From an uncultured Candidatus Berkelbacteria bacterium (GTDB lineage Bacteria; Patescibacteriota; UBA1384; CAILIB01), in contig CAILIB010000015.1 of the NCBI GenBank assembly GCA_903834195.1, positions 1 through 53,145 of the forward strand: a stretch of 53,145 nucleotides of DNA. Reading direction: 5' to 3'. Each line of letters opens with the position of its first letter. Within the stretch, counting starts at the first letter, position 1. Below, piece by piece: positions 1 to 53,145 of this stretch. The position numbers were made by a program, and so were the translations under genes. Under the pieces are notes generated by a model. The model made no database searches. It was given only the letters and a program-made list of their open reading frames with translations, and was not told the origin of the DNA.

Positions 1-258
1 AATAAATATGGAAAGGCTGTGGTTTCTAACTCAGCGATGCAGGTACTTCTAAAACAAAGCACATCATCGATTGATGTTATCGCCAATGTGTTTAATCTTA
101 CTGAGCAAGAAAAGTACTTACTCCTTAATGCATCTGTTGGTGAAGGGTTATTTTTCGCCGGACTTAGTCACGTGGCAATTAAGGTAACTGCTTCATACAC
201 TGAGGATCAAATTATCACCTCAGATCCAAAGCAACTCTTAGCAATGCGCAACTCATAA
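1..258 (+). CDS. VirB4/TraC-like type IV secretion ATPase, C-terminal fragment (truncated by window start)
   Basis: Frame 1 is open from base 1: NKYGKAVVSNSAMQVLLKQSTSSIDVIANVFNLTEQEKYLLLNASVGEGLFFAGLSHVAIKVTASYTEDQIITSDP. This resembles the C-terminal tail of VirB4/TraC-like ATPases. The GTG start at 19 is an artefact of truncation. Confidence 0.75.
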   Translation, partial: NKYGKAVVSNSAMQVLLKQSTSSIDVIANVFNLTEQEKYLLLNASVGEGLFFAGLSHVAIKVTASYTEDQIITSDPKQLLAMRNS

Positions 259-267
259 TCTTGAGAT

Positions 268-2484
268 ATGCCTGTTCAATCACCTGAACAATCTGAAAGA
301 GAAAACGACACTCCAGAAGCTGATCAAGAAGAAGTTGATCAGGGGATAGATCAGGCACCTGATCAGGAATTACCTGCACAAAATCTTGCGCCCAATCCGG
401 CTCAACAAGCACCCCAGCCATCACCTCAGCAACCGCCTATACAACAGGGAATTATTGATCAAATTAACGGACCTCAGCAATCTATAATTGATCAAATAGA
501 CACGCCAACCGAGCCATCTGCAGCGATGCGAAATCAGATTGATGGCATTGGGCGAGGTAAAGAACTGGGTAAGAATCCGTCGCGCCTTGAGAGTACTCCT
601 GACGATAAAGCTAGAAATGCACCACTTACTCCGCCGCCAGTTCTGAATAATGATGCACAGCCTACATCAACTGAGACAAACGATTTTTCAAAACCAGATT
701 CAGTCTATAAAGAACCAAATGCAAAACTACCAAATCCTGCCGTTCCAGGTTCAGAAGACGAACTAAAGAAACGTGCATCAGGTGATGACATTAACCCAAG
801 AGCACAGGTCCCTGCATATATTCCTGGTGCTCAAAAACTGAATGATGTAGCTGCTAGAGCTCAGGCTGCCAAGGATAAATACAATAAAACAAAAGAGAAT
901 ATTAATGCAGCTAAAAAAGCCGCAGCGACTGGGGACGTGTCCGAACTAACCAAGCAGGGGGTTCAAAAGATTGTTGGTGACAGTAAAGCTGGACAAGCCT
1001 TAGCTGGAGCAGCTAAGGATGCAGCAGATCTTGCCCAAGTGTTTGAAGGGAATTTCTTAAGAGCGATTCCTATAGTCAAGAAGTACGGTAAACCGCTCGC
1101 AATTCTAGCCCTCATGTTTATCATAGTCTGCAGTGCAATTGGCGCAGGACTATACGAAGCTGTACAGGGTGCTGGAGATGCAAGTGCACTGGTTGGAACT
1201 GGGAATATTATTAGTGGTTCATACTGCCAAGGTATGATGAATTACACTGATGTTCAACAAGGGGGTACTACAACTAGAATCTTTACGAGTGGAACTACTG
1301 GAAAGTTTTCAGAAGAGTCTCCGTTAGATCCAAATACTGGACACATTATTGAACAAGAAAATCCTGGTCCAGTATCTTTTATTGACTACTACATGTCACA
1401 ACCTGCAGATGTACGTGCGCAATGGGCCCCATACTACATTACCGCCCGCTGGCCATACATTGCATCAACTTTTGGGCCTGGTGGTGATAAGAGTGGCCCA
1501 GCGTATCATGAAACTCGTAATGGCTTTGCCGGACTACCAACGTCTAATCTTTACCAAGGAAAGCGCGTCATCATTTTCAGTCCCAAAACCAAAAAGGCTG
1601 TACTGGGCATTATTCTTGAGTTCGGACCTCAACCATGGACAGGATCTGAAGGCCATCCTGCCAGTGAATATAGTCAACAATTAGCCAACTGGAATACAGG
1701 TTCAAGTAATGGATTTCGAATTCAAGATCCACCAGGGTTTATCGAACGTGTTGCGGGTGGACCACCATCATTAGAAAAAGTTCTAGGAATTAATAACCAA
1801 GACACAATTGTGTACGGGTTTGCCCCTCCAGAACTACAGAACACAGCGCCAGGACCAATTAATTGCACTGTTGTTACTGCGGGGAGCGGTCCAACCAACG
1901 GAGCAACCCAACCACTTCCAGTACCACCAACAAACCAGTCGGCCGGCGGGCAATGTGGAATTGCTAGTACTATCTCTGTAGTTCGCTACTACAATCCAGC
2001 ATACAATGACACGGCGTACTATGATGCAGCAAACAACGCAGTTACAAAAGGTGCCACTACACTCTGTGTAAGTCCAAGTTACATTAACGATCACAGCGCT
2101 GGAAAAGTAAGTGATTTCACTCTTGCTACTGTTGAACGAAATAAGGGCTTTCCTACAGCAACATTTGATAACGTTAAACAGTCAGTACTGTCAGGTGACC
2201 CTGTAATTATGTACAGTGCCCCGGACGCCTTCTACCCACCTACCGCACAGTACAATCAACACATCTTTGTTATTACTGGGTATAATGCGAGTACTGATAC
2301 ATTCGACATTATGAGCCCTAACGGAAAAGCAGATATCTTCAACGGTGTGATCGATGGAATAGGTAGTCCAAAGGGTCAGAAAATTACCGCCGACTACCTC
2401 ATGTCTAAGACGACGAATATAGATTCTGCCTACGGAGGACATAGCTTCATGATTCGTAAAAAGTACTTACAAGTTTCGCCGTAA
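268..2484 (+). CDS. Membrane-anchored protein: Pro/Gln/Asp-rich N-terminus, one TM segment, C-terminal C39-like cysteine peptidase domain
   Basis: 738 aa; TM stretch PLAILALMFIIVCSAIGAGLY; GGQCGIASTISVVRYYNP and HIFVITGYNASTDTFDIMSPNG match a Cys/His papain-like C39 layout. Confidence 0.65.
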   Translation: MPVQSPEQSERENDTPEADQEEVDQGIDQAPDQELPAQNLAPNPAQQAPQPSPQQPPIQQGIIDQINGPQQSIIDQIDTPTEPSAAMRNQIDGIGRGKELGKNPSRLESTPDDKARNAPLTPPPVLNNDAQPTSTETNDFSKPDSVYKEPNAKLPNPAVPGSEDELKKRASGDDINPRAQVPAYIPGAQKLNDVAARAQAAKDKYNKTKENINAAKKAAATGDVSELTKQGVQKIVGDSKAGQALAGAAKDAADLAQVFEGNFLRAIPIVKKYGKPLAILALMFIIVCSAIGAGLYEAVQGAGDASALVGTGNIISGSYCQGMMNYTDVQQGGTTTRIFTSGTTGKFSEESPLDPNTGHIIEQENPGPVSFIDYYMSQPADVRAQWAPYYITARWPYIASTFGPGGDKSGPAYHETRNGFAGLPTSNLYQGKRVIIFSPKTKKAVLGIILEFGPQPWTGSEGHPASEYSQQLANWNTGSSNGFRIQDPPGFIERVAGGPPSLEKVLGINNQDTIVYGFAPPELQNTAPGPINCTVVTAGSGPTNGATQPLPVPPTNQSAGGQCGIASTISVVRYYNPAYNDTAYYDAANNAVTKGATTLCVSPSYINDHSAGKVSDFTLATVERNKGFPTATFDNVKQSVLSGDPVIMYSAPDAFYPPTAQYNQHIFVITGYNASTDTFDIMSPNGKADIFNGVIDGIGSPKGQKITADYLMSKTTNIDSAYGGHSFMIRKKYLQVSP

Positions 2485-2491
2485 TATTCCA

Positions 2492-3751
2492 ATGGCAGAT
2501 ATCGAACACGCAAATCCATTCGCAAAAAATCGTCGAACAACCCTTGTTCGGAACGTTTTAGGATGGACAATTGCCATCGTAGTGATCGTAGGGGGCTTTG
2601 CCTACTTTACGAGAACCCAACAGAGTTCAATCCTCATTTTAGGATCGACCTCCGATGTGTCCATATCCTTAAATGGCCGAGCTGTACAGGGTAAAAATGA
2701 CCCTCGAGGTATTTCTGTACCTGTTTACTCAGGTGAGTACAGATTGACCCTTACCCGCCCAGATAACGAGCAATTTAGCCAAGATGTGAGCGTGCCGGCC
2801 GGTATTACTGTCTCAATTCGACCTGTCTACACACTGTACACACCACCCTCGTCACCATCCAATTCAAGCAATACAATCGACTACGTTGTTGCAACTCCAG
2901 ACCAAAAAAACATCTACTACCTTGGCGATGACCGAAGTCGGCTATACCGCATGGAAGTTTCCAATCGCTCTGTGATTCCACTCACTCAACAACCGCTTTC
3001 AGGCGTATCAGCAGTGGAGTGGTCAAACGATCCAAGTGTTGCTTTAGTCATACAAACGAATGGAATTTTCTTACAAGAAATTCCAAACTATGACTTCAAA
3101 GGACAACACATTGTCCATGTTGCTGATGACTTTCTCTCACCAAAATGGGACCCAAATGATAACTCGCGCATAGGCGCTGCATACTTTGCTAAGTCGGGTG
3201 AGAAATCACTTGTTCTCGTTGATAAACGTTTTACAACCATTGACCGTAAAGCTGATCTTAGCAACTTCACCAATCCTAAAATTATCTGGTCACCTGATAG
3301 CAAGTACATTGCGGTTATCAATCGTGCAAACGATCCACTCCAGAACAACCTCTGGCTGTACAACCTCTCAACTGGCGAGTTTCGCGCACTGACTTCTGCA
3401 GGTACAGTTCTTGATGCAAGCTTTAGCCCGGGCAGCAATGCAATTTTGTATGAAACCCTGACAAACAATGAACATACCTTACGCGCAAAAAGTGTTGCAA
3501 CGGGAACTGACTTCGCAGTTTCATTCTCAAATACAGTTAAACAAACTGCCTGGAGAGATGATGCAAGTTTTTACACTACAGGAAGTACTAATAACAGCCT
3601 TTCAATACACTCATTGAATGGAGACGCCCAAGATATTACGTACTCTGGACCATCAACAAGCACAATCAGAGGGATGTTCTATTTCAGCAGCTCGCAGACT
3701 TTGGTATTCTATACAGAGAATACAGTTTACACAGTCAGCTTGAACGGTTAG
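2492..3751 (+). CDS. N-terminally anchored protein with PEGA-like domain and TolB/WD40-like beta-propeller
   Basis: 419 aa; N-terminal TM; SDVSISLNGRAVQGKNDPRGISVPVYSGEYRLTLTRP (PEGA-like); repeated WSPDSKYIAVINR / SFSPGSNAILYE blades. Confidence 0.65.
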   Translation: MADIEHANPFAKNRRTTLVRNVLGWTIAIVVIVGGFAYFTRTQQSSILILGSTSDVSISLNGRAVQGKNDPRGISVPVYSGEYRLTLTRPDNEQFSQDVSVPAGITVSIRPVYTLYTPPSSPSNSSNTIDYVVATPDQKNIYYLGDDRSRLYRMEVSNRSVIPLTQQPLSGVSAVEWSNDPSVALVIQTNGIFLQEIPNYDFKGQHIVHVADDFLSPKWDPNDNSRIGAAYFAKSGEKSLVLVDKRFTTIDRKADLSNFTNPKIIWSPDSKYIAVINRANDPLQNNLWLYNLSTGEFRALTSAGTVLDASFSPGSNAILYETLTNNEHTLRAKSVATGTDFAVSFSNTVKQTAWRDDASFYTTGSTNNSLSIHSLNGDAQDITYSGPSTSTIRGMFYFSSSQTLVFYTENTVYTVSLNG

Positions 3752-3776
3752 TAATTCTGCCAGGAACAAAGGGGAT

Positions 3777-4820
3777 ATGGCGAACGACTCAGGAAGTGGA
3801 GGGGGTGGAGGATTAGTTATAGCACTCATTGCGGCTTTTGCTGCAGGTCCTCTTATTATCCTTATCTTACTTGCCATGGGTTTTGCACAAGATGGCCCAA
3901 GTCCAAAAGGCAGTAGTAAACCCCAAACCATTGACCCAGCTCCAACCTCAAAAGATCAGCCGGCCTTAGCAACGTTTGATCGCAGTGTAGACCCAAAAAA
4001 CTGGCTCGCAAAAAATGGGAGTAACTTATCTGATATAAGTACCCAGTTTCAGAACCAGGATAAGGCCATGTCTGATGGCGTAGCATTCGAAGGTGCACCC
4101 GGTGACCGCGTCACTAAGATGAAAGCACAGCTCAAGATTATGATTGCTGACATTACAGCAATCCAACAAGCAAAAGCAGCCTCACCTGACCAGATTAAAA
4201 AAACTGCCAAGCTCATCACTGACTGGGGAGTCTATGACAATCTCCGCATTATCGCCACTGCAGCAACACTTGCAGATCAGGCAATTGCACTTGTAACCCA
4301 AAACAAAAATGGAACTGGGGATATTGCATATATTGCGTCTCGCCCTGTGATTGTAATCAATAACACAGACCCAAAAGGCCTCGACACATCTGGATTCATC
4401 GTATATTCACTTATCAAAACAAGAATATTTCACGGTAACGATCAGCCAAGTGTTGATATGTTTTACACCAGATACAGCACTGATACACGATTTACTCTTG
4501 TTGACTCAGCACTCAATAGCCGGATTGACGACAGCAAAGCACAAGGCGAACTTCAAAAGGGCGACATTGTGCTGACGAGTACTGGAGATGTGAGTAGTGC
4601 TGATAACGCCCAAAACGTAAACCAGGCGTTTATGTATATAGGAGCAGGACATTCTGAGGGCGATGTTGTTGAGTCAACTGTTTCAGGATCAAAGACTGGA
4701 CCTCAGTTCGACACCTTAAACAACCACCTATCCAGCGGAACAGTTGGTGCAAAACAGAAGATCCAGGTCATTCTACGTTTAGCCACTCCTTCACCATCCA
4801 CAACAACTCCTACACTGTGA
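3777..4820 (+). CDS. Membrane-anchored NlpC/P60-like protein, apparently catalytically inactive
   Basis: 347 aa; TM near N-terminus; GLDTSGFIVYSLIK ... LQKGDIVLTSTG ... QAFMYIGAGHSEGDVVEST aligns with DCSGFV ... LKPGDLV ... HVGIYIG. No Cys in the ORF. Confidence 0.55.
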   Translation: MANDSGSGGGGGLVIALIAAFAAGPLIILILLAMGFAQDGPSPKGSSKPQTIDPAPTSKDQPALATFDRSVDPKNWLAKNGSNLSDISTQFQNQDKAMSDGVAFEGAPGDRVTKMKAQLKIMIADITAIQQAKAASPDQIKKTAKLITDWGVYDNLRIIATAATLADQAIALVTQNKNGTGDIAYIASRPVIVINNTDPKGLDTSGFIVYSLIKTRIFHGNDQPSVDMFYTRYSTDTRFTLVDSALNSRIDDSKAQGELQKGDIVLTSTGDVSSADNAQNVNQAFMYIGAGHSEGDVVESTVSGSKTGPQFDTLNNHLSSGTVGAKQKIQVILRLATPSPSTTTPTL

Positions 4821-7800
4821 GAATTCTCAGCAAAATAATTTGTTGCATTCTGGTTGAACTCTTATTGGTTAACAGTGCGGCTTTTGCAATTCCACTTGCT
4901 CTCGCAGCATCTTCCAGCACTGATGCGAGCGCATATACACTGACAGGATGCACACTTCCAACTTTCTCAACCACTCCAGTTACGTCTGCAACTGTATCTG
5001 ACCCTGCTCTGGTTGAAGATGTAGCTAGTTCAAGCGTAGTAGGGTTTAACTTGGATTTTGAAGGCGGAGAACCACTCTACAATTCTGGCCAGATAAACAC
5101 AATTCTCCAGTCCTTTTCCAAAACCAACGGGGGAACATTTGATTCAGCTACAAATACGTGGACATTTTGTACTAATCAAAATATGGACCGCCTATTCTCA
5201 GGTATTCCTACAAATTCTACCGAACAGCAGTACCTAGATACACTGCAAGATCCATTACCAAAAATATCGATGAGCGATCTCGATCGCTACGCTATTGAAG
5301 GTGAACCATGTCGACTCTTTATCACTGCCACAGGCCAATGTGACGAAACGCTCGTTCCAGATCTCGATGCTACTGGAAAGCAAAAGCTGAACGATGATGG
5401 CACCCCAGCCATGAAGCCAAAGTATTTCGATGATATTTTTACTGCCGGTGCCTCAAAGAATCACTGGGATGCACCTAAAGCAGATGTTAGAATTCTTAAA
5501 ACATTGGTTTATCTAACCACTCCAACTGATCTTGGAGGTGCGAACCACGAGAGTATTACAGTATCCCGCATCATTCAGACAGCAAACAAAAGCACTGAGA
5601 TTGTCGACCCAACGTTAGCTAGTGAAGATACGAGCCAGATTGCTGCCCATAGCTACGACATGGACAACCCTGAACATCCGGTAAAACTGTCTCAGGCGAT
5701 GGATATTAGTGCGATTGACACACTACGTGTCACAACTCGCGTAACAGAACAACGTCGCGCCTGTATTGGCGGGGGAGGGATCAGTTTTGGAAGTAGCTGT
5801 GATAAAGTAACCTACAACTATTCTGCTAGTCCGATCAAAGTATCATGGCAAACTGACGCAGGTGCTGCACAGTCAAGTGTACCTACTGACCTTTACCACG
5901 GTTCACTCTCTTTGTTTAGCGCAGGTCTTGGCAGCCTGCTCAACGATATGAATTTAAATACTACGATTGATCCTACTAAGATCAGTCTTAGTAACTTAGG
6001 AGATGTGAGCAAACTAATTGGAAGCACACTATTAAGCCAATCACTTAACACTCCTGGAAAATCCATTACTGGATGGGACGCCAATTCTACATTAGATTCT
6101 ATCGGCAGATCATATATTGCGGATCAATTAGGACTTCCTGACGGAGCATTATCAGATGGAAATACCACTGATGATATTACTCAAAATATTGGTGAAACCG
6201 CAGTTGAAAACGCCTATGACCTTCCTCATGGATCACTAAAAGGTGCAACTTCAGCCGACATTTGGACAAATGTAGGTCAACGATACCTTGAAGACGTTCT
6301 TGATATTCAACCTAATACACTTACACCTCAACAATACACAACAGCCGGATTGTTAGAGAAAATTGGTCAAGGCAAAATTGAAAAAGCACTTGCATTACAA
6401 CCTACAAGCTTTAGTTCAAACACGTGGGCCACAGATATTGCACCTGCTAAAAATAGTTCTGAGTTTACTAAAGAAAATGCAGGACATCTCGACGATGTTC
6501 TCGGCATTGGGTTCCAAGATACCAATGGGTCATCCAAAAATGTTAACGGATTTACCCCGGGCGATTTCAACGATGCAACTAAAACGCTTCTAAGTAACCC
6601 AACTCCAGCTGCGGTTTCCAAGTATAAGCAACTTATTGGTAGTCGGACAATCGAAAGTAGCATGGGTCGCTTTACCCCTGGTACAGCTTCTGGATCCACA
6701 GCAAAGGCTGAAACTGCGGCGTTCCTACCTGAAATTCTGTCTGCATTCGGAATTACCCTTTACGCAACTCCATTTGGAGTACCTTCTGGTGAAACATTAC
6801 TCTTTGACACAACCAAAGTTACCGGCGCACGAGTTACCTATGGCGCCACAAGTAATGAGACCACAGAAGCCTTAATTAGCAGTGGTATATATACTCGTGA
6901 TCAGATAATTGCACTCACAAAACAAATTTGTGATCTCATTTCGTCTGAAACACTCATTCCGTTTTCCTCACTTCCGAGAGATCTTCAGACTATATTCCAA
7001 AATGGAAACAAGTTTTCTCCAGCTAACTTCCCACCTACTTCACCTTCACAAGCCCCTCAGACTCTTAATACTGTTCTGACGACCTGGCAAATACCTATTC
7101 AAACACTGTTAAATTCAGTAACCAGCCGATTAAACTCCTCGAGCACTGTTGGAACCAACGAAGATGTTCCTACTCTTTTATCTGCTCAAAAAGCTCTCAG
7201 CACCGCAGTGGGAAGTATTAAACAGTATACTGACGGATTACTTACAACTATTGATATCCAAAATCAGAGCGGGCAAAGTGCTGCGCTGAACCTCCCTGGT
7301 ACCGTCTATGCAAGCAATCCGGATGGGACATTCAACACATCCCAAAAAATTATTTCAAGCGACCCGGTCACTACACTATTGAGTGGCAACCTTACTACTG
7401 GAGAACTTTCTCTTATTGGAAAACTGATAATCACTCAGAAGATTATTCCAGACCGACTTTCACAACGCCTAGCTCTTAGCCAAATAGTACAGAGCGAAAG
7501 CACAACGTATGGCGCATTTAACTCATTTGGTGTTGACCCAGGCAGTTGGACTACTAAAGGTTTCGACGACTACGACTTTGAGCGCATCTTTACTAAAGGA
7601 CTTGCGCAAAATGTATTTGATCGTATTGGCAAACTTCAGTTACTCCAAACAACTTGGAACATAACCAATCTCCAACCTCTTTCTGGACAAGGCTCAGTGA
7701 GCAACTCAGCAATGGACCAGATCAATGTCAAACTAAGCCAGGCAGCAAGTGGCTATGCGTTTTATAAAAATGACTTTGATCTATTAAAAAGTGCTATCAC

Positions 7801-10800
7801 TGAGCTCATTAATGGATTAAGCGGTTCAGACAATCTAAAAACTGCGCTAAAGGCGATTGGAGACACGACTACAACACTCTCAATCGGTGGTATTCGTGAC
7901 GCTGCACAAAAATACGAGGTTATTCTTAATAATCCTGCACTCAAAAAGGCAACCGGCGCCACACAAAGTAGCCTCAGTAAAGCCACACCACTCGTACAAG
8001 AGCTAATTGCAGGACACCCTCTCTCTTTCAGTCAAACTGCTGAAGTATCACAATCGGGGACGAACAGCTCTCCTCAAGCCAATAAGAATGCTGACGGATG
8101 TCTTGTTGTGGGAACATTCCGAGACATGATCAGTAATAACCAAGATATTAGCTCACTCATCAAATCGAGTGCTGGTTGTCGTGTTGATGATGCCTTCAAC
8201 CTTCCTGTCGGCTCGATGACTGTCTGGATAAACTCTAATGACAATTCATATAACGGTTTTGCAAAAGCAATTGGAACTTCATTAGAGAAAAATAATACCA
8301 CCCAAATTAGTGATAGTGATTTAGCAGCAGAGGGGAATAAAATTGTTAGTTCAAACTCAGTAAGCTCACTTACTGCTGGAATTCCAGGCGCTGGAGTTGG
8401 TGGTGGATTTAAGGCACAAGACGTGTTCAATGTTCTCAGTGGATATGCAAGTAACACACTCGAGAAAATGGGTACCACAATGGTAGATAACTACCTGAAC
8501 TGGGACACCGGGACTGCCGAAACGCTCGTTAATCCTCGCTGTACTGATCAAACCACCCAAACTATTACTTCATGTGGTCGCACCGACGCAAGTACTAAGC
8601 GTACTCAGGTGATGGCAACCATGGGATTAAAAGAGCTTGGCGATGCACTTAACTTCCCAACTAGCCTCACGCTCAGTTCTTCTCAAAGTTTTGTAAAAAG
8701 CTTTGGCAACGCACGTATTAGTGAAATTCTCGGCTTAGCACAAAACAGTTTTACCGGCTCATTCAAGAATATTATTGCTGCAAACGCAGGCCACCTCGAT
8801 AATCTCCTCAATAGTCTTTCTTGGTACCAAAATCCAGAAATCCGCAATCTTCAAGATATTCAACGATCTCTTCAAGGATATGTAGACGGCAACGGCACTG
8901 TTGGGGATCAATCAAGCGTAGCGGCCGCCCAATCTACATTAACTAGTGTAAGTTCATCACTCGACTCGTTTTACAACACAGTCCTTGGTACCATTACTGA
9001 CCCAGGAAGTAGTGTGTATGGAAAAGATACTACTGCCACAGGAACAACAGCTGACACGATCACAACAGCTGAAGCAAAAGCTGTATCATCGAGCATTTCT
9101 CAGCTCAAGAGTCTTTCCCAAAACTCCTCAATCGGTGATGATCTGCGCAATCAACTTGATGGTACACAACAATCACTCACTTCATCCGGTATCGGGAGTG
9201 ACTCGTGGAACACAAAAGAAAAATCTGCAGTACTTCTTCAGATGTCGAGTTACACAAATCGAATCGGCAGTCTTGGTTCACAATTAGGTGTTTCAGGTGA
9301 TGCATTCCAAAAACTTATTACCGGATCGTTAGACGGCGACTCTATCTCAGTAACAGAAGCAGATAAAGATATTACAAACTCACTTGTTTCAACAGCTACG
9401 AACAAGCTTCTCGCAAACACTCCTTTTGCCAGTTTAACTGATACATTCACAGCGCTTACAAAAGGCCCTGGATGTGACCGTGGGGTTGGATTTAAGGACT
9501 TTCTCCTCGGAACCGGCCCAGATACCGACTTGTCTGATATGTCGAACTGGGGATGTTCTAGTGAAACACTTGGTTCAACAAGTCTTTCTTCATTACTTAC
9601 AGGAAGTGACACAACTTCTACCACATTACGCACCAATCTCTACGACCACCTCCTTAGTCGCAGCTTCGGAATGAATGTCGAGAAAAAGTTGAACTTTGAA
9701 CCTGGAACTATTCGTGCAATTTTCCTCAATCCTTGGGAAGCAAAAGATATTGCCATTGACCAAGGTATCCGTACGATTGGTGCACAAATGCTGAACTTAA
9801 ATTCTCAAGCAAAATTCTCATCTGCCGAAGCTGGCATCTTTAATGGTTTTCGAAACTCGATTATGGCTGGGTTCTGCCCGGTAAATCCGCTTGCTGATTT
9901 GTCTGATTCTCAGAAGAACCAGAGTAAATCGAGTATTGGAATGTGTTCACTCAATTTCAACTCAACCCGTGCACTCGGTGCATTTGAAGGCAGTCTAAAC
10001 CAGGTTCTCGATGACGAACTTAAGAATGGTGGTGGAACAGGTCATAATATTGGACTAACTGACCTTGCAGTAGCATTTGCAGGTGGAATGGATGGCATAT
10101 ATTACCTTGGTGCTGCCGAGATCGCTAAGAATCTCAACATTACCCTTGGAAGCGGCTCAGGTTCTCAAAAGTTTAAGATCAACTTTACTGATATTCGTAA
10201 TGCTTTCGGCGGAACAGCTCTCAGTTCGCAAGACTTGAGCAATGCAGCTCAAACACAACAATCCGACTTCGTCCGAAACTATTACGTCCAATCTGGCTAT
10301 GACCCTTCAACCTTTGATAATGGTGCTGGGGGCATCATTGATATGGGCGGAATGAGCAATCAACAGGTGCTCAACATCTTCAACTCTGATCCGAATATTT
10401 CAAGTACTCAGCGAAGTTACTTGTTAGATACCCAAGCTGGAGTTGGTCAATCGAATGCATCACAGCAAATAAAAGAAGGTGCTCAGCTTCGCCTTCAGTA
10501 TCAGTCGTACGATGCTGCTGCGTACAAACTTGATCCTAATATTCCACAAGGATTTAGCTACGCCATGTTGCGAGGCACTAGTACTGACCGGGCACACTAC
10601 CTTGGCCTATACCTTGCAAATACACTAAACTTCTCCAAGAATCTCTTCGGCGGTTCTGGATTAACCAATGAAATGCTGGTTAATCTTTCCCAATACGCCA
10701 TCACATGTTTCACCGCAAACAGTGGTGCAACATGTAATCAAAGCCTAGTAACTCCACAGAGCCTCGGCCTCCTGGACAAATGGTTTGATGGCCAAGCTGG

Positions 10801-11989
10801 AAAGCTTCTCGGCATTGATTTACCTGCCGGAACTGTTCAAGGAATATTTGCCTGGGGAAGTACAGGGTTCAAAGGAAACACCTTTGATACCAGCAATACG
10901 TACCAAGTTGGCGGAGGTAGCTATGCTCCACTCGGTACAGTCTTACGAACATGGGCGATGAGTAAACTGTTCGGCTGGGCGGACAAAATGCTCGGATTTG
11001 ACCCTGGTACAGTTCTGAGTCTATATCAGGCAGCAAGCCAACTAATCCAGGCACAACAAGCATTAAGTGTGGCCGAATCTTCAGCGCCAGCAGTTAACTC
11101 TGTTGGATCAATCTTCGGCAACCCTGATTTGGGAACTCAAAATGTTGATGCAGCACAGGCTAACCTCGTAGCCGCGCAAGCTGCTGTCGTAAGTACGGTG
11201 ATCAACATAGCCTTCAAGAGCCAGATCGCTGATGCTGAAAAATCACTCGGCCTCGTACCTGGAACTGGGGCGCTCGGAGTGAGCATATTGGTCTGTCTTG
11301 CCATGGGAGCACCAGTTGCACCGCTCACTATCGCACTATTTGTCGCCATCAACCTATTTGGTACCTATAACGTAAAAATTGATGCACGGGCTAGTGGAAG
11401 TGGATACTATCCGTACAAAGGACATTACGGCAGTAATACAGTTGATCCATATCAATTCCCAACAACCAGTGTTCCTGACCTTGGTTCATTTGATGTACAG
11501 AACAGTACTTCCTACCACGCTGGAATCGAAGCTGCAGCTCAAGCTCACGTATATTCACTCCTTCGCGACCTCCTTACCATGCCTGCTCGCTGGCAAGCAG
11601 CAACAGGTCAAAGTGGAAATTCTGTTTGGATTTCTCAGATTTACACTGCCCGTAAAGAAGATGCGGATAACTTAAATGATCTTGTTTCTCAGCCAGCACC
11701 ATGGGAAAACACTGGCGGGTTCGGGTACGGCAGTCTAGAATCACGCGCAAATGTTGCCTACAACAACGCAACTGGAACCTTTGTTGCTAATCCAGACCCA
11801 GGATACCGCGCAGGACTCTTCTACTGTCTTCCATCTGGATCAGGCAATGGTGCCGCCACAAGCAGCAATGCAAATGGCAATGCAAGCACCAGCCCAACTG
11901 CAGCCACAAGCTCAGGTAGTGCAACCCCTGCAGCAGCGACCGCACAAACTTCCTGTGCATTCACCGACCACATCCACCTCCGCTGGTAA
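4817..11989 (+). CDS. Giant secreted repeat protein (2390 aa) of a T4SS-like operon
   Basis: GTG start overlaps the previous stop (GTGA). Signal peptide MRILSKIICCILVELLLVNSAAFA. Many divergent repeats of type G..xIExxLxLPxGTLxG. A single uninterrupted frame. Confidence 0.8.
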   Translation: MRILSKIICCILVELLLVNSAAFAIPLALAASSSTDASAYTLTGCTLPTFSTTPVTSATVSDPALVEDVASSSVVGFNLDFEGGEPLYNSGQINTILQSFSKTNGGTFDSATNTWTFCTNQNMDRLFSGIPTNSTEQQYLDTLQDPLPKISMSDLDRYAIEGEPCRLFITATGQCDETLVPDLDATGKQKLNDDGTPAMKPKYFDDIFTAGASKNHWDAPKADVRILKTLVYLTTPTDLGGANHESITVSRIIQTANKSTEIVDPTLASEDTSQIAAHSYDMDNPEHPVKLSQAMDISAIDTLRVTTRVTEQRRACIGGGGISFGSSCDKVTYNYSASPIKVSWQTDAGAAQSSVPTDLYHGSLSLFSAGLGSLLNDMNLNTTIDPTKISLSNLGDVSKLIGSTLLSQSLNTPGKSITGWDANSTLDSIGRSYIADQLGLPDGALSDGNTTDDITQNIGETAVENAYDLPHGSLKGATSADIWTNVGQRYLEDVLDIQPNTLTPQQYTTAGLLEKIGQGKIEKALALQPTSFSSNTWATDIAPAKNSSEFTKENAGHLDDVLGIGFQDTNGSSKNVNGFTPGDFNDATKTLLSNPTPAAVSKYKQLIGSRTIESSMGRFTPGTASGSTAKAETAAFLPEILSAFGITLYATPFGVPSGETLLFDTTKVTGARVTYGATSNETTEALISSGIYTRDQIIALTKQICDLISSETLIPFSSLPRDLQTIFQNGNKFSPANFPPTSPSQAPQTLNTVLTTWQIPIQTLLNSVTSRLNSSSTVGTNEDVPTLLSAQKALSTAVGSIKQYTDGLLTTIDIQNQSGQSAALNLPGTVYASNPDGTFNTSQKIISSDPVTTLLSGNLTTGELSLIGKLIITQKIIPDRLSQRLALSQIVQSESTTYGAFNSFGVDPGSWTTKGFDDYDFERIFTKGLAQNVFDRIGKLQLLQTTWNITNLQPLSGQGSVSNSAMDQINVKLSQAASGYAFYKNDFDLLKSAITELINGLSGSDNLKTALKAIGDTTTTLSIGGIRDAAQKYEVILNNPALKKATGATQSSLSKATPLVQELIAGHPLSFSQTAEVSQSGTNSSPQANKNADGCLVVGTFRDMISNNQDISSLIKSSAGCRVDDAFNLPVGSMTVWINSNDNSYNGFAKAIGTSLEKNNTTQISDSDLAAEGNKIVSSNSVSSLTAGIPGAGVGGGFKAQDVFNVLSGYASNTLEKMGTTMVDNYLNWDTGTAETLVNPRCTDQTTQTITSCGRTDASTKRTQVMATMGLKELGDALNFPTSLTLSSSQSFVKSFGNARISEILGLAQNSFTGSFKNIIAANAGHLDNLLNSLSWYQNPEIRNLQDIQRSLQGYVDGNGTVGDQSSVAAAQSTLTSVSSSLDSFYNTVLGTITDPGSSVYGKDTTATGTTADTITTAEAKAVSSSISQLKSLSQNSSIGDDLRNQLDGTQQSLTSSGIGSDSWNTKEKSAVLLQMSSYTNRIGSLGSQLGVSGDAFQKLITGSLDGDSISVTEADKDITNSLVSTATNKLLANTPFASLTDTFTALTKGPGCDRGVGFKDFLLGTGPDTDLSDMSNWGCSSETLGSTSLSSLLTGSDTTSTTLRTNLYDHLLSRSFGMNVEKKLNFEPGTIRAIFLNPWEAKDIAIDQGIRTIGAQMLNLNSQAKFSSAEAGIFNGFRNSIMAGFCPVNPLADLSDSQKNQSKSSIGMCSLNFNSTRALGAFEGSLNQVLDDELKNGGGTGHNIGLTDLAVAFAGGMDGIYYLGAAEIAKNLNITLGSGSGSQKFKINFTDIRNAFGGTALSSQDLSNAAQTQQSDFVRNYYVQSGYDPSTFDNGAGGIIDMGGMSNQQVLNIFNSDPNISSTQRSYLLDTQAGVGQSNASQQIKEGAQLRLQYQSYDAAAYKLDPNIPQGFSYAMLRGTSTDRAHYLGLYLANTLNFSKNLFGGSGLTNEMLVNLSQYAITCFTANSGATCNQSLVTPQSLGLLDKWFDGQAGKLLGIDLPAGTVQGIFAWGSTGFKGNTFDTSNTYQVGGGSYAPLGTVLRTWAMSKLFGWADKMLGFDPGTVLSLYQAASQLIQAQQALSVAESSAPAVNSVGSIFGNPDLGTQNVDAAQANLVAAQAAVVSTVINIAFKSQIADAEKSLGLVPGTGALGVSILVCLAMGAPVAPLTIALFVAINLFGTYNVKIDARASGSGYYPYKGHYGSNTVDPYQFPTTSVPDLGSFDVQNSTSYHAGIEAAAQAHVYSLLRDLLTMPARWQAATGQSGNSVWISQIYTARKEDADNLNDLVSQPAPWENTGGFGYGSLESRANVAYNNATGTFVANPDPGYRAGLFYCLPSGSGNGAATSSNANGNASTSPTAATSSGSATPAAATAQTSCAFTDHIHLRW

Positions 11990-11998
11990 ACGACGTAT

Positions 11999-13519
11999 AT
12001 GAGCAACTCATTCGACTCCACAATCCAGCGTATTAACCGACAGACAGAAGAGCAAGCCGCCGAAGCACTCGCGAGTCAACAAGGTTTAAATTATGAAAAA
12101 CTAGACGACTACCCATTTAGTCTCGATGTACTTTCTTTAGTTGATTTGGCAGAAGCAACTCAAAAACAGTATGCACCATACCTCTTAACTAAGGATCAGG
12201 TTAAGATTGCAATTGTTCATCCAGAAAACGCCTTGGTACGTGATGAGATCGTTCTCTTTGGTCGCAAACATAATCTCGCAGTAGAAGAGGCCGTTGTATC
12301 TGGAACGAGCTTTAAGTTACTCCTCGCTTCATGGGCACGTCTTATCGAGGAAAAGAAACAGGGTGAAATCTCTCAAGTTGAAAGTGAGAAGCAAAAAGCT
12401 GAACACGATTACGTCGCCAAGATTAAAACGCTTGAGGATTTACAAAAAGAAGTTGCAACGGTAAGCACTACCGAGTTAATTGATGTTATTGTTGCCGCAG
12501 CAATGAACCAGGGCGCCTCTGATATTCACCTTGAACCAGAGGCTGAAACAATGACTGTTCGATTCCGAGTTGATGGAGTATTACAACGAGTGCTTCAACT
12601 CCCAATGACTCAGCATCACCACCTGATTTCACGTATTAAAATTCTGGCGCACATCAAAATTGACGTACATGGACTGAGTCAAGATGGTCGCTTCAGTATG
12701 AAAGACAAGGGAATAAACGTTGATGTACGTGTTTCAATTGTTCCGACTGGGTATGGGGAAGGGGTGGTAATGCGCTTACTCCACCAGGACGTTGAATCAG
12801 CAACCTTAGAGGCACTCGGATTTTCACCGTATAATTTGGCACTTATTGAAAAAGCAATTCGTCGACCATACGGGTTAATCCTTGTAACAGGTCCTACTGG
12901 TTCAGGTAAATCAACCACACTGTATGCAATCCTACAAAAGTTAAATACGACTGAAAAAAAGATTATCACCTTAGAAGACCCAATTGAGTACCGCATCCCA
13001 GGTGTGCAACAGAGTCAAATTGATGCAGATCACGGCTTTACCTTTGCCGAAGGATTAAAAGGTGCCCTGCGCCAAGACCCTGACATTGTTATGGTGGGTG
13101 AAATACGTGACCCAGAAACAGCCACAATCGCCCTGAACGCGTCTTTAACCGGTCACTTAGTACTTTCTACCCTTCACACCAATGACGCCATTACGGCCCA
13201 CACACGCTTTTTGGAGCTTGGGGTTGAGCCATTCCTCTTAGCGGGGAGTATTAATATGATTATTGCTCAACGACTAGTGCGCACACCTGTGCCAGGGAGC
13301 GACCCTGCAAACCCTACATATAAGGGGAGAACAGTTATTGCTGAGGTGCTTTGTCCTACTCAAGAATTTGAACGCGCTGTTACAAATCACGCGGATCAGA
13401 GTACGTTGCAGGAGCTTGCGATTAAAGGTGGAATGATTCCTATGCTTAAGGATGGTATGGATAAGGTTAAAGAGGGGAAGACGAGCGAGAGCGAGATTTA
13501 CCGTGTGACGGTGGTTTAG
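11999..13519 (+). CDS. GspE/PilB-family type II secretion/type IV pilus ATPase
   Basis: Walker A GPTGSGKSTTLYAIL, ASDIHLEPE, Asp box QDPDIVMVGEIRDPETA, His box TGHLVLSTLHTNDA. Confidence 0.92.
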   Translation: MSNSFDSTIQRINRQTEEQAAEALASQQGLNYEKLDDYPFSLDVLSLVDLAEATQKQYAPYLLTKDQVKIAIVHPENALVRDEIVLFGRKHNLAVEEAVVSGTSFKLLLASWARLIEEKKQGEISQVESEKQKAEHDYVAKIKTLEDLQKEVATVSTTELIDVIVAAAMNQGASDIHLEPEAETMTVRFRVDGVLQRVLQLPMTQHHHLISRIKILAHIKIDVHGLSQDGRFSMKDKGINVDVRVSIVPTGYGEGVVMRLLHQDVESATLEALGFSPYNLALIEKAIRRPYGLILVTGPTGSGKSTTLYAILQKLNTTEKKIITLEDPIEYRIPGVQQSQIDADHGFTFAEGLKGALRQDPDIVMVGEIRDPETATIALNASLTGHLVLSTLHTNDAITAHTRFLELGVEPFLLAGSINMIIAQRLVRTPVPGSDPANPTYKGRTVIAEVLCPTQEFERAVTNHADQSTLQELAIKGGMIPMLKDGMDKVKEGKTSESEIYRVTVV

Positions 13520-13532
13520 TAGGCTCTCCTAG

Positions 13533-13561
13533 TTGCTAAAATGGCTTGATTGTGCTATATT
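13533..13561 (+). promoter_or_regulatory. Sigma70-like promoter for the lipoprotein gene
   Basis: TTGCTA (13533-13538), 17-bp spacer, TATATT (13556-13561); ATG at 13571. Confidence 0.5.
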
Positions 13562-13570
13562 TCGCACGTC

Positions 13571-14473
13571 ATGCGAACCTTTTCCAAATTCGGCATCGCG
13601 GCCATTGCCGCCTTTTCTTTGTTTCTCTGTGGATGCAGCAGTGCACCCATTAAAGAGACTACACTGGAGAATTCTTCTCCCAATCTCTCACTCGCAACAT
13701 CCAGTCCCAGTAGCGATGCGAAGGCTGTGCCTCCGTATGCGCTCCTAACTCGTCGTTTCGACCTCAGCAGCAGTCCAACCCGGGCTACCTGTGAGTACTT
13801 CCCCCTCATTGGAACCACTTTTAAAGTGCTCAATGCAAAGAAGATCGACGGGGGTGCATACACGTATTCAGACGCCGAATCAATCATGGCTGAAGTTCTG
13901 ACTGCACACGGCAGCATCGACCAGGTCGCCATGCAGGGAGGAGTGAATAACATCACCTTCTCGGTGGAAAGTGCCGAGATGAAAATCCCAGCAAGTTCAA
14001 CGTTGCAACTACCTCTGCGAAGGTCGGCCTGGATATACAACTTCGCCTACAAGGACAAAGTCACTAGCAAAGTGGTTAATCGCCAAATCCCGGTCAATTA
14101 TCTCGATGACCCAGACCAGCGGCAAGTGCTCGTTGACACAATCAACGACATTAGCAGGAATATCGAGCGAAAAGTGGACGATTGCATCGTCCGGCAGACC
14201 AGCCATGGTGAACTGTGGTGGGCGAAAGACGGCCCTGAGGCCGGAAAAAAGTGGCTTGAACATCTAAATGGCATGCGGAAGCAGGCCATGGCCTACTGCG
14301 AAAAGAATGACCTACCGTACACAGATCAGTTTCCCGGCAACCCGGATTCTGTCAGTGCGCACACGACGTCTGCAAGTTCGGTAACTGGACCATCAGCCAC
14401 AGAAGGATACCGAATAGCAATGGCGTACGCCACGTATCGCGACATGACCCGACACGGGTTTGTCGCAAAATGA
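13571..14473 (+). CDS. Putative lipoprotein of unknown function
   Basis: MRTFSKFGIAAIAAFSLFLCGCSSAP has a lipobox (LCGC). The start was moved from the ORF-track TTG to the ATG at 13571. Confidence 0.6.
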   Translation: MRTFSKFGIAAIAAFSLFLCGCSSAPIKETTLENSSPNLSLATSSPSSDAKAVPPYALLTRRFDLSSSPTRATCEYFPLIGTTFKVLNAKKIDGGAYTYSDAESIMAEVLTAHGSIDQVAMQGGVNNITFSVESAEMKIPASSTLQLPLRRSAWIYNFAYKDKVTSKVVNRQIPVNYLDDPDQRQVLVDTINDISRNIERKVDDCIVRQTSHGELWWAKDGPEAGKKWLEHLNGMRKQAMAYCEKNDLPYTDQFPGNPDSVSAHTTSASSVTGPSATEGYRIAMAYATYRDMTRHGFVAK

Positions 14474-14480
14474 TCGTCAT

Positions 14481-14517
14481 GAGGGACGTCCTGGTTATCC
14501 AGGGCGCCCCTCTTTTT
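14481..14517 (+). terminator. Intrinsic terminator downstream of the lipoprotein gene
   Basis: GAGGGACGTCCTGG ttat CCAGGGCGCCCCTC then TTTTT. Confidence 0.85.
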
Positions 14518-14559
14518 ATGCGTAAAGCCACTTCAAGAAAACGCTCCACCAATCATCTA

Positions 14560-14997
14560 TCAACAAAGACTATCCATTATTCCCAGGAACTGCGTTGGAG
14601 TTACAACCTGAACATCTCGGTATACACCTAAAATAAGCAGATCTTTATCGCCACTAATAATATATGTACATCCGCCTAGGATTGCAGTTTCAAGAACTTT
14701 ATTATCATCAGGATCTCGACTAGCCTCAACTGTTACTGAACCGAGCGCCACCATAGTAGTGTCCTCCCGAATAGAGGCCTCAAGTAAGGTTAGCTTGGGA
14801 ATAAACAAGGGAAATTTTTGAGTAATCTTCCGTCTTAGCTCACTCAACAACTCCTCGCTTACAACTACGATAATTTCTCCATGAATAAAGCGCTCAAGAA
14901 CCGTACCCGGAGAACCTACAAAAACGAGTCCGGATATCCAAACGTTCGTATCTATCACAACTCGAGGAACCTCTTTGTGTCGTCGAGGTTTAGTCAT
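14560..14997 (-). CDS. PIN-domain ribonuclease toxin (type II TA)
   Basis: VVIDTNVWISGLVF ... EELLSELRRK ... RDPDDNKVLETAILGGCTYIISGDKDLL. ATG at 14997 overlaps the antitoxin stop. Confidence 0.85.
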   Translation of the reverse strand: MTKPRRHKEVPRVVIDTNVWISGLVFVGSPGTVLERFIHGEIIVVVSEELLSELRRKITQKFPLFIPKLTLLEASIREDTTMVALGSVTVEASRDPDDNKVLETAILGGCTYIISGDKDLLILGVYRDVQVVTPTQFLGIMDSLC

Positions 14998-15217
14998 TGA
15001 GTAAATCGTAGACCTGTTCTTCACTGGTAATATTCATTACTTCACCAACTTTCCGCCCTGCAGTCATTAGGTCTGTCCAGCGGGCACGCCGTTCAAGGTC
15101 TGCGAGAGCTAAGCGACGAAAATACTCACTTCGACTGCCGAAGTCTTTTTTAACAGCTTGATCGATTTGTTCAAGAAGCACCGTGTCGAGTGCAATGTTT
15201 AGAGTTTTAGTTGCCAT
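14990..15217 (-). CDS. Ribbon-helix-helix (CopG/ParD-like) antitoxin
   Basis: MATKTLNIALDTVLLEQIDQAVKKDFGSRSEYFRRLALADLERR; directly upstream of and overlapping the PIN toxin. Confidence 0.8.
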   Translation of the reverse strand: MATKTLNIALDTVLLEQIDQAVKKDFGSRSEYFRRLALADLERRARWTDLMTAGRKVGEVMNITSEEQVYDLLND

Positions 15218-15322
15218 ATAGCAAGTTTAATATATGGACGTATTGTATAGGTATTGTATATTTATGTCAATCCGCAAATTGGGTGTGCTCACTTTCACAA
15301 CATACGTAAAGCTGCCCCGAGG

Positions 15323-16801
15323 CTAAACCTCTAATATTGTGCGAAGGTTTTCAACCGCATGACCCTCTTCCCATTTTGCAAGCAAGTCCTGAAACATGGT
15401 TGTTTGAAACAGCTTTGAAAATTCAGTTCGGACTTTTTCCCACTTTGGAATAATGAGCCGTTCTGTTTGCTGAACACAGCGTGAAGCACCAATTACAGCA
15501 CCGCAATCTCTATACAGATCATCAAAGGTTTCGATAAGCCGTTTTTGACCTTCACCAATAGGCAAGCCCATTTCAACTGCGCGCTGGGCGCTTAGCTGCA
15601 TATCCTTAACTATGAAGAACCCCTGTAAATAGGCCAAAAGCCGTTTAGTAGATTCTTGATCCTCCTGGTTATCACCCACAAGTTCCCAGTGGAGACCTTC
15701 TTTGAGAATTGTATACACGTTACTTGTGGCAGAAAACCAACCTGGTTTATGTTGGAGAAAGGAAGAATGCAATTCATCAAGGTGCGCATGTTGACTACGA
15801 AGCCCGTCTATATCTGAAGGCGAGAATTGCCGATTTAATATATCGGAATAATATTGAGCATCTCGCATGTAGGCTTCCTGCGAACTACGCGCACGTGTTT
15901 CTGGTAAAACACTATCTCGAGCAGAGCTACTGTTAATTCCTGAATGGAGCGGGGAATCGGAGTCAACACTTAATAAATAATCAGTTAAAAACTTAGTGTG
16001 ATGATGTAACTCGTGAATGATAGAAGTGGTCGGAGTTACATTATCAGTTCGTAACTCAATATTTATATCTACTACAACAAATGAAAGACATGAGCTCGAT
16101 GCATTGTATCGGGCACCACGACTACCGCGAGGGTCTGGAATAGGGAATGAGTACGGCCCTACCTGAACTAACCCTTGCCAATCTGCAGAGTTACACGTCA
16201 CTACAACTGCTCCCATGACACGTTTTACATCAAGAATTGCAGAGTGTGCAGTACAATCTGCTACTAATTGTGCTGATTTTTCACTCCTACTGTTCCAGGC
16301 TTCCAATAGAGCTGGTTCAAATTGACCCATAATAGCGGGGTCAAGAAGGTCTTTGGAGACAGCGTTTTGTTCTATGTGCCCTGTATGTGGATCTACACTA
16401 ACACCCTCAACATAATGGTCCATGAAAGAAAGAAATGGGACAATTTGCTCAATTTTCTCGTCACCTTCCTGATGCTCAAACTTTTCACGGTTTGAATCAT
16501 CACCTTCGAGAAGTTCAACAGATGTGACCGGTGACGAATTACTACCTTCAAAGTAGACCTGTCTACCCGGAAGAAAACTTGTATTAAGAAGTCGCCCTCC
16601 ATATCCTACCAAAGGGCCGGTTCCACTTTTAAAGAAGATATGGCGCTCACTTCCTTCGGTGGTTAATTCGGCCATGTACCGTGAGTTTCGCGTGTTAATT
16701 ACAAGTTCACAGGTGTCGGGAAGTGCCGAAATCTCTAATTCACCCTCTTGTTTGGGTGATGTGATTTCATTTTTGCCAAAACGTTCCTGAAAGGTGTTCA
16801 T
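15323..16801 (-). CDS. Hypothetical protein with an HExxH zinc-metallopeptidase motif
   Basis: 492 aa; TTSIIHELHHHTKFLTDYLLS contains HELHH. No signal peptide seen. Confidence 0.55.
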   Translation of the reverse strand: MNTFQERFGKNEITSPKQEGELEISALPDTCELVINTRNSRYMAELTTEGSERHIFFKSGTGPLVGYGGRLLNTSFLPGRQVYFEGSNSSPVTSVELLEGDDSNREKFEHQEGDEKIEQIVPFLSFMDHYVEGVSVDPHTGHIEQNAVSKDLLDPAIMGQFEPALLEAWNSRSEKSAQLVADCTAHSAILDVKRVMGAVVVTCNSADWQGLVQVGPYSFPIPDPRGSRGARYNASSSCLSFVVVDINIELRTDNVTPTTSIIHELHHHTKFLTDYLLSVDSDSPLHSGINSSSARDSVLPETRARSSQEAYMRDAQYYSDILNRQFSPSDIDGLRSQHAHLDELHSSFLQHKPGWFSATSNVYTILKEGLHWELVGDNQEDQESTKRLLAYLQGFFIVKDMQLSAQRAVEMGLPIGEGQKRLIETFDDLYRDCGAVIGASRCVQQTERLIIPKWEKVRTEFSKLFQTTMFQDLLAKWEEGHAVENLRTILEV

Positions 16802-16890
16802 TGGTTTTTAGTCTAAAGTATTTTGCTATCAGATACAAAATCACGACCATTACCGTAACAGCTCTGGATTTAGAGATCCCTTATACCAAT

Positions 16891-17007
16891 GAGAGGTAGG
16901 GATGACGTTCGCTTTCTGAACCTTTCACTCCGTATTTAAGCGGTTCAGAAGTGCTACACTAACTTCACTCTTTTCTCTGCAAAGTATGGTTTAGGCGAAG
17001 TCGAACC
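16891..17007 (+). repeat. Repeat R1, copy a; begins with a match to the tRNA-Ser 3' end
   Basis: gagaggtagggatgacgttcgctttctgaacctttcactc...tttaggcgaagtcgaaccc; near-identical copy at 19581-19697. Confidence 0.85.
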
Positions 17008-17033
17008 CGGTTTCGAATCTCGACTCGAAGACA

Positions 17034-17065
17034 AAGAAAAAGACCCCGAATGGGGTCATTTTCTT
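17034..17065 (+). terminator. Intrinsic terminator/hairpin with no CDS upstream on the + strand
   Basis: AAGAAAAAGACCCC gaat GGGGTCATTTTCTT. Confidence 0.7.
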
Positions 17066-17066
17066 A

Positions 17067-17102
17067 GGCGGACTGCATGCGCTTTCTTTTGAACACCTGA
17101 TG
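17067..17102 (+). repeat. Repeat R3, copy a (precedes cassette ORF 1)
   Basis: ggcggactgcatgcgctttcttttgaacacctgatg; related copy at 18019-18054. Confidence 0.7.
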
Positions 17103-17261
17103 GAGTGGTTAGACCAGTTGAGGTTAGCCTATGAAGATTAATTATATTACGAGTATAATAAGGTTGGAGATAGATAAAATTTAACGGCTCTGAGATTGAT
17201 AAAAGCGTACTTTTATGGTATTATCACGCCGTACTTTTACAGATTGATATCTTGATTTGAG

Positions 17262-17954
17262 ATGGGCACCGTTTGCATCACATTTGTGGTGCTTGGAGTG
17301 CTCATCTCAAAGACGTGCCTGCCACAGCTCGACAGTATCGAGCTACGACCGTTCCCGAAAGGAACAAGGAGACTGACCATCCCTTACAACATGCTCAGAG
17401 TGCCGAAAGAATATGCTGGACAGATTCGCGACCTTCTTACGAAGCTCAAAAGTGCTGACGTAGGAGTTGAATGGCTGGAAGCCTTAAAATTGTTTCTTCG
17501 TAAGGAGAACCCCTGGCCCCTCCTCGTCACGATTTTTAAAGGCATCGATGCTCTCATCACAGCCGGTGGCTACCAGAAGCTGGACAGCTGGATCTGCGAT
17601 CAAAACGCACCCCAGTATATCCACACTGGCAGTGACACAGTGGTCGAGTACCTCTATTTGGGAGCTTTGAGCTCTTCAGAAGAAGGTCTCGATAAGATGA
17701 AGGCGATGGGCTACCGCCCAGCACAAGACCCTGAAGTACTCGCTCAAGATATGAAGCATCCCGACCAACTGGTCGAGAGAAACCCTGTCGTTGTTCTAGG
17801 CTCGGTCTGGCAGAATCGCAATGGCAACCGCAACCGCGCTGATTCTCAACCGCAATGGTGCGAACCGCAAGGTCAACCTAAATTGGTGGAGCAACAGGTG
17901 AATCTCGAACTGATGTGGAAGGGATTCGAACACCCTAACCTGAAGAAAATTTAA
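17262..17954 (+). CDS. Hypothetical protein, cassette ORF 1
   Basis: 230 aa uninterrupted ORF followed by an intrinsic terminator. No recognised family. Confidence 0.5.
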   Translation: MGTVCITFVVLGVLISKTCLPQLDSIELRPFPKGTRRLTIPYNMLRVPKEYAGQIRDLLTKLKSADVGVEWLEALKLFLRKENPWPLLVTIFKGIDALITAGGYQKLDSWICDQNAPQYIHTGSDTVVEYLYLGALSSSEEGLDKMKAMGYRPAQDPEVLAQDMKHPDQLVERNPVVVLGSVWQNRNGNRNRADSQPQWCEPQGQPKLVEQQVNLELMWKGFEHPNLKKI

Positions 17955-17961
17955 TTAAGAC

Positions 17962-17990
17962 AAAAAGAGCCAAAATGGCTCTTTTTCTGA
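17962..17990 (+). terminator. Intrinsic terminator of cassette 1
   Basis: AAAAAGAGCC aaaat GGCTCTTTTT. Part of repeat R2 (copy b at 19520-19583). Confidence 0.85.
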
Positions 17991-18018
17991 GGCTTCTAAC
18001 CTGTAGTTGAAACATTTG

Positions 18019-18054
18019 GCGGACTGGATGCACTTTCCTTCGAACACTTGATGA
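18019..18054 (+). repeat. Repeat R3, copy b (precedes cassette ORF 2)
   Basis: ggcggactggatgcactttccttcgaacacttgatg, cf. 17067-17102. Confidence 0.7.
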
Positions 18055-18233
18055 TCTGGATTGAGCAATTAAGAAGAGTATATGTTAAGAAGTAGAATCA
18101 GTTCTTAATAAGGTAACAGTGGCTACGATTTCTCATATGCTGGTATTTGCGAGTATTGAGATGTATTAGGTTAGGAACCTTTCTGCTATAAGAAAGGTAT
18201 GCTCTTGGAGCTAGTATTGCTACGGAGGATTGA

Positions 18234-19316
18234 ATGGAAAGGACATTTAAAAATCGAAGTATCGGAATCAGCGGACTAATGTCGGCAAATGAAGTGATTT
18301 CTATGCACGCACTTTTTATCCGACCCTGGGGTACCTATCACGCCGGGGAATACCAAAGCGGTGTGTATCCTGAGATAAGTCTCGGGGCAAACGTTTCTTC
18401 TGAATCACTTAGGACGGCGGAAGCTAACCCTGCTAGACTCTTGCCAAGCGTAGATCAGCTTGGTGACATCTTCTTTCAAGTAGGATGGCTTGAAATGGGT
18501 CGCAGCTTTGCTTGCTTCACTGCACCGAGTGATGAAGGGTTGGCTGATGAGTTAGAGCTTCTTTTTACGAGGTGCCCCTGTGAGGGTATTCAGCTCAACA
18601 TGCTCTGGCCAAACCCGACGGAGGTTGCACGCTTCCGGGAGAAACACCCGCACACACGCCTTACCCTACAAATCGGTCGTAACGCTCTAAACGAAGTTGA
18701 ATGGAACCCAGAAACACTTGTGAAGGTTGTTGAGCACTACTTTGGAGACATCCAGGCAGTGCTGCTTGACCTGAGCGAGGGAGAGGAGTTCACCTTTGAC
18801 CCTGAAGACTTAAAGCCGATCGTTGAAGCACTGATGCGCTTCCATAACCTTGAAATCGGGGTTGCGGGATGGCTCTCTGCTGAATCGATGCACCTGATTG
18901 CGCCGCTCGTTTCCATTTGTTCCTACCTTTCGGTAGAGGCAGGAGAGGTTGGGGGTAAGCTCCGTAACCCAGACGGCAGCTTCAACTATGAAGCGGTGGA
19001 CGCGTACCTTAAGGCGGCGTTTGCTGTCCTTTACGGTGAAAAGGAAATGCCTGATCTTGAGGCTGAACCACGGAGAGAGGAGCCGCATGGCCCACCTATT
19101 TCAATTCATGGAGCACAGCGTCAATTCGGACATCTCTCATCAATAAACTACTGGGGTGCAACGGCAGAGATCGAAGATGGGCTTCGCAGCTCTGGAAGAG
19201 GTCGACCAATCTGTCTAAAATGCGGGGAGCTCATGTTTCCTGCTGACGATCACGGCAGGTACACCTGTATTTGTAGCCTTGGAGATGTTGTTGATCTTGC
19301 AATGGACGACTTCTAG
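18234..19316 (+). CDS. Hypothetical protein, cassette ORF 2: TIM-barrel-like domain plus C-terminal zinc-ribbon-like CxxC...CxC
   Basis: 360 aa; SD ACGGAGGATTGAATG; IGISGLMSANEV and IGVAGWLSAESMHLIAPLV; C-terminus CLKCGELMFPADDHGRYTCIC. Confidence 0.6.
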   Translation: MERTFKNRSIGISGLMSANEVISMHALFIRPWGTYHAGEYQSGVYPEISLGANVSSESLRTAEANPARLLPSVDQLGDIFFQVGWLEMGRSFACFTAPSDEGLADELELLFTRCPCEGIQLNMLWPNPTEVARFREKHPHTRLTLQIGRNALNEVEWNPETLVKVVEHYFGDIQAVLLDLSEGEEFTFDPEDLKPIVEALMRFHNLEIGVAGWLSAESMHLIAPLVSICSYLSVEAGEVGGKLRNPDGSFNYEAVDAYLKAAFAVLYGEKEMPDLEAEPRREEPHGPPISIHGAQRQFGHLSSINYWGATAEIEDGLRSSGRGRPICLKCGELMFPADDHGRYTCICSLGDVVDLAMDDF

Positions 19317-19519
19317 ACTTACTGTATTTTCTGCACTATTCCTGTAGTGCGTAGTATCTTGCACTCCTCTTACTTCGGTTCGGGTGGGTGCTTTTTTAAT
19401 ACTTTTTCTAAAATATAAGTTCGAAATAAAATGAATGACCAAATTGCCTTCAGGTCAAAACCGAACAGAGAGCATGTGATATTGAACACCTCCAACCTGA
19501 ACAATACAAATTTAAACCA

Positions 19520-19549
19520 GAAAAAGAGCAGTAATGGCTCTTTTTCTGT
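19520..19549 (+). terminator. Intrinsic terminator of cassette 2 (repeat R2, copy b)
   Basis: GAAAAAGAGC agtaatg GCTCTTTTTC, then tggcttctaacctgtagtt as in copy a. Confidence 0.75.
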
Positions 19550-19576
19550 GGCTTCTAACCTGTAGTTAAAACATTT

Positions 19577-19697
19577 GGCGGAGAGGTAGGATGACGTTCG
19601 CTTTCTGAACCTTTCACTACGTATTGAAGCGGTTCAGAAGCACTACACTAACTTCGCTCTTTGCTTCGCAAAGTATTGTTTAGGCGAAGTCGAACCC
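19577..19697 (+). repeat. Repeat R1, copy b, with tRNA-Ser 3'-end match
   Basis: ggcggagaggtaggatgacgttcgctttctgaacc...tttaggcgaagtcgaaccc, cf. 16891-17007. Confidence 0.85.
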
Positions 19698-19738
19698 TCC
19701 GCTTCGCGGTACGGGTTCGCATCCTTACAGAAAACAAT

Positions 19739-19815
19739 AAAACACACACCCGTCTGGAACGACTCCGCAGGTACATTATTGTACCGAGGACTAGTGACAG
19801 ACGGGTGTGTGTTTT
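19739..19815 (-). terminator. Long perfect inverted repeat immediately 3' of tRNA-Ser; probable tRNA terminator
   Basis: AAAACACACACCCGTCTG (19739-19756) and CAGACGGGTGTGTGTTTT (19798-19815), perfect 18-bp arms; on the minus strand followed by ATTGTTTTC. Confidence 0.75.
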
Positions 19816-19816
19816 A

Positions 19817-19906
19817 TGGCGGAGAGGTAGGGATTCGAACCCTAGATACAGTTGCCCGTATGGCGGTTTTCGAAACCGCTGCTTTCGACCACTCAGCCAC
19901 CTCTCC
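19817..19906 (-). tRNA. tRNA-Ser (anticodon CGA), CCA encoded
   Basis: Minus strand GGAGAGGTGGCTGAGTGGTCGAAAGCAGCGGTTTCGAAAACCGCCATACGGGCAACTGTATCTAGGGTTCGAATCCCTACCTCTCCGCCA: class II tRNA with long variable arm and anticodon loop TTTCGAAA. Confidence 0.97.
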
Positions 19907-19936
19907 AATTTATCTCCTCACAAGAGATGGTAACAG

Positions 19937-20797
19937 CTACTTTTTCTTCCGAACAGTAACCTGGACACCTTTTTTGTTCGATGTCTCTTCTGCGATCTGC
20001 TTTTCAACTGTTGCCGTGCGCTTTGGATGTTCTGGGTGCTTATGATCTGCCTCGATAAGTGCTGTATCTACACCGGCAATTTCGAACTTCTTCTTATTAA
20101 CTTGAGCCTGTTGAGCAATCGAGAATGCTGTGGTAATTACCCAGTAGAATGAGATGCCAGCAGCAAATCGACTCGCAGCGAAAAGAGTCATGGCTGGAAG
20201 GAGGAATGTCATATTGCGCTGAGCTGCCATCATTGGATCAACATCGCCATCACTATTTGGCTTAACCGGAGGGTTAATCATGCGCATTAAGAAGTACTGG
20301 AGAACCGCAGCAATGATTGGGAAAATGTAATACTTGTCGCCCTGTAATAAATCGATTCCAAACGCATTTGTATTCACACTAGCTGCGTGTGGCATCCAGG
20401 CATAAATACCTGTAGCGTCAGTCGTTAAACCTTGACGAATTACTTGATAGAAAACCAGGAGAACTACCAACTGAATAATCGAAGGTAAACAAGAACTTCC
20501 CAGGGGATTAATCTGATTTTTCTTATAGAGCTCCATTTGTGCAGCTGCCAAGCCTTGGCGATCATCGCCATACTCTTTTTTCAACTCAGCCAAAACTGGT
20601 TGTAGCTGGTTAATCTTGCGCTGAGTTTCAGCTGCCTTACGAGAAGGTACAAGAAGTGCAAACCGTACAACCAATGTCACAAGCAAGATTGAAATAGCTG
20701 CAAAGTGCCCAGGAAGTGCCCAGTTGAAGAAGTTCAACAGGTTTAATAGTGGGAGATAGAGAATCGCGCGAAAGATATCAATAATCATGGAGAACAT
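19937..20797 (-). CDS. yidC: YidC/Oxa1 membrane insertase
   Basis: Polytopic; LVTLVVRFALLVPSRKAAETQRKINQLQPVLAELKKEYGDD; rpmH-rnpA-yidD-yidC synteny. Confidence 0.93.
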   Translation of the reverse strand: MFSMIIDIFRAILYLPLLNLLNFFNWALPGHFAAISILLVTLVVRFALLVPSRKAAETQRKINQLQPVLAELKKEYGDDRQGLAAAQMELYKKNQINPLGSSCLPSIIQLVVLLVFYQVIRQGLTTDATGIYAWMPHAASVNTNAFGIDLLQGDKYYIFPIIAAVLQYFLMRMINPPVKPNSDGDVDPMMAAQRNMTFLLPAMTLFAASRFAAGISFYWVITTAFSIAQQAQVNKKKFEIAGVDTALIEADHKHPEHPKRTATVEKQIAEETSNKKGVQVTVRKKK

Positions 20798-21039
20798 TAT
20801 TTAACTGGATCGTGACCACCTTTACCAAACCAGGGGTTACAGCGTAATACTCGTAGTGTTCCAAGGTAGACGCCTTTTACTACACCATATTTTTCTATTG
20901 CTTGATACCCGTATTCACTACATGTTGGTGTGTACATGCAGTATCCATATGGATAGTTCACTTTCCGTGGACTGTGATCTGGCGACCACACTCGTTGGTA
21001 CAAGCGTATTAGCGCGAGGACTGGAGTCTTCGGAGACAT
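20797..21039 (-). CDS. yidD: Membrane protein insertion efficiency factor YidD
   Basis: CMYTPTCSEYGYQAIEKYG ... RVLRCNPWFGKGGHDPV. Confidence 0.95.
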   Translation of the reverse strand: MSPKTPVLALIRLYQRVWSPDHSPRKVNYPYGYCMYTPTCSEYGYQAIEKYGVVKGVYLGTLRVLRCNPWFGKGGHDPVK

Positions 21040-21341
21040 TGGTCAAGTTGGCCGATAAGTTCAGTGCTTGAAAGTTCAGCTGCGCCTTTTAAAAGTCGGA
21101 CAATAAGCATTCCTTGTGGTAAACCTCGTTCACGCAAGGAAGCTCGTATCCTTCTTTTACAAAGATTACGAGTAACTGCATTGCGCGCTACTTTCGTATC
21201 AACGATAACAGTGACTGCACCTAGGGTACCAGGTTTCGGAAGGAAGGTACAACTAATCATCCCGTACGTTCGACGTTCACCACGCCGAAATACGTACAAG
21301 ATATCCTTACTCGAATGCAGCCTTTGTTCACGAGGGAACAC
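21009..21341 (-). CDS. rnpA: Ribonuclease P protein component
   Basis: TVIVDTKVARNAVTRNLCKRRIRASLRE; position between rpmH and yidD. Confidence 0.92.
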   Translation of the reverse strand: MFPREQRLHSSKDILYVFRRGERRTYGMISCTFLPKPGTLGAVTVIVDTKVARNAVTRNLCKRRIRASLRERGLPQGMLIVRLLKGAAELSSTELIGQLDQCLRRLQSSR

Positions 21342-21356
21342 GAAGTGAGTACTTAA

Positions 21357-21506
21357 TTAGTACTTGCGCTTTTCGTCGGACACGGTCAACTTATGACGAC
21401 CCTTGAGGCGACGAGCTTTGATCACGTTGATTGCATCACGCATACGGGCTCGGAAGCCGTGTTTGCGCAGACGCTTTCGCTTATTTGATTTTCCATCTAC
21501 ATACAT
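21357..21506 (-). CDS. rpmH: 50S ribosomal protein L34 (start at the internal ATG)
   Basis: [49 protein letters not shown]. Confidence 0.9.
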
Positions 21507-21668
21507 GAGTAGTACTCTACCTGATTTCTTCCTGTTGTTCAAGCCTAGATAATTGGAGTTAAAAGCTTGTAATGGATGACTTCACCCTATTCTTCCGCAT
21601 GTCACTCTTTTTGACGAGGACTAAGAGTTTGGACGTAGTGTTCGGAAGATAGCGAACATATATCGAAC

Positions 21669-21700
21669 ATGTGGATAACTCTTTACACATGTGGATAACT
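21669..21700 (+). promoter_or_regulatory. Two DnaA boxes upstream of dnaA
   Basis: TGTGGATAA at 21670-21678 and 21690-21698, 20-bp period. Confidence 0.8.
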
Positions 21701-21762
21701 TTTGTACCCTTATAACCAAGCGGGCACGAGCCCATTTTTTAACGCCACTAACTGCCCCTACA

Positions 21763-23151
21763 ATGACCGAGGAACAGCTATCCTCAACCTGGAAAATGAC
21801 ACTTAAGCAGATGGAAGGGGCATTCCCATCTGCGATTTATAAAAGTGTCTTCGGAACGAGCTCACTCAAGGGAGTATCTGGTGATATTGCAGAGGTAACT
21901 GTGGATAACCAGGTAGCCCGAAACTTCGTCAGTAAGTACGCTGAAGAGAAGCTTCTAAAGAACTTAAGTGAAGTTCTAGGAGCACCTATTACTCAAGCAC
22001 GGTACACGATTAAACCGGTCGCCAAGGAAGCAAAAAATATTAAATCGCACACTGAAAAAGGGGAGGAGTTATTCCACTCAAACAAGAACCATTCTTTGGA
22101 ACCAAACCAAAATCTGAGTTCAAATTTGAACCCGAAGTACACCTTTAGTAGTTTTATTGTTGGTAATCGTAACCGACTTGCTCACGCTGCTGCTCGCGCA
22201 GTTGCTGAAAGCCCTGGTAATTTATACAATCCTCTTTACTTATATGGTGGTGTGGGATTAGGTAAAACCCACCTCATGCAAGCGATTGGGAATGAAATTC
22301 TTCGCACCAACCCTGAGAAAAAAGTATTGTACGTTTCTTGTGAAAGTTTCATGAACGAGTTTGTTGCTAGTATTCGTGGGGCTGGCCAGGAAGCTTTTAA
22401 GAAGAAGTACCGCAATATAAACGTCTTTCTTGTAGATGATATTCAATTCATCGCTGGAAAAGATGGTATTCAGGAAGAATTCTTTCACACCTTCAACGCA
22501 CTTTACCAAACTAATGCGCAGATCGTCATTACTTCAGATATTATCCCATCTGAAATGAAGGGGTTGGAAGATCGCCTCTCAAGTCGATTTAGCGCTGGAA
22601 TGATTGCTGACATGCAGTTGCCAGATTTAGAAACCCGTCAGGCAATCCTTATTTCAAAGTGCCAAGAGCGCGGTATTATTCTCCCAAACGAAGCAATTAC
22701 GTATATTGCTGATCAAATTGATACAAACATTCGAGAATTAGAAGGGGCACTTAGTAGAGTCGTCCTGGCCATTCACGCATCGGGAAATACCCATCCATCC
22801 CTTAATGATGTTAAAACGGCGTTAACAGGCATTATCTCCACAAATAGACCCTCTAAGAAAAGCTCGGCACAGTCACTTATGGATCTTGTGTGTCAGTTTT
22901 ATAGTATTGAGCTCGCTGACCTCCTTGGCCCTCGTCGCCAACAAGAGCTTGTGCGCCCTCGTCAAATTCTCATGTATCTCTTGAAACATGAACTTGGTAT
23001 GACATTTCCGGCGATTGGCCGTGAAGTAGGTGGACGCGATCACACTACTGCAATGCACTCAGTTGATAAGATTGAGAAAGAAATGAAAAAATCACCTGAG
23101 CTATTAGAAGAACTTCAACATTTAAAAGAACAATTGTATACGGTCAAATAA
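21763..23151 (+). CDS. dnaA: Chromosomal replication initiator DnaA
   Basis: YGGVGLGKTHLMQAIGNE, VLFVDDIQF-like VFLVDDIQFIAGKD, GGRDHTTAMHSVDKI. ATG at 21763; the ORF-track GTG lies inside a DnaA box. Confidence 0.97.
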   Translation: MTEEQLSSTWKMTLKQMEGAFPSAIYKSVFGTSSLKGVSGDIAEVTVDNQVARNFVSKYAEEKLLKNLSEVLGAPITQARYTIKPVAKEAKNIKSHTEKGEELFHSNKNHSLEPNQNLSSNLNPKYTFSSFIVGNRNRLAHAAARAVAESPGNLYNPLYLYGGVGLGKTHLMQAIGNEILRTNPEKKVLYVSCESFMNEFVASIRGAGQEAFKKKYRNINVFLVDDIQFIAGKDGIQEEFFHTFNALYQTNAQIVITSDIIPSEMKGLEDRLSSRFSAGMIADMQLPDLETRQAILISKCQERGIILPNEAITYIADQIDTNIRELEGALSRVVLAIHASGNTHPSLNDVKTALTGIISTNRPSKKSSAQSLMDLVCQFYSIELADLLGPRRQQELVRPRQILMYLLKHELGMTFPAIGREVGGRDHTTAMHSVDKIEKEMKKSPELLEELQHLKEQLYTVK

Positions 23152-23234
23152 CTAACATTCAATTCTTTGCCTCCGCATCCCGAGTATTTACGGGGAGGAC
23201 CAGCAAAGAATTGAATGGTTAGATTTTTGTTCTT
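23152..23234 (+). terminator. Long hairpin immediately after dnaA with following T-rich run
   Basis: CTAACATTCAATTCTTTGC (23152-23170) pairs with GCAAAGAATTGAATGGTTAG (23203-23222), then ATTTTTGTTCTTT. Confidence 0.75.
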
Positions 23235-23525
23235 TATATATATTTATGTAGTAATGGTAATAGTAAGGGTGGGGGAAAAGTGGAAAAATATGAGAAGATG
23301 GCTTCGGAAGGCGAAGAACTCTGAAATTCCACTGGGGACAAGCCAGTTAGTAATCGTTTAACAACTATTGTATAACCAAGTTATCCGCAGGAAGGCATAG
23401 TGGGGTGTGGGATAACTAGTAGTTGTACACCGTATTTCCCCAAAGTTATCCCCGAAATTGTACAGGAGAACCAATGATTATCCCCACTTTATCCACTACT
23501 TATCCACAGCCTAGAATAGACTGAT
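23223..23525. other. Putative oriC (dnaA-dnaN intergenic)
   Basis: AT-rich stretch, TAGTAATGGTAATAGTAA, GGGTGGGGG, then DnaA-box-like sites at 23381, 23408, 23446, 23478, 23489 and 23500. Confidence 0.8.
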
Positions 23526-24638
23526 ATGAAGTTTACCTGTTCTAAAGAAGAACTTGACCGACAACTCCAACATGTGAGTCGTATAGTAACGATTCGCCAG
23601 TCGCTTCCAATACTTTCAAACCTGTTACTAGAAACAGATGGGGCGTTCATTCGGATTAGTGGGACGGATATGGAGCTTGCTGTAACTACCCGTGTTGCGG
23701 CTGAAGTTGAGCAAGAAGGTGTATTTACTGTTCCAGCTAAGATTTTCCAAGATTTTGTGCACCAAAATCCAGATGGGGAACTAACCTTTAAACTTGAAGG
23801 TGTTGAATTGGTTTGTTCAAGTGCTAAGGTTCAAGCGCGAATTGGGGGAATTGATCCAGAAGAATACCCTGAATTACCAAAAGTACCCGAAGAACAACGA
23901 TTAGCAATTCCAAGTGAGGCATTTATTGATGCACTAAAGAAAGTGGTTATTGCGGCTGCAACCGATGCGGCTCGACCGGTACTTACAGGTGTATTTATGC
24001 GCGCTGAGAATGATTTACTCACCATTGCAGCAACTGATAGTTTTCGTTTGGCTGAACGGGTTATCTCAAGTGTTCCAACTCCAACTGCTCAAGAACTACT
24101 GATTCCAGCCAGAACTGTACAAGAGTTAATTCGTATTACAGCCCAGCTTCCGGAAGGGACAGACATTGAAATACTCCTTGGTGAAAATCAGATTGTATTT
24201 CGACTTGGTGGAATTGAGTTATATTCTCGATTGCTTACAGGAAAGTTTCCTCAGTACCGAAGTCTGATTCCTCCAGCTTTTGTGGCTGAGGCTGATGTAG
24301 CTACTTCGGAATTTATTCAGAGTTTGCGATTAGCTACGATTTTCTCTCAATCTGGTGTGGCTAATGTCTTATTAGAGCTTGATGCTGAAGGAGTATTTAC
24401 TGTTTCTAGTTACGGTTCGCAAAAAGGTTCAGCTAAACACACATTGTATGCGGTGCTCAAAGAAGGTTCGGAGCCAATTCGGGCAGCATTTAATACCCGC
24501 TTTCTTCTTGATGCAGTAGGGGCAACTGGTACAGATTTTGTAAAACTCAAATTCAGTGGAACAACATCGCCGTTTATTTTAACCACAGACGATCCGCAGT
24601 ACTTTCAATTAGTGATGCCTATTCGTCTCGATTCCTAA
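23526..24638 (+). CDS. dnaN: DNA polymerase III beta subunit (sliding clamp)
   Basis: MKFTCSKEELDRQLQHVSRIVTIRQSLPILSNLLLE ... ending YFQLVMPIRL. Confidence 0.97.
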   Translation: MKFTCSKEELDRQLQHVSRIVTIRQSLPILSNLLLETDGAFIRISGTDMELAVTTRVAAEVEQEGVFTVPAKIFQDFVHQNPDGELTFKLEGVELVCSSAKVQARIGGIDPEEYPELPKVPEEQRLAIPSEAFIDALKKVVIAAATDAARPVLTGVFMRAENDLLTIAATDSFRLAERVISSVPTPTAQELLIPARTVQELIRITAQLPEGTDIEILLGENQIVFRLGGIELYSRLLTGKFPQYRSLIPPAFVAEADVATSEFIQSLRLATIFSQSGVANVLLELDAEGVFTVSSYGSQKGSAKHTLYAVLKEGSEPIRAAFNTRFLLDAVGATGTDFVKLKFSGTTSPFILTTDDPQYFQLVMPIRLDS

Positions 24639-25669
24639 TGCTCGAGAGTATTCTACTGCACAACTTTCGCAGTTATACCGAGCGTCAGTTTGAACTGGGC
24701 AAACAAACAGTAATTACTGGTCCGAATGGGGCTGGAAAAACGAACATCCTGGAAGCTGTGGCAATGTTGTCACTGACTACATCCTGGAAAACTGAAAAAG
24801 ACAGTGAGGTGATTTTATGGGGAGAGCCGTTTACACGTGTAGTGAGTGGTGATCGAGAATTAGTTGTGCAACGTCATCCGTACTTTAAGCGAATTCGGCT
24901 TGATGGGGTAAGTAAGCGGGTGGGCGAGGTATTAGGAACGCTGCCTTCAGTACTATTTCAGCCAGATGACAGTGCATTGGTATATGGTTCACCAACCTAT
25001 CGCCGTCAGGCATTAGATCGGTTACTCAGTCAGACGGCTCCAGGGTATTTAAAAGCACTTACGCAGTTGCAACGGGTAGTTAAACAGAGAAATAAGCTCC
25101 TAAAGCAGATTCAAGAAGGGCAAGCCAGTGAACTAGAGTTGCCGTACTGGGATCAGCAGTTGATGGCCGATGCATTAGTTGTCCAATCTGTTAGAGCGGA
25201 TGCAATACCAAGATTATGCGCTAATTTACAGCAACACTTTCATGATCTCGTGGATTCTGATCAACGAGTGAATATGGTATACGAAACAAGTCCAAAACAC
25301 GTTGATGGGGCTGATTTAGCAGAGCATTTACAACGAAATCGCCACAAAGAAATTGCTGCTGGCGTAACGTTGTATGGACCACATCGGGAAGATATTCTTT
25401 TTACTTGGGGTGAGCACTTAGCGACTGAAGGTATGTCGCGTGGACAGGTCAGGGCTCTTGTTTTAGCCTTTAAACTTGCTGAGGTAGAATATATTGAGGG
25501 CAAAACTGGCTCAGCCCCAATTTTACTTCTTGATGATGTATTTTCTGAGTTTGATGATGTGCGCCGGGGTCGTGTGATTGAACTTAGTAAAACGTATCAA
25601 ACCATTCTTACAACTACTGAGTTGGATGATGTTCACAAGACTGATTCCACATACGTAATATCACTTTAA
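24638..25669 (+). CDS. recF: DNA replication and repair protein RecF
   Basis: LHNFRSYTERQFELGKQTVITGPNGAGKTNILEAV; MSRGQVRALVLAFKLAEVEYIE; LLLDDVFSEFD. Confidence 0.96.
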   Translation: MLESILLHNFRSYTERQFELGKQTVITGPNGAGKTNILEAVAMLSLTTSWKTEKDSEVILWGEPFTRVVSGDRELVVQRHPYFKRIRLDGVSKRVGEVLGTLPSVLFQPDDSALVYGSPTYRRQALDRLLSQTAPGYLKALTQLQRVVKQRNKLLKQIQEGQASELELPYWDQQLMADALVVQSVRADAIPRLCANLQQHFHDLVDSDQRVNMVYETSPKHVDGADLAEHLQRNRHKEIAAGVTLYGPHREDILFTWGEHLATEGMSRGQVRALVLAFKLAEVEYIEGKTGSAPILLLDDVFSEFDDVRRGRVIELSKTYQTILTTTELDDVHKTDSTYVISL

Positions 25670-25677
25670 AACGTCCT

Positions 25678-27459
25678 ATGCCAAATCAAACTGAATGGAA
25701 TTTATCACTCTTAGTTCCGGATTTTTCTTCCGAGACGGTAGAACGTGAAAAACAGGCGCGAACAGCGGTAATTCAAACATTTATTCAGAAATGGAAAAGC
25801 GATACTTCATACCTAACAGATGTAGTGAAGCTTCGAGAGGCCCTCGATGAAGTAGAGGCAATTCTGCGAACTGGTGGTGTGGGTGGTGATATGAGTTACG
25901 CCATCGGGCTCTACGCTGTTTTAGATGAGGCAAGTGCTGAACGTCGAGGACTAAGTAATAATTTCGACGAGTTTGAGCGTAAGCTCCATAATGAGTGGCT
26001 CTTTTTCTTTTTGAACCTGAGTAAAGTGCCTGTTGTGCAACAAGAGATATTTCTTGCAGCGCCCGAACTTGAGAAGTATCACACATACTTAGTTGATTCG
26101 TTTGAGGAAGGGTCTCATTTACTCACAGAACTTGAAGAGAAGCTTGATTCGCTTAAATCAGGAGTAAGTTACCGAAAATGGGAAGACATGACTTCTGGGT
26201 TAATTTCAGCAGAAACTCGCATGGTTGCGGGCGTGGAGAAAACATTTGAAGAGTTGTTGAGTTTAATGAGTGATCCTAATAAAGAGATTCGGGACGAGGC
26301 GGCTGCGGGAATTCACTCAATAACTCACCAATACCGCAAAGTTGCAGAGAATGAGATTAATGCCATTCTTGAGAATAAGAAAATTGAAGATGATTTACGG
26401 GGCTGGGAGTATCCAGAATCACATCGGCTGTTTAGTGATGGGATTTCCAAAGAGGTTGTTGATGCAATGACAGAGGTGGTGGCAGGAGCCAATAGTGTTG
26501 CTCAAGAGTACTACGCACTAAAGGCACAAGTTCTTGGTGTAAAAAAGCTTGCCTACCATGAGCGTGGACTTTCGGTGGCTGAGGTTGAAAAAGAATATCT
26601 CTATGAAGATGCATTTGCCTTGGTAAAGAAGGTAGTTGGTCAACTAGACCCAGAGTTTGCTGAAATATTTGAAGGGTTCTCTACTAATGGCCAGATTGAC
26701 GTATTTCCTCGTAAAGGAAAGCGTGGTGGGGCTGCGTGTTGGCATAACGATATTGCACAGCCAACCTACATTTTGCTCAATCACACCAATAAAATTGGTG
26801 ATGTTACTACGTTGGCACATGAACTGGGTCATGGGATTAATAATGAGATGATGCGCCAAAAACAGCATGCGCTGTATTTTTCGACACCTATTTCTACAGC
26901 TGAAGTTGCAAGTACCTTCATGGAAGACTTTGTCTTGCGGGAAATAATGCAAGAAGCTACTCAAGAAGAGCGGTTGGCGCTTTTATTTGAAAAGATGGAC
27001 GATGTAGTTTCAACTATCTTCCGCCAAGTTGCGTGCTACAGGTTTGAACAATCCCTTCATGCTGCTTTTAGAACAAAAGGTTATGTTTCGGCTGAAGAAA
27101 TTGGACAGCTTTTCCAAGCGCAAATGGCTGCCTACATGGGTGACGCTGTGGAACAATCTGAAGGTGCTGAGAACTGGTGGGTGTACTGGAGTCATATTCG
27201 TTCATTCTTCTACGTATATTCTTATGCGAGCGGACTGTTAATTTCCATGGCATTACAGGCAAAGACTCGAGAAAATCCTGCATTTATTGCTCAGGTGAAA
27301 GAGTTTCTTTCTGCAGGATGTTCGGCGCGAGCTGAGGAGGTGTTTAAGAAGGCGGGCATTGATATTACCCAACGGTCTTTCTGGGAGTCTGGCATTGCTG
27401 AGTTGCGCGAATTGTTAGAAGAAACGAGGGAATTATCACGTCAGCTAGGGAAGATCTAG
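25678..27459 (+). CDS. M3 family oligoendopeptidase (PepF-like)
   Basis: VTTLAHELGHGINNEMMRQKQHALYFSTPISTAEVASTFMED. Confidence 0.93.
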   Translation: MPNQTEWNLSLLVPDFSSETVEREKQARTAVIQTFIQKWKSDTSYLTDVVKLREALDEVEAILRTGGVGGDMSYAIGLYAVLDEASAERRGLSNNFDEFERKLHNEWLFFFLNLSKVPVVQQEIFLAAPELEKYHTYLVDSFEEGSHLLTELEEKLDSLKSGVSYRKWEDMTSGLISAETRMVAGVEKTFEELLSLMSDPNKEIRDEAAAGIHSITHQYRKVAENEINAILENKKIEDDLRGWEYPESHRLFSDGISKEVVDAMTEVVAGANSVAQEYYALKAQVLGVKKLAYHERGLSVAEVEKEYLYEDAFALVKKVVGQLDPEFAEIFEGFSTNGQIDVFPRKGKRGGAACWHNDIAQPTYILLNHTNKIGDVTTLAHELGHGINNEMMRQKQHALYFSTPISTAEVASTFMEDFVLREIMQEATQEERLALLFEKMDDVVSTIFRQVACYRFEQSLHAAFRTKGYVSAEEIGQLFQAQMAAYMGDAVEQSEGAENWWVYWSHIRSFFYVYSYASGLLISMALQAKTRENPAFIAQVKEFLSAGCSARAEEVFKKAGIDITQRSFWESGIAELRELLEETRELSRQLGKI

Positions 27460-27522
27460 TATTCCCGATTTTTGAGAAGTGAGAATATTGACATAATTCT
27501 GTACATATTCTACTGTCTTACT

Positions 27523-27795
27523 ATGGAAACTAAGACAACGATTTCAAGTACAGAGGCTCGACAAAAGTTCGCAGAGATTTTAGATTCTCTCGAGAACTCA
27601 GGTCAAACCTATACACTTACGGTAAATGGTAAAGCTAAGGCAGTACTTGTTAATGCTGAAGAATTTGAGGCGATGCAAGAGACGCTCGAAATTATGAGTG
27701 ACCCAGCTGCAATTAAGGCAATCAAGAAGAGCTTAAAACAGATTGAGGATGGTGAAGTAATTTCTCTGGAGGAGCTACTTGGAGCCGGAATTTAA
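27523..27795 (+). CDS. Phd/YefM/RelB-type antitoxin
   Basis: METKTTISSTEARQKFAEILDSLENSGQTYTLTVNGKAKAVLVNAEEFEAM; ATG at 27523. Confidence 0.85.
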   Translation: METKTTISSTEARQKFAEILDSLENSGQTYTLTVNGKAKAVLVNAEEFEAMQETLEIMSDPAAIKAIKKSLKQIEDGEVISLEELLGAGI

Positions 27796-28048
27796 TACGT
27801 ACCAGGTTTTTCTCTCGCGTGAAGCTCAGAAAGAGTGGGGGAGAATACCTGTGGAATATAAAAATAGGGTACGTAAGGTTTTGTTGTATTTACAAACAGA
27901 CCCATTTTTTGGCAAGTCTCTTAAGGGTGAATTGCAGGGGTTATTATCGGCACGATGTTGGCCGTATCGAATACTCTACAGATTTAGTACCACATTACGT
28001 CGAGTAGATATTGTTCATATTGGCCATCGGCAAGGCGTGTATAAATGA
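27779..28048 (+). CDS. RelE/ParE-family toxin
   Basis: YQVFLSREAQKEWGRIPVEYKNRVRKVLLYLQ ... WPYRILYRFSTTLRRVDIVHIGHRQGVYK; overlaps the antitoxin. Confidence 0.88.
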   Translation: MEPEFNTYQVFLSREAQKEWGRIPVEYKNRVRKVLLYLQTDPFFGKSLKGELQGLLSARCWPYRILYRFSTTLRRVDIVHIGHRQGVYK

Positions 28049-28055
28049 AATATAA

Positions 28056-28096
28056 AAATACCCCTCTGTTGCTAACTGCTTCAGAGGGGTATTTCT
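28056..28096. terminator. Bidirectional terminator between relE-like gene and rnj
   Basis: AAATACCCCTCTG (28056-28068) ... CAGAGGGGTATTT (28082-28094). Confidence 0.85.
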
Positions 28097-28104
28097 TGGA
28101 GTGA

Positions 28105-30258
28105 TTAGACCTCAATAATAACTGGAATGATCATCGGCTCACGCTCAGTCTTCTGATAGAGCATCTTGGTGAGATAATCACGCAAATCATTCTTGATAGC
28201 GCCAAAGTCGTAGTTTGGCTTCTCAACTGCCGAAGTGAGAATTCGCTTAATTTCAAGGCGAACATCGTTCACAAACTTTTCATTCTCACGCATGTAGATG
28301 AATCCACGGGAAATGATATCAGGTGAGGTGATGAATTGCTTCTTCTTGGTATCGAATACGGTAATAACCACGAAGATGCCTTCTTGTGCCATCGCTTTAC
28401 GATCAGATAGAACGATGTTACCAACGTCTCCAACACCTAAACCGTCAACGATAACGTAGCCTGCAGGAACTGCTTCATCGGTAAGGTGAACCTTGCCAAG
28501 GTGATCCATTTCAATAACGCCACCGTTGTCACCAAGCATGATATTCTCGCTTTCAACACCAACTTCTTCAGCTAGTTGACCATGGAGGATACGCTTGTTG
28601 CGCTCACCGTGGAGCGGGATGAAGTACTTTGGATGCATGAGGGCAAGCATAAGCTTGAGCTCTTCTTGGTTGGCGTGACCAGTTGTGTGAACGTCGAGAG
28701 TCTTGTTGTACACAACGTTTGCACCAGCCTTATAGAGGAGATCCATAACAGAGCCAACCGACTTTTCGTTTCCAGGAATTGGAGAAGCCGAGATAATAAC
28801 TGTATCGCCACGCTTAATTTGAATAGTACGGTGTTCACCAGTTGCCATGCGGTGTAGGGCTGCTCGCTCTTCACCCTGTGCACCTGTACAGATGATCAAA
28901 AACTTTTCTTCAGGGAAACGGCCAGCTTCACGGTCTGAGATAAGTGTGTTAGGTGGAAATTGAATTGCTTTCAGGTTTACAGCCATTTCAACGTTCTGTT
29001 GAATTGATCGTCCAACAATCAGAACTTTGCGGCCTAATTTGGCAGCAACGTTGATGGTTTGTTGAATACGATTCAAGTTTGAGGCAAACATTGCCACAAT
29101 TACACGGCCGTTGGCACCTTCGATGGCGCGAGCAAGTGATTGTTCAACCACTTTTTCTGACATCGAGAAACCAGGCTTTTCAGCGTTGGTAGAGTCGGAA
29201 AAGAGAAGATCTACGCCACGTGAACCAATTGCAGCCAAGGTGCGGAAATCAACAGGCTTGTTGTCGGCAGGGGTGTAATCAAACTTCCAGTCAGTAGCGT
29301 AGACAAGACGGCCATTTGGAGTCTCAATTTCTAATCCAACTGCACCAGGTACAGAGTGATTGAGACGGAATGGTCGCACGCGAAACGCACCAAGTTGGAG
29401 AATGTCTTTCTCTGGTTCAATAACAATAGTCTTGTTTCGAGCAACTAAATTGAACTCTTCAAGACGATGTTTGACCATCCCAATAGTTACGGCAGTACCG
29501 TACATGGTTGGGAACCCAAGGCGTTCGACAAGATAGGGAACTGCACCGATGTGATCAAGGTGTCCGTGGGTGATAATGGCGCCACGAATCTTGTCCTTTT
29601 TGTCATCGAGGTAGGAAATGTCTGGGATGATGTAATCAACACCCAACATATCTGAATCTGGGAATAAGAATCCCATATCAATAACGAGAATGTCGTTACC
29701 ATACTCGAGGATTGTCATGTTCTTACCAATTTCCTCAAGACCACCAAGTGGAATCACGCGCAGACGAGGATTGTTTGGGTTGTGAGTAATGTACCCTTCA
29801 GTATTCTGTTGGTGGGCCAGGTTTGGCTGGCCACTTGAGAATCCACGAGAATCATGGGGACGAAACTCTCCTTGTGGACGAGGGTCCATTGGACGACGGT
29901 CATCACGACGTGGTCCGCGATCAGAGCGTGGTGGCATTCCCATGTGAGGGCGACCTGGTAGCGCTGCGCCATTTTTAGGGCGAGCAGCTTGGTAGAATGT
30001 AGTGCGCTCACTCTTTTGCTGAGCGGTTTCACCAGTTTCTTCAAGAGGACTGAGCGGTGGAATACTTTCTTGAGGCGCAGCTGTTCCAGTTGCTTCTTCT
30101 TCAGATTGAGGTTGGGTTTGACTTTCGCTCTGACCAAGATCTGGTTCCGAAATTGTAACTGGTTTATCCGATAAAACAGGTCGACGACGACGAGTATTTT
30201 TACGAGGAATGTTGTTTTCGTCGGAAAACGCATCCTTATTGTTGGTAATTATGTTCAT
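28105..30258 (-). CDS. rnj: Ribonuclease J with basic/proline-rich disordered N-terminal extension
   Basis: IRGAIITHGHLDHIGAVPYLVERLG, LLFSDSTNAEKPGFS, HTTGHANQEELKLMLALMHPKYFIPLHGE. Confidence 0.95.
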   Translation of the reverse strand: MNIITNNKDAFSDENNIPRKNTRRRRPVLSDKPVTISEPDLGQSESQTQPQSEEEATGTAAPQESIPPLSPLEETGETAQQKSERTTFYQAARPKNGAALPGRPHMGMPPRSDRGPRRDDRRPMDPRPQGEFRPHDSRGFSSGQPNLAHQQNTEGYITHNPNNPRLRVIPLGGLEEIGKNMTILEYGNDILVIDMGFLFPDSDMLGVDYIIPDISYLDDKKDKIRGAIITHGHLDHIGAVPYLVERLGFPTMYGTAVTIGMVKHRLEEFNLVARNKTIVIEPEKDILQLGAFRVRPFRLNHSVPGAVGLEIETPNGRLVYATDWKFDYTPADNKPVDFRTLAAIGSRGVDLLFSDSTNAEKPGFSMSEKVVEQSLARAIEGANGRVIVAMFASNLNRIQQTINVAAKLGRKVLIVGRSIQQNVEMAVNLKAIQFPPNTLISDREAGRFPEEKFLIICTGAQGEERAALHRMATGEHRTIQIKRGDTVIISASPIPGNEKSVGSVMDLLYKAGANVVYNKTLDVHTTGHANQEELKLMLALMHPKYFIPLHGERNKRILHGQLAEEVGVESENIMLGDNGGVIEMDHLGKVHLTDEAVPAGYVIVDGLGVGDVGNIVLSDRKAMAQEGIFVVITVFDTKKKQFITSPDIISRGFIYMRENEKFVNDVRLEIKRILTSAVEKPNYDFGAIKNDLRDYLTKMLYQKTEREPMIIPVIIEV

Positions 30259-30277
30259 ATATTTTTTAGTAGGAGAT

Positions 30278-30871
30278 CTAGTGTGTTTGTGTAAGATTTT
30301 GTAAAAGGGTTGGAATTGTGAGGAAATCTTCAGCCAGCGTAGTTTTCATTCCTCCGTTATAGAGGGCAACCGCTGGGTGATAGAGAGGAAGAAAATGTTG
30401 GTTGTTGTGAAATTGTGCGTGACCGTGCACCTCAGATATTTTTAGGTCAGGGATAAAGTGATTTAGTGCGTGTCTTCCCAAGGTGACAATAAGTTTTGGA
30501 TTAATAAGATCCAACTGATGGTCCAGGTATGTGGTTGCGCACACTACCTTTTCGAAAGGAAGGGGATCGCGGTTTCCAGGTGGCCGGCACTTAACGATGT
30601 TTGTTATGAAAACATCATCACGTGCTAACCCAATAGAAAGCAGCATTTGATCAAGAAGTTTTCCAGAGGCTCCGCAAAAAGGGACGCCGTGTACGTCTTC
30701 ATTCTTACCCGGGCCCTCGCCAATGAATACAATCTCAGCCTTTAGGTTTCCTGATCCAGGAACTGCGTTCGTTCGGCCTTCGCAGAGGGTGCATAGTGTG
30801 CACGTTCTGATAGTTGAAGCGATGTTCTGGAGTTCAGTAACCGAGTCTATTGCCATAGCAAATAACGCCAA
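30278..30871 (-). CDS. Uracil-DNA glycosylase, family 4 (Fe-S type)
   Basis: CTLCTLCEGRTNAVPGSGNLKAEIVFIGEGPGKNED; NIVKCRPPGNRDP; LYHPAVAL. Likely start at the ATG giving MAIDSVTEL. Confidence 0.92.
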   Translation of the reverse strand: MALFAMAIDSVTELQNIASTIRTCTLCTLCEGRTNAVPGSGNLKAEIVFIGEGPGKNEDVHGVPFCGASGKLLDQMLLSIGLARDDVFITNIVKCRPPGNRDPLPFEKVVCATTYLDHQLDLINPKLIVTLGRHALNHFIPDLKISEVHGHAQFHNNQHFLPLYHPAVALYNGGMKTTLAEDFLTIPTLLQNLTQTH

Positions 30872-30974
30872 AAAGCGGAGAAGATTCAGTAAAGGAGATC
30901 AAATGAAGTATGTATAGAGTATAGGCCGAAAAGTTGTCTCTGTCAATCTGTGTATATACTTTTTGCACAGTGTC

Positions 30975-31271
30975 TTACTGAGTATCTTCGGTGCGAATTA
31001 TGAGTTTTACGCGCTCTACGAGAGGTAAATTTCGTGTAGTACTATACGTTCTAAGTGTTGTCACAAGTGGTCCTTCTATCCCTTTAACTTTTATGGTGTC
31101 TGCACGCTGGATAGCCAAGGTTAAAACTCCTGCTTTTATAGATACAGCTTTAAACATATCTGGGTATAGGCGCTCAGCTTCATGACACACCATACCAGCA
31201 GCGAGTGTTCTATCAAGACCTCCACTTGTGAACTTTTTTCCAGCAATTCCACCTGTTTTATTCCAACTCAT
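30975..31271 (-). CDS. DUF721/DciA-like protein (tentative)
   Basis: 98 aa; VCHEAERLYPDMFKAVSIKAGVLTLAIQRADTIKVKGIEGPLVTTLR. Only partial resemblance. Confidence 0.45.
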   Translation of the reverse strand: MSWNKTGGIAGKKFTSGGLDRTLAAGMVCHEAERLYPDMFKAVSIKAGVLTLAIQRADTIKVKGIEGPLVTTLRTYSTTRNLPLVERVKLIIRTEDTQ

Positions 31272-31280
31272 AACTGGTGA

Positions 31281-33281
31281 TTAGTGTTCGCCTCGGAAGT
31301 CGGCGCTCAGGTTCAGGCTCGAACTTAATTGTTGGCCAGGGGCAAGAGGTTCATTAAAGTAAGCTCGGAGAATTTCTTCACTTACCGGCACGCTCGAGTG
31401 ATAACTTTCGTCATCTCCTTCAAGAATTACCGACCACACAATCTGAGGTTTGTCATAAGGGGCGTATCCTACGTAGGATGTGTCATATGCTTGGTTGTGA
31501 ATTCCAACCTGGGCAGATCCAGTTTTACCAGCTGACTGTACTTGAAGAGTATTGAGAGGGCGTCCAGAACCAGTTAATACTACGTCACGCATACCTTGTT
31601 GGATTTCCTGAACATTAGCTGGGTCAATAAATCCACTGCGAACCACAGTTGGCGGAATTAAATCTTCTTTGCCAGTTTTAGGGTCAACGTATCCCTGGGC
31701 GATTTGTGGTTTATAGAGCGTGCCTCCGTTTGCAATCGCAGAAGTTGCGGCGGCAAGTTGTAATGGGGTTGTAAGGAAGTATCCCTGGCCAATTGATGCG
31801 TGGTATGTGTCTCCTAAGTACCAAGGCTCACCGATATTCTTTCGTTTCCAGGTATCATCAGCAAGTAGTCCGCTAGACTCAGAAGGTAAATCGACATTGG
31901 ATTTTGAGCCAAAGCCGAAAAGAGCCAAATATTGGTTCATGGTGTTAATACCGAGCCCTTTAATGTTGGCAGGAGCATATCCACCGCCAATGGCGTAGAA
32001 AAACACGTCGTTTGAGTCTTTGATTGCGGTTGCTACGGTTGAGGAATACGCAGTGTGGTGACAAGTCCAGTCTGGAAAGTTAAAGCTACCGACATTAATT
32101 GCGCATGGGGTTACCCAGCTAAAGTCTCGGGTAATTGTGCCGGCTTGAAGTGCTGCGGCTCCAACGAAAGGTTTAATCGTTGAGCCTGACGGGAATTGAC
32201 CCTGAATTGTACGGTTTAACAAAGGGTTTCCAGGTGCGTTCAGGAGAGCGTTATAGTCGGCTGTACTAATCCCATCAGCAAATTGCTGTGAGTTATAATC
32301 AGGGAGTGAGACCATGGCTAGCACAGCACCTGTATTTGGATCCATGATAACACCACTCAATCCTAGTGTTGGCTCTGGACCGAATTTAATGTCTCGGCGG
32401 GCTAATTCATTGCTTAGAGCTGTGTATAGGATATTTTGTAGCTTGAGATTTATATTCAGCTTAAGTGTTTTTCCAGGTTGAGCGTCTTGATCAGCACTAC
32501 TTGCCACAATTCGGACGATTTCTCCCTGCGCATTAACTTCAGCCTGTTGTTTACCAGGGGTGCCACTCAAAGCGTCGTTGTACTGTTTTTCTAGGCCTGT
32601 TTTGCCAACCTGCTCGTTTGGAGAGTGTCCATCAGTAACATCCTGCGTACTGGCAGTTCCAACGTAGCCGATAAGCTGTCCCTCTGAAGGAAAAGCGGTG
32701 TAGAGACGGGTTGGTGTTTCTTGTAAGACAACGCCAGGGGTGCTCGCAAACCATTCAGTGTAGAGAAGTTGATCTTGTTTGCTTAAGTTAATCTTAATCG
32801 GAAAACTATCCGGACTCGTTTTACGACTTTTCTCAATAAAGGTGATGGTGGCATCGTCGATGCCAGCCTTTTGTTTCAGAAGGGCATACACCGCTTCACG
32901 CTGAGCTTGATTGCTCGGGAGTGTTTGCGGATTAATCGCTAATGCCATGTGGCTACTGTTCTGGGTAAGAATCGTGCCATTAGCATCCTCAATAAGACCA
33001 CGATCGGCAGGTATGCTGAGGAATCGTACGGTATTTCCTTCAGCTTTAGCTCGGTTAAACTGAGCCCCTTTTACTTGAAGGAGATAGCACTGGACTCCAA
33101 TAACTGTGGCGATAATGCATCCGGTGAGTGCTAAGCCTGAAAATGAGCGGGGTTGTCGAACTTCTTCAACATCACCCTCAATACCGTCCAGTGGGGTGCT
33201 GTACTCAGTTGCGGTATCATCGCTTCGCTCTGCGCGTTGATCGCTACCTGTCGGATTACCGAAAAGATCAAATGAGTTCAT
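31281..33281 (-). CDS. mrdA: Penicillin-binding protein 2 (transpeptidase)
   Basis: FPSGSTIKPFVGAAAL (SxxK), SNDVFFYAIGG (SxN), AGKTGSAQVG (KTG); adjacent to mreDCB. Confidence 0.93.
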   Translation of the reverse strand: MNSFDLFGNPTGSDQRAERSDDTATEYSTPLDGIEGDVEEVRQPRSFSGLALTGCIIATVIGVQCYLLQVKGAQFNRAKAEGNTVRFLSIPADRGLIEDANGTILTQNSSHMALAINPQTLPSNQAQREAVYALLKQKAGIDDATITFIEKSRKTSPDSFPIKINLSKQDQLLYTEWFASTPGVVLQETPTRLYTAFPSEGQLIGYVGTASTQDVTDGHSPNEQVGKTGLEKQYNDALSGTPGKQQAEVNAQGEIVRIVASSADQDAQPGKTLKLNINLKLQNILYTALSNELARRDIKFGPEPTLGLSGVIMDPNTGAVLAMVSLPDYNSQQFADGISTADYNALLNAPGNPLLNRTIQGQFPSGSTIKPFVGAAALQAGTITRDFSWVTPCAINVGSFNFPDWTCHHTAYSSTVATAIKDSNDVFFYAIGGGYAPANIKGLGINTMNQYLALFGFGSKSNVDLPSESSGLLADDTWKRKNIGEPWYLGDTYHASIGQGYFLTTPLQLAAATSAIANGGTLYKPQIAQGYVDPKTGKEDLIPPTVVRSGFIDPANVQEIQQGMRDVVLTGSGRPLNTLQVQSAGKTGSAQVGIHNQAYDTSYVGYAPYDKPQIVWSVILEGDDESYHSSVPVSEEILRAYFNEPLAPGQQLSSSLNLSADFRGEH

Positions 33282-33726
33282 ATTCTGCGTGACGGGTGCT
33301 GTGTTGGATGAATCCTCCGATTAAACCTGCTGCAAAGAGTGCAGTAAGTGACTGGGGAAGATAGTGAAAATATTGTCCAAGCGGAAGCATAAAGAGTGGA
33401 TATACAAGAATGAAGAGAACAAGGGCTACTATAAATCGGCCGAACTCAGAAGTAAAGCGAAAGAGGTCTCGAAATAAGAGTGCAAGACCATACAAAAATA
33501 CTGCTACTAAGCTTGCTGTGCCGAAGTGGTGATTATCGAGAAGTTCTATTCCTACAGTAATACCAAATAGGAGTGCACCAGGTGAAATGAGGCGAAGTTT
33601 AAAGAAGAATGTATAGAGTGAAATAGAGAAAACGAAGAGGGTGGCTGCAAGTTGCCAGCTTGTGAAGACGGTAAGTACGCACAAGATACAGAGGATGCCG
33701 AGTAACGTATTAGCGAATGCTTTCAT
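33268..33726 (-). CDS. MreD-like membrane protein
   Basis: 152-aa polytopic protein between mreC and mrdA. Confidence 0.65.
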   Translation of the reverse strand: MKAFANTLLGILCILCVLTVFTSWQLAATLFVFSISLYTFFFKLRLISPGALLFGITVGIELLDNHHFGTASLVAVFLYGLALLFRDLFRFTSEFGRFIVALVLFILVYPLFMLPLGQYFHYLPQSLTALFAAGLIGGFIQHSTRHAEYELI

Positions 33727-33731
33727 GGTGG

Positions 33732-34520
33732 TTAGACTGTATCAACGAGCAGAATAAACATCGATTGCATGGTTGAAGGGTCGACAAGTTGTTCAATGGT
33801 AAAGCTTTGAGATGTGTCACTCTTAGCTGAAAGAGAAGCTCCAGTGTTACCAATCAAAATACCTTGAGGAAGGGTTCCACCGAGTCCGCTGGTTTCAACA
33901 ACACTCTTTACCGGGATAGTTACGCCCTGGCTGATGTAACTCAGTGTTGCTGTATTGCCTGTACCTGTAATCACTCCGAGTTGGTGGTCTGGGTCGATCC
34001 AGGCCTGAATAAGTGATTTTTGTGATCGAACAGAGCGTACAACAGCGCTGTGGTCGCGCACTGAGATTACTCGCCCGATCAGGACGCCTTGATTTACTGC
34101 TGGCTGACCAACTTTTACTCCATCAGAACTTCCAACGGTAATTGTGAATGTTGGATCGAGCGGGTCTGCATTGTTGTACAGTGCGATTTGAGCAAGGACT
34201 TTTGCTGTGTCGTGTACTATTCCGGTTACGCCAAGCTGCTTTCGTAAGTCAGCGTTTTCCTGTTTGATACTATTCTGATCAATCAGTTGTTGTTGGAGTG
34301 AAATAACCTGGCCTTCAAGGGTAGTATTTTGATCACGTAAATCACCTAACTGGTTGAAGTTGTTCACTGAGTTTCGTAACCCCGTACTATGTGTGACAAA
34401 AAAGTGAGCAACTGGTTTAACTACAGTAAGTGCTGTATCGCGAAGTTTGCTCACCAGAGTAATCGGGAGAACGAAGAGAACGAGTACGAGCCCAAGGTAA
34501 ATAATAAATCGGCGGGTCAT
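33732..34520 (-). CDS. mreC: Rod shape-determining protein MreC
   Basis: N-terminal TM, coiled coil, PAVNQGVLIGRVISVRDHSAVVRSV; follows mreB. Confidence 0.9.
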   Translation of the reverse strand: MTRRFIIYLGLVLVLFVLPITLVSKLRDTALTVVKPVAHFFVTHSTGLRNSVNNFNQLGDLRDQNTTLEGQVISLQQQLIDQNSIKQENADLRKQLGVTGIVHDTAKVLAQIALYNNADPLDPTFTITVGSSDGVKVGQPAVNQGVLIGRVISVRDHSAVVRSVRSQKSLIQAWIDPDHQLGVITGTGNTATLSYISQGVTIPVKSVVETSGLGGTLPQGILIGNTGASLSAKSDTSQSFTIEQLVDPSTMQSMFILLVDTV

Positions 34521-34529
34521 AATGACAGC

Positions 34530-35585
34530 CTAACGATATACAGTAGGAAGGAGTACTTCTTGGAGGTGATCGAGGTTCTCCAGAACTTGACCTGTTCCAC
34601 GTGCTACACAAGAAAGAGGGTCCTCGGCAATGTAGACGGGCATATGTGTTGCTTCTTGTAAGAGCTTATCAAGTCCACGTAGAAGTGCACCACCACCAGC
34701 AAGAATAATTCCACGATCCATAATATCAGCGAGAAGTTCAGGCGGAGTTTCTTCAACGGTGAGTTTCACCGCATCTACGATGGCTGCAACCGACTTGGTG
34801 AGTGCTTTACGGATTTCCTCGTCACTAATAGCGATTTCTTTTGGAAGTCCAGATATAAGGTCGCGTCCACGCATTGGAAATGTCATGCGCTCGGCAAGCG
34901 GATATGCAGAACCGATAGCAATTTTAATATCTTCAGCCGTTCGTTCTCCGAGAAGTAAATTAAACTGGTCGCGTGCGTAGCTGATAATGTCGTCATTAAG
35001 TTCGTCTCCTGCAACACGAAGTGAGCGAGATGTTACGATTCCTCCTAAGCTGATAACAGCAACTTCTGTTGTTCCTCCACCAATGTCAACAATCATGCTT
35101 CCAGTTGCATCTTGAACCGGAAGGGTGGCACCAATGGCGGCTGCCATCGGTTCTTCTATGAGAAATACCTGGCGTGCTCCTGCGTTCAGTGCGGCTTCTT
35201 CTACTGCGCGTCGCTCAACTTCGGTGACACCATATGGGATACCAACAACCACACGAGGACGAGGGGCGAGGGATAGAAAACGGCTCTTGTGAACCTTTTC
35301 AATAAAATACTTCAACATGGCTTCAGTGACTTCAAAGTCAGAAATTACCCCATCAACGAGCGGGCGGATAGCAACGATGTGAGATGGTGTACGCCCAACC
35401 ATCTTTTTTGCTTCATCACCAATAGCAAGAACTTGTTTAGTTTTCTTGTTGATTGCTACAACACTTGGTTCATTAATAACAACGCCCTTGCCGCGTACGT
35501 AGACGAGGGAATAGGCGGTACCAAGGTCGATACCAATGTCTTGCGATAGTTTGCCGAGGATGCGGTCGAGTGGGCGGAATTGCAT
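34530..35585 (-). CDS. mreB: Rod shape-determining protein MreB
   Basis: DIGIDLGTAYSLVYVRGKGVVINEPSVVAIN; MIVDIGGGTTEVAVISLGGIV. Confidence 0.96.
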   Translation of the reverse strand: MQFRPLDRILGKLSQDIGIDLGTAYSLVYVRGKGVVINEPSVVAINKKTKQVLAIGDEAKKMVGRTPSHIVAIRPLVDGVISDFEVTEAMLKYFIEKVHKSRFLSLAPRPRVVVGIPYGVTEVERRAVEEAALNAGARQVFLIEEPMAAAIGATLPVQDATGSMIVDIGGGTTEVAVISLGGIVTSRSLRVAGDELNDDIISYARDQFNLLLGERTAEDIKIAIGSAYPLAERMTFPMRGRDLISGLPKEIAISDEEIRKALTKSVAAIVDAVKLTVEETPPELLADIMDRGIILAGGGALLRGLDKLLQEATHMPVYIAEDPLSCVARGTGQVLENLDHLQEVLLPTVYR

Positions 35586-35645
35586 ATGAATACAGGGTAG
35601 CAGATGGAGGGCGTTCGTTCCAGGGTCAGCTAACTTAGAAACAGG

Positions 35646-36407
35646 TTACTTGCCGTTCACTTGCTGATTATGCTGGGCCAACGTCTTGGCAAGCAAAAGC
35701 TGTCCGTTCTTATGAACAAAATAGTAGTAAGGATTGGTTTCAGGATTAATAGCTGCCTCGATACTCTTGATTCCAGGGTTACAAATAGGTCCAGGCGGCA
35801 AGCCTTCAACAGTATATGTGTTAAAAGGTGAATGTACCCCTTGATAATCGGCAACGGTAATTACTCCCCAGAACTGAAAAGTACTATCTGGATTTGCCTG
35901 GTATGCAAGCGTGTCTTTGGCATATTGAGTTGTTGGATCAGCCTCAAGCTTCATGTTGATCTTGAGACGATTGTTGTAGACGCCGGCAATTGTTGCACGT
36001 TCAGAGTCGCCACTTGCTTCACGTTCTACAATTGAAGCAAGAATGAGTTGGTCCCTGGTCAGGTTTAGCGAGGCAGTTTTTGTATTAAAATTCTCCTGCA
36101 TTTTACTTACAACATCACTTGCAGATGTGTTAGGAAAAAAACGGTATGTATCAGGGAAGAGTGTCCCTTCTACCCCGGAAGAGGCGGCAAGAAAGTCTTT
36201 GGCACTTGTAATTCCTTTATTCTCCAATTCAGTTGCGATTTCTTCGCGACGCTTTCCTTCAACTACAGTAATGCTAATATCTTTACGCTTGAGTGATCGG
36301 GCCAGTGCGTCGGCAGCATCCTTACCTTGTTTATAGTAATGGATACCTGTAAACACAGAGGCACCTAGAATAACGATGACAAGGACAGCGATTATCCATT
36401 TCACCAT
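35646..36407 (-). CDS. mltG: Endolytic transglycosylase MltG (YceG-like)
   Basis: ILASIVEREASGDSERATIAGVYNNRLKINMKLEADPTTQYA; SPFNTYTVEGLPPGPICNPG. Confidence 0.95.
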   Translation of the reverse strand: MVKWIIAVLVIVILGASVFTGIHYYKQGKDAADALARSLKRKDISITVVEGKRREEIATELENKGITSAKDFLAASSGVEGTLFPDTYRFFPNTSASDVVSKMQENFNTKTASLNLTRDQLILASIVEREASGDSERATIAGVYNNRLKINMKLEADPTTQYAKDTLAYQANPDSTFQFWGVITVADYQGVHSPFNTYTVEGLPPGPICNPGIKSIEAAINPETNPYYYFVHKNGQLLLAKTLAQHNQQVNGK

Positions 36408-36817
36408 GCTAATCCATTCTCATCCAGGTAATCCTGAAGTAGTACTGCAGCGGCAGCAGCATCTTTATCGGTACCAGGGAAGCGTTGCAAAGCGTCTTGG
36501 GTAGTTAAATACTCGTTTGCCTTGATGATTACTGGGGTTAGGTTTGACGCCGTAAGAAGTGTTTCGAGTCGGCTCAGTAGGCCTTCGGTACGGAGAGATT
36601 GAGCTGTTGCGGTTCCGTCTTCTTCCCAGGGAATGCCCACAAGAATTGTGGCAATTTCATACTCTTTACAGAGTTTTACTACTGCTTCCAGCATTGGATT
36701 TGCGTGCGGAGGTGTCCAAGTAACTGTTGTGAGTGGCTGGGCGATGCGCCCACTCTCTGATAAGGCAACGCCGGTATGGCGAAGGCCAATATCAAGTGCC
36801 AAGTAGGGACTACTCAT
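36401..36817 (-). CDS. ruvX: Holliday junction resolvase-like RuvX/YqgF
   Basis: YLALDIGLRHTGVALSE ... ILVGIPWEEDGT ... DKDAAAAAVLLQDYLDE. Confidence 0.85.
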   Translation of the reverse strand: MSSPYLALDIGLRHTGVALSESGRIAQPLTTVTWTPPHANPMLEAVVKLCKEYEIATILVGIPWEEDGTATAQSLRTEGLLSRLETLLTASNLTPVIIKANEYLTTQDALQRFPGTDKDAAAAAVLLQDYLDENGLAW

Positions 36818-38639
36818 AACTGACTGATACCGTCAAAAAGTGCGAAATAAATGGAAGGCGCTTTAGTGGCCACCAACCTGGTTTTTGAGAAATTGAAAGG
36901 GTAGCATTTGGTACATTCGCGGCAATGTATGCCTGGGCATCAGCAAGGGTCTTTCCAGAAATCTGTTTTTGGATGGTTGCAGTATTTAAGATGGCCGACT
37001 GTTTACCAGTAGTAGCACTAGTAATAGTTGCAGATTTACCATCTTTACCTGGAGTAAATGCAGTAACTGTTGTTCCTGTAATTTCTCGGCTTGAGGTGTT
37101 TGGTGTGTCAGCAAGTGAACGTGCTCGCGCAGCAGCTGTAATGTCAGCGGTTGCCACGGTTAATCGTTGGACGTGGATTGCGCCAGTTACTTTTCCAGTA
37201 TCAACCTGATCACCTACTGAAACGTTGAGGCTTGGGACATCACTGGTAGTTGTATCTGTTGTTGCATTGAATTGAAGGGCTTTGTCAGTCACGAGCTGGG
37301 TCAATTTTTGAGTAACTTCATCACCTAGTTTTTTGGCTAGCGCGGCTTTTGCTCCAGTAACATCGGCATCACTAATAATTGCAACTTGTTTGCTTGTGCC
37401 GCCTGCAGCTGTAAGAGATCCGGTGAGGTCAATGCCATTACCTATAATTTCTCCTATACTTGTTCCGGTAATATTACTCGCTGTTCCAGCAGCGTTAGCA
37501 GTAATCGCAACTGAGGCCGTGCCAGGGATAAGTGGTTTACCCGGTGCTTGAACGTATCCAGGTATTGATGCCGCGGCTGAAGTTGTAAACTGTAGCCCAC
37601 CTGCTGTTACAATTGTGCCTGCAGGTAAAATTTGCGGAGTAGTACTCTTACTGTTGAATAGAGTTACTGTGCCGCTTGCATTTGTGCCAACATCTTTTGT
37701 TCCGGTTGCCTTAAAATCTTGAGAATCAGTTACATCAACAGTCTGAATAGTTGCAGGAAGTGATGTGTAATCAGCACTTACCGATTTGATGTCGGTAGAA
37801 GTGTTGAAGCTGAGATCCTTTTTCCACTGGTCGGCCTTCACGGTGACTTTTGCATCGGTAATCGGTAAGAAAAGGAAGCTAATCGCGATTAAAGCTACGA
37901 GAAGCAGTGCACCGCAATACAATACAAAAGGTGCAATTTTACGACGCACCTTTTTACGTGGCCCGGCAAGTGCAGTTCTTGGTGCAATTGGAGTGCGAGA
38001 GATGCTGGTATCGCTTGGTGGCGTGAGCGGTTTGCGGTCAATGGAACGGCGCTCCAGATTCGGCACGTCTACTGGAATCACTGGAGGTGCCATATCTTCA
38101 GGTGTTATTGGGGCTGTGGGAACATCTGTGACAACAGCTTCCTCAGGTTTTTCAACTGGGATCTCCTGGCGAACTATTTCGGGAATACTCTCAGGGGCAA
38201 CAGCTTGTACTGGGGTAACAAGTTTTTTGGGAATAATAATAGGTTCAACAGCTGTGCGAGTAGGTGATTCAGATTGCTCATCCGGCGCTTCACCCTCATC
38301 ATAGTATCGGTGAATTCTGACACCACCAATAACATCTGCCTCAGGCTGTTCTTGATCTAACCCACCTTCCTGGAGGACTTTTGCAACCTCAGATTCGGTT
38401 GATGCAACTGGAATACCAAGTTGCGTAGCAAGATTGCGACCAATTTTATCGGTAGTAACGATAACAAGTTCTTTGCCTGCATCGTTAGCTGCGCGGCGGG
38501 CGAGCTTCAAATTAACAATACTTTGAAGTAGTGTAGCTCCTTTTGGTGCTACAAGAGCCACTAACTTTTCAGGAGCGGCTTTAAGGCGCTCAATGACGGT
38601 GGTAATTTCGTCGCTCGGTTCTACGTAGAGTTTATGCAT
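36810..38639 (-). CDS. Membrane protein with baseplate J-like C-terminal region
   Basis: N-terminal soluble domain, P/E/V-rich linker, TM (FVLYCGALLLVALIAISFLFLPITDAKVTV), then FKATGTKDVGTNASGTVTLFNSKSTTPQILPAGTIVTAGGLQFTT. Confidence 0.6.
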   Translation of the reverse strand: MHKLYVEPSDEITTVIERLKAAPEKLVALVAPKGATLLQSIVNLKLARRAANDAGKELVIVTTDKIGRNLATQLGIPVASTESEVAKVLQEGGLDQEQPEADVIGGVRIHRYYDEGEAPDEQSESPTRTAVEPIIIPKKLVTPVQAVAPESIPEIVRQEIPVEKPEEAVVTDVPTAPITPEDMAPPVIPVDVPNLERRSIDRKPLTPPSDTSISRTPIAPRTALAGPRKKVRRKIAPFVLYCGALLLVALIAISFLFLPITDAKVTVKADQWKKDLSFNTSTDIKSVSADYTSLPATIQTVDVTDSQDFKATGTKDVGTNASGTVTLFNSKSTTPQILPAGTIVTAGGLQFTTSAAASIPGYVQAPGKPLIPGTASVAITANAAGTASNITGTSIGEIIGNGIDLTGSLTAAGGTSKQVAIISDADVTGAKAALAKKLGDEVTQKLTQLVTDKALQFNATTDTTTSDVPSLNVSVGDQVDTGKVTGAIHVQRLTVATADITAAARARSLADTPNTSSREITGTTVTAFTPGKDGKSATITSATTGKQSAILNTATIQKQISGKTLADAQAYIAANVPNATLSISQKPGWWPLKRLPFISHFLTVSVSYE

Positions 38640-38672
38640 ACGCTTATATTGTAGCGCGTAAACTGGAGAACT

Positions 38673-39935
38673 TTAAGAGCGGAGCGATTTGAGGATCTTA
38701 TTCATTGTGCCTCCTAAGTGGGTTTCGGAAGATACGAGATCGAGTGCGATGTTGGCCAGTGCCATTGGAGTTACATCTTGTGTGCCTGTAAGATCTTTCG
38801 TCTGATCTTTAATATTGGTGACGTTTTCAGGTTTGATGAACTGTATTTCGGGCTGCTTGGCAAATGGTAAGTCTTTGCTCCACTTTTTTCCTTCAAGTGC
38901 CTTTTTTAAGTCCGGCAACAGACTTCCACCACCGCAGAGGAAAATCTTGGTTGGGAGCAATTTGTTGTCAATAAACCGTTCAGAGGTTGCGAATTCTTCC
39001 AAGGCAAGCTCAACTCCCGATAGCCATACCGAAACATCGCTTTCAATGTAGTCATGTACGCGGTCGATATCTTTGTCATCAAGTTCACCGTCTGAATAGG
39101 CAATTTTGACCTTTTCAGCTTCGGCAAATGAAATCTTCAATTCACTTGCGATGCGCTTGGTAAATACTCGTCCACCCAGGGCAAACATTTTAGTACCTTC
39201 TAGACCACCAGAACGTACAACTGCAATATCAGTAGTGCCGCCGCCAACGTCAATGAAAATACTTGAAAGATCGCCGGTTTCTTGATCGCCAAAACAGCGA
39301 GCAACTGCGTATGGCTCTGTAGCAACGGTGAGTAAGGTTAAATCGAGACCGTCGACAATACTTTGAATCGCACCTAAGTGAACGGTTGGGGCGTATGCAG
39401 TGTAAATGTTAACTTCAACTGATTTTCCTTGAAAACCAATTGGATTAGTGACACGGTACCCGTCAATTTTGACGCCAACAACTGCAGAGTTCACTAATTG
39501 AACTTCAATTTCTCGGTAGCCGGTTTCCCAAGCAAGTTCCTTACGAGACTTCTCGAGAATTTGCTTTTGGGCCTCACTGATAATTTCTTGCAGCTCGGCT
39601 TGAGTAATTGGTGTATTCGGGTTGCGACGGGTGAGAGTTGTGCTGGTTGTGGCTCCCTTAACGAGCTCGCCCGCAATACCTACCACAGTTTGTTCAGCTT
39701 CTCGCCCGGCTTGAGTAAACGCTTCCTCGATTGCCTTGGCGGCAGTCGAAATGACGCCGTGGATATCTGTAACGTGTCCACCCTGCATATCTGAAAGACG
39801 TTGACGGTGTTTGGCTGCGCCAATAACCACTCCGTGATCTTCATGAACTTCAAAAACCAATGTTTTAACAAACTCGGTTCCGATGTCGAGTGAGAGGGCT
39901 ACAGGAATTGATGGAGTACGCCGGAATAGTGCCAT
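38673..39935 (-). CDS. FtsA/PilM-like actin-fold ATPase
   Basis: VALSLDIGTEFVKTLVFEV; SIFIDVGGGTTDIAVVRSGGLEGTKMFALGGRVFTKRIA; FLCGGGSLLPDLKKAL. Confidence 0.8.
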   Translation of the reverse strand: MALFRRTPSIPVALSLDIGTEFVKTLVFEVHEDHGVVIGAAKHRQRLSDMQGGHVTDIHGVISTAAKAIEEAFTQAGREAEQTVVGIAGELVKGATTSTTLTRRNPNTPITQAELQEIISEAQKQILEKSRKELAWETGYREIEVQLVNSAVVGVKIDGYRVTNPIGFQGKSVEVNIYTAYAPTVHLGAIQSIVDGLDLTLLTVATEPYAVARCFGDQETGDLSSIFIDVGGGTTDIAVVRSGGLEGTKMFALGGRVFTKRIASELKISFAEAEKVKIAYSDGELDDKDIDRVHDYIESDVSVWLSGVELALEEFATSERFIDNKLLPTKIFLCGGGSLLPDLKKALEGKKWSKDLPFAKQPEIQFIKPENVTNIKDQTKDLTGTQDVTPMALANIALDLVSSETHLGGTMNKILKSLRS

Positions 39936-40011
39936 AGTGATCATATAGTACCACACCACAAAAGACTCTGCCTGCTTCTGTGTGACCCATCCAGCAGTGT
40001 ATACTAATCAC

Positions 40012-40833
40012 ATGCAAGATCTTGTAGGGGGGAGTACAGTGTACGTTTTTGGGGGAGGCATACTTGTTGCGCTCCTACTTGGGTTTTTAATAGGTCGATT
40101 AGCAAAGAGTCGACGTTCTGATGGAATGGGTGATGCCGGCACGAAGGTGCGTCAGGACCAGTTTATTATGCTTGCCTCTCATTATCTACTGACCCCACTG
40201 AGTATTATTCAGACAGCACTCGCGAGTCTGCAAGAAGCTGATATGTCACTTAATGTTGATCAGCGACATCGATTATATGATGCAATTCAGGCGGGACAAA
40301 AGCGTCTTTGGATTGTGGCCGAGGAAATGGTTCTGGTGAACGAAATTGAGCACTCAACACTTGAGCCTCAGTTTGCTCCATCTGATGTTTCTGATGTAAT
40401 TTCTGCGGCTATAGCTGATGTAGATGTTTTTGCACGCGTGAAGAATCTGGCAATCCTTTTTCATGACATGAGTGGGCAGTTTCATGAAGCTCGCCTCGAT
40501 GCTCGTCGTATGCGCCAAGCTGTTATTGCTATCTTGGATAATGCGATTAAGTTTAGTGAGATTGGTGATAAGGTTGAAATCCAACTGATTTGTGAAGAAG
40601 GTTTTTATAACTTGATCGTAAAAGATACTGGAGTTGGTATGGATGAGCAGGCAAGAGCTCGTCTAGGGGAGCGGTTCTTCCGCGGTAGTTCGCTCTATAA
40701 TTTCAATTACGAAGGAATGGGTCTTGGATTACACATCGCGTATGCCATTTTTAAGGCTCATGGCGGATCTATGTCGATTATGTCGGAAGTGAACGTTGGT
40801 ACTACGGTTACTGCTCGTTTTCCGATGCTGTAG
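40012..40833 (+). CDS. Membrane-bound sensor histidine kinase
   Basis: FIMLASHYLLTPLSIIQTAL (H box), ILDNAIKFSE (N box), VKDTGVGM (G1), GMGLGLHIAYAIFKAHGG (G2). Confidence 0.88.
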   Translation: MQDLVGGSTVYVFGGGILVALLLGFLIGRLAKSRRSDGMGDAGTKVRQDQFIMLASHYLLTPLSIIQTALASLQEADMSLNVDQRHRLYDAIQAGQKRLWIVAEEMVLVNEIEHSTLEPQFAPSDVSDVISAAIADVDVFARVKNLAILFHDMSGQFHEARLDARRMRQAVIAILDNAIKFSEIGDKVEIQLICEEGFYNLIVKDTGVGMDEQARARLGERFFRGSSLYNFNYEGMGLGLHIAYAIFKAHGGSMSIMSEVNVGTTVTARFPML

Positions 40834-40887
40834 TTGGGGTATCTCTACAGACAAAACTGAATGTGGTAAGGTGAGAAAAACCCTCCT

Positions 40888-42687
40888 ATGCAACATTTAT
40901 CCTCCTCTGAAACTCGTACCCGCTTTTTGAACTTTTTCCGTGAGCACGGCCATACTGTTGTGCCGTCGGCTTCACTGGTGCCAGAAAATGATCCAACTGT
41001 CCTGTTTACTACTGCGGGAATGCAGCCGTTAGTGCCGTATTTAATGGGAGAACCACACCCGCTTGGCCGTCGAATTGCCAGTGCGCAGAAATGTGTTCGT
41101 ACCGGGGACATTGAGGAAGTTGGTGACAATCGTCATCTGACGTTTTTTGAAATGTTGGGCAACTGGTCACTAGGAGATTACTTCAAGAACCAGTCGATTC
41201 GCTGGAGTTTTGAGTTTTTGACCAATAAAGATCATGGACTTGGTCTTGATCCGGAACGGCTCTATATCACTGTTTTTGCCGGTGATGCCAATGCTCCGAA
41301 AGATGAGGAGTCTATAGGTATTTGGAAAGAAGAGTTTGCCGGTGTTGGTATTGATGTGCAGGTTGATCGTCCACTGGCTGAAGGTGGGCGTATATTCTGT
41401 TTGCCTGCTGAATCTAACTGGTGGGGTCCTGCTGGTCAATCTGGCCCATGTGGACCTGATACTGAGATCTTTTACGACCGAGGTGAAGGACATGGAGCAC
41501 AAACCCTTTCTGACGGTTTTCCTGATTTTGACAGTGGCCGATTAGTGGAGATTTGGAACAATGTGTTCATGATGTTTAACAAAACAGAGGATGGAAGCTT
41601 CATTCCACTTGAACACAATAATGTGGATACAGGTATGGGCTTCGAGCGCATTCTCTGTGTGCTTCAGGATGTGGCGACTCCATTTGAAACTGATGCGTTT
41701 TTGCCACTCATAGAGGTGTTGCGAACATTTGTACCTGAGGCAGTTCAGCAAGATACGTTGAGTATGAATATTATTGCAGATCACCTTCGCGCTGCGGTGA
41801 TGCTTGGGGTAGATGGCGTGCGTCCGTCAAATAAGGACCGGGGCTACGTACATCGCCGTTTAATTCGCCGTGCAGTGCTAAAGATGCAAGTTGAGAGCAC
41901 TGATTGGATTCATCCGGCAGTTGAAGCTGTGGCAGGAATTTATGCGGAGCAATATCCAGAAGTTGGTGCTGTTGTGGCTGAAATTTCTCAATCTATTGAA
42001 GAAGAGGTACGTAAATTCCAAAAAACACTTGGTCGTGGCAAGCAAGAAATTGCAAAGCGAGGCCATTTAACGGGTAAAGACGCTTTCGATCTCTATCAGA
42101 GTTACGGTTTTCCACTTGAGTTAACCCGCGAGTACGCTGCGAGCCAGGGTGTGACCATTGATGAACAGGAATTTGAGGCTGAGTTCCGCAAGCATCAAGA
42201 TTTATCTCGCACAGCGTCAGCTGGGCAGTTCTCATCTGGTTTGGCAGATCACTCTGAACAGACGGTGAAATATCATACAGCCACTCATTTGCTCCACCAG
42301 GCACTACGTGACGTGCTCGGTCATACTGTGCAGCAGCGGGGAAGTAATATTACTCCAGAACGGCTGCGGTTTGACTTTTCTTACCCTGAAAAAATGACGC
42401 CTGAACAAATTCAGCAGGTTGAGAGTATTGTGAATGAGAAAATTAAGGCTGATTTACCAGTTGGTACGACAGAAATGTCGCCGGACGAGGCACATACGTT
42501 AGGCTTTCTCGGGTTCTTTGGTCACAAATATGGTGACATTGTCAGTACCTACGATATTGGTGGGTACTCGCGTGAGATTTGTACCGGTCCACATGTTGAA
42601 CATACCGGTGTGATGGGTGAGTTTAAGATTCAGAAAGAGGAAGCAGTTTCTGCTGGTGTACGGCGGATTAAGGCAGTGCTTTCGTAA
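40888..42687 (+). CDS. alaS: Alanyl-tRNA synthetase, short form (599 aa)
   Basis: TTAGMQPLVPYLMGEPHPLGRRIASAQKCVRTGDIEEVG; editing motifs HTATHLLHQAL and CTGPHVEHTG; ends after the editing domain. Confidence 0.94.
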   Translation: MQHLSSSETRTRFLNFFREHGHTVVPSASLVPENDPTVLFTTAGMQPLVPYLMGEPHPLGRRIASAQKCVRTGDIEEVGDNRHLTFFEMLGNWSLGDYFKNQSIRWSFEFLTNKDHGLGLDPERLYITVFAGDANAPKDEESIGIWKEEFAGVGIDVQVDRPLAEGGRIFCLPAESNWWGPAGQSGPCGPDTEIFYDRGEGHGAQTLSDGFPDFDSGRLVEIWNNVFMMFNKTEDGSFIPLEHNNVDTGMGFERILCVLQDVATPFETDAFLPLIEVLRTFVPEAVQQDTLSMNIIADHLRAAVMLGVDGVRPSNKDRGYVHRRLIRRAVLKMQVESTDWIHPAVEAVAGIYAEQYPEVGAVVAEISQSIEEEVRKFQKTLGRGKQEIAKRGHLTGKDAFDLYQSYGFPLELTREYAASQGVTIDEQEFEAEFRKHQDLSRTASAGQFSSGLADHSEQTVKYHTATHLLHQALRDVLGHTVQQRGSNITPERLRFDFSYPEKMTPEQIQQVESIVNEKIKADLPVGTTEMSPDEAHTLGFLGFFGHKYGDIVSTYDIGGYSREICTGPHVEHTGVMGEFKIQKEEAVSAGVRRIKAVLS

Positions 42688-42695
42688 AATAAATA

Positions 42696-42730
42696 GCGCT
42701 CAGAGTATTTTTAGATACTAAGAGCGCATT
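42696..42730. terminator. Hairpin between convergent alaS and NTPase genes
   Basis: GCGCTCAGAGTATTTTTAGATACTAAGAGCGC. Confidence 0.65.
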
Positions 42731-42745
42731 TGGTCACCGCCGATT

Positions 42746-43417
42746 TTAGTCGACGTAGTTGAAGTGTGCGCGGACACGGTCCGCGATACTATGAATGTTC
42801 TCCAGAGGGCGGTTGTGGTCGTCCGTGGAGTTGTCTAGCGTAATGATTTGGCCGCCGTGTGACATTTTATAGTCGCCGATCAGTCGGCGGAACGAAGTTT
42901 CTGTGCCAGAGGCTTCACGGCCTTCGAAGGCATCTTTTAGCCGAGATCGTCGCCAGTCGTCGGTTGCAGTGATGTGAATGGCTAGGCCCTTCACAACATC
43001 AAAACCAACTTCAAAGTCTCTCTCTTTTCTGGCTCCGATGACACCTCCAGGGCCGTTTTCAAGAGCCAAAGTGAGTGCTGTACGAATCAGGATTTCCTTC
43101 CCGAATGTTTCACACAGTTCGGCTTGGTGTGATTCAAGGTCTTTTGCAATGGCGAGTTTGCCGTTGTAGGCGGCCTCACTTGATCCGCAGAGGTGGCTCA
43201 AATCCTCACCCATTTTTTCCCCGAGAGAGGGGATGAGTACGTCGTCAGAGATTGTGACAAGCTTAAGCCAGGGAAGAACCTCTTCCATTACGGCCTGATG
43301 TTTGTTTTTTCCTGCCCCGGCGTTGCCGAGCAAGAGAATGGCGGGTCTGCCTTGAAGTTGATCAAGGGGCAAGGCGTTGGCGAAAAGAGTTTGAAATCGA
43401 TTCTGTATAGCAACCAA
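42746..43417 (-). CDS. P-loop NTPase, nucleoside/nucleotide kinase-like
   Basis: AILLLGNAGAGKNKHQAVMEEVLPWLKLVTISDDVL. Confidence 0.6.
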   Translation of the reverse strand: MVAIQNRFQTLFANALPLDQLQGRPAILLLGNAGAGKNKHQAVMEEVLPWLKLVTISDDVLIPSLGEKMGEDLSHLCGSSEAAYNGKLAIAKDLESHQAELCETFGKEILIRTALTLALENGPGGVIGARKERDFEVGFDVVKGLAIHITATDDWRRSRLKDAFEGREASGTETSFRRLIGDYKMSHGGQIITLDNSTDDHNRPLENIHSIADRVRAHFNYVD

Positions 43418-43570
43418 AGAAGAAACACCTCGGGCCTGTTAAAATCCCATAATGGGTCAACAGACATGAATCGTTTATACCAGTAGCAAGATAACTAATC
43501 AACACCCTTGCTGCTTGACATTATTTGAAATCAGTACGGAAATTAATAAAAAATTAAGCCGAATATATCA

Positions 43571-43598
43571 TTGACAAACAAGTCGATTCGGCTATACT
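43571..43598 (+). promoter_or_regulatory. Near-consensus sigma70-like promoter upstream of greA
   Basis: TTGACA (43571-43576), 16-bp spacer, TATACT (43593-43598). Confidence 0.7.
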
Positions 43599-43776
43599 TT
43601 TTGCAGCAACCACCTACAGTATGCCTAAGGGCAACTTTTTTATTACCACTACTTTACCTTTTGTGCATAACAGGTTCAAAAGATACTAGTAGACTCAGTA
43701 TGATCCCGCACTGCGGGGGTGGGGGCGCTGCGCTAACCATTTACCTATTACTTAGGACGATCCGTAGAGTACCCTT

Positions 43777-44247
43777 ATGAAAGACGTATTACTTACAAAA
43801 GAGGGATTAGAAAAATTGAAGGGCGAGTTGAAGAAGCTTATTGAAGTTGATCGCCAAGCCGTCGTTGCCCTCATTAAGGAGGCTCGTGCGTACGGTGACT
43901 TCTCCGAAAACAACGAGTATGACGCAGCTCGTGACCAGCAATCAATGATTGAAGGTCGTATTGAGGAACTTGAAGCGCTTCTTAAGAATGCTCGAGTAAT
44001 CGATGAAGACAAGGTTAAGGCTAGTACCGGCCGTGTTGTTATTGGTGCTACAGTAGAAGTTGAAGTAGAAGGCGACAAGGAAGTATTCCAATTAGTTGGT
44101 TCTGCTGAATCTGATCCTTCAACAGGTCACATTTCTGTAGAGTCACCTCTCGGTAAGGCTCTTCTTGGAGCTCAGATTGGTGAAGTTGTTGCCGTGGTAA
44201 CACCAGATGGCGACAGTATGAATTACAAAATTATTAAGATCAATTAA
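43777..44247 (+). CDS. greA: Transcription elongation factor GreA
   Basis: EARAYGDFSENNEYDAARDQQSMIEGRIEELEALLKNARVID. Confidence 0.97.
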   Translation: MKDVLLTKEGLEKLKGELKKLIEVDRQAVVALIKEARAYGDFSENNEYDAARDQQSMIEGRIEELEALLKNARVIDEDKVKASTGRVVIGATVEVEVEGDKEVFQLVGSAESDPSTGHISVESPLGKALLGAQIGEVVAVVTPDGDSMNYKIIKIN

Positions 44248-44253
44248 CCAAGA

Positions 44254-45735
44254 ATGTATCGGTTCGACGACCTTGACCCATTCGAGTCTCGTCGCGCCAA
44301 GCTTAATACCTGGTATGAGCTTGGTGTAAACCCGTACCCCGCTGAAACGCCCTCGCACAGCACTGTGATCGATACGCGTACCAGTGGAAATCACTTGGCA
44401 ATAGATGGTCGCCTCGAAGAAGGGGTTGCTGTGGCTGGTCGCATTCGTGCGATGCGTGGCCAGGGCGCCCTCTTTTTTGTGGATGTTCAAGATGAAACTG
44501 GTAAAGTTCAGGTTCTTTTCAAAAAGGATCTCATAAGTGAAGAGTTATTCGATCGGCTTGCACTGCTTGATTTAGGAGATTTTATTTGGGTTTCGGGTGA
44601 GTTATTCGTGACTCGTCGTGGAGAACTTACAGTCGAGGTTAAAAACTGGCAAATCTTGAGTAAAACATTGCGTCCACTGCCGGATGCCTGGGATGGGTTA
44701 CAAGACCTAGATCTACGCCAGCGTCAGCGATATGTGGATCTCTTGGTAAACGATGGGGTGAAGGAACGATTCTTAACTCGTTCTAAAATGGTTGCCGCTA
44801 CCCGTCAGTTTATGGCGCAGAAGGGCTTTGTTGAGGTTGAAACGCCGGTTCTTGAGCATACGCCGGGTGGAGCCGATGCTGAGCCGTTTATGACCCATTA
44901 CAACGCTCTGGACACAGACTTCTTTCTCCGTATTTCACTTGAACTTCACTTGAAGCGGTTGGTTGTAGGTGGGTTTGAGAAGGTTTTTGAGATTGGCCGT
45001 GTGTTTCGTAACGAAGGAATGAGCCCACAACATCTTCAAGAGTTTTCAATGTTTGAATTCTATTGGGCGTTTGCTTCATACCGAGAACTGACGCCATTTA
45101 TAGAAGAATTGTATTCACACATCATTATGGAGTGCTTTGGTTCACTTCAGATTGAACGTGGTGATAAAGTGCTCGACTTTACAACGCCATGGCCGCGAGT
45201 TTCCTATGTTGAATTACTCAAGCAGTATGCAGGCGTTGATCTGATGACGGTTTCGGACGAAGAATTACTTGAGCACACGAAAAAGCACAATCCTGAAGCC
45301 GATGCTTCTCTCGGGCGTGGTCGCTTGATGGACATGCTCTACAAAAAGACAGTGCGTCCATACCTGATCCAGCCTCAATTTGTGATTGATGTGCCGGTTG
45401 AATTTTCACCACTGGCTAAGCGAAAAGCTGACGAACCTCGGCTTACCGAGCGTATCTTGCCACTTGTGGATGGAATTGAACTTGGTAATGGCTGGTCAGA
45501 ACTCAATGATCCGATTGATCAGCGTAACCGCTTTGAAGAGCAAGAAAAGCTGCGTCTTGAAGGTGATCCTGAAGCACAGCGCATGGACCACGACTTTTTG
45601 CGTGCTATGGAGTACGGCATGCCACCAATTACTGGTTTTGGCGTGAGCATTGATCGCTTAATGGCTGTATTTGCAGGTTTGGATTCAGTCCGTGAGACTG
45701 TGCTTTTCCCAACCATGCGTCCTGAGAAGGAGTAA
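44254..45735 (+). CDS. lysS: Lysyl-tRNA synthetase, class II
   Basis: FVEVETPVLEHTPGGADAEPFMTHYNALDTDFFLRISLELHLKRLVVGGFEKVFEIGRVFRNEG. Confidence 0.97.
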   Translation: MYRFDDLDPFESRRAKLNTWYELGVNPYPAETPSHSTVIDTRTSGNHLAIDGRLEEGVAVAGRIRAMRGQGALFFVDVQDETGKVQVLFKKDLISEELFDRLALLDLGDFIWVSGELFVTRRGELTVEVKNWQILSKTLRPLPDAWDGLQDLDLRQRQRYVDLLVNDGVKERFLTRSKMVAATRQFMAQKGFVEVETPVLEHTPGGADAEPFMTHYNALDTDFFLRISLELHLKRLVVGGFEKVFEIGRVFRNEGMSPQHLQEFSMFEFYWAFASYRELTPFIEELYSHIIMECFGSLQIERGDKVLDFTTPWPRVSYVELLKQYAGVDLMTVSDEELLEHTKKHNPEADASLGRGRLMDMLYKKTVRPYLIQPQFVIDVPVEFSPLAKRKADEPRLTERILPLVDGIELGNGWSELNDPIDQRNRFEEQEKLRLEGDPEAQRMDHDFLRAMEYGMPPITGFGVSIDRLMAVFAGLDSVRETVLFPTMRPEKE

Positions 45736-45770
45736 AAAAAGAAGCCTTTTGCGCTGGTGGCGCTCAGGCT
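45734..45770 (-). terminator. Minus-strand intrinsic terminator for the 45-aa gene
   Basis: Minus strand AGCCTGAGCGCCACCAGCGCAAAAGGCT followed by TCTTTTTTTA. Confidence 0.6.
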
Positions 45771-45790
45771 AGTTGTTGAGCAAAAATAGC

Positions 45791-45928
45791 TCATTTGTTT
45801 ATGCTGGAAGAATAAAGTTGCAGCTCTATTTCTTCCGGGGTGGGCTTATTTATTCCCAGAAATTCGTAGTACAAGCATGTAATGTTGTACAAAGTTTCGC
45901 CAACCGCAGTCAGAAAACGTTCAACCAT
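45791..45928 (-). CDS. Putative 45-aa small protein (not in ORF track)
   Basis: MVERFLTAVGETLYNITCLYYEFLGINKPTPEEIELQLYSSSINK; upstream GGGAGGA; promoter-like TAGACT-N16-TATATT; downstream minus-strand terminator. Confidence 0.55.
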   Translation of the reverse strand: MVERFLTAVGETLYNITCLYYEFLGINKPTPEEIELQLYSSSINK

Positions 45929-45954
45929 CTGTAGTGTGTCCTCCCGTTCGGGTA

Positions 45955-45982
45955 AATATAGCAGGAGTATATAAAAAGTCTA
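45955..45982 (-). promoter_or_regulatory. Candidate promoter for the 45-aa small gene
   Basis: Minus strand TAGACT (45982-45977), 16-bp spacer, TATATT (45960-45955). Confidence 0.45.
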
Positions 45983-46027
45983 GAAAAATGGCGTGACAAC
46001 CAGGTTTAAATCTGCCAGTATATCTGT

Positions 46028-47311
46028 ATGTTAGATATCAAATTGATCCGAGAAAACCCTGAATTAGTCCGTGACGGAATGCGTCGCAAGTGCGTTGATC
46101 CGCAGGTGGTTGATAATGTTCTCAAATTAGATGAAGAGCGTCGTGAGCTGCGTAAACAGACAGAAGCAGAGCAGGCACGCTTGAATGAGTCATCTCAGAA
46201 GATGGCAACAGCATCTCCAGAAGAGCGCGAAACACTTCGGGCTGATTTACGTACACTATCGGATGGTATTCAAGACAAAAACAATAAGTTAGGTGAGTTG
46301 GATGAGCGTTTTCTCGTTTTGATGCGCATTATTCCAAATATTCCAGATGCTGACGTTCCAGATGGTAAAACAGATAAGGAGAACGTAGTTATTCGCACAG
46401 AAGGAGTAAAGCGTGAATTTGGGTTTACACCGAAGGATCACGAGGAATTGGCACAAGCTCTCGATTTGCTTGATATGGAACGGGGAGTGAAAGTTTCAGG
46501 AGCAAAGTTTTATTACTTGAAAAATCAACTTGTTATTCTAGAAAACGCAGTGTTACGTTTCGCACTCGATGTACTACGTGGAAAAGGATTTACTCTGATG
46601 ACAGTGCCTAATATGGCGAGGGCCGATGCATTCTATGGCGCAGGTCACTTTTCGACGCCAGAAGATGCCGAAGACGGTGATGCCTACAGGTTAGAGCGTG
46701 ATAACCTATATCTTGTTGGTACGGCTGAAGTTGGGTTGGTTAACTACCATGCCGACGAAACATTGAAAGAAGGTGATTTACCTTTGCGCTACGCAGGAAT
46801 TTCACCATGTTACCGTCGTGAAGCTGGTACATATGGGAAAGAGACTCGTGGATTATATCGAGTACATCAGTTCAATAAGGTTGAAATGGTAACCCTTGTG
46901 CGTCCAGAAGACTCAGTTCGAGAGCACTCGATGTTACTAGCTGTTGCTGAAGAATTACTTACAAAGCTTGGGCTACATTATCAGGTAGTTCTAAACTGTG
47001 CCGGTGATTTAGGTCAGCCACAATCAAAGAAGTGGGATATTGAAACCTGGATGCCTGGTATGGGCAAATATGGTGAAACTCATTCATGTTCAAATGACAC
47101 CGATTATCAGGCTCGTACATTGAATATAAAGTACCGAGTGAATGCTCAGGAAAAAGCAACGGCGTATGTGCATACACTCAATAATACTGCGCTGGCTTCT
47201 CCGCGTATTCTGATTGCATTACTCGAGAATTATCAGGAAGAAGATGGTAGTATCACAATTCCAGAAGTTCTTCGTCCGTATACTGGATTTGATCGAATTT
47301 CCCGAGCATAA
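46028..47311 (+). CDS. serS: Seryl-tRNA synthetase
   Basis: MLDIKLIRENPELVRDGMRRK; ISPCYRREAGTYGKETRGLYRVHQFNKVE; NNTALASPRILIALLENYQEEDGSITIPEVLRPY. Confidence 0.97.
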   Translation: MLDIKLIRENPELVRDGMRRKCVDPQVVDNVLKLDEERRELRKQTEAEQARLNESSQKMATASPEERETLRADLRTLSDGIQDKNNKLGELDERFLVLMRIIPNIPDADVPDGKTDKENVVIRTEGVKREFGFTPKDHEELAQALDLLDMERGVKVSGAKFYYLKNQLVILENAVLRFALDVLRGKGFTLMTVPNMARADAFYGAGHFSTPEDAEDGDAYRLERDNLYLVGTAEVGLVNYHADETLKEGDLPLRYAGISPCYRREAGTYGKETRGLYRVHQFNKVEMVTLVRPEDSVREHSMLLAVAEELLTKLGLHYQVVLNCAGDLGQPQSKKWDIETWMPGMGKYGETHSCSNDTDYQARTLNIKYRVNAQEKATAYVHTLNNTALASPRILIALLENYQEEDGSITIPEVLRPYTGFDRISRA

Positions 47312-47340
47312 GGCATAATGTACTATTCTCATTTTCAGAG

Positions 47341-47368
47341 ACGCTAGACTAGTCTAGGCGTTTATTTT
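47341..47368 (+). terminator. Intrinsic terminator downstream of serS
   Basis: ACGCTAGACTAGTCTAGGCGT then TTATTTT. Confidence 0.75.
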
Positions 47369-47418
47369 CGGTTGGTGTACGGTATGTGCACGCGCGTACT
47401 TTATCCGTAATTACTCCT

Positions 47419-48510
47419 ATGAAACTACGAGTTATTCTTTGTTGTGCACTTGTATTAGTACCTAGTTTTGCACATGCGAAAACCGCTACTACTATCTGGA
47501 GGGCTAAGCCGCCTTTTCACATTGTTCCAGCTGCAACTGGTGCTGGGTATTCTCCTTCTGATATTCGGAATGCCTACGGGATTCCTGGTTCATATTCTGG
47601 AGTGGCAACTAAAATTGCCATTGTTGATGCGTACGTGCCAAATCAGATTAAACATGATCTTGATGTATTCAGTTCAGCGTTTAAACTCCCAGCTATGGCA
47701 AGCGGATGTAGTGTTACGACCGGTCCACACCCGTGCCTACAAGTGGTAGGAGGTTCAAATAGTATTATTGACGCTGGCTGGGCAACTGAAGCTGATCTTG
47801 ATGTTGAATGGGCTCATGCAATTGCTCCACAGGCAGATATTGTAGTGGTTTCGGCTACGAGTGATTCGTTAAATGACTTAATGGCAGCTGTAGATAAAGC
47901 TACAGTACTCTCACCAAATGTTGTTTCACTAAGTTGGGGCGGGAATGAGTTCTCTGGTGAAACTGCACTCGCAAGTCATTTTAATAATCCAACCATTACC
48001 TACGTTGCTTCGTCTGGAGATAGTGGAACAGGAACGTCTTTTCCAGCGGTGATACCTTCAGTATTAAGTGTTGGTGGAACTTCCTTGCATGTAAGTGGTC
48101 GCACTATTACAGAGGTGGCTTGGAAAGGGTCGGGAGGAGGGATAAGCAAGTATTTTGCAAAACCTACTTACCAAAATGGATTTGTAATCGGAACTAAACG
48201 TGCAGTTCCGGATGTCTCATATAACGCTGATCCTGCAACAGGGTATCGAGTGTACTCATCAAAGCAAGGTTGGATTGAGGTAGGGGGAACAAGTGCTGGT
48301 GCTCCACAATGGGCTGCACTTATCGCTGGAATTTCCTCACAGAATCGGTCTAGGGCCGTCTCAAATCTGTACTTCAAAGTATCGTTGTTTAGAGATATAA
48401 TTTCGGGCAAAAACGGTAGTTGTGCACAGTTTTGTGTAGCACGGGATGGGTTTGATACAGTCACAGGGTTGGGTTCACCAAAAGCATCACTCATATCAAC
48501 GCTATTTTAA
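47419..48510 (+). CDS. Secreted sedolisin-like (S53) serine peptidase
   Basis: Signal peptide MKLRVILCCALVLVPSFAHA; TEADLDVEWAHAIAPQADI (E/D) and GGTSAGAPQWAAL (S). Confidence 0.85.
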   Translation: MKLRVILCCALVLVPSFAHAKTATTIWRAKPPFHIVPAATGAGYSPSDIRNAYGIPGSYSGVATKIAIVDAYVPNQIKHDLDVFSSAFKLPAMASGCSVTTGPHPCLQVVGGSNSIIDAGWATEADLDVEWAHAIAPQADIVVVSATSDSLNDLMAAVDKATVLSPNVVSLSWGGNEFSGETALASHFNNPTITYVASSGDSGTGTSFPAVIPSVLSVGGTSLHVSGRTITEVAWKGSGGGISKYFAKPTYQNGFVIGTKRAVPDVSYNADPATGYRVYSSKQGWIEVGGTSAGAPQWAALIAGISSQNRSRAVSNLYFKVSLFRDIISGKNGSCAQFCVARDGFDTVTGLGSPKASLISTLF

Positions 48511-48587
48511 CTCTGCTCAACCTTCCTATTTCAGGATATAGTCGCTATAGTGAACCCTGCATATATAGACAATAGAATCTACTTTCC

Positions 48588-51134
48588 ATGAGTGTACTCG
48601 AACGGTTATTCAATGATGTGAGCGGACAGTTCCTCAGGCGCCAGAAACGGACGCTCGAAAAAGTAGGCTCATTTGAAGAAGGTGTTAAAGAGCTTTCTGA
48701 TACTCAGTTGGCAGCACGTGCTGCAGAATTACGAAGTGCAATTCAGACTAAAGCTGCAGATCAAAGTCATGATCCATTAGCAATGTTAGAAATTGCTGAT
48801 CGTGTACGTGAGAAAAAGGAAATCAACGCAATTTTGGATGAGTTTCTTCCAGAGGTGTACGCACTGGTACGAGAAGCAGGGCGTCGTACTGTAAATCAAC
48901 GGCACTTTGACGTTCAAATTCTCGGTGGTATTGCGTTGCATCAGGGAAGCATTGCAGAAATGCGTACTGGTGAAGGAAAAACCTTGGTTGCTACGCTTCC
49001 ACTTTCACTTAATGCAATGCTTGGCCGCGGCGCACATCTTGTCACAGTGAACGATTATTTGGCACGTCGTGATGCAACAACGTACGCACCAATTTATCAG
49101 TTGCTTGGGCTGAGTGTTGGTGTAATTAATCACGATGCCTCTTTCCGTTACCACGAAGGTGAGATGGTCTCAGTGACTCGTCAAGAAGCCTATGCCTGTG
49201 ATATTACCTATGGCACAAACAATGAGTTCGGTTTTGATTACCTGCGTGACAACATGGTGCAAGATGCATCTCAGCTTGTGCAGAGAGAACAGTTCTTCGC
49301 AATTGTGGATGAGGTAGACTCAATCCTGATTGATGAGGCTCGTACTCCGCTTATTATTTCTGGCCCAGCTGAAGAATCTGCTGATCAGTATGTTCAGTTT
49401 GCTAAGTTAGTGCCGCGTCTTAAACTTGAGAAAGATTACACAGTTGATGAAAAAGATCGTGTAGTAAGTCTTACTCAAGATGGTATTACTAAAATGGAAC
49501 AGTTGCTCGGTGTAGAAAACATCTACGGAGAAGAAGTTCAGCTTGCATACCATCTTGAAGAGGCGCTAAAAGCTAATATCCTTTTCCGTCGAGATAAAGA
49601 TTACATCGTTCAAGAAGGAGAAGTTGTTATTGTTGATGAACATACTGGTCGTCTTATGCCAGGTCGCCGTTATTCTGAAGGGTTGCACCAAGCAATTGAG
49701 GCAAAAGAAGGTGTGCGTGTTCAGCGTGAGAACAATACATTAGGAACAATTTCATTCCAGAATTTATTCCGTATGTATACCAAGTTAGCTGGTATGACTG
49801 GTACTGCGGCAACAGAAGCTGAAGAGTTCATTAAAATTTACGGGCTTGAAGTAATTACTATTCCGACCAATCAAGAGATGGTTCGTAAAGATTTTCCTGA
49901 TCGTATCTACAAAACTGAGGAAGGTAAGTACAAGGCAGTAATTAAGGATATTAAAGAACTGAACGCAGCCGGCCGACCTATCTTAATTGGTACTATTTCT
50001 GTTGAGAAGAATGAGTATCTTGCTGAACTACTGAAGCGTAGTGGGGTAAAGCATGAAGTATTAAATGCAAAGAATAACGAACGTGAAGCTGCAATTATTG
50101 CTCAAGCAGGGCGTAAAGGAGCGGTAACACTTGCAACTAACATTGCCGGTCGTGGAACTGACATTATTCTTGGTGGTGTAATGCCAAAGCGTGATGCATT
50201 CGAGAAAGAAGTTGAATTTAAAAAGGCTCTTGAAACTTGGCAAGCAAACCATGATGAAGTAGTAAAACTTGGTGGGCTTCACGTTTTAGGAACAGAGCGA
50301 CATGAGTCACGTCGTATTGATAATCAGTTACGTGGTCGTGCAGGACGCCAAGGTGATCCAGGCTCCTCACAGTTCTACGTTTCAACTGAAGATGATCTAA
50401 TGCGCATCTTTGGTGGCGACCGAATGAAAAACTGGCTAACTGTAATGGGCGTGCCAGAGGATGAACCAATTGAGCATAGTATGCTTTCAAAATCGATTGC
50501 TGCAGCGCAGAAGCGTGTTGAAGGATATAACTTTGATGCTCGTAAGCATGTGGTTCAATTTGACGATGTTCTAAACCGTCATCGTGAGGTTATTTACCGA
50601 CGTCGTCGTAAAATGCTCATTAAGCCAGAGGACATTACTGAAATAGAAGAAGCAATTACTGAAGCTCTTCATCATGAAGCGCGCCACCTTACAGGTCTGC
50701 ACACTACTGGATACCACACAGAGTGGAATGTAGAACGACTTACGCGTGATTTAGCTGCGCTTGTTGGCATGACCGAAGCTGTACGGGTAGAGCTTCAAAC
50801 AGAACTCACGAGTTACATAAGTGATAGTGGTGTTGAAGATCGTGTTAAAGAAGTTCTTGAGGAAGCATATGCTGCCAAGAAAAAAGAATTTGAATCAGTG
50901 TACCCATATATGCTCCGTGCAATCTACCTAGGAACTATTGACATGCTTTGGGTAGAGCACCTTACCACTATGCAAGAACTTCGAGGAAGTGTTGGTCTTA
51001 AAGCATATGCCCAAGCAGATCCTCTTGTAGTGTATAAGTCAGAGGGGTATCGTCTATTTCAACAGTTAATTACAAGTGTAGATTTACAGACAGCCAGAAC
51101 AGTTCTACGAGTGCAAAACGTGCAGACTGCCTGA
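48588..51134 (+). CDS. secA: Preprotein translocase ATPase SecA
   Basis: MRTGEGKTLVATLPLSLNAM; VDEVDSILIDEARTPLIISGP; NIAGRGTDIILGG; RGRAGRQGDPGSSQFYVS. Confidence 0.98.
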   Translation: MSVLERLFNDVSGQFLRRQKRTLEKVGSFEEGVKELSDTQLAARAAELRSAIQTKAADQSHDPLAMLEIADRVREKKEINAILDEFLPEVYALVREAGRRTVNQRHFDVQILGGIALHQGSIAEMRTGEGKTLVATLPLSLNAMLGRGAHLVTVNDYLARRDATTYAPIYQLLGLSVGVINHDASFRYHEGEMVSVTRQEAYACDITYGTNNEFGFDYLRDNMVQDASQLVQREQFFAIVDEVDSILIDEARTPLIISGPAEESADQYVQFAKLVPRLKLEKDYTVDEKDRVVSLTQDGITKMEQLLGVENIYGEEVQLAYHLEEALKANILFRRDKDYIVQEGEVVIVDEHTGRLMPGRRYSEGLHQAIEAKEGVRVQRENNTLGTISFQNLFRMYTKLAGMTGTAATEAEEFIKIYGLEVITIPTNQEMVRKDFPDRIYKTEEGKYKAVIKDIKELNAAGRPILIGTISVEKNEYLAELLKRSGVKHEVLNAKNNEREAAIIAQAGRKGAVTLATNIAGRGTDIILGGVMPKRDAFEKEVEFKKALETWQANHDEVVKLGGLHVLGTERHESRRIDNQLRGRAGRQGDPGSSQFYVSTEDDLMRIFGGDRMKNWLTVMGVPEDEPIEHSMLSKSIAAAQKRVEGYNFDARKHVVQFDDVLNRHREVIYRRRRKMLIKPEDITEIEEAITEALHHEARHLTGLHTTGYHTEWNVERLTRDLAALVGMTEAVRVELQTELTSYISDSGVEDRVKEVLEEAYAAKKKEFESVYPYMLRAIYLGTIDMLWVEHLTTMQELRGSVGLKAYAQADPLVVYKSEGYRLFQQLITSVDLQTARTVLRVQNVQTA

Positions 51135-51213
51135 GTATGTCCTATACTAGTAAGGATTAAGAACTTCCTTAGCGAGTAACCGTAAGGGTTCTCAGTATAT
51201 CTATAGATCTGAT

Positions 51214-51870
51214 ATGGCCGAACTCATTCAACTCGACGCTGCCGCAAAGCTGGTAGGCAAATCTGAAGTAACACTCCGTCGTCTCGTTAAATCTGGCAAA
51301 GTTAAAGCTCACAAGGAAAAAACCTTAACTGGGTTTATTTATCGTGTCGATTCAGCTGAGGTATTATCCTACTATAATCTTCGTGAAGAAGCAGTGGCGG
51401 GGGCGATTGCCAGTACTCAACAGGTTGAGACACCAGAACAACCAAAGGCTACTGTTGCCTCTGTAGAGAGTGTTCCTGGACATGGCGAAGAACATAAACC
51501 TGCTCATACAGGTCATGCAATTCCATCAAATGGAAAAATGCGCCTGGCTGTGGCAAATGAAACTGGTAATTCTGCTGAATATTGGTTAAAACGTGCCGAA
51601 GTGTACGAAGAAAAATACCATCATGAGCTGCAAAAGGTTTCTCAAATGCGTGAAGAGCTTGGTGTATGGCGGGGGAGGGCCGAGCATGCTCAAGCGATGC
51701 TTATGAAGATGCTTCCTGCTGCAGGAAATCCAATTGAAGTACCTGCAGGTACGCCTGCAAAGCAGTCCAAAAAAGAGTCGAGTAGCTGGGCGGTTGTGTA
51801 TATTACCGCAGTCTCTGTAATCTTTGTACTTACAGCTATAGCGCTCGGATATATTTTCTTGAGTAAATAA
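51214..51870 (+). CDS. N-terminal helix-turn-helix (excisionase/MerR-like) protein with C-terminal TM anchor
   Basis: MAELIQLDAAAKLVGKSEVTLRRLVKSGKVKAHKEKTLTGFIYRVDSAEV ... WAVVYITAVSVIFVLTAIALGYIFLSK. Confidence 0.65.
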   Translation: MAELIQLDAAAKLVGKSEVTLRRLVKSGKVKAHKEKTLTGFIYRVDSAEVLSYYNLREEAVAGAIASTQQVETPEQPKATVASVESVPGHGEEHKPAHTGHAIPSNGKMRLAVANETGNSAEYWLKRAEVYEEKYHHELQKVSQMREELGVWRGRAEHAQAMLMKMLPAAGNPIEVPAGTPAKQSKKESSSWAVVYITAVSVIFVLTAIALGYIFLSK

Positions 51871-51877
51871 TACCCAT

Positions 51878-52240
51878 ATGAACAATCGTATGCCCGTGTT
51901 AGTCAGTTGGATTATCGAAAGCCTTGTACTGCTTGTGGTGTCTAATATTGTGCCAGGGTTCTCAATTACTTCTTTCTATACTTCCTTGGCGGTGGTAGCA
52001 ATTCTGGCAGTGGTGAATGCCTTTATACGTCCATTATTGCTTCTGCTAACCTTGCCAATAAACCTGATCTCACTCGGATTATTTACGTTCGTTATCAACG
52101 CAGGAATGTTACTCTTGGTATCAGATATCGTCAAAGGGTTTACCATAGATGGATTTGCACCGGCGTTTTATGCGGCGCTACTCATCTCCCTTATTAATAT
52201 GATTATCGACAAAATTACCCGCAAACCTGTGCAGTACTAG
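51878..52240 (+). CDS. Phage holin family IV-like (PF04020-type) small membrane protein
   Basis: Four hydrophobic segments; NAFIRPLLLLLTLPINLISLGLFTFVINAGMLLLVSDIVKGF. Confidence 0.85.
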   Translation: MNNRMPVLVSWIIESLVLLVVSNIVPGFSITSFYTSLAVVAILAVVNAFIRPLLLLLTLPINLISLGLFTFVINAGMLLLVSDIVKGFTIDGFAPAFYAALLISLINMIIDKITRKPVQY

Positions 52241-52554
52241 GCAGGCATATCAGGTAAGGATGGCTGAGGTGCAGTTTCTTCAATCGGAGTAGCTGGAGTT
52301 TCAGCTACAGGTTCAACAATAGGATTCTCTGCAACAACATCTTCCTTTGCAGGTGTAAGTGGAACACCTTCGGAATGAACTGTGCGCCCACTAAGATCTT
52401 CGAGCATTTGTAGATTCAGTACTGCAACTGCTGGATGTCCGGCCCGAGTTACAACAAATAGCTCCTTGTTTTCGTCTGCACGCTGTAGGACGTCGTGAAT
52501 CTGTGTAGTGATTTGGTCTTCGGTCAAAATGTTGTCGAGTTCAACGTGAAGCAT
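52237..52554 (-). CDS. Phd/YefM-like antitoxin-fold protein with acidic/proline-rich tail, no adjacent toxin
   Basis: MLHVELDNILTEDQITTQIHDVLQRADENKELFVVTRAGHPAVAVLNLQMLEDLSG. Confidence 0.6.
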   Translation of the reverse strand: MLHVELDNILTEDQITTQIHDVLQRADENKELFVVTRAGHPAVAVLNLQMLEDLSGRTVHSEGVPLTPAKEDVVAENPIVEPVAETPATPIEETAPQPSLPDMPA

Positions 52555-52637
52555 GGGACTAAATTTAGTGGATAATAGGCTCTGGATACCTCAGGTAAGA
52601 TCTAGGTATTTTTAGGATACCCTGCTATGCTGAGATC

Positions 52638-53145
52638 ATGCAACACACCGTCCACCATGAAACACTTTCGAACGGAATTTCTCTGATTGTTGTCCCACTT
52701 CCAGGCACGGCTGCAGTAACGAGCGTTGTCTTTATGGAAGTTGGTTCGCGCTACGAGTCAGACGCTCAGCAAGGGCTTGCCCACTTCACTGAACATATGG
52801 TGTTCAAAGGTGGAAAACGGTATCAAACTGCTCAAGCAATTGCCCAGGCGCTGGACGCTGTAGGAGGAGACTTTAACGCGTTCACCACCCAAGAATTTAC
52901 TGGATTCTATACTAAAACCGCAGCTGAACATGCTGAGCTTGGTGTAGATGTACTTTCAGACATGTTGCTCAACGCAGCGTTTCCTGAAGATGAATTAAAC
53001 CGAGAAAAGGGTGTTATTGTTGAGGAAATCAACATGTATGAAGACATGCCAATGCGTAAGGTTGATCATCTTTTCATGCAGTTACTTTTCGGTGACTCAC
53101 CGCTTGGTCGACCAATTGCTGGAACCAAAAAGAGTGTAACTTCAT
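52638..53145 (+). CDS. M16 family zinc peptidase (3' truncated by window end)
   Basis: MQHTVHHETLSNGISLIVVPLPGTAAVTSVVFMEVGSRYESDAQQGLAHFTEHMVFKGGKRY (HxxEH). Open frame to the window end; absent from the ORF track. Confidence 0.93.
   Translation, partial: MQHTVHHETLSNGISLIVVPLPGTAAVTSVVFMEVGSRYESDAQQGLAHFTEHMVFKGGKRYQTAQAIAQALDAVGGDFNAFTTQEFTGFYTKTAAEHAELGVDVLSDMLLNAAFPEDELNREKGVIVEEINMYEDMPMRKVDHLFMQLLFGDSPLGRPIAGTKKSVTS

Follow-up and report, generated by a model that had tools for sequence, protein, structure and literature searches.

The closest described counterpart of the locus analysed here is the MPF-FATA-derived T4SS cluster of Patescibacteria, represented by SEML1_0006-0019 of Southlakia epibionticum (Wang et al. 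2023 PMC10633639; Quinonero-Coronel et al. 2025 PMC12102498). This T4SS is reported as essential by transposon sequencing in one member tested, and a requirement for epibiotic growth as demonstrated for the Southlakia cluster only (PMC10633639). The role of the Patescibacteria T4SS has been described as completely unknown (PMC11665869). Southlakia belongs to the Saccharimonadia, a different class from the organism studied here, which is itself an ultrasmall patescibacterium. Among Gram-positive conjugation systems, PrgB and PrgC of pCF10 are surface proteins that are large, exported and encoded with a monoderm T4SS.

The window, that is, the whole stretch of 53,145 nucleotides from an uncultured Candidatus Berkelbacteria bacterium that we analysed, begins with the C-terminal 85 aa of the T4SS ATPase VirB4 (1-258; all features are on the forward strand), continuing the VirB4 of the related locus L022 (Pfam P-loop_TraG, E 5e-30). 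The rest of VirB4 lies on contig C24 of the same genome (G000). The alignment of this contig's end stops about 3 residues short of the window start, a gap of about 9 nt by comparison with L022. On C24, PrgI- and TrsD-like ORFs directly precede VirB4. Downstream of virB4 come a 738-aa protein with a Pro-rich cytoplasmic N-terminus, one TM helix and a C39-like peptidase (268-2484; Peptidase_C39_2, E 2.8e-10), in whose position relatives carry other wall-lytic domains, a 419-aa single-TM protein with a TolB-like propeller (2492-3751; NCBIfam TolB, E 5e-8, sub-threshold), and a 347-aa single-TM protein with a weak NlpC/P60 match (3777-4820; E 0.17; cluster 14 in family f1), whose ORF overlaps the start of the next gene by 4 nt. 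That next gene (4817-11989, GTG start at 4817, stop at 11987-11989) encodes a giant protein of 2390 aa. It belongs, as the fourth gene downstream of virB4, to a chromosomal, dnaA-proximal T4SS operon of Patescibacteria, in which virB3/prgI, trsD and virB4 are followed by the genes for the wall-lytic protein, the propeller protein, the small membrane protein and the giant. The PilB/GspE-type ATPase that follows it (11999-13519; Pfam T2SSE, E 7e-111) is seen there only in the window's family and presumably does not belong to the T4SS.

This operon shares VirB4, TrsD, PrgI/VirB3, wall-lytic genes and a chromosomal position near dnaA with the Southlakia cluster as the accessible sections of the two papers present it, and no relaxase is seen near either; however, those sections of PMC10633639 and PMC12102498 describe no giant repeat protein. 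We consider that the giant protein is probably a structural component of the MPF-FATA-derived T4SS of Patescibacteria, exported and anchored in the membrane.

The profile search against relatives that had been proposed for this protein found homologues of about 850 to 2965 aa, essentially one per genome, in 40 of the 47 genomes of the class at 85% completeness or more, and three more (G040, G044 and G047) were found by motif. In a scan of the genome contigs, a broad alignment lacking conserved stretches gave nothing, whereas a closer alignment led to 14 loci. Beside the giant gene, VirB4/TrsD families were present at 17, PrgI at 7 and the propeller protein at 25 of 35 loci, and dnaA lay within the analysed stretch at 23 of them. 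Pfam matches at these loci included the TraG P-loop (E 1.7e-26), PrgI (E 2.8e-10, L034) and the wall enzymes M23, NlpC and VanY; in some relatives bona fide VanY/M15_4 proteins share the operon with the giant. Long ORFs of G040 and G047 with a giant-like C-terminal end are near virB4/prgI, and one of G022 is beside recF-dnaN-dnaA. A VirB6-like polytopic ORF that had no Pfam match occurs at L034, L099 and L100; neither a VirB6 gene nor a pilin gene was located in the window's genome. Other classes have short forms of 665-750 aa, which retain both ends around a small middle, and those of G096 and G149 adjoin VirB4, TrsD, PrgI and VirB6-like genes.

Re-reading start and stop from the sequence reproduced exactly the ORF of the original prediction, and its description of the product as secreted agrees with a Sec-type signal peptide (KIICCILVELLLVNSAAFAIPLALAA, 4817-4909; hydropathy peak 2.47) that most homologues share; nearly all of them have such a signal, replaced in some relatives by an N-terminal TM helix. 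Near the C-terminus, a hydrophobic hairpin (residues 2144-2184, 11246-11368) is conserved in most full-length homologues. Between the two lies a large helical region with repeated helix-LGLPxGSLxG units. Homologues diverge rapidly outside the end blocks.

Regarding the repeats, self-alignment of the window protein alone gave a modest result, too weak as proof: 25 ungapped 30-aa self-matches scored at least 32, against a mean of about 12 in shuffles, and the best self-match was no higher than in shuffles. With the homologues included, the repeat, a unit of about 29 aa, was no longer in doubt. An HMM built up from four units of the window protein found 158 copies, with all 35 homologues represented, and reversed or shuffled decoys gave no copy at 4 bits or more. 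A second model, trained without the window's own family, found five window copies at 12.7-23.0 bits, compared to a maximum of 6.0 in 500 local shuffles: residues 424-451 (6086-6169, 23.0 bits), 452-480 (6170-6256, 15.8 bits), 481-505 (6257-6331, 13.8 bits for residues 484-504), 511-538 (6347-6430, 17.5 bits) and 1292-1318 (8690-8770, 12.7 bits), the last being a place where many homologues have a single copy. In the C-terminal half there are four LG..PGT variants in conserved alignment columns, at residues 1617-1636 (9665-9724), 1991-2011 (10787-10849), 2052-2070 (10970-11026) and 2137-2154 (11225-11278), the last of which (LGLVPGT) runs into the hydrophobic hairpin. The regular expression L[GNDK][LFIVM]..P.G[ST] matched these four and an LNLPGT at residue 824, five matches where 0.06 were expected from shuffles, and 83 times in the whole family against 1.4 expected. 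Nine copies are therefore statistically supported, five by the leave-family-out scores and the four PGT variants by the regular expression and their columns. About five more units are plausible copies, although none is significant alone: residues 394-419 (5996-6073, conserved columns), 554-568 (6476-6520, an aligned column), 606-626 (6632-6694, 0.3 bits alone), 1119-1134 (8171-8218, a partly conserved column) and one at 1324. The prediction of a protein built on divergent copies of this motif thus holds, and as an upper limit its number of about 15 is reasonable; the copies make up only a part of the protein.

Consistent with the original failure to recognise a family, searches of Pfam, NCBIfam, PHROG and PDB sequences with the protein and with its block profiles gave only chance-level matches, among them DNA_pol_lambd_f, LPD22 and the AcrA coiled coil. 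Structure prediction of the repeat blocks did show helices: within the repeat block AF2 placed a helix of 16-20 aa every 29 aa or so (pLDDT 70-88), and it made the C-terminal half nearly all-helical, but residues 205-640 and 1475-2335 had no confident global fold. Foldseek of the predicted structures against PDB returned nothing at E <= 0.001, pore formers included. A phage tape-measure protein was rejected, as the giant is exported and matches no phage family, and so was a polymorphic toxin, as the C-terminal end is conserved across homologues and is not a variable toxin domain. The likeness to LPXTG sortase substrates lies superficially in the letters L-P-x-G-T; the order here is LPxGT/S, internal and repeated, and instead of a C-terminal LPXTG with TM segment and basic tail the protein ends in ...TDHIHLRW.

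Across the family, the N-terminal region carries SxHxxGxAxD and the very C-terminus ..xHIG[FY]. When fused, the two ends align as a single domain of about 200 aa in which S63, H65, G68, A70, D72 and H191 are invariant or nearly so (the SxHxxGxAxD conservation was judged on a ten-member fused set), and an H-x-x-[FYW] end is found in 22 of 23 fused members. In the window protein these blocks are residues 216-347 (5462-5857), where H278 and D296 occupy the SxHxxGxAxD positions, and residues 2236-2390 (11522-11986), with D2384 and H2387 (DHIHLRW) at the acid and third-ligand positions. The window's family has an 11-aa insert after the motif His; the window copy itself retains His and Asp, lacks the motif Gly and has a broken HxxG spacing. 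To judge by these sequences, the two blocks are probably the halves of one M15-peptidase-like domain (zinc D-Ala peptidase fold), which in the window protein is probably split by some 1,890 inserted residues, and they probably give the giant an affinity for the cell wall. At L101/L102 a coiled-coil insert lies at a different place within the same domain.

Two kinds of evidence, the motif and sub-threshold profile matches, suggest a probable kinship with peptidase M15 (Pfam M15_4 PF13539, VanY PF02557, M15_2 PF05951). The giant shares SxHxxGxAxD near the N-terminus, the His at the C-terminal position and often an Asp three residues earlier; it differs in the split, in its scores, in an acid that is not conserved and in an extra PIKVxWQ strand plus helix. 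The best natural member reached 19.7 bits with Peptidase_M15_4 (E 6.7e-4), below the curated cut-off of 25; no Pfam gathering threshold was reached and no PDB profile matched. In a Peptidase_M15_4 scan of 99 genomes that was blind to the giants, known giants accounted for 11 of the 31 sub-threshold matches (binomial p about 1e-11 to 4e-18), and three of the other long-ORF matches, in G022, G040 and G047, had the same H.H..[FY]-type C-terminal end; the M15_3 model gave three weak matches, none in a giant. Profile-profile alignment with true M15 proteins aligned the SxHxxGxAxD stretch only, at 25.9 compared to 8.7-18.4 for 16 controls, and the C half gave no signal with hhalign. AF2 with a 14-sequence alignment left the N half unfolded (pLDDT 28-47).

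Our best reading is that the giant may serve the T4SS as an extracytoplasmic scaffold or contact part anchored to the cell wall. Once Sec has exported the protein, the hairpin would keep it in the membrane of the cell itself, and therefore both M15-like halves would meet on the outer face, where they may bind peptidoglycan, or cleave it if the catalytic acid is retained. From this M15-like clamp the helical loop would project as a wall-spanning or host-facing scaffold, in a role comparable to that of the surface adhesins of Gram-positive T4SSs or the outer core complex of diderms. With PrgB and PrgC, as their architecture is generally known, the giant shares large size, export and coding with a monoderm T4SS, but neither the Pfam and PDB sequence searches nor Foldseek at E <= 0.001 found similarity to them or to any other adhesin domain of solved structure.

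The original prediction had proposed an extracellular filament, adhesin or host-contact protein. A free-standing one merely sharing the operon, whose repeats would polymerise or bind host surface ligands, would account for the size, the signal peptide, the tandem repeats and the rapid divergence, and the T4SS literature reports no PrgB-like adhesin as detected in Patescibacteria (PMC12102498). Nevertheless, the linkage to the operon and to dnaA holds across the class, the hairpin and C-terminal end are conserved, unlike a variable adhesin tip, the strong repeats number only five and form no long regular array, and the short forms keep both ends when the middle is small. We regard such a protein as rather unlikely: since the gene lies in a T4SS operon, the repeats are only part of the product and its ends resemble a split M15 domain, a T4SS accessory or scaffold is favoured, within which a contact role is possible.

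The same M15-like ends could instead belong to an active VirB1-like wall hydrolase, a D,D- or L,D-peptidase acting on own or host peptidoglycan with the insert as a regulatory or targeting arm. Almost all class members retain the H..D..H positions, the residue three before the last His is Asp in 12 of 22 members, the window's included, and wall enzymes are already in the operon; however, that residue is Ala, Asn or Phe in the other 10, the short forms lack the first motif His and Asp (SAYGTGQALGI), the HxxG spacing is broken in the window copy, and separate true M15, M23, NlpC or C39 enzymes are encoded next door. An active hydrolase is therefore unlikely.

A bolder form of the scaffold reading, which we hold to be quite improbable, would make the insert the missing extracellular T4SS conduit, with a decayed zinc-peptidase domain as a wall clamp at its base, helical repeats of up to about 2,400 residues and a membrane-inserting hairpin at its end. 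If true, the insert would span from the wall clamp to or into the host cell, an undescribed T4SS architecture with channel, wall anchor and host contact in one polypeptide.

It is very unlikely that the giant is a host-side tip or pore, with hairpin and PGT helices inserting in the host membrane to form a cargo channel. The conserved hairpin does follow the LGLVPGT unit, and other T4SSs are known to have extended VirB6 proteins whose hydrophilic parts are large (PMC12857230), but the hairpin is just as well explained as a plain membrane anchor and no pore-former fold was matched. The giant is likewise a very large T4SS-encoded membrane protein with a big hydrophilic part; unlike extended VirB6, it has one C-terminal hydrophobic hairpin only, and L034, L099 and L100 have the separate VirB6-like gene. 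Finally, a T4SS effector moved into the host cell would agree with the operon location, large size and low similarity to known proteins, but is highly improbable given the Sec signal or N-terminal TM helix, the membrane hairpin, a C-terminus that is conserved and not polymorphic, and a copy number of essentially one per genome.

What is new here is a large class-wide T4SS-operon protein, with its repeat, its topology, a base that is probably a split M15-like domain, and short forms in other classes. It gives structural studies a defined object, and knock-out experiments too if cultivable relatives have a counterpart. Its interest lies in the open question of how the Patescibacteria T4SS is bridged to the host when no adhesins are known. 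Because it is exported, encoded inside a T4SS operon and present in versions in related genomes across the class, the giant protein is a candidate for a missing part of the T4SS, a machine on which life on another bacterium is known to depend.

The open reading frame at 4817-11989 (+) is intact, as originally predicted, and encodes a giant protein of 2390 aa that begins with a hydrophobic Sec-type leader. Its start overlaps the end of the preceding gene by 4 nt, and it is present in single copy in the 1.13-Mb genome. The original prediction had recognised no family, and our searches against Pfam, NCBIfam, PHROGs and PDB sequences likewise gave no meaningful match. It had also described divergent repeats built on a helix and an LPxGT-type stretch. 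The copies inside this protein alone are too diverged to stand out by self-similarity, but the repeat is unmistakable once homologues are included. An HMM made from four window units (residues 424-538) found 158 copies, with all 35 homologues represented, and zero copies in reversed or shuffled decoys. The consensus, DDILENIGRAKIEEELGLPPGSLQGASLDE, has a period of about 29 aa, with G, E, L, LP and GS[LF] strongly conserved. When the model was trained without the window family and scored on the window giant, the copies at residues 424, 452, 484, 511 and 1292 reached 12.7-23.0 bits, whereas none of 500 shuffles exceeded 6.0. The C-terminal half holds a second form, LG(L/F)xPGT, at residues 1617, 1991, 2052 and 2137, in conserved columns and far above chance. 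Many homologues share a layout of 3-4 tandem units at about 420-540, 1-2 units in mid-protein and one near 1300-1450. In the AF2 models each unit has one helix, as had been proposed, of 16-20 aa, and the LPxGS stretch links it to the next (pLDDT 70-88). The C-terminal half is almost entirely helical; neither of the two models of giant regions matched a PDB fold at E <= 0.001.

Regarding the gene context, window bases 1-258, which the original prediction had not remarked on, encode the end of a VirB4 and extend a family member's VirB4 almost residue for residue. The remainder of this VirB4 is found at one end of contig C24 (G000:C24:1-1510), preceded by TrsD- and PrgI-like genes. Comparison with L022, a locus from a relative, places both breaks inside the same virB4 gene with about 9 nt between them, and therefore the two contigs are neighbours. 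Across the 35 homologous loci the recurrent neighbours are VirB4/TrsD, PrgI, a TM-propeller protein, dnaA/dnaN/recF and wall-lytic proteins (M23, VanY, NlpC/P60, C39 or lysozyme-like). This neighbourhood matches that of the published Patescibacteria T4SS, which PMC12102498 describes as kin to monoderm conjugation systems, frequently near dnaA and mostly without a relaxase.

Some further features of this region were observed. A PilB/GspE ATPase (11999-13519) directly follows the giant in the window family (f1) only, other families having dnaA-region genes there. Within window 1-21700 the T4SS operon and giant are oriented towards dnaA, a direction that is probably head-on to replication coming from the origin; other families have the operon on the opposite side of dnaA-dnaN-recF, likewise oriented towards dnaA. 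Near the origin, the ORFs at 13550-14473 (lipoprotein-like), 15323-16801, 17262-17954 and 18234-19316 had no meaningful Pfam/NCBIfam match. The window genome also carries another VirB4 and TrsD pair (G000:C19:30784-31854; L150:10821-13212), near serine-recombinase-like and XRE-like ORFs. Since two in-frame TGA codons were counted in its P-loop match, this pair may represent a second T4SS that is mobile or decayed.

Among the 47 class genomes with completeness of at least 85%, 40 were matched by a profile of the conserved N-terminal block (residues 216-347). A search with Peptidase_M15_4 (PF13539) added three genomes missed by that profile (G040, G044 and G047), each with its ORF a few genes at most from virB4 and prgI. 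In a whole-phylum sample, family f37 was the only group besides this class with the full form; the named relatives are MAGs that bear the labels Candidatus Berkelbacteria, Patescibacteria group bacterium and, once, Nealsonbacteria. Elsewhere in the phylum, families f49 and f59 have short relatives (665-750 aa). In genomes G096 and G149 the short relative is downstream of the propeller gene and divergent from VirB6-like, PrgI, TrsD and VirB4 genes. A 3826-aa ORF in G006:C9 (L144:6280-17757) starts with a TM segment and contains repeated beta-type segments; it is unrelated to the giant and is probably a different large surface protein.

The best-conserved regions of the giant are this N-terminal block, with the motifs SAHxxGQAVDIS and PIKVxWQ, and the extreme C-terminus, ..[DA]xxHIG[FY] in the family and DHIHLRW in the window. 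Joined in the alignment, for in-silico comparison only, the ends give a compact domain of about 200 aa whose conserved S, H, G, A, D and last H correspond to the metal-site pattern of M15 enzymes. Several observations support this correspondence. The short forms retain both ends and have little between them. In loci L101 and L102 a coiled-coil-like insert interrupts the same domain at another position, and the motif is preceded by an ISGY strand, as in M15 enzymes. For the joined sequences of L102 and of L051 the only match was to an M15 family, in both cases sub-threshold (M15_2, E 0.019, and M15_4, E 0.049, respectively). When the M15_4 model was run over 99 genomes, blind to the giants, 11 of 31 sub-threshold matches fell in known giants, and three more in long ORFs were T4SS- or dnaA-linked proteins with the giant-type C-terminal end. 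At the sequence level this shows a real, shared motif, with which convergence is still compatible. The two ends are probably halves of one split domain. We term it M15-like and do not assign it to M15, because the profile-profile match covers the motif stretch only, the C half gave no signal against M15 in that alignment, and no family member tested reached the curated M15 thresholds. The window giant retains H278, D296, D2384 and H2387, so enzymatic activity is possible in some members; the acid position varies across the family (Asp in 12/22). In some relatives, operon neighbours have M15 domains that are genuine or likely (VanY, M15_4 and one with the ending ..HNHIHIGF.., close to the giant's end), as seen at L039:15504-17120, L027:16325-17740 and L104:13439-14632; the split domain may have come from such a neighbour.

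A signal peptide is present in most homologues; in its place L029, L037, L038, L048 and L051 have a charged stretch at the N-terminus plus a single TM helix. Most full-length members also have a hydrophobic hairpin at most about 250 residues from the C-terminus; if it forms two helices, both protein ends would lie outside the cell. The original observation stands, and its suggestion of a secreted filament, adhesin or host-contact protein is partly right: the giant has a Sec-type leader, but it belongs to a T4SS operon and its ends appear to form an M15-like base. We propose that the protein would be exported by Sec and then held in its own cell's membrane, which would place a putative peptidoglycan-binding base next to the T4SS. 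A helical loop (about 1,890 residues in the window giant) would project from this base. The protein could then serve as a scaffold across the wall, or as a contact part facing the host, for a T4SS without an outer-membrane core complex and without a recognised adhesin; the operon makes such a role the simplest one.

A 2024 perspective calls the role of the Patescibacteria T4SS "completely unknown" (PMC11665869). As weak evidence of novelty, partial literature searches turned up no paper that linked VirB4 with Berkelbacteria, or VirB4 with Patescibacteria and carboxypeptidase together. The stronger result, beyond the repeat itself, is that the giant is apparently a previously undescribed, class-wide T4SS component. 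It belongs to a T4SS found essential in a relative, Southlakia epibionticum, in which PMC10633639 reports that the T4SS cluster is needed for growth on the host.
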